Of a stretch of DNA of 24,203 nucleotides, positions 1-24,203 are shown one piece after another (the first letter of the stretch is position 1; each line of letters begins with the position of its first letter). The notes below the pieces were generated by a model. It was not told the DNA's origin and searched no databases. It worked only from the letters and a program-made list of their open reading frames with translations. The position numbers and the translations under genes were made by a program. Source of the stretch: a virus; the IMG/VR virus record IMGVR_UViG_3300005436_000125, positions 1-24,203 of that record; one strand, written 5' to 3'.

Positions 1-241
1 TCGGGATGAGCGCGCCGATGCGCGGCAGAGCGCTGCCGACAACGCCGAGCGCCCACACCAGCCCATCGGCGACGGTGACGAGCCAATGCGCGGGCTTGTC
101 GTCCCACTTCGCCTTGCTCGCGAGCGCCCACTTCTCCGTCGCATGCGCGATGCCTTGGAGCACGTGCGCGAGCACCGTCAGCGCGGCGACGAGCGCGACC
201 GCCCAGGGCCACGCGTGTTGCAAATCATCGAGCCATATCAT
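1..241 (-). CDS. Holin-like small membrane protein (partial, cut by left edge)
   Basis: The reading frame starts at ATG 241 and runs off the window after 80 codons. The visible protein begins MIWLDDLQHAWPWAVALVAA and has two hydrophobic stretches, about residues 12-31 and 57-78. They are separated by a charged segment with the pattern KAKWDDK. A small protein with two membrane spans and a charged linker at the end of a late operon fits a phage holin, but no family signature is decisive. The start is well supported: the sequence GAAGGAGGCGACCG lies just before the ATG and gives a near-perfect Shine-Dalgarno site. The gene overlaps the end of the receiver gene by 17 bases, so the two should be co-expressed. 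An unrelated membrane protein is the main alternative. Confidence 0.6.
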   Translation of the reverse strand, partial: MIWLDDLQHAWPWAVALVAALTVLAHVLQGIAHATEKWALASKAKWDDKPAHWLVTVADGLVWALGVVGSALPRIGALIP

Positions 242-608
242 CGGTCGCCTCCTTCGGCGCGGCCACGCTCAGCGCGTCGCGCAAGTCGTCTAGCGAAATC
301 GGTTTCGTCAGGAAGCGCACGGCCCCCACACGCTGCGCCTCGATCGCCGTCGCCACCGAGCTGTCGCCGCTGAACAGCACGACGGGCACGTCGAGCCCGT
401 GCGCGCGCATCCGCTCGACAAGCTCGAAGCCGCTCATGCCGGGCATCAGCACGTCAGCGAGCACGACATCGACGGCATGGCCAGCAAGGGCAAGCAGCGC
501 CATCTCCGCGCTCACACAGACGCGCGCGTCGTAGCCGAGCGCACGCACCTGCTTGCCCAGCGTGATTGCGACGCGCTCGTCGTCGTCGATGATGAGCACA
601 CTGATCAT
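225..608 (-). CDS. Stand-alone response-regulator receiver domain protein
   Basis: A 127-residue protein made of one CheY-like receiver domain with no output domain. All signature positions of an active receiver are visible: the acidic pocket D8/D9 in IIDDDE, the phosphoacceptor D52 in VLADVLMPGMSG, the conserved serine S80 in LFSGD, and K102 in FLTKP followed by the cis-proline. By family knowledge such a domain accepts phosphate from a histidine kinase and signals by protein contact. It resembles the FixJ/NtrC type of receiver. The start ATG at 608 overlaps the stop of the upstream coiled-coil gene as ATGA, so translation is coupled and the gene is part of the phage operon. No histidine kinase is seen in the window, so a host kinase or phosphotransfer protein would be the partner (inference). 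A receiver in a phage late operon is unusual. Function in the phage is unknown. Confidence 0.9.
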   Translation of the reverse strand: MISVLIIDDDERVAITLGKQVRALGYDARVCVSAEMALLALAGHAVDVVLADVLMPGMSGFELVERMRAHGLDVPVVLFSGDSSVATAIEAQRVGAVRFLTKPISLDDLRDALSVAAPKEATDDMAR

Positions 609-1075
609 CGGGCCGGCCTCCGAGGCGGCGGCGGTATCTGGCGAGACGGCATCTCGGGCTCGTCGACGAAACGATGGCGGCCAGTGTCATCGCTGCGCAG
701 GCCGAGGTCGCCGCGCATGGCCTGCAGCAAGCGCAGTTGCTGCTCCTGCGCTTGGGCGATGGTCTGCTGTGTCGTGTGGACGTGCTGTAACTTCTCGACC
801 TGCAGTTCGGCGTTGCGCGTGGTGCGATCAAGCGCACGCTCGAGCGCCTTCATGATCTCGAGCTGCTGCTGCTCGATGATCCGGTTCTGCTGGATGTCGG
901 CGATCGCGACGTTGAGCGCCTTCGCAAGATCGCTATCGCCGGCTGCATGCGTCGGCGCCCGGCCGAAGGCGCGCTTGATCGCCGGCAAGCCCTTGTCGAA
1001 GAAGACCCACGCGAGCACGACGGCGAAAATCATCCACTCGGGCAGCTGGCCCAACAGGTGCGCGGCGTCGTCCAT
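605..1075 (-). CDS. Membrane-anchored coiled-coil protein
   Basis: A 156-residue protein, unknown function. Residues about 12-28 (PEWMIFAVVLAWVFF) form one strong hydrophobic segment near the N-terminus. Residues about 48-118 are long, charged and Gln/Glu/Leu-rich with heptad-like spacing, indicating a coiled coil, and the C-terminus is Pro/Arg-rich. The start ATG at 1075 shares its first base with the TGA stop of the tail spike gene (TGATG). A longer open frame extends upstream to 1417, but it lies inside the spike gene and reads as a shadow. An N-terminal anchor plus coiled coil next to a holin-like gene could be a lysis accessory or spanin-like protein. It could also be a membrane partner of the receiver protein encoded directly after it. 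Neither can be decided from sequence. Confidence 0.7.
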   Translation of the reverse strand: MDDAAHLLGQLPEWMIFAVVLAWVFFDKGLPAIKRAFGRAPTHAAGDSDLAKALNVAIADIQQNRIIEQQQLEIMKALERALDRTTRNAELQVEKLQHVHTTQQTIAQAQEQQLRLLQAMRGDLGLRSDDTGRHRFVDEPEMPSRQIPPPPRRPAR

Positions 1076-3000
1076 CACGGCACTTCTTCGAAGCTGCTGA
1101 TGATCGGCCCATCGCCCCAGCGCATGCCCCGCGCGCCGTGATCGGCGTAGACGATCCGGCAACCCGTTGCGCCGGGCGTCGGGTTCGAGAGGAGCGCGCC
1201 AGTCTCGTAGATCTCGGCCGGCCCGATCGTCCACGTGGGTTCGGTCGGGCTCGTGACGCAGTGGTCGTTGTTGGCGAGCTGCCAGACTCCGCCGACGAGT
1301 TCCTCGATGCGCAGCACGCGATACACGTGCCCGTTCGCATGCGCCGCCGTCGGCTCGAGCCCGTCGCCCGGCGACAGGTTGCCGCCGCTCGCGCGCCACG
1401 TGTGCACCGAGCCCCACTGCCGGCCGCCGCCCCAGCCGCCGTCACGCAGCGCGATCCAGTGCTCGGGCGCGCCCACGGTGGGCTTGCTGTTGAGGACGCG
1501 ATCCCCTTGGCGGTAGAGGTTGGTGCCGGTGAAAGCAAGATCGTTTTCGCCTGGCGTGTGGTCGCACGCGCCGACGTAGACACGATCCTTGCCGACGTAG
1601 TAGCCGCGCGGGAAGCGCCAGCGGCCGGCACCGTGTGAGCTGCGCGGCGAGGTGATCTCACGCACCTCGTAGCCGGCGACACCGAGCCATGCCTGGCGCA
1701 GGTAGCCGCCGGGATCGTCCGCGTCCGTGGTCCACGCGTCCTTGATGGCACCGAGATCGCCGGTGCGTGTCCACTCGTCCCACTCGTGGCCCTGGCCACC
1801 GAGCAGGCGCGTGTAGCCGCCGGGGAAGTCCATCCACAGCCGGCCCTTGCGCAGGCCGGTCGAATACTCGCCTTGCGAGCGCGGGTCGACGCGATCGATG
1901 TTCCCCGACTGCATGAGCTGCGGGCCAGCGATCCACGCGCCGCCGTAGAGCGAGCCCGAGCCATCGCCGCTGTTCTCGGAGTAGGAGTCACGCCATGCGG
2001 TGCTCGCAGCCGCGCTCTCGCCGACGTAGCTCCAGCGGCAGTTGACCGCGGTGTTGACGCTGTGCGAGCTCGAGAGAAAGCCGCCGTCTCGGATCGCGCA
2101 GCCACGGCCAATGTTCTGGAAGAAGTTGCCGCGCGTGAGCAGCATCGACGCGTCCTCGCCGGTCGAGTAGATGCCGTGCCCGTCGCAATCGATCATGCTG
2201 TTGTGCTCGACGACGGTGTTGTCTGCGATGATGGGGTCGCCGCCCAGCACGACCACGAAGCCGTCGTCGAAGTGCGAGAAGCTGCACGCGCGCACCACGC
2301 AGTAGCTCGCCTCGATCAGGATCGGCGCGTCGATGCGCACCTCCCAGATCACAGTGCCGTCGGTGATGCGCGCACCGGGCACGATCAGCGGCACATCGAG
2401 CAGCGGCGCCGAGCTCGACGTCCCGGCCTGCACGCAGACGAGGTGGCAACCGCGATCAGTCTCATGCACGGGGAACGTGGCGCCTGGCGCCGTCGAGCCG
2501 AGCGCAAGCGGCGCGTAGGGCCGCCGTGCAGCGCCGAGCGTGTACGCGGTGCTCGCCGTCCGATCGAGGTAGCGCTGCTTGTTGCCGATGAAGCCGACGC
2601 GCTCGAACTGGCTCGCGCGCGCGCCCACGTCGCTGCCGTTCGGCCCGAGTAGGAAGCCGCAGTCGCTCTCGCACTGGAAGATGCCGCCGAGCTGGTGCTC
2701 GGTCTCGAGGCGCAGCGGAAAGTCCACCGTGATGCGCTGCGAGAGCCCGTAGCGATCGCCGGGCACGAAGAGCACGCCGCCCACTTCGCCAGCGACGCCG
2801 CTCGGGCCAAGGCGCTTGCGGATCGCATCGAGCGCATCGAGCACCGCCTGCGTGGCATCAGCCTCGCCGCCCGCCGCGCCGAAGTCGCGCAGGGACATCG
2901 AGCCCGACCAGCGCCGCACATGCGACGGCAAGAGCGCGATCGCATCCTTCGGATCGAGGTCGGCGATCGAGCGCTGTACGGTGATCGTGTCGTCGCTCAT
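1075..3000 (-). CDS. Tail spike, right-handed beta-helix (pectate-lyase-like)
   Basis: A 641-residue protein. The N-terminal part has the typical entry to a pectate-lyase/tailspike fold: DFGAAGGEADATQAVLDALD at about residues 37-56, then VGGVLFVPGD. The middle, roughly residues 220-350, has repeated short strand patterns such as IIADNTVVEHNSMIDCDGHG, consistent with coils of a right-handed beta-helix. The C-terminal 200 residues are rich in Trp and Gly and may form a beta-sandwich receptor or trimerisation region. Such proteins bind and often cleave surface polysaccharide at the tail tip. No catalytic residues were assigned. The start was placed at ATG 3000, which overlaps the upstream stop as TGATG. 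The open frame continues to 3270 but that extension is Arg-rich shadow sequence. Position at the end of the tail genes supports the role. Confidence 0.8.
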   Translation of the reverse strand: MSDDTITVQRSIADLDPKDAIALLPSHVRRWSGSMSLRDFGAAGGEADATQAVLDALDAIRKRLGPSGVAGEVGGVLFVPGDRYGLSQRITVDFPLRLETEHQLGGIFQCESDCGFLLGPNGSDVGARASQFERVGFIGNKQRYLDRTASTAYTLGAARRPYAPLALGSTAPGATFPVHETDRGCHLVCVQAGTSSSAPLLDVPLIVPGARITDGTVIWEVRIDAPILIEASYCVVRACSFSHFDDGFVVVLGGDPIIADNTVVEHNSMIDCDGHGIYSTGEDASMLLTRGNFFQNIGRGCAIRDGGFLSSSHSVNTAVNCRWSYVGESAAASTAWRDSYSENSGDGSGSLYGGAWIAGPQLMQSGNIDRVDPRSQGEYSTGLRKGRLWMDFPGGYTRLLGGQGHEWDEWTRTGDLGAIKDAWTTDADDPGGYLRQAWLGVAGYEVREITSPRSSHGAGRWRFPRGYYVGKDRVYVGACDHTPGENDLAFTGTNLYRQGDRVLNSKPTVGAPEHWIALRDGGWGGGRQWGSVHTWRASGGNLSPGDGLEPTAAHANGHVYRVLRIEELVGGVWQLANNDHCVTSPTEPTWTIGPAEIYETGALLSNPTPGATGCRIVYADHGARGMRWGDGPIISSFEEVP

Positions 3001-3995
3001 CAGACGCCTCCGAAGTAGGACAGAGCCGCTTCGATCGTCAGCGCGGGATTGCCGCCGACGGCGAGCGCCGAGGTTGTCATCAGGAAAATGGACAGGTTGA
3101 GCACGCACGGGATCGCGTGATCGCTGCGGTTGCCGAGCGTCAGATTGCCCGAGGCGTAGTTGCCACCAGGCGTCGCTGCAGTGCCGTGCTGCGCGGTCGT
3201 CACCGCGACGCCGCCCTTGCGAACGCCAGCAACGCCGCTCGAAACGGTGCGGTTGAAATGCCACGACCACGAGGCGGCCGCCGTCGCCGGGTCCGGCGTG
3301 TTCCAGGTCGTCCAGTATGTCGCGGCCGGCAAGATTTCTGCCGTGTCGCTATCGTGAACGTCCATGGCCATGTTGGCGGTCGAGACGTATTCCCACACGC
3401 CAGCGAGGCCGGCGGAGCCCGTCTTCATGACCGAAAACACGGTGCACCCGGACTGCGTCGCGAGCGCCGTGCCCAGGCCCGTCACGGTCACGTAGGCCGC
3501 CGCGTTGGCATCGAAGTTGACCGACGGTTGACCCGCGAGCGTCGATGCCGTGACGTGTACCGCGCTGTTCAGTGTCGCGGTACCGACCGCCTTGATGCTC
3601 GGCCAGTTGGTGCCGCTGACGTACTGGGACCCGAGCAGGCCGTCGAGGATGTTGGCGTCTGCCGCGAAGGTGTAGGCAAGCGCGTTGCTGGCCGCCGTCT
3701 TTGAGCCGACCGCGTTCGTCGCGGTGACATTGCATGTGATCGACGGGCCAATGTCAGTCGCCACAAGCGTGTACGTGCTCGCCGTCGCGCTCGCGATGTT
3801 GACACCCGCGCGCTGCCATTGGTACGTGAACGTCGGAGTTGTCGGCGAGGACCATGAGCCGTTCGTCGTGCTCAACGCCGAACCGATCTGCATCGTGCCA
3901 CTGATGACTGGCGCGGCCGTGTTCGCGGGGCCCCCGATGCTCGCGCCCTTCCCCGGTCCCCGCAGCTGCGACGGCGACCACGGGCCCATCGGCAT
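3000..3995 (-). CDS. Ig-like plus lectin-like (LamG-type) tail appendage protein
   Basis: A 331-residue protein. Residues about 25-110 form an Ig-like domain of the kind common in phage virion proteins, with the paired signature YQWQRAG (strand C) and SITCNVTATN (strand F), and the repeated Thr/Ser-rich pattern around them. Residues about 115-325 look like a concanavalin/LamG-type beta-sandwich, with features such as QPSVNFDANAAAYVTV, CTVFSVMKT and LTLGNRSD. These domains usually bind carbohydrate or decorate the virion surface. The start ATG at 3995 overlaps the upstream stop (TGATG), and the stop overlaps the tail-spike start in the same way, so the three proteins are translated together. 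The exact structural role is inferred from position between tail hub and spike. Confidence 0.65.
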   Translation of the reverse strand: MPMGPWSPSQLRGPGKGASIGGPANTAAPVISGTMQIGSALSTTNGSWSSPTTPTFTYQWQRAGVNIASATASTYTLVATDIGPSITCNVTATNAVGSKTAASNALAYTFAADANILDGLLGSQYVSGTNWPSIKAVGTATLNSAVHVTASTLAGQPSVNFDANAAAYVTVTGLGTALATQSGCTVFSVMKTGSAGLAGVWEYVSTANMAMDVHDSDTAEILPAATYWTTWNTPDPATAAASWSWHFNRTVSSGVAGVRKGGVAVTTAQHGTAATPGGNYASGNLTLGNRSDHAIPCVLNLSIFLMTTSALAVGGNPALTIEAALSYFGGV

Positions 3996-4324
3996 CAGTA
4001 CGCCATCGCCACGTAGTAGAGCGTGCCGCTGGTAGAGCCCTCGCGGATGACACGGAAGAAACCCCAGTCAGCGGCCGGACTCGGCACGTCGACGCGGATC
4101 AGCGTGTTGGCCGGCAAGAGCTGATCGCCAGTCGTCGCCGAACCGACCGAGCTCGTGCCCCAGCGAATATGAAATGGCACGTCGCATGTCATGAGCAGCG
4201 CCGCGCCAGGCGTGCCCGAGACGTCGGTCGCGCTCGAGCTTGAGCCCGTGACAGACACCGTCGAGCCTGCGCCCCACGGAGTCGTGCGAATGCCGTGGAG
4301 GATCGCTCCAACTTGCAGAGACAT
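3995..4324 (-). CDS. Small virion-type protein, unknown function
   Basis: A 109-residue protein, starting MSLQVGAILHGIRTTPWGAG, rich in Ser, Thr, Gly and Ala, with strand-like segments (LLMTCDVPFHIRWG, DWGFFRVIREGS). No family is recognised. Composition and size fit a small single-domain beta protein, such as an appendage adaptor or decoration protein. The start at ATG 4324 is well supported by the sequence AGGAGCAAGCAATC directly upstream, one of the strongest ribosome binding sites in the tail half of the operon. That suggests it is needed in more copies than its neighbours. The stop overlaps the start of the Ig/lectin-like gene. Confidence 0.6.
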   Translation of the reverse strand: MSLQVGAILHGIRTTPWGAGSTVSVTGSSSSATDVSGTPGAALLMTCDVPFHIRWGTSSVGSATTGDQLLPANTLIRVDVPSPAADWGFFRVIREGSTSGTLYYVAMAY

Positions 4325-4336
4325 GATTGCTTGCTC

Positions 4337-5341
4337 CTATTGCGGCTTCGTCTCGCGAATGACGCTGACGCCCGCGATGTCCACACGCGTGCCCGTGCCG
4401 ACCTTCACTTCGATCTTGATCGTGTCGACGCTGCCAGCCGGCACGCCGTCGGATGCGCTCAAATCCTCGCAGGCTACCGAGAGCGTTCCGACGTTCAGCC
4501 ACGTGTAGCTGGTCGAGCTCGTGCTGTTCGACACGGCGCCGGCCGCCGTGGTTGCCTGCGCGAAGACGCTGCCGCCCGTCGCCTTGATGTAGGCGTAGGC
4601 CACATAGTCCATCGGGCTGAGGCTCACGTTGCGGATCGGCGCGAGCACACGTAGCGGCGTCTCGAACAGCGCGAGGTAGCTTGCAGACGTGGTGTGCGCG
4701 CTGTCGCCGGTGGGCACCGACCACTGCAGCAGCGACGTGCGCCGCGCGTCGAGGTTGTCGTACGCGTCGCAGACGCCAGGGTGCGACACGTTGGCTGCGT
4801 CGAAGATCGGTTGGCGTGGCCGCAGCGATTCGAGGTCGACGCCCCAGTCGGTCGTGTCGAGCCCGATCGACGCCCGCGTCTGCTCATAGCAGCTGACCGC
4901 GTCAACGGTGACAGTGCCCGTGCCGCTCGCCTTGAGGTCGAGCGTGATCTCTTGCGTGCCGGTCGACGTCGTCACCAGCTCGCGGAAGACGACGGGGACC
5001 ACGCGATCGCGCACCGTCGAGAGCCGGTACGTCGTGCGCGATGCGCCGCTTGGCGCCGCAATCTCGAGCTGCCCACCAACGCTGTTCGCGCGCGCGAGCA
5101 CGACCCACACACGCATGCGCGTCTGCGCTTTGGGCGAAACGTTGTAGCGGTAGGTATCGGTCGCGCCGTTGCTGATTGTGTGGCCGCTGAAGTGCCACGG
5201 CACGATCATCGAGCCGTGCCCGTTCATCCAGTTGGCGAGGCCGCCCAAGCCCATCCACGTGTCGCCGCGCACCGGCTCGCCCGCGCGGATCGCCGTGTCG
5301 ATCTCGGGCACTGGGCGTAGGTGAGGGACGTTGGCACTCAT
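4337..5341 (-). CDS. Beta-sandwich tail appendage protein, unknown function
   Basis: A 334-residue protein with no family recognised. The N-terminal 40 residues look like an attachment segment (PHLRPVPEIDTAIRAGEPVR). Two regions then look like beta-sandwich or carbohydrate-binding-like domains, about residues 50-165 and 225-330. Each ends in a similar closing strand, VTVDAVSCYE and VDIAGVSVIRE. A similar ending (TVSAVSLEE) is found at the C-terminus of the protein encoded just upstream, so the two gene products probably share a domain type. The start ATG at 5341 follows a good GGAGGG site and lies right after the upstream stop. Role as a baseplate or tail-tip adhesin is inferred from fold type and position. 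Confidence 0.6.
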   Translation of the reverse strand: MSANVPHLRPVPEIDTAIRAGEPVRGDTWMGLGGLANWMNGHGSMIVPWHFSGHTISNGATDTYRYNVSPKAQTRMRVWVVLARANSVGGQLEIAAPSGASRTTYRLSTVRDRVVPVVFRELVTTSTGTQEITLDLKASGTGTVTVDAVSCYEQTRASIGLDTTDWGVDLESLRPRQPIFDAANVSHPGVCDAYDNLDARRTSLLQWSVPTGDSAHTTSASYLALFETPLRVLAPIRNVSLSPMDYVAYAYIKATGGSVFAQATTAAGAVSNSTSSTSYTWLNVGTLSVACEDLSASDGVPAGSVDTIKIEVKVGTGTRVDIAGVSVIRETKPQ

Positions 5342-5342
5342 G

Positions 5343-6083
5343 TCAGCGCCCTCCGAACTCTTCGAGCGACACAGCGCTCACCGTCGGCACGCCAGCGTTG
5401 TTGCTGGTGCGCGCGTAGACGTGGAGCGCGACGAGCACCTGATCGACCGTGCGCAACGTGGACGAGGTCTCGTTAGCGTTCTCGGTCGTCGTCCAGTCCT
5501 GCGCGAGTTCGGGTCGCACCTGGATCGCGTTCGCGAAGTCGAGCGGTCCGCGAGATGCGCCGGTGAGCCAGGCGAAGCTGGTGCTGGTGACCGCGCTCGA
5601 GATCCACACGTGGTCACGGAAGTTGATGGGCGGTGACGGTGCGCCGCTCGGCGCCGGCAGGTACTCGAGCGAGCGGCCGAGCGGGCAGAGCACGAGCGCG
5701 AACACGCAGCTGCCGCTCGCGTTCGTCGTCTTGCCACGCAGGTAGACGCGACAGCGGTACGGGTAGCCCTTGAAGTCGCTCGGTCCAGTCGCGTCGCCGT
5801 AGCAGGTGAGCGGCCACGGCCCGAGGATCCCGCCCTCGAGCAGGTACCACTGATTCGCGTTCGGCGTGCTCTCGACCGTGCCCGACGAGCCACCGCCGCC
5901 CGTCAGCAGTCCGCTCTGGTAGCACGCACTGATGCGCATCTGGCCGGCGCCGTCGGCATAGTGCAGTAGGCCATTGCCAACGCCCGCGCGCATGATCGCC
6001 GTGTCCACCGGGTCATCGGCCGCGCCATAGGTGGCGGTCCCGATCTGCACCGGGTAGCCGAGTAGGGAAGTGCCGGCGGTCAC
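5343..6083 (-). CDS. Tail-tip associated beta protein, unknown function
   Basis: A 246-residue protein, starting at GTG 6083, which overlaps the hub stop as GTGA (4 bases). No alternative start with a better signal is nearby, so coupling to hub translation decides the start. The sequence is beta-rich with Gly/Ser/Thr turns (GGGGSSGTVESTPNANQWYL). Its C-terminal 120 residues resemble a beta-sandwich, ending in the strand TVSAVSLEE also seen in the next protein. No enzyme motif is visible. Position directly after the hub makes a baseplate or fibre-attachment role likely, but this is inference. Confidence 0.6.
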   Translation of the reverse strand: MTAGTSLLGYPVQIGTATYGAADDPVDTAIMRAGVGNGLLHYADGAGQMRISACYQSGLLTGGGGSSGTVESTPNANQWYLLEGGILGPWPLTCYGDATGPSDFKGYPYRCRVYLRGKTTNASGSCVFALVLCPLGRSLEYLPAPSGAPSPPINFRDHVWISSAVTSTSFAWLTGASRGPLDFANAIQVRPELAQDWTTTENANETSSTLRTVDQVLVALHVYARTSNNAGVPTVSAVSLEEFGGR

Positions 6084-8791
6084 GAGAAGACGTACGCGCT
6101 CAGATTCTCGTCACTGAAGGCGGCGATGGCCGCGCTTGTCGCGTCGTAGGAGTAGAGCTTCTGCTGCGAGCTCGTGACCGACGTCGAGATCTGCGAACCC
6201 ACGATCCAGCTGTGGCCCGCGTGCGTCCAGTTCGCATCAGTCGTAAACGTTAGTTGCGTTGACGATACTGCCGTCACGGTGCCGGTGTGCTCGTCGGGCG
6301 TGGTGTCATCGAAGCGAATGGCGCGGATCTTGTCGCCCACCGCCCAGAACGTCGCCGGTGTCCCGTCGTTCGGTAGATAGCCCGCGGCCATCGAGACCGC
6401 GAAGGGACCCTTGGTGCCGCTGGTGCCCGAGTCGATCGAGACCTTCGCGCTCGGCGAGTAGCCCGCGACGCGCAGCCCCGTCACGAGCATGACGAGCTCG
6501 ATGTACGCGCCGCGCGGGTGCATGGTGCGGCCCACGATGATGCCCTGCTGCGCGGTCGTGCCGAGCGTGCCCGCGCCATTCGGCAGGCGAGGCCATGTCA
6601 CCGCGACGACGTCGCCGCCGCGCAGCGCCCACTTGGTGAGCGGCACGCGGCACGTGAGCATGCGGTACGGCCCGCCGAGCACTCCCAGCACGTTCGCCGC
6701 GAGGCGCTGGCTCATGTCGTAGAGCACGTCCGTGGTCTGGCCGGGCGGGTCCTCAGAGAACGGCGTGATGCGGATTTCTCGGGAGCGCCCCGCGTTGCTG
6801 CGCGACTCGACGTCCACAACCGTGATTGTCGGGCCCTCGTTTTTGTCGCTCTGCGCGTTGTAGCCGGTGCAGAGCGTCCATGTGTTGATCACGCCGTACG
6901 GCTGCCGCTGCAGCGTGAAGAACTCGCCATTCTCGCCCAGGAAGTCGGACTCGGTGAGCGTGCCCGCGGACGCCTCGCCACCCGTCGCGAAGCGCAGGCG
7001 CTTGAATGTGAGCGCGCCGGTGCTCGAGGTCGTCGGGAACACGCCGAGTAGGCGGCATTCCTGTGCGACGATGTCGCCAAGATCCTTTGCGCTGACGACG
7101 GTCCAGCTGCGGCGACCCGCGAGGATGTTCGAGCTCGCGGCCGCCCGGATGTCGCCAGTGTCGATCTCGTCGCTCTGCAACATCGGAATCGTGCCGAGTG
7201 GCGCGTACTGCGTTGCGAGGCTGACGATGCTGTCGAAGAGATCGGCGAGCGAGCCGGAGCCGAGCCAGATCGAGAACGTGATCTTGGGCAGGTTCTGGCT
7301 CGTGATGGCGAAGGCACCCGTCGTCCCGGTCGCGTCGACCTCGATGAATCGGTTGGTCGTGTCGACGGTGAGGATGCGATAGGTGGCCGCGTCACCCGTC
7401 TGCCGCTGCGCGCCGCCGGTGCTCTGCCACTGGATCTGCGCCGACGTGCTCGAGCTGGGGAAGTCAACATCGCCGTCGATGTACAGACGGTTGGGCGGGT
7501 ACGCGTCGACGTCGTAGATGACGCGGTTGGCGTTGGTGTCCGTGGTGCCGATGGTGTAGCCGCTGCCAAACAGGAACGTCCGCGGCACGGTGCCGGGCGC
7601 CTCCACGCCAGGCTGATCGAGCAGCTCGACGTAATAGCTAGTCTGGTTGGCAACCGTGTCGACGAAGTTGCCGGCCTCGGTCTTGAGGTTGCGGGTAGCA
7701 ATCTTGTCGACGAGACTGCACGCGCCGCCAGGCCCAAGACCGCGCACCTGGATGTATCGCGCATCCGCGCTCGGCGTGTCGACACGAAGGCGCCAGCTTG
7801 AGCTGCTCGGCTCGACCACGATCTTTGTTCCAGCGAGGAACGCCGACCCAGAGACTGGATTTGCAATCGCCGTTGCGATCAGTGCATTGACCGACGTGCA
7901 CCAGGCGTCTTGCGTCTCAGCGAATCCGCACCATGCGACGCGCGTAAGGGACGCGAGCGACACGGTCTGCGCGGTCGTCGTGTTCTCCCAGATCTCGATC
8001 GCCCACGGATTCTGGGCCGGATAGTAGATGCCACGAATGCTGCGCGGGCTGCTCAGGTCGGCGCCGATCTTCTGTTTGAGCCGCGAGCTGATGTGATCGA
8101 CCTGCAGCGACCACGTCGCACCATCGTACGTCGGCTCGCCGGTGATGATGCCGATCCAGAACGGCAAGTCACCTAGCGAGCGATCGGTCGCGTTGATGCT
8201 GATCGGCTCGTTCTCGTCATAGGCGAAGAACTCGACGCGACGCCCCTCGAAGAACGTGGGCCGGTCCGTGATCGGCGACATCGAGATGTCCGCTGCCGAA
8301 CCCGTGCCCGCGTAGTGGTAGGTCGCGTACGAGCGCCACTTGCCACGCACCTGCGGCTCGAAGTGCGTGCCGTCGATGACGTCGACCTGGATCGTCTCGA
8401 GCCCGAAATGCATCCCGCGTGGAAGGTCCGTGTAGCGCGTCGTGTCGCGCACCGTGATCGACGTGAGCTCGGTGTCCGAGAAGTCGCTCACGAGCCACGT
8501 CGTGATGCTGGGGTTCGAGTCGAAGCACTGCGTCGCCCAGCCGCCGACGTCGACGATGCGCAGCTGCACGCTCTTGACGTCCACCTGTGCAGCCACGAGG
8601 TCCACGCTCTCGCTGAACTCCCAGTCGTGCGTCATGAGGCCGGGATAGAACGAGAAGGCGTCAACGCCGTATGGTGAGGCGGCGTTCGTCGCGTCGGTCG
8701 CGTCGCTGACGAAGGCATAGGGCACGCCCTCGATCACGATGACGAATCGGAGGGCCCCGCTGCCCGTAGCTTGCGTACCTGCTGCCGGCAT
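6080..8791 (-). CDS. Tail hub / tail-tip (Tal or gpJ-like) protein
   Basis: A 903-residue protein, the largest single reading frame in the window. The N-terminal 250 residues are beta-rich with repeated binding-type sentences such as FFEGRRVEFFAYDENEP and FWIGIITGEPTYDGATW. The C-terminal third carries features seen in hub proteins that cap the tail tube, including VPLTKWALRGGDVVAVTWPR and a following strand pair. Size, content and place after tape measure and the distal-tail candidate fit a central tail hub that contacts the host receptor. No peptidase or hydrolase motif was recognised. The start ATG at 8791 has no clear Shine-Dalgarno site, unlike most genes here. The gene is cut off from the rest of the tail operon by the plus-strand lipoprotein gene. 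Confidence 0.7.
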   Translation of the reverse strand: MPAAGTQATGSGALRFVIVIEGVPYAFVSDATDATNAASPYGVDAFSFYPGLMTHDWEFSESVDLVAAQVDVKSVQLRIVDVGGWATQCFDSNPSITTWLVSDFSDTELTSITVRDTTRYTDLPRGMHFGLETIQVDVIDGTHFEPQVRGKWRSYATYHYAGTGSAADISMSPITDRPTFFEGRRVEFFAYDENEPISINATDRSLGDLPFWIGIITGEPTYDGATWSLQVDHISSRLKQKIGADLSSPRSIRGIYYPAQNPWAIEIWENTTTAQTVSLASLTRVAWCGFAETQDAWCTSVNALIATAIANPVSGSAFLAGTKIVVEPSSSSWRLRVDTPSADARYIQVRGLGPGGACSLVDKIATRNLKTEAGNFVDTVANQTSYYVELLDQPGVEAPGTVPRTFLFGSGYTIGTTDTNANRVIYDVDAYPPNRLYIDGDVDFPSSSTSAQIQWQSTGGAQRQTGDAATYRILTVDTTNRFIEVDATGTTGAFAITSQNLPKITFSIWLGSGSLADLFDSIVSLATQYAPLGTIPMLQSDEIDTGDIRAAASSNILAGRRSWTVVSAKDLGDIVAQECRLLGVFPTTSSTGALTFKRLRFATGGEASAGTLTESDFLGENGEFFTLQRQPYGVINTWTLCTGYNAQSDKNEGPTITVVDVESRSNAGRSREIRITPFSEDPPGQTTDVLYDMSQRLAANVLGVLGGPYRMLTCRVPLTKWALRGGDVVAVTWPRLPNGAGTLGTTAQQGIIVGRTMHPRGAYIELVMLVTGLRVAGYSPSAKVSIDSGTSGTKGPFAVSMAAGYLPNDGTPATFWAVGDKIRAIRFDDTTPDEHTGTVTAVSSTQLTFTTDANWTHAGHSWIVGSQISTSVTSSQQKLYSYDATSAAIAAFSDENLSAYVFS

Positions 8792-8800
8792 GGTTATGGT
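8771..8800 (+). promoter_or_regulatory. Candidate sigma-70-type promoter of the lipoprotein gene
   Basis: TTGCGT at 8771-8776 and TATGGT at 8795-8800 are separated by 18 bases. The -10 element matches TATAAT at 4 of 6 positions. The -35 element is weak. Transcription would begin just before the ribosome binding site of the plus-strand lipoprotein gene. It lies inside the start of the hub gene on the other strand. Such a promoter is needed on logical grounds because no other plus-strand gene is nearby, but the sequence match is modest. Confidence 0.3.
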
Positions 8801-8820
8801 GGTCGCGAGGGAGTAAGGGG

Positions 8821-9177
8821 ATGCGGACCGCTATTTTGATGGCGCTGTTCCTGGGCGCGCTTGAGGGCTGCGGCTATCAGGGCGGCTATGTGCTTGAGGC
8901 CGACGGCAGCCTGCCCGATGCCGGTACGCGCCCGCAGATCGGCTGCGTCAACTCCGCGCACGCGACATGCCCCGCGGGTTGGGCCCCGGGCTGCGTTGAC
9001 CCCGCGACCGGCTTCATTGCGCGCAACCCGTCTAACGATCCCGACGGTCCGGGTGTCTGCACCGCGCACGGATTCGAATCAGCTCTTGCATGTGGCGATG
9101 GTGGCGTGGTTGACGTGTGCCCGTCATTCCTCGTGCCTGGCTGCGCGGCGCTCTATGACGGCTGTCCGGCGCCCTAG
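8821..9177 (+). CDS. Cysteine-rich lipoprotein (moron-type), only plus-strand gene
   Basis: A 118-residue protein on the strand opposite to all other genes. It starts MRTAILMALFLGALEGCGYQ: a short n-region, a hydrophobic core, and a lipobox LEGC with the modified cysteine at C17. Residue +2 is Gly, so by the usual rule it would be sorted to the outer membrane in a diderm host. The mature part has eight further cysteines (42, 50, 58, 80, 91, 100, 108, 115), enough for four disulfides. Start ATG 8821 follows GAGGGAGTAAGGGG. The stop overlaps the stop of the convergent tail gene by four bases. Known phage lipoproteins in such positions, for example Llp of T5 beside its receptor-binding gene, block the receptor and stop superinfection; that role here is inference. 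Glu at -2 of the lipobox is uncommon but tolerated. Confidence 0.8.
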   Translation: MRTAILMALFLGALEGCGYQGGYVLEADGSLPDAGTRPQIGCVNSAHATCPAGWAPGCVDPATGFIARNPSNDPDGPGVCTAHGFESALACGDGGVVDVCPSFLVPGCAALYDGCPAP

Positions 9178-10001
9178 CTCCGTCCCAGCACGCGCACCGC
9201 GAACGGGATGCGCCACAGGTCGTAATCGGCGCCGCCCATCCGCTGTGGGTGGAAGCTGCACTTGTTGCCGCGCATACGCACGATCAGCCGATCGAAGCTG
9301 TCGGCGACGTCGATCACGTCGAAGCCATTGCGGTGGTGCTCGAAGGCGTCTTCCCACGTCCACGGCACGGCGCTGGTCGCGTAGGGCTTCTGGACCGGCG
9401 TGCCGAGGCCAGCCTGCGTGTACGCCGAGCTCGGGCTGTTCTGGTCGCCCACCTGCTGCCAATCCTGCAATTTGGGTGACGTGCTCACCGCGATCGCGTA
9501 CGCGCTGCCATCGTCGGCGACCTGCTCCTGCGCGATCGCGTCCGGCTCGTAGTCGCCGTCGACGTTCGAGCGGCCGGCAGTGACCGGCACGATCGAGTAG
9601 TAGGGCCGGCACTGGCTCGAGTAGCTCGAGCCGCCGCTGCGGTTGCCGGTCATGCCGAGGATGTGCTGCATGCGCGTCCCCTCGGCCGCAGTCGTGACCG
9701 TCGTGAACGAGAGCGTGACCGGCGTGGTGTTCGAGGTGATCTGGTAGCTCTGTGTGCTCTGCGTCCAGGTGACCGTGTACGTCGTCGCGCCGCCTGCGCC
9801 GGTGCTACCCGCCGTAAGCGCCGCTGCAAGCGTCGTTGCGAACTTCGTATAGCTGTTGCCAGAATTGGTGGTCGCGACCGTCGAGTGCGAATAGCGGCCC
9901 GTCGTGATCCGCACCTCGAACGTGTGCGTGTCGGTGACCTTGACCGCGAGCGCGCCGATGCGAGCGATGTCCCACGCGAACTCATAATAGAGCGTGGACA
10001 T
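9174..10001 (-). CDS. Candidate distal tail protein
   Basis: A 275-residue protein with no clear family match by eye. The N-terminus, MSTLYYEFAWDIARIGALAV, is followed by a long Thr/Ser/Gly-rich beta region (about residues 35-115) and a more ordinary mixed C-terminal half with many aromatic residues (VPWTWEDAFEHHR, FDRLIVRMRGNKCSFHP). In siphovirus operons the gene between tape measure and hub usually encodes the distal tail protein, the ring that joins tube and tip. Length and position fit this. The gene starts 3 bases after the tape-measure stop, and its stop overlaps that of the plus-strand lipoprotein gene by 4 bases. Another tail-tip component is equally possible from sequence alone. Confidence 0.55.
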   Translation of the reverse strand: MSTLYYEFAWDIARIGALAVKVTDTHTFEVRITTGRYSHSTVATTNSGNSYTKFATTLAAALTAGSTGAGGATTYTVTWTQSTQSYQITSNTTPVTLSFTTVTTAAEGTRMQHILGMTGNRSGGSSYSSQCRPYYSIVPVTAGRSNVDGDYEPDAIAQEQVADDGSAYAIAVSTSPKLQDWQQVGDQNSPSSAYTQAGLGTPVQKPYATSAVPWTWEDAFEHHRNGFDVIDVADSFDRLIVRMRGNKCSFHPQRMGGADYDLWRIPFAVRVLGRS

Positions 10002-10004
10002 GGG

Positions 10005-11408
10005 CTACACCGTGGCGCCGTATTGCGTGTTGCTTGCGCGTGAGAGCTGCGAGATCGAGCGGCCCACCTCAGCACGTGAGCCGACGGTGATGATGGGACT
10101 GTTCCACTGAATGACCACGTTGCCGCCGCCACCAGGGCTTGCCGGTGCCGCGTTCGCGCCCGAGTTCGGCGCTGGCGTCGACGGTGGCGCCGTGAGTGCC
10201 GAGCCAACGCCAGCTGCAACGGCTACAGCCGCAAAGCCGACACCGGCCGCCGCGTGCAGCGCAGCGCCGCCATAGTTGAAGCTGGCCAACGAGGCGGCGG
10301 CCTCCGCGAACTCAAAGGCGGCCTTCAGTGCGGCCTGCTGGCTGATGAGCTCGAGGAAGCTGGACAGCAAGCCCTTGAACGCGTCGCCCGCGCTCTGCGT
10401 GCCGGCGATCGTCTTCGATAGCGCACCGACAAACATGCTTGTGATAGGCCCGGCGAACTGCTGGGCGCTCTGCACGCGCTCGTCGTGAATGCGCTTGAGC
10501 TCGTCATGGTACTGATTGAGCCGTTCCATCTCATGGCGATGGCGATCGGCGGCAGCACGCTCCTCTTCTACGCCGGTGTGCTTTTCTTGATCGGCAATCT
10601 GATTGTCGATCTCGAGCAGACGCTGGCGCACCGCGATGCCCTGCTCCTCGGTCGCGGCCGAGACCTGCTGAGCATGCTCGAGCACGACCGCGAACTCGCG
10701 CTCATGCTGCAGCTGTTCGGCACGCGCTCGTTGCGCCGCCGCGGTTGCTTGCGCTCGCTGCTGTTCGCCGCGCTCGATGTCCTGCATGGCAAGCTGGACT
10801 TCGTGCTGCGCCGCCTGGTTCTGCGCGCGGTAGCGCTCCTCGTTCTGAGCAGCCACATCGCGCTCGTGGTCCTGCGCCGCGATCTGATCGGTGATGTTTT
10901 GCTCTTCGCTGGCGCGTTGACGCAGATACGCAAGCGTTCGCTCGGCGGCGGCAAACTCGGCATTGCTGCCTTGCGTGCGCAGGCGGTTGACCTCGACCTC
11001 CTGCTGAGCAACAGCGAAGTCTAGTTGACCCTGCGCCGTCTGCGCGAAGGTCTGACGCAGCGCTTGGGCCGCGCGCTCGGCCTCGTGGACATGATCCTGA
11101 TAGGCTTGCCACGCGGTCGAGCCGAGCTCGATGGCGCTGGTCAGCGCGGTCATCGCGATGTTGACCGGCGTCAGACCGCCCTGCGCCAGCTGCATGCCGG
11201 CCTGCGTGATCGTGCGAAAGACGCCGCCGACCGCCTGCCCGGCGCTCCCCATCTGGTTGAGGACGCCGAACACCTGCGACGCCGCGACGTGCAGCTCGGA
11301 GAATGACCGCGCAGCATCGCGCGAGCTCACGCCGATCTGCGCGAAGATGCCAGTCGCTTCGGAACCGCCGTCGACGCTGATCTCGTATTGGATCGGCCGA
11401 ACAGTCAT
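10005..11408 (-). CDS. Tail tape measure protein
   Basis: A 467-residue protein. After an N-terminal segment (MTVRPIQYEISVDGGSEATG) it is almost entirely helical. Residues about 110-330 are Gln/Glu/Arg/Ala-rich and strongly coiled-coil-like. Residues about 335-430 form a hydrophobic Ala/Phe/Gly-rich region (ITSMFVGALSKTIAGTQSAG onward) like the C-terminal part of lambda-type tape measure proteins. A Pro/Ala/Gly linker and a short C-terminal tail end it. It sets tail length during assembly. At about 0.15 nm per residue the tail would be near 70 nm, which is short for a siphovirus. The start ATG at 11408 overlaps the stop of the chaperone extension as ATGA. A longer open frame to 11489 exists, but the overlap and the protein pattern favour 11408. 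Position directly after the G/GT pair is the classical one. Confidence 0.8.
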   Translation of the reverse strand: MTVRPIQYEISVDGGSEATGIFAQIGVSSRDAARSFSELHVAASQVFGVLNQMGSAGQAVGGVFRTITQAGMQLAQGGLTPVNIAMTALTSAIELGSTAWQAYQDHVHEAERAAQALRQTFAQTAQGQLDFAVAQQEVEVNRLRTQGSNAEFAAAERTLAYLRQRASEEQNITDQIAAQDHERDVAAQNEERYRAQNQAAQHEVQLAMQDIERGEQQRAQATAAAQRARAEQLQHEREFAVVLEHAQQVSAATEEQGIAVRQRLLEIDNQIADQEKHTGVEEERAAADRHRHEMERLNQYHDELKRIHDERVQSAQQFAGPITSMFVGALSKTIAGTQSAGDAFKGLLSSFLELISQQAALKAAFEFAEAAASLASFNYGGAALHAAAGVGFAAVAVAAGVGSALTAPPSTPAPNSGANAAPASPGGGGNVVIQWNSPIITVGSRAEVGRSISQLSRASNTQYGATV

Positions 11409-11944
11409 CGGTTGCGCTCGCGCTCGAGGCGCTCCTGTTCCATCCAGTGTCCACGCGTCACGGCGCGGCTGCGCTCGAACGCGGCACACGCATCGACGAG
11501 GATCGCGGGCGGGTCAGCGCCCATCGCGGCCATGCCGAGGCCGCGCTCGCAGAGCGTCATCACGTCCATGACCTCGACGACGATCGGCTCGTAGAACGAG
11601 CGCCACGGGCACGTCATGGGCTTGATGCGCGTGATCGATTCGACAGCGCCAAGCCACTTGTCGGCCGTGGCCTTGGCCGCGAGCAGCTGCGACGGTAGCA
11701 GCGGGGGATCGTATCGATCCGATTCGCCATCGCAGTCGCAACGATAGGCGCGCCGGATGTCTCGGAGCCGATCGGGATCGGAAGCGAGCGTGCCGCGTGC
11801 GGCCTGTTGCTCAGGGCTCAGCTCGAGCTGCTGTCCTGCTGCGTCTCGGCATTCTTTCGACGCACCGCAGACTGGTAGCGGACTGTGTCTAAGGCGGCCG
11901 CTGAGGTAGCCAGCAGCTGACAGCGCGGCTTTACTCCTCGGGCT
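11405..11944 (-). CDS. Tail assembly chaperone -1 frameshift extension (T part of GT)
   Basis: This frame encodes 179 residues, read by a -1 slip from the chaperone gene. Joining 12363..11944 to 11944..11405 gives a 319-residue GT-type fusion with no frame conflict. The conserved-looking part is residues about 60-165 of the extension, including the CDCDGESDRYDP segment, a long helix, and TCPWRSFYEPIVVEVMD. There is no ATG, GTG or TTG in this frame between the slip site and that block, so independent initiation near the proper place is not available. In lambda and many long-tailed phages the G and GT proteins coat the tape measure during tail assembly and are absent from virions. The gene lies right before tape measure, as expected. 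The open frame also extends upstream of the slip site, but that part is an Arg-rich shadow of the G gene. Confidence 0.75.
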   Translation of the reverse strand, partial: SPRSKAALSAAGYLSGRLRHSPLPVCGASKECRDAAGQQLELSPEQQAARGTLASDPDRLRDIRRAYRCDCDGESDRYDPPLLPSQLLAAKATADKWLGAVESITRIKPMTCPWRSFYEPIVVEVMDVMTLCERGLGMAAMGADPPAILVDACAAFERSRAVTRGHWMEQERLERERNR

Positions 11945-12363
11945 AAAAAACTCTGCGCCCAGATCACGCTTCCCACCTCCAGCACGTCGACCTCGTCGAA
12001 CTGCTCGAGGGTCTTGTCGTCGATGGCGCCAGCATCCTTGTTGCGACGTGGAGTGAGCGTCGCAACCGTGTTGCCGTTCTCGTCGACGTAGTTCTTCACG
12101 GCAACGATGCCGTACGCGAAGCATCGCCGTAGGCGTTCGATCTCGTGCGCTGTCTCGGTGACCTGGCGACGCTGCGCAAGCGTCAGTCGGCGACATACCC
12201 ACGTGGACGGCACAGCGATCGACGGGTCGACGAGCAGCAGATCCTTTGGATCACGCCACTGCACATATTCCATGCACGCCTTGAGGCCATCGTCCTCTGG
12301 CCAGTCGCACGCCGGATCGTACGCACGCACGATCTCGAAGGTGCCAACGCTGCTCTGCTGCAT
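11818..12363 (-). CDS. Tail assembly chaperone (G-like)
   Basis: A 181-residue protein, starting at ATG 12363, with alternating charged and helical segments: LRRCFAYGIVAVKNYVDENG in the middle and LEQFDEVDVLEVGSVIWAQS near residue 130. This layout, together with its place between the tail tube and tape measure genes, matches the G-type tail assembly chaperones, although no sequence family was confirmed. About 42 residues before its own stop the frame contains the slippery heptamer T TTT TTA at 11950-11944. A fraction of ribosomes should slip there and make the longer GT product. The unshifted C-terminus is Ser/Gln-rich and ends in four serines. It follows the gpG-like gene by 3 bases. Confidence 0.7.
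   Translation of the reverse strand: MQQSSVGTFEIVRAYDPACDWPEDDGLKACMEYVQWRDPKDLLLVDPSIAVPSTWVCRRLTLAQRRQVTETAHEIERLRRCFAYGIVAVKNYVDENGNTVATLTPRRNKDAGAIDDKTLEQFDEVDVLEVGSVIWAQSFLARGVKPRCQLLATSAAALDTVRYQSAVRRKNAETQQDSSSS
11944..11950 (-). promoter_or_regulatory. Programmed -1 frameshift site (T TTT TTA)
   Basis: Zero-frame codons are AGT TTT TTA, giving the perfect X XXY YYZ heptamer T TTT TTA, the same as the well-known retroviral U UUU UUA. A slip by -1 moves into the extension frame exactly. A Shine-Dalgarno-like GGAGGTG lies 23 bases upstream (11974-11980). Downstream, 14 bases after the heptamer, GCCGC (11929-11925) can pair with GCGGC (11901-11897). The spacing is longer than usual, so the structural element is less certain than the heptamer. 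Confidence 0.75.
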
Positions 12364-12366
12364 GCC

Positions 12367-12852
12367 CTACTTCCTTACGCGGCCCGTCTCGATGTAGTCA
12401 GCGATCATCTCGGCCGCTTCATCAAGCCACGCCTCGGCCGGCCCAGCGTTCATGAACTCGCCCGAGCCGGTGACAGGCAGGAACGGACGCGCCGGAATGG
12501 TCTTGGTGCCGAACTGCTGTGGCCCGGCGTATTCGACGCTCGTGCCGAACTGGATCGACCTCGGCTGCGCGACAACCTGCAGCGAGTTGCGCAGGCGGCC
12601 GGTATCTATGAGCGGCTTCGCGCGCGGTCCCGAGCCGCTGCCATGACGGCGGCGCGCGATGGTGCGCGGAGAGAGCGGACGCCAGTCGTCACCGCCGGGT
12701 GAGCGCGACTGCTGAAAGCTGTTGTCGATCAGCGTGCGGAGATCCTGCGCGAGCGGCGCGAGAACCGCTGACAGGTTGATGGCCCGCGTCGACATCCCCT
12801 CGGCCTCTCGCTGGACCTCATCAAGCCCGCTGACGCGAATGCTGCTAGCCAT
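12367..12852 (-). CDS. Mu gpG-like tail completion / virion morphogenesis protein
   Basis: A 161-residue protein resembling the phage virion morphogenesis family of Mu gpG and P2 gpS. The recognisable pattern is LIDTGRLRNSL at about residues 81-91, then FGTSVEYAGPQQFGT and IPARPFLPV. In this family the LxxTGxLxxS segment is followed by a Y-A-x-xHQFG-like turn and the PARPFLG-like motif. The N-terminal helix and a basic middle (SPRTIARRRHGSG) also fit. These proteins act at the head-tail joint or in tail completion. Here the gene lies after the tail tube gene and before the chaperone pair, whereas the tail-completion gene more often precedes the tube gene. It begins at ATG 12852, 3 bases after the tube stop. 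Confidence 0.75.
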   Translation of the reverse strand: MASSIRVSGLDEVQREAEGMSTRAINLSAVLAPLAQDLRTLIDNSFQQSRSPGGDDWRPLSPRTIARRRHGSGSGPRAKPLIDTGRLRNSLQVVAQPRSIQFGTSVEYAGPQQFGTKTIPARPFLPVTGSGEFMNAGPAEAWLDEAAEMIADYIETGRVRK

Positions 12853-12855
12853 GGT

Positions 12856-14124
12856 TCACAAGAAGTGAATGCGGAACGGCGATTGACCGAGATCACTGGC
12901 CGTGACCTCGGTCGTGTCCCCGTCGTTGCGCGCCTTGAAGTTGACCTGCTCACCCGCGATCGAGCCGACCTTGATGCGCTGCACGTCGGTCACCTGCACG
13001 GTCGGCGCAGCGATCAGGATCGTCTGTCCCTTCAGCGTGCCGATCTGATACCAGACCGCGAGCGATGTGCGGTTCGTCTTCCAATTGAACCGTGTGTAGT
13101 CAGCGAAGTACGACTGGAAGTTGCCGGTGAGCGCGGGCCCGCTCGCGCGCGATGCGATCCAGCGCAGCACGCTGTTGGTGCCGCTCGGCGAGCTGACAGG
13201 CTCGTACTTGATCTGCGGCTCGAAGACGACCGCGTTGACGTCCTGCGTTGCGCCCGTGTAGGTCGTGGTGCCGTTCGTCTGCACCATGAGCCGGCCCGCG
13301 TAACCAGGGATCGGCGAGAAGTTGGTCACGCTGCCAACCGCGAGATTGCTTGCGGTCAGGTCCGTGGCGCATGCATTGCCGAGCAGCCAGTTGGCGCCCT
13401 TGAATGTGAACGTAACTTCGGGTAGCGCGTTGTCTGCGCCGATCGGCAGCGACAACGTCATACTGCCCTGCGCACCGAGCATCAGCCAGCGATCCTGCAG
13501 CTCCGGCCCCTCGATGATGAATTGCAGCGATGTGTCCGGGCTGCCGGTCAGGTAGTACGTCGCGCTCGCGTAGAGCACATCGGTATTGGCCGGTGTTCCT
13601 GAGAACGCAAGTTTCGTCGTGAGCGTGTCGGTCGAGCGCTGTTTGATCTCGCGCGCCTCGAGCTGCGAGCTCGAGTTGACCCAGCCAAGCGAGCTACCCG
13701 CAAGCAGGTTGGCGCCTGCGCCCGTCGTGACCGTGCCGCTCGTGGACGTCCAGCCGCTTTTGGCCCTGGTCCCCGTGCCCAGCTGCTCGCCACCCATGAT
13801 CGCCTTGAGGATCACGCCGAGCGCGCCAGCCACCGCTGCTGTGCTGTTGCCTGCCTCGGTGCCCGTCGGCGCCAGCGGCATGGTGAAGCTCAGCTCGCAA
13901 TGCTTCTTGCCGAGGATCTCCTGGCGATAGTTCCACCGCGTCTGCACGATGGAGCCCGGATCGATCGTCTCCTGCGTGAGCTTGAAGGTCCCCATGGAAC
14001 CTTCCTTCATGGGGACGTCCTTGAAGTTGCTCAGCGTGCCCGTGCCATCGGTCGCGAAGGTGCTCTCGGTCCAGACGCGCACACGCTGCACGTCATGGAC
14101 TGTCGGTCCAGCAGAGAACGTCAT
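12856..14124 (-). CDS. Major tail tube protein
   Basis: A 422-residue, beta-rich protein with many Thr/Ser/Gly strands and few charged residues. Examples are KHCELSFTMPL at about residues 74-84, a Gly/Thr block at 120-150, and LPEVTFTFKGANWLLG at about 234-249, a strand pattern often seen in siphovirus tube subunits. The C-terminus repeats the N-terminal HDVQRVRVW style sequence as VTDVQRIKVG, suggesting two related beta domains. Position before the gpG-like, chaperone and tape measure genes fits a tail tube. The absence of a sheath gene beside it supports a non-contractile tail. A GAGGG site precedes ATG 14124. At 422 residues it is longer than most single-domain tube proteins, so an added outer domain is likely. 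Confidence 0.7.
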   Translation of the reverse strand: MTFSAGPTVHDVQRVRVWTESTFATDGTGTLSNFKDVPMKEGSMGTFKLTQETIDPGSIVQTRWNYRQEILGKKHCELSFTMPLAPTGTEAGNSTAAVAGALGVILKAIMGGEQLGTGTRAKSGWTSTSGTVTTGAGANLLAGSSLGWVNSSSQLEAREIKQRSTDTLTTKLAFSGTPANTDVLYASATYYLTGSPDTSLQFIIEGPELQDRWLMLGAQGSMTLSLPIGADNALPEVTFTFKGANWLLGNACATDLTASNLAVGSVTNFSPIPGYAGRLMVQTNGTTTYTGATQDVNAVVFEPQIKYEPVSSPSGTNSVLRWIASRASGPALTGNFQSYFADYTRFNWKTNRTSLAVWYQIGTLKGQTILIAAPTVQVTDVQRIKVGSIAGEQVNFKARNDGDTTEVTASDLGQSPFRIHFL

Positions 14125-14149
14125 GTGCCCTCGCAGCCGGGCGAGCTAC

Positions 14150-14680
14150 TCAGCTCGCGGCGGGGTTCGAGACAATCGTTGCGTCGAAGCGGTGCACCGT
14201 GCGCAGCTGCTGCGCCTGCCCCGCGTTGCCGATGATCTGCGGCGTGGAGTCGATGTACTGCAGGCCCTTCAGCCCCGTGTCGTGACCGTCGCTGGTCGTC
14301 GACAGGTTCTGCGGCCACTCGAGCACTTGCTGCAGAGCGCCGCTGTCCTCTGCAGCGAGAGAGACGACCGCGTCACGCAGCGTGTCGCTGACCTGCTGCG
14401 GCGTTGCCAGCGTCCGCGCGACAGTGACCGTCAGCTCGACGAGATGAATCTGCGTCGTGCAGGCAATGGTCAGCCGCGACGGGTGCCGCTTCTCCACGCC
14501 CCACCGGCTATCGGTGTGGATCTCGGAGACGATGCCGCGGCGCGTGTATTCCTCGGCGGTCAGCCCCTCGGGCAGGTCACCCTGGAAGCGCGTCGAGGTG
14601 ATGGCTCGAATCGATCCGGCCCCGTCCTGCACGAGCTCGCGCACGCGCTGGAGCGCGTAGGCGAAGGGCGCGTACGACAT
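14150..14680 (-). CDS. Candidate tail terminator protein
   Basis: A 176-residue protein from ATG 14680. A TTG at 14686 could add two residues, but the GGTGAT site is spaced better for the ATG. The N-terminal half carries YAPFAYALQRVRELVQD and a central strand region IACTTQIHLVELTVTVARTL, followed by a helical stretch TPQQVSDTLRDAVVSL. This strand-strand-helix pattern and size resemble phage tail terminator proteins, which stop tube growth and join it to the head. Position between the connector candidate and the tube gene supports this. No diagnostic motif is visible, so another neck protein remains possible. Confidence 0.5.
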   Translation of the reverse strand: MSYAPFAYALQRVRELVQDGAGSIRAITSTRFQGDLPEGLTAEEYTRRGIVSEIHTDSRWGVEKRHPSRLTIACTTQIHLVELTVTVARTLATPQQVSDTLRDAVVSLAAEDSGALQQVLEWPQNLSTTSDGHDTGLKGLQYIDSTPQIIGNAGQAQQLRTVHRFDATIVSNPAAS

Positions 14681-14686
14681 GGGCAA

Positions 14687-15103
14687 TCACCATTGCGAGG
14701 TTGACTTGCGATCGAACACCTGCGGCCTGCCGCTGGTGCCGCTCGTCGCCGAGAACGTCGCGCCGCCCACGCCGTCGCGTGAGCTCGGCGTGTAGTCGAT
14801 CAGCTTCGCCTTGCCGGTGCGGATGTCGTCGAGGCGATAGAACGTGTCGCGGAACTCGGGCGGGACCGTGATGCCCTTGGTCTGCGAGTACGACAAGATA
14901 ATGAACACGCCGAGTGTCAGGTCTTGCACCTGCGCGCTCGTCGTCGTGTCGCCCAGCGTGTAGCCGGCGCCGCTCGCTGCCTCTTTGATGCGCGCTCGAG
15001 CAGCGGCCTCGAACTGATTGAACGCAGCCGTAGTTGGCGCGACCGCAGAGCGGACGTCGGACCCGATGGCATTGTCGACGTAGGTCGTGTCGATGTACGC
15101 CAC
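14687..15103 (-). CDS. Candidate head-tail connector (DUF1320-like position)
   Basis: A 138-residue protein, starting at GTG 15103 (MAYIDTTYVDNAIGS), with a GAGGA site upstream. The helical core, AAFNQFEAAARARIKEAASG and VQDLTLGVFIILSYSQ, resembles small head-completion proteins that bind under the portal; Mu-like phages carry a DUF1320 protein at this place. The C-terminal tail is Gly/Ser/Thr-rich and probably flexible. The stop lies 6 bases before the next gene's ATG. Assignment rests mainly on helix pattern, length and gene order. Confidence 0.5.
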   Translation of the reverse strand: MAYIDTTYVDNAIGSDVRSAVAPTTAAFNQFEAAARARIKEAASGAGYTLGDTTTSAQVQDLTLGVFIILSYSQTKGITVPPEFRDTFYRLDDIRTGKAKLIDYTPSSRDGVGGATFSATSGTSGRPQVFDRKSTSQW

Positions 15104-15115
15104 CGAGTCCTCGGG

Positions 15116-15871
15116 TCAGCGCTTGTTGTCGTCGCGGCGATCGAGCTTCTTGAGGATCGCGTCCAGCTTCGCCTCGAGCTCAGCGTTCTTGGCGCGCAGG
15201 GCCACGAGCTCGGCATTGCTGCCACCGCTCACGACTTGCTGCATGGCCTCGGCGATCACCTTGGCCTGGTGGTCCGCGGCTAGCCGCGTGCGGTTCTCGG
15301 TGGTGGGCGGCGCGGCGTGTAGGAAGTCCTGCGGGCGCCGATCGAACTCGCCCATGTCGCACGCCACGCCATCGCGATCGACGACGCGGCAGAAGAGCAG
15401 CGGGGGCAGCCCGTGCCGGTGCTCGGGGAAGACCTCGTGCAACAAGGTCCACTCGTTGACCGGGCACTTCCAGTGCATGTGCTGCTCGAGCGCATCGGCG
15501 AAGCCCTGCGTGCTCGGCTCGTTGCGCAGCTTGGCCTGACGCGACGGGCTGATCTCGTCGTCGAGCCAGCGCTGGCGCACGCTTGGCGCCATCTCTTTCG
15601 CGAGCCGCAGCGCCTCGTGGTCCTTCGGGCCGCGCACGCGCGCGAGCACCGCGTTGAGCCGGTCGGCGTAGACCTCGATGCGCACCGTCTTGTGCACGCG
15701 TTGACCGTCGACCACGGCCGGCGCGGGGAGGTAGTGACCCTCGATGCCCGTGCCGTTCATGGAGTCGGTGGCCACCTCGAGCACCAGGCGCTGCACGTCG
15801 CGCGGCGGATCGATGTCCTTGCCGGGCGTACCGTCCACCTTGATCGGAAGCAACGGAGCTTGCTCAGTCAT
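15116..15871 (-). CDS. Unknown protein with C-terminal coiled coil, next to major capsid gene
   Basis: A 251-residue protein. The N-terminus is MTEQAPLLPIKVDGTPGKD, followed by a mixed region rich in Arg, Asp and His (residues about 60-200), with CPVNEWTLLHEVFPEHRHG and a CRVVDRDGVACDMGEFD segment that looks like a small independent domain. The last 45 residues (SNAELVALRAKNAELEAKLD and onward) form a clear short coiled coil ending in a basic tail. No family is recognised. The start ATG at 15871 overlaps the stop of the major capsid gene (TGATGA), so expression follows capsid. Head accessory or neck protein roles are possible. The upstream extension of the frame to 16072 is shadow sequence inside the capsid gene. 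Confidence 0.65.
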   Translation of the reverse strand: MTEQAPLLPIKVDGTPGKDIDPPRDVQRLVLEVATDSMNGTGIEGHYLPAPAVVDGQRVHKTVRIEVYADRLNAVLARVRGPKDHEALRLAKEMAPSVRQRWLDDEISPSRQAKLRNEPSTQGFADALEQHMHWKCPVNEWTLLHEVFPEHRHGLPPLLFCRVVDRDGVACDMGEFDRRPQDFLHAAPPTTENRTRLAADHQAKVIAEAMQQVVSGGSNAELVALRAKNAELEAKLDAILKKLDRRDDNKR

Positions 15872-16872
15872 CAGCCCACCCGACCGTAGAGGCCGTAGGG
15901 CGACAGGCCGAACGCGCGACCGTCGAACTGCAGGCCGTACTTGAACATGTCGGTCTCGGCCGGCGTGTCCTGGTTCGGCTGATCGATCACGGTCGTGGTG
16001 ACCGACGGGCCGCCACCCGAGCTCGGCGAGGTCAGCTCGTTGTCGGTCGCCTGGCCACCGCCCTGCAGCCACCCCATGAAGGGGAAGCGCGAGTCGGCGA
16101 GGAACCAGCTCGCGGTGTTGGTGCCGTCCTCGAAGCGCGCCGACACGATGACGGTCAGCTTGCCCTTGTAGACGTTGGTGATCGGCGTCGCGGCCTGCAC
16201 GCTGCCGGTCGCGTCGAGTGTGCCGTCGGTCTTGATCGCGACGGGACGGTTGTCGGCCTGCGCGATCTCGAGTGCGGTCCGTTCGTTCGAGACGCCCACG
16301 ATCAGCAGATCGGGGTTGATGCCGAGGAACTCACCTTGCTCGTCCTTGAGCGCGCGCATCGCGGCGATGCCCGTGTTGACTGCCGAGAAGCTCAGCGCGG
16401 ACGTGACCTTGTTGTCCCAGGTGCCTCCCGTGAGGTTGGCGTTGGGATGCGTGTCGTTGAGGAGCGAGACGCCGTCGATCCCGGTCGGATTCGAAAGCAG
16501 CGACTCGAATACCAGCTTGTCGGGCGCGTAGGCGACGTCGCCCAGCATCTGGCTGATCTTGCGGCTGAAGATGCCGGTCTTGTCGTAGACCACGTCCTTG
16601 CGCGGCAGCTCGAAGCCCGCCGTGTACGTCTTCAGACGCACGTAGCGCTTCTGGACGCGGAAGCCGCCCCATACGCGCGACCCGGTCCACTCCGCGATCA
16701 CGGGGACAGCGGTGCCCTCGTCGATCTCGAGACCGATGCCGTCGCCGCTATTGAAGACGGCGGTGAACTTGGACCACACGCCGGGCGGGCGCTCGTTGAA
16801 TACCGACTGCGCCAGCGTCTGATACGTGGTGCGCGCCGCTTCGATGTTGGCGATACCTGCGGGGGAAGCCAT
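15871..16872 (-). CDS. Major capsid protein, Mu gpT-like
   Basis: A 333-residue protein resembling the Mu gpT major head subunit family (HK97 fold). Supporting segments include GFELPRKDVVYDKTGIFSRK at about residues 86-105, DKLVFESLLSN, a loop GVSLLNDTHPN, and NPDLLIVGVSNERTALEIAQ near residues 185-204. The C-terminus ends with the typical compact AFGLSPYGLYGRVG stretch. Length is close to the usual for the family. The ATG at 16872 is preceded by AAGGAAACCAAC, a strong signal fitting the most abundant virion protein. Residues 3-17 (SPAGIANIEAARTTY) closely match residues 174-188 of the protease-scaffold protein; see findings. It follows the decoration-type gene. Confidence 0.85.
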   Translation of the reverse strand: MASPAGIANIEAARTTYQTLAQSVFNERPPGVWSKFTAVFNSGDGIGLEIDEGTAVPVIAEWTGSRVWGGFRVQKRYVRLKTYTAGFELPRKDVVYDKTGIFSRKISQMLGDVAYAPDKLVFESLLSNPTGIDGVSLLNDTHPNANLTGGTWDNKVTSALSFSAVNTGIAAMRALKDEQGEFLGINPDLLIVGVSNERTALEIAQADNRPVAIKTDGTLDATGSVQAATPITNVYKGKLTVIVSARFEDGTNTASWFLADSRFPFMGWLQGGGQATDNELTSPSSGGGPSVTTTVIDQPNQDTPAETDMFKYGLQFDGRAFGLSPYGLYGRVG

Positions 16873-16909
16873 GTTGGTTTCCTTTCCTTGTTGTCAGTGC
16901 GGCGCTGGT

Positions 16910-17386
16910 TCAGAGCGCGACGTTGGTGGTTGCGAATCGCCGAACGGCGATCCACGACTGGGTCGAGCTGGCCTTCTCGACGATCTCGCCGACGACCACG
17001 CGCACGAGCGCGGTGCCCACAGCGGTCGAGCCGATGGTCGTGTCGTCGGCCACGAAGCCGTTGAGACCGATGGCAGCGTTGGTACGCAGCGCGGTCTTCA
17101 TGTTGAAGAGCCACTCGTTGCCGTATTCGAAGACGGCGTACTGAGTGCCGCCGGTGTTCCCGACGCCGGTCGGTAGCGCGTCGTCGGCCTCGAAGGCGAC
17201 GCACACGCCAGCGATCTTGCGGCTGGTCGCGGCTGCCGCGGCGCGAACGCGAGCCGGCGAACCGGTGACGTTGGTCACCTCGTTCAGCAGGCTGCCGATG
17301 TAAACGGTCTGGCCCGTCGTGATCGGCGCGCGCATCCGCGTTGCCCGACCGCGCGAAGAGCGGATGAGGTCTGCACTGAGTGCCAT
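16910..17386 (-). CDS. Head decoration / capsid stabilising protein (DUF2190-like)
   Basis: A 158-residue protein, beta-rich. It has an N-terminal GQTVYIGSLLNEVTNVTGSP, a middle IAGVCVAFEADD, and a C-terminal GTALVRVVVGEIVEK. The order of short strands with Gly turns, its length, and its place directly before the major capsid gene match small capsid decoration proteins of the DUF2190 type found in Mu-like and lambda-like heads. The ribosome binding site is strong (AGGAGAAAGCAAC before ATG 17386), in keeping with a protein needed in hundreds of copies. The identification is by pattern and position, not by a unique motif. Confidence 0.65.
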   Translation of the reverse strand: MALSADLIRSSRGRATRMRAPITTGQTVYIGSLLNEVTNVTGSPARVRAAAAATSRKIAGVCVAFEADDALPTGVGNTGGTQYAVFEYGNEWLFNMKTALRTNAAIGLNGFVADDTTIGSTAVGTALVRVVVGEIVEKASSTQSWIAVRRFATTNVAL

Positions 17387-17418
17387 GTTGCTTTCTCCTG
17401 TTCAGGCTCAGCGCCTGT

Positions 17419-17946
17419 TCACTTCGTTCGGGCGAGCCAGAGCTCGGCCACGGCTCGTTCGCGCGCGGCGCCACTCAGGCCCTGCGCGCGCAAGTTGCGT
17501 TGCGCTTCGATCGCAAGCAGCGAGCTCGGGTCGACGGGGTCGGCCGCGATGGCCGCAGCGTGCGCGACGTCTGCGATCGCTTGCGCCTGCGCTGTTTCGG
17601 CCGCGAGCGCGCGCTGCTTGGCTTCGTGCTCAGCCTCTGCGAGGACGTCAGCCTCGCGCTGCGCCGCGCGCTTCATCTCGGCTTCTGCCTCGAGCCGCGC
17701 GACCTCGTGTCGGCCGCGCCAGCGCGCGAGCACCTCTGCGTCCTGCGCCTCGCCGATGACGCCTTGCGCCTTCAGCTCCTTGCGCCACGCCTGGACAGGC
17801 GCCGAGTAGGGCTGCAACGGATCATCACTGTCGGTGACCACCACGCTCGCGGCGATCTCCTCGACGGTGATCTCCGGCTCGTCCGACGGACGCAGCTCTC
17901 CCGCCTCGGGCTCGGCTTGCGCCGGCTTGCTCTTCGCTTTGGCCAT
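17419..17946 (-). CDS. Ala/Glu-rich helical protein in head module, unknown function
   Basis: A 175-residue protein. The first 45 residues are disordered-looking, with Lys/Pro/Glu repeats and an acidic stretch (EPEITVEEIAAS). Residues about 75-150 form one long Ala/Glu/Arg/Gln helix with coiled-coil character (ARLEAEAEMKRAAQREADVL). The C-terminus ends in AVAELWLARTK. No family is recognised. It lies between the protease-scaffold gene and the decoration gene, so an assembly factor or second scaffold is a reasonable inference. The start ATG at 17946 follows TGAGGCAACACC. Alanine-rich sequence of this kind arises easily in GC-rich DNA, but the overall codon order and tight packing with its neighbours support a real gene. 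Confidence 0.7.
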   Translation of the reverse strand: MAKAKSKPAQAEPEAGELRPSDEPEITVEEIAASVVVTDSDDPLQPYSAPVQAWRKELKAQGVIGEAQDAEVLARWRGRHEVARLEAEAEMKRAAQREADVLAEAEHEAKQRALAAETAQAQAIADVAHAAAIAADPVDPSSLLAIEAQRNLRAQGLSGAARERAVAELWLARTK

Positions 17947-17955
17947 GGTGTTGCC

Positions 17956-19050
17956 TCAGGCGGTCGTGGCGCCGTTGGGCTTGCCCGCGTTGGCGCGCTG
18001 CGAGAGCGCGGCGCGAATGGTCGCGTCCTGCTTCTCGCGCGGCATGCGCACCTCGCTGAGGTTGCGGCGCATCGCCTTGACGAAGGGATCCTTCTCGTTG
18101 ATCGGCACGTCGCTGGCGGCGTTGTCTCCGGGCGGCGTCACGCTCAGCGCATGCGGCGCGAGCGGTACGACCTGCGGCAGCGCAGCGGCGAGCGCGTCGA
18201 AACGCTTGCGATCGCTGAGCGCGAGCGAGAGCAGCTCTGGCTTCGCGGCATCGAGCGCGCGGCCCTCGGCGATCACGCGGTCCACCGCGGCCGTGGCGTC
18301 CGCCTCATCGATCTTCGCGACGCGCGCGCGCAAGGTCTCGTTCTCCGCCTTCAGCGCGACATGCGCCTTCTCGTGCGCGCTGAGCGTCAGCTTGAGCGCG
18401 GTGACCGCGTCGTCGCTGAGCGTCGAGGGCACCTGCGCCTGCGACGCTGCGCCGCCCGAGAAGGCCGCCTTGATGGCGTCAGCGTTCTGTTGCAGTGCCG
18501 CGAGCAGCGCGCCCGCATCGAGCCCCGTCAGCGTCATCAGCTGCTGACAGACGAGCGCGTTCGGATCGCTGGCCTCGGGGGCCATGGCCGCCGGCTGCGA
18601 GTTGGGCGGAGGTGTCGCCGTCGCGTCGAGCGTGACCGCGCCGGCCGGCTTGTCCGAGAGCTTGCCAGCCTTCTGCATGGCGTACGCTTCCGCGGCCGCC
18701 TGCTTCGGGTCCTTGCCCTCCTTGACGAGCTTCGCGATCTTGTCGCTCACCGCGGGGTCTTCCGCGAAGGCCTTCTTCTGCTCGTCGCTCAGCGCGGCGT
18801 AGTCGTCGCCCATGGGCGCGGCGCCGGCAGGCGGCATGGGAGGCGGCGGATCGGCCATTGCCTCCGCGTCGTCAGCGTCGGGCTCGTCGTCGTCACTGTC
18901 GATCGACAGGTCTTCGCCGCGCTCGGCCGCGATGCCCTTCAGCACAGCGTCTAGCTGCTCGTCGGTGAACTCGTCGCCTTGCAACCGCTTCATCGCCTCG
19001 AGCACGTCGGCCTTGGCGATCTTCATGGTGGGGGCGGGGGCAGCGGACAT
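17956..19050 (-). CDS. Scaffold protein from internal in-frame start (gpZ/Nu3-like)
   Basis: Inside the protease gene, ATG 19050 (codon 204) begins MSAAPAPTMKIAKADVLEAM and would yield a 364-residue protein. The signal before it is excellent: AAGGAG at 19064-19059 with an 8-base gap, and the GCAAC sequence in front of the ATG is the same as at the decoration start. It falls exactly at the border between protease and scaffold-like parts. The product contains an acidic region (residues about 50-70 of the scaffold), Pro-rich linkers and a coiled coil, usual for scaffolds. By analogy to Mu gpZ and lambda Nu3 it fills the prohead before being cleaved. The prediction rests on start signal and domain border; no direct proof in sequence. 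Confidence 0.7.
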   Translation of the reverse strand: MSAAPAPTMKIAKADVLEAMKRLQGDEFTDEQLDAVLKGIAAERGEDLSIDSDDDEPDADDAEAMADPPPPMPPAGAAPMGDDYAALSDEQKKAFAEDPAVSDKIAKLVKEGKDPKQAAAEAYAMQKAGKLSDKPAGAVTLDATATPPPNSQPAAMAPEASDPNALVCQQLMTLTGLDAGALLAALQQNADAIKAAFSGGAASQAQVPSTLSDDAVTALKLTLSAHEKAHVALKAENETLRARVAKIDEADATAAVDRVIAEGRALDAAKPELLSLALSDRKRFDALAAALPQVVPLAPHALSVTPPGDNAASDVPINEKDPFVKAMRRNLSEVRMPREKQDATIRAALSQRANAGKPNGATTA

Positions 19051-19659
19051 GTTGCTTGCTCCTTGCGCGAGACGCTTGCGCGGCCGCGTGGTCGTGTACT
19101 GAGTGCGCGCCGCTTCGATGCCTGCTGCGCCGGCCGGTGAGCCGAGCGCGCGCGCGCTGAGCCGGATGGGCTCCTGGCCGTCCAAGAACGGGGTGTTGGT
19201 CAACGCGAGCGACGTGAAGCGACAGCCAATGTCCTTGCCGCTCGCACGATCGATTGCGCCGAACTGGAAGACGCCGCTCGAGTAGCGATAGCGCCCGTCC
19301 TTGACGAACGCGGCCGCCTCGTCAGTGAGCTCGACGAGCGCCCACAGGTGCGCGCGCCCGCTTGCGTCGTCCTTGATCGCGAGCTTCTGGACCCAGCCCG
19401 CGGCGGGCGCCTGAGCAGCCCACTCGGTCGCGTGCTCGTAGTCGAGCGGCACCGGGTTGCGCTGCGCTTCGAAGTTGGCAACGCATTGCTCGAACGTCGC
19501 ACGGTCGAAGCTGAACGGGCCCGCGGGGTGGCCTTCCCACGAGCCCTCCATCGCGACGTCAACCCACGTGAGCGGCGCGCCCTCTTTCACGAGCGGGTAC
19601 AGCGCACGCAGCGCCCACCGGTCCCCGACCTTGAAGGCGGAGACGAGGGGCGTGTGCAT
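17956..19659 (-). CDS. Mu gpI-like prohead protease fused to scaffold
   Basis: A 567-residue protein. Residues 1-170 match Mu-like prophage I protease: PVPLDYEHATEW with H76, GRYRYSSGVFQF with S127/S128, and SLALTNTPFLDG at 150-161 are the family landmarks, with H76 and one of these serines the likely catalytic residues. Residues 171-203 form a linker that contains a peptide resembling the capsid N-terminus. Residues 204-567 are scaffold-like: acidic, Ala/Pro-rich linkers, and a long coiled coil around 430-460. As in Mu I/Z and lambda C/Nu3, the full protein is the protease and a shorter product from an internal start is the scaffold. The start ATG at 19659 shares a base with the gpF stop (TAATG). 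Both parts leave or are cut during head maturation. Confidence 0.8.
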   Translation of the reverse strand: MHTPLVSAFKVGDRWALRALYPLVKEGAPLTWVDVAMEGSWEGHPAGPFSFDRATFEQCVANFEAQRNPVPLDYEHATEWAAQAPAAGWVQKLAIKDDASGRAHLWALVELTDEAAAFVKDGRYRYSSGVFQFGAIDRASGKDIGCRFTSLALTNTPFLDGQEPIRLSARALGSPAGAAGIEAARTQYTTTRPRKRLAQGASNMSAAPAPTMKIAKADVLEAMKRLQGDEFTDEQLDAVLKGIAAERGEDLSIDSDDDEPDADDAEAMADPPPPMPPAGAAPMGDDYAALSDEQKKAFAEDPAVSDKIAKLVKEGKDPKQAAAEAYAMQKAGKLSDKPAGAVTLDATATPPPNSQPAAMAPEASDPNALVCQQLMTLTGLDAGALLAALQQNADAIKAAFSGGAASQAQVPSTLSDDAVTALKLTLSAHEKAHVALKAENETLRARVAKIDEADATAAVDRVIAEGRALDAAKPELLSLALSDRKRFDALAAALPQVVPLAPHALSVTPPGDNAASDVPINEKDPFVKAMRRNLSEVRMPREKQDATIRAALSQRANAGKPNGATTA

Positions 19660-20366
19660 TACAGTTGGTCGTCGAGTCCAGTGGGTGGCGCGTCGAAGCC
19701 ATCATCAGGCTGCGCGTCATCGGGAAGGTCAGCGCTGTTGCGCACACGCGCGGGGTCGACTTGCGACTCACGCAGCGTGACCACACTGCAACGGCAGTTG
19801 AACCCACACGGCGGCGCGAACCGTCCCCAATCAGGATCGTCCTGCCGGAAGATCACACCATCGAGCGCCTGGTGTGCAGGCCGCACCCTGTTGTCACCGG
19901 CGGTGCGGTATTCGACGTATGGACGCGTCGCTGCCACCGCGCGGATCTGCCGGTAGCGCCCGGCACCGTACGCACCTTGAACGTTGGTGCGAAAGACCGT
20001 CTCGAGGTAACCGCTGTCGGCCGCTGTGATCCCGAGCGATGCCTCTTCGCCCCGCAGCGCGGTGACGAAGTCCTGCATCGTCGAGCCGCTCTCTAGCGCC
20101 TGTGCGAGCAGAGCATGCGCGCGCTGTCGCAACTGATCGCTCGCAAGCTGTGTTGCGGTGAACGCGTTTGCGCGCGCCGCGTCGCTGAGCTCGTAGAACT
20201 CATCCGGCGAGATGACGCCCTTCGAGAGGAAGAACCGGATCGCCTCGTCGAAGGGTAACCGCGTGAACGCAACCGGGATGGTGTCGTCGAGCTGGCGTTG
20301 CTGCGGTAGCGACTCGGGCACCTCGATCAGGCGCACGAAGAGCTGCCCCGCCATGTCGGCATGCAT
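19659..20366 (-). CDS. Mu gpF-like head morphogenesis protein (reading frame from first ATG)
   Basis: A 235-residue reading frame. Numbered from ATG 20366, residues 38-90 (PFDEAIRFFLSKGVISPDEF and the helix after) match the N-terminus of gpF-type proteins. Residues 119-140 (YLETVFRTNVQGAYGAGRYR) and 181-198 (CGFNCRCSVV with H165 before it) are the hallmark of the SPP1 gp7/Mu gpF family. Residues 1-18, however, look like the end of a DUF935 portal, and the same frame stays open and portal-like upstream to 20666. ATG 20366 has no Shine-Dalgarno site. The gene is therefore best read as the second part of a portal-gpF polyprotein made by a -1 shift; see 20367-20666. gpF-type proteins are minor head proteins bound at the portal. 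Confidence 0.8.
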   Translation of the reverse strand: MHADMAGQLFVRLIEVPESLPQQRQLDDTIPVAFTRLPFDEAIRFFLSKGVISPDEFYELSDAARANAFTATQLASDQLRQRAHALLAQALESGSTMQDFVTALRGEEASLGITAADSGYLETVFRTNVQGAYGAGRYRQIRAVAATRPYVEYRTAGDNRVRPAHQALDGVIFRQDDPDWGRFAPPCGFNCRCSVVTLRESQVDPARVRNSADLPDDAQPDDGFDAPPTGLDDQL

Positions 20367-20666
20367 GCGCGGCCGGTAGAGCGTGGCCGCAATCTCGGCG
20401 TCGTCCTTGGCCTTGCGGGCCCACTCGCTCAGCAGCCGATCGGCGTCGCCCGGGCTCTTCGCGCGCTCGATCAGCGCTGCAATCTGGTCGGCCCAGCGCG
20501 CCCACGCGGGCAGCGCAGCGACGAGCGCATCGCCCGTTACGTCCGGCGGCTTGCCGATCGTTTGGACCGCTTGCTGCCGCGCGGCATCGTCGGCCAGGGC
20601 AACGAAGTCCCCGTGGCCGCCCGCCCAGTCAGGATCGCCGCCTGCTCCCAGGGGAGCTGACTCGAG
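20367..20666 (-). other. Portal C-terminal domain encoded in the -1 frame (portal-gpF bridge)
   Basis: This 300-base stretch overlaps the end of the portal reading frame but is coding-like in the gpF frame. It gives 100 residues: a Gly/Pro linker (LESAPLGAGGDPDWAGGHGD), then helices WADQIAALIERAKSPGDADR and LLSEWARKAKDDAEIAATLY. This is the helical C-terminal region found at the end of DUF935 portals. The frame is open from 20714 to the gpF stop and contains no ATG, GTG or TTG before 20366. It can thus be translated only by entering from the portal frame. Joined at 20666, portal (515 codons) and this frame (335 codons) form one 850-residue protein. Either a programmed shift or an indel (natural or in the assembly) explains it. 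Confidence 0.75.
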
Positions 20667-22210
20667 AAAGGGCGCGCCGATGCGGCTGCACCTCCCGTCG
20701 CAGGCGCCGTCGGGTCAGGCGGCTTGGGCGCGCCGCCCGGCGTCGGAGCCGAGGCCATCGGCACGCCATCGAGCGTCGCGAGCTCCTCGCCCATCGCATT
20801 GCCCCAGACAGGCTGACCGCGGCTCGCGCGAAGCTCGTCCTTGGTGCACGAGCGGGCGCGCACGAGCAGCTCATCGACCTGCACCGGATCGTCGGCGAGG
20901 ATCGTATGCCCGTTCGGAACGGGCGTGCTCGGCGCGAACAGGTGCGGGTTGAGGTCGCGGATCGCAGTGAACAGGTCGCGCTCGATCGAGTGCCAGAGCT
21001 GCTGGCTGTCGATCAGCTGACGCGGCAGAATCGTTGTCGTCGCCTGCGAGTCGGCCGCGCTGTACGCGCCGCCCGTCTGGCCGATCTGCACGTTGAGCGT
21101 CGAGCCAAGGATGCGCTTGGACATCGAGTCGTCCATGCAGTCGGCGAGCTCTTTCCAGACGCGCGCGCTGGCCTCGGCCACGCCGTCGCGCCACTCGACC
21201 GTGGTGCCATTGCGCAGGATCGCAACGCCATCAGCGGCGAGCGTCTCGAGCGCGCTCTTCAAGTCGTCGACGACGTTGTCGCCGACGGCCTCTTGCGGCA
21301 CGGTGCCGACGGTGCGCGGGTTCGCGCCGTTCTCAGCGCCCTGTAGCCAATACTTGGTGACCCACTGCTTGACCCACCACTGGCGCGCGATGCTGAAGAA
21401 CAGGCCGCGTGAAGTCGGCCAGTCGTTGATCGTCATCGGCGCGTGCACGATGTACTTGCGCGGGGGCAGCAGCGCGATCGAGCGGCCGTAGCCCTGCTCG
21501 ACCGAATGCCCAGCGCGCACGAGCTCGGCGACAGCGCGCCCGCTGTCCCAGAGGCCGCAGCGGTAGTAGAGGTCAAACGCGAAGCGGCGCGGATGCACCG
21601 GCACGAGCGCGACCGGCACCACCGCCGGAATGCCCAGCAGCGTGCCGCGCCCCCAGATGATCTCGGCGTGCGCGATGTTCGTTCCGAGCCCATCAAGCAG
21701 CGCGAGTCGAACGTCAGCGAAATTGTCGATGCGATCGAGGGCCTCGCGGCACGCGTCCGTGAGCCGCACGGCATCGTCCTGCAGCGTCGGTACGTTCGTC
21801 TCACCCGGCTCGAGGTCGTAGCGTGCGGCGGCGATCGGCGCGATGCGCGTCTCCCACACGCTCGCCAGGTGCGAGTCGCTCTGCAGCATGCGGCGCGTGA
21901 GATCGACCCAGTCGACCGTCAGGCCCCACGCTGCGTCCTTCATCACCTGGATCAGGCGATCGAAAGTGATCTCCGCAAACTGGATCGCGTTATTGCCTTG
22001 CGACCACGGGATCGAAGGCTGCGGCGTGAACGTCTCGTACTGTGAGCTGCTCTGCTGCTGGCCCTTGACCTCGTTCAGGTACTCGGCCAGGCGCACCACG
22101 TCGACGACGTTGTCGCCCGAGCGCACGGCGAGCGTGCTGCCCTTGACATCCTTGGCTGCGGCCCTTTGTGCCTGTGCCTGGCGTCGGAGCTTGCGAGCGC
22201 TGCTGCTCAT
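20537..22210 (-). CDS. Portal protein, DUF935 (Mu gp29-like)
   Basis: A 557-residue reading frame. The basic N-terminus is followed by the DUF935 core: FDRLIQVMKDAAWGLTVDWV and MLQSDSHLASVWETRIAPIA near residues 84-130, PVHPRRFAFDLYYRCGLW in the middle, then SKRILGSTLNVQIGQTGGAY and the Leu-rich helix up to residue 440. The portal ring sits at the DNA-entry vertex and binds terminase. After about residue 515 the zero frame becomes Thr/Arg/Ser-rich and ends in SKRSKRSASRRT, which does not look like a portal C-terminus. The expected C-terminal helices are found in the -1 frame. The start ATG at 22210 lies 3 bases after the terminase stop. The unshifted product would be a shorter portal with a basic tail. 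Confidence 0.85.
   Translation of the reverse strand: MSSSARKLRRQAQAQRAAAKDVKGSTLAVRSGDNVVDVVRLAEYLNEVKGQQQSSSQYETFTPQPSIPWSQGNNAIQFAEITFDRLIQVMKDAAWGLTVDWVDLTRRMLQSDSHLASVWETRIAPIAAARYDLEPGETNVPTLQDDAVRLTDACREALDRIDNFADVRLALLDGLGTNIAHAEIIWGRGTLLGIPAVVPVALVPVHPRRFAFDLYYRCGLWDSGRAVAELVRAGHSVEQGYGRSIALLPPRKYIVHAPMTINDWPTSRGLFFSIARQWWVKQWVTKYWLQGAENGANPRTVGTVPQEAVGDNVVDDLKSALETLAADGVAILRNGTTVEWRDGVAEASARVWKELADCMDDSMSKRILGSTLNVQIGQTGGAYSAADSQATTTILPRQLIDSQQLWHSIERDLFTAIRDLNPHLFAPSTPVPNGHTILADDPVQVDELLVRARSCTKDELRASRGQPVWGNAMGEELATLDGVPMASAPTPGGAPKPPDPTAPATGGAAASARPFSSQLPWEQAAILTGRAATGTSLPWPTMPRGSKRSKRSASRRT
20644..20672 (-). promoter_or_regulatory. Candidate -1 frameshift signal in portal gene (C CCT TTC plus hairpin)
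   Basis: Zero-frame codons CGC CCT TTC give the X XXY YYZ heptamer C CCT TTC at 20672-20666. After an 8-base spacer, GCTCC (20657-20653) pairs with GGAGC (20648-20644) around the loop CCTG. A strong Shine-Dalgarno-like GGGAGGTG lies 16 bases upstream (20689-20696). A -1 slip here enters the portal C-terminal/gpF frame exactly. The hairpin is short (5 bp) and the heptamer is not among the most efficient known in bacteria, so this may be coincidence around an indel. Confidence 0.5.
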
Positions 22211-22213
22211 GCA

Positions 22214-23686
22214 TCAGAAGGGGCGAACGCGTGTCGGAAACGGGCGCGTGCGACCGCCGGCTGGCGCGTCGCGATCGAGCGGGAACGGGCGGGGCCGCTC
22301 CACGTGAGGTTGCGTCAGCGTCTCGAGCGAGGCCGAGCCGAGCGCATCGAAGCCAGCCGAGAGCGCGTCGACGTCGTCGTCGTGCGCGTCGCCTTGGCCG
22401 GTGAAGTCGAGGCAGCAAGCAAGCGCCGCTGCCATGTCACTGCCATCGCGTAGCGCCTCGCCCTCGGGCCAGTGCACGCCGCGCTTGTCGTCGTTCCAAG
22501 CATCGCTCGCCGGGATCGCGCGAACGTACTTGCTCTCGCGCGCCGGCAGCGCCGTGACGCGCAGGCCTTTGCGAGCGAGGTAGTCGATCGGACCCTGCTC
22601 GGTGCCGCCGATGTACGCGCGCACCGGAGCGCCCGGCCAGCGCGATCGGAACGTGATGAGCTTGTCGCCCCACGTCGGCGCGTCGCATTGCGCACGCATG
22701 ACGCCGAGCACGTAGACACGCTTCTCGGCTGACATGCCCAGCGCGATCGCGACGTTCCAGTCGCTGGTGCGCTTGTTGGTGTACGCGAAGTCAGTGCCGA
22801 TCGCGACGCGCAGGTCGCTGGGCCGCTCGGTGTAGTAGCGCACGCCGTTGAAGACGTGGCCCTCACGCGGGCGCGGCTCGCCCATGTAGATCGACCACCA
22901 GTCGCGTTCGTTCGAGCGCTTGAGCTCGAGCAGCGATAGCGGCATCTCTTCCGGCCACAGCGATTCGCCTGATGGCAAGATTGCTGGCAGGTTGATGACG
23001 CGGAAGATCTTGCTGAGCCGCGGGTCTTTCTTGATGCGCCCGATCAGGTCGTCTTCGTGCCATCGAGTGTGGACGATGATGACGCTGGTGCGCTTGCGCA
23101 GGCGCGTCCAGATCGACGAGCTGAACTCGTACCAGATGCGCTCACGCATGAGCCGGCTCTCGGCCTCGGCGCGGTTCTTGTGCGGATCGTCGACGACCAG
23201 GATCGTCAGCCCGCTTAGACCGGTAATCGCGCCGCCGAGAATGCCGCGCGCTGCGAGGCCGCCGCCCTCGGGCGTGCGCCACAGCGAGACGCTGTCGGTG
23301 TCAGCACGGAGCTCGACGCCAGCGAGGCGCGCGTAGTCGCGAATGGTGCGCGACTTGTCCTCGGCGATCGTGGCCGAGTAGCTGACGTACGCGCTGAAGA
23401 TGTCCGGGTATCGCCGCAGCGTCTGCGCGAGCCAGTGGCTGATCGTCGTCGTCTTGCCGAACTGCGCCGGCACTGAGACGCACGCGAAGATCGGTTCCGC
23501 AAGTCCGCGTGCCGCGAGCTGCGCCTGCTCGAGAACATCGACGACCGGCGTGAGATGGCGCGGGTCCGTGAGCGCGGGCGAGATGCGCTGGATGAAGCCG
23601 CCAAGCGCCTCGTCGTCGCGAGCGTGCGCCCGCGTGAACGCCTCGATAGCCGCGAGCTCGCGACCGATGCGGCGCAAGTCGCGCAT
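22214..23686 (-). CDS. terL: Terminase large subunit
   Basis: A 490-residue packaging motor and nuclease. The ATPase part shows a Walker A-like loop VPAQFGKTTT (residues 72-81), a Walker B strand LTILVVDDPHKN (160-171) with D166/D167, and the motif HTRWHEDDLIGRI (206-218) typical of Mu/T4-type terminases. The nuclease part shows VAIGTDFAY with D299 at the first acidic position and HDDDVDALS (435-443) at the last. The Pro/Arg-rich C-terminus after 455 is likely the portal-binding tail. ATP hydrolysis drives DNA into the prohead, and the nuclease cuts the concatemer or headful. Start ATG 23686 follows GTGAGGCTCC. Two departures from the usual motifs are noted: Gln-Phe in the Walker A loop and Asp where Walker B usually has Glu. 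Confidence 0.92.
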   Translation of the reverse strand: MRDLRRIGRELAAIEAFTRAHARDDEALGGFIQRISPALTDPRHLTPVVDVLEQAQLAARGLAEPIFACVSVPAQFGKTTTISHWLAQTLRRYPDIFSAYVSYSATIAEDKSRTIRDYARLAGVELRADTDSVSLWRTPEGGGLAARGILGGAITGLSGLTILVVDDPHKNRAEAESRLMRERIWYEFSSSIWTRLRKRTSVIIVHTRWHEDDLIGRIKKDPRLSKIFRVINLPAILPSGESLWPEEMPLSLLELKRSNERDWWSIYMGEPRPREGHVFNGVRYYTERPSDLRVAIGTDFAYTNKRTSDWNVAIALGMSAEKRVYVLGVMRAQCDAPTWGDKLITFRSRWPGAPVRAYIGGTEQGPIDYLARKGLRVTALPARESKYVRAIPASDAWNDDKRGVHWPEGEALRDGSDMAAALACCLDFTGQGDAHDDDVDALSAGFDALGSASLETLTQPHVERPRPFPLDRDAPAGGRTRPFPTRVRPF

Positions 23687-23706
23687 GGAGCCTCACGGAA
23701 GACGAA

Positions 23707-23741
23707 CGCCGCGCCGGGAAGGGGGTGAGACCGGCGCGGCG
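23707..23741. other. Perfect 11-bp inverted repeat upstream of terL
   Basis: CGCCGCGCCGG (23707-23717) and CCGGCGCGGCG (23731-23741) are exact reverse complements with a 13-base loop. It lies in the 172-base gap between the helix-turn-helix gene and terL, 20 bases before the terL start. On the minus transcript the stem is followed by a pyrimidine-rich stretch (TTCGTCTTCC) without a true U-run, so an intrinsic terminator or attenuator is possible but not typical. Terminase recognition or a regulator site are other options. Confidence 0.6.
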
Positions 23742-23858
23742 CTCAGGAGGGAGTCGATGGCCAGCTCGCGCGTGAGCGCAGCGTACCAGCAGCGTGCCCC
23801 GAACCCGGTCGGGTTCCCAGCGGGAGCTACGGCATCATGCGGCGCTTGCGGCGCGAAG

Positions 23859-24080
23859 CTACTGCGGCTTGCGCCTCACGACCTGGAACGGCGCGAGGTA
23901 CTGCCGCACCCAGCTCGCCGGGATACGCAGCTCGCGCGTGCCGGGCCGCTGCGCCGGGATCTTCCCCGCCGCAACGCGTCTGCGCACGGTGTCGTCGCTG
24001 CAACCAATCTTGCGTGCTACCTGCCCCGTCGTCAGCCAGCCGGCCGCCGTGAGTGCTGAGCTCGTGTTGCCTCCGGTCAT
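23859..24080 (-). CDS. Small helix-turn-helix DNA-binding protein (excisionase/MerR-like)
   Basis: A 73-residue protein. Residues 14-60 form a small winged-helix domain of the excisionase/HTH_17 type: GWLTTGQVARKIGCSDDTVR is the helix-turn-helix, followed by the usual RRVAAGKIPAQRPGTRELRI wing and WVRQYL helix. Such proteins bind short DNA sites and act as excisionases, regulators or small terminase subunits. Directly before terL a role in DNA recognition for packaging is attractive, but length and motif do not settle it. Start ATG 24080 has the site GGGGAGGGATCGCG and overlaps the upstream stop as ATGA. Confidence 0.75.
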   Translation of the reverse strand: MTGGNTSSALTAAGWLTTGQVARKIGCSDDTVRRRVAAGKIPAQRPGTRELRIPASWVRQYLAPFQVVRRKPQ

Positions 24081-24203
24081 CGCGATCCCTCCCCGCGCAT
24101 CAGCGCGCCTATTCGCTCGCGAGCCTGCTCATCGCCAGCCCGCGCCAACGCCGCCGTTGCTTGCCAGCCCACGCGCCGGTCCCATGCGGCGTGTGCGCCC
24201 AGT
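24077..24203 (-). CDS. C-terminal end of an unknown protein (partial, cut by right edge)
   Basis: The last 41 codons of a frame that enters from the right edge and stops at TGA 24079-24077. The visible residues include WDRRVGWQATAALARAGDEQ and then an Arg-rich helix ending RGEGSR. The 4-base ATGA overlap with the helix-turn-helix gene supports a real coding end. Function cannot be judged from so little sequence. Confidence 0.55.
   Translation of the reverse strand, partial: LGAHAAWDRRVGWQATAALARAGDEQARERIGALMRGEGSR

Follow-up and report, generated by a model that had tools for sequence, protein, structure and literature searches.

Known frameshifts in phages affect tail chaperones, major capsid proteins or tail-tube proteins. 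The tail assembly chaperone pair G/GT of lambda (Xu, Hendrix and Duda 2004, cited in PMC3483164) resembles the locus described here in that a tailed phage uses a -1 shift to make one protein in a short and a longer form, but the lambda pair directly precedes the tape measure gene, whereas the pair considered below consists of a portal and a MuF protein and carries a different signal. Frameshifting also gives rise to a minor, extended virion structural protein in T7/T3, phage A2, Listeria PSA and SPP1 (gp17.1*) (PMC5009743, PMC6316719); in these phages it is a major capsid or tube protein that is extended, in contrast to a portal extended by a MuF protein. The putative signal resembles that of dnaX-type -1 frameshifting, in which a zero-phase heptamer is likewise combined with an upstream internal Shine-Dalgarno (SD) stimulator. 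However, dnaX shifts on A AAA AAG rather than C CCT TTN, and unlike dnaX the present locus lacks a conserved downstream hairpin and would fuse additional domains to the product of a phage head gene.

The order of the domains is that of Mu gp29/gp30, with a homologous portal, its C-terminal domain and a MuF domain, except that the Mu portal includes its C-terminal domain and Mu gpF has a start of its own, in an ORF that overlaps the portal, which is not the case here. Fusobacterium phage phiFN37 and the contig L010 have the same domain order on one polypeptide and, without a frameshift, every portal subunit would carry MuF. Within the open literature, we found no published description of a portal and gpF joined by frameshifting: a full-text search restricted to open-licence articles returned no described frameshift at a portal or at a portal–MuF pair, in agreement with a first-pass annotation of this DNA that knew of none, and the portal is mentioned neither in a 2013 genome-wide survey of frame transitions (PMC3711429) nor in the part of a 2016 review that was available (PMC5009743).

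Two overlapping frames in a Mu-like head operon

The window analysed here is a complete IMG/VR virus record of 24,203 bases. The minus strand encodes a head operon of the Mu type, composed of the terminase (22214-23686), the portal, gpF, a Mu-like protease/scaffold at 17956-19659 and, at 15871-16872, a capsid protein resembling Mu gpT, with the portal and gpF pair immediately downstream of the terminase gene. Elsewhere in the window, immediately 5' of the gene presumed to encode the tape measure, a candidate chaperone ORF (12363..11818) is accompanied by a -1 frame open to 11405, and T TTT TTA (11944-11950, minus strand), the only zero-phase heptamer in that overlap, is a candidate site for a tail-chaperone frameshift.

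The zero-frame portal ORF (22210..20537, minus strand) encodes a Mu-type protein of 557 amino acids, identified by its translation and by a match of residues 103-432 to PF06074 (E 3.7e-43, 148.6 bits versus a gathering score of 23.9). The usual C-terminal helical domain is absent from this frame and lies instead, with moderate support, in the -1 frame. On the minus strand the -1 frame stays open between 20714 and 19659, and it contains the MuF domain (Phage_Mu_F, PF04233; 19782..20114, minus strand; E 2.9e-22, 80 bits versus a gathering score of 29.6). In the window, the -1 frame contains no ATG, GTG or TTG between 20714 and 20366, and no SD site occurs in the 30 nt 5' of ATG 20366. Two overlapping ORFs, the downstream one in the -1 frame and without a start of its own, meet the criterion for -1 programmed frameshifting. 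Every coordinate given in the first-pass annotation was confirmed, and the window sequence bore out the absence of both a start in the -1 frame and a ribosome binding site at ATG 20366.

The segment that links the two genes in the -1 frame, which we call the bridge (20331..20668, minus strand), has no start codon and is predicted to be reachable via a frameshift only. A profile built from 15 bridges matched the last 64 columns (453-516 of 526) of a profile made from 13 portals of the Mu type, with an E-value of 1.4e-5 and a probability of 80%. The identification of the bridge as the missing portal C-terminal domain, which rests on this profile–profile match, is moderately supported, in line with the earlier proposal that the C-terminal DUF935 helices lie in the -1 frame and are continuous with gpF. 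The bridge is conserved as a -1-frame protein in all lineages described below. Accepting this assignment, the C-terminal domain is missing from the unshifted portal, and the shifted product would possess it, fused to MuF. Slippage at the heptamer would join 515 residues of the portal to 335 residues of bridge and gpF/MuF (19659..20668, minus strand, ending in TAA), giving a computed fusion of 850 amino acids. Past the heptamer, the zero frame continues for a basic tail of 42 amino acids followed by TAA (20537..20665, minus strand), and the length of this tail varies from 13 to 57 codons among the relatives. A (P/A)WE motif is found in the tail of the window (20645-20653, minus strand) and also in L008, L009, L031 and L039, representing four lineages; the short tail with this motif may have a role of its own.

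The slippery heptamer and its surroundings

At the frame switch lies C CCT TTC (20666..20672, minus strand), an X XXY YYZ heptamer in the phase of the portal and the proposed site of the -1 shift. The motif C CCT TTN, in which N is C, T or A, occupies the switch in all contigs of the clade and thus in 17 lineages when the window is counted, and it is nearly always the sole XXXYYYZ heptamer within the overlap. All 16 lineages tested, plus L051, keep C CCT TTN in zero phase within the overlap, whereas zero-phase CCCTTT occurs only twice in the 7863 other portal codons. Codon usage at the site is also unusual: TTA accounts for just 0.2% of 651 leucine codons, yet it is the A-site codon in 4 of the 16 heptamers. 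In E. coli, C_CC.U_UU.C has been singled out as a high-level shift motif (PMC4066793).

The internal SD-like site GGGAGGTG (20689..20696, minus strand) is separated from the heptamer by a spacer of 16 nt. Its calculated duplex with the anti-SD sequence (-11.6 kcal/mol) is stronger than that of every other same-phase stretch of this portal frame. An anti-SD-pairing site is present in 16/16 tested lineages, the window included, with free energies of -6.9 to -11.6 kcal/mol and an end 8-17 nt upstream of the heptamer, and in 12 of them the rest of the gene has no same-phase stretch as strong. Combining the lineages gives a p of 1e-24 for this site, a value that assumes independence and is overstated because of their shared ancestry. 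The site falls in different codon phases, GGA GGT G in the window versus GAG GTG in L039, and is therefore kept as nucleotides. An upstream SD stimulates -1 shifting, and the 16-nt spacing in the window is longer than the 8-11 nt reported for E. coli (PMC6321510).

In bacterial -1 frameshifting an upstream SD stimulator is optional, and a downstream hairpin or pseudoknot is common, not obligatory. The hairpin GCTCC CCTG GGAGC (20644..20657, minus strand) stands 8 nt past the heptamer in the window, but it is neither conserved nor unusually stable. Folding of the 55 nt that begin 5 nt past the heptamer was not better than that of shuffled sequences (z +1.2), downstream folding across 16 lineages was average (mean z -0.2), and no hairpin shared among these lineages was seen, pseudoknots being outside the modelling. 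Given this average folding, present evidence does not make the hairpin part of the signal. Of the elements initially put forward as a signal, the heptamer (as C CCT TTN) and the upstream SD-like site are conserved, and the hairpin is not.

Relatives and the forms of the portal–gpF pair

Direct searches of IMG/VR with the portal of the window retrieved no relatives; these were found by using the -1 frame, and later alignments, as the query. The -1 frame identified L008 and L009 (47% identical), which have the same layout with C CCT TTT, and the same layout was found in L031 and L032 (C CCT TTA) and in L039 (C CCT TTT). The last scan, which used an alignment of four sequences, yielded 72 loci. 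In 58 contigs, the window included, gpF is read in the -1 frame relative to the portal, and the overlap contains C CCT TTN in zero phase. These contigs, drawn from over 40 metagenomes, fall into 16 clusters when 90% identity is required and into 13 when 70% suffices; L051, recovered by hand, adds one contig and brings the total to 17 lineages with the window and 16 without it (among the 58, a few contigs may overlap or be nearly identical because they record a single virus). Portal identity falls to about 30%, and the frame change from portal to gpF is -1 in all contigs of the clade.

The two findings that would have refuted a frameshift, a single open portal–gpF frame in relatives or a conserved independent start for gpF, were sought within the C CCT TTN clade, and neither was found there. 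The frameshift reading put forward from the window alone is thus supported by the same two-frame layout and heptamer in about 58 contigs and 16 further lineages. In comparisons of L008 with L009 and of L031 with L032, substitutions upstream of the heptamer fall at position 3 of the zero frame, while downstream of it they fall at portal position 2, which is position 3 of the -1 frame, and almost none occur within 60 nt on either side. Judged by this pattern, coding selection acts on each of the two frames as far as the switch.

No cultured phage with the frameshift layout was found among GenBank phages and plasmids, and all known members of the clade are metagenomic. Across 369 genomes from the class of MAG G001, gpF matches other than the known contig cover the MuF part only. 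Three clade-related loci (L009:4425-6275, L018 and L031:6508-8481) contain an intein-like insert that interrupts gpF directly 5' of a conserved CRC motif; its Pfam intein match is weak (E 6e-4 and 8e-4), and it is absent from the close relatives L008 and L032. In L008, the region 5' of the portal (1-2800) contains genes that resemble, by eye only, sugar-nucleotide and methyltransferase functions.

A -1 layout was also encountered with other heptamers. In L107 and L108 the heptamer is T TTT TTT and a strong SD precedes it by 12-14 nt, and in L111 and L113 it is A AAA AAA, likewise accompanied by an SD; L114 (T TTT TTT / T TTT TTG) and L112 (A AAA AAA) are weaker cases without a clear SD, and L106 was dropped as a candidate on account of its ordinary layout. 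Where the heptamer is a run of A or T, transcriptional slippage is possible too. In a tree of MuF domains, 90% of bootstrap trees unite the members with C CCT TTN, and a second, distinct group with support comprises L107, L108, L111, L113 and L114, which suggests that the putative portal–gpF frameshift has either two origins or one older origin with losses.

Other Mu-like phages are organized differently. The portals of Mu, MP29, B23, Mushu and MMP7 have their own C-terminal domain, with gpF separate and slightly overlapping or adjacent; Mx4, GBK1, Finn, Bhz63 and AFS-2018a also have separate portal and gpF genes, and in Y8A a small ORF lies between the two. Bacterial prophage loci recovered with both genes in a gpF alignment search mostly keep them separate as well. 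The two proteins are encoded by one ORF in phiFN37 and L010. With separate genes in Mu-like phages and a single ORF in these two, separate, fused and, as predicted here, frameshifted forms of the pair all exist. Single-ORF portal–MuF fusions are located at L119:1618-4140 (OR492271.1) and L010:4450-6963, the former annotated merely as 'minor head protein and DNA pilot'.

Probable frameshifting, its alternatives and the portal ring

We conclude, with a probability of about 0.92, that portal and gpF constitute a single unit of translation, linked through programmed -1 ribosomal frameshifting. The layout, the signal, its conservation and the switch of coding phase are read directly from the DNA; slippage, its rate and the co-assembly of the products are inferred only, expression, proteomic and ribosome-profiling support for a frameshift is lacking, and the non-conserved downstream structure and the longer SD spacing of the window also count against it. 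The obvious alternative is a one-base indel, natural (a pseudogene) or made by the assembly, that split a single portal–gpF ORF. Such an ORF would encode a sensible protein, and single-ORF fusions do exist in phiFN37 and L010, but an indel would not be expected to recur as a -1 break, always at this heptamer, in about 58 contigs from more than 40 metagenomes, nor coding selection on both frames up to the switch, and the homopolymers at C CCT TTN are no longer than a few bases. Since the relatives share both layout and heptamer, we regard an indel as ruled out for practical purposes.

Alternatively, gpF and the portal C-terminal domain could be made as a separate protein from an internal non-ATG or weak start, with no frameshift. 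An ATC at 20681 does lie 7 nt past GGGAGGTG in the window, and CTG, GTG or ATG codons arise from the (P/A)WE codons (TGG GAG) past the heptamer in the window, L008/L009, L031 and L039; both kinds of start were compared across lineages and rejected, as the ATC is not conserved and the NTG, missing in most lineages, is 22-37 nt from the SD and has none of its own. The SD holds its distance to the heptamer and not to any start, and a start codon would not explain why C CCT TTN, rare codons included, is invariant. The signal in the relatives argues strongly against a separate gpF start, which we consider highly improbable. It is also hard to sustain the idea that ATG 20366 alone is used, giving a MuF-only gpF and leaving the bridge untranslated: Mu, MP29 and others begin gpF at about the equivalent place, but this start has no ribosome binding site and is not conserved, the bridge is maintained as a -1-frame protein in all lineages with changes mainly at -1-frame third positions, and the portal would be left without a C-terminal domain entirely. 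We give this last reading next to no credence.

In the programmed frameshift that we favour, ribosomes translating the portal would meet the internal site GGGAGGTG, which would pair with the 3' end of 16S rRNA during the slip, and the tRNAs on CCT TTC would move back one base onto CCC TTT. Ribosomes that do not slip would complete the 557-residue portal with its short tail, and those that do would produce the 850-residue protein made of portal body, portal C-terminal domain and gpF/MuF. These two are the likely products, although nothing has been expressed. The suggestion that the fusion is the rarer of them is not supported, as sequence analysis cannot reveal which product is rarer. Short portal and fusion would most likely co-assemble into the 12-subunit portal, the frameshift rate setting the number of gpF domains that hang inside the head; by inference, the fusion perhaps sets the copy number of gpF tethered to the portal ring.

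To our knowledge, the rule behind the one to two copies of the MuF protein on the SPP1 portal is not understood. This SPP1 protein, gp7, is a portal-binding protein of which each capsid holds one or two copies (PMC5576092); a frameshift that fused MuF to a fraction of the portal subunits would, we infer, give an SPP1-like count of 1-2 directly. At even odds, portal–MuF -1 frameshifting may be a widespread means of head-assembly control in uncultured phages, with at least two origins, that sets the minority of the 12 subunits carrying a covalent gpF and C-terminal domain and thereby a ribosome-set asymmetric portal. For these phages, standard gene calling would shorten the portal and lose about 100 residues of the gpF-fused protein, and if ribosome slippage sets the MuF count, the SPP1-type copy-number question becomes testable.
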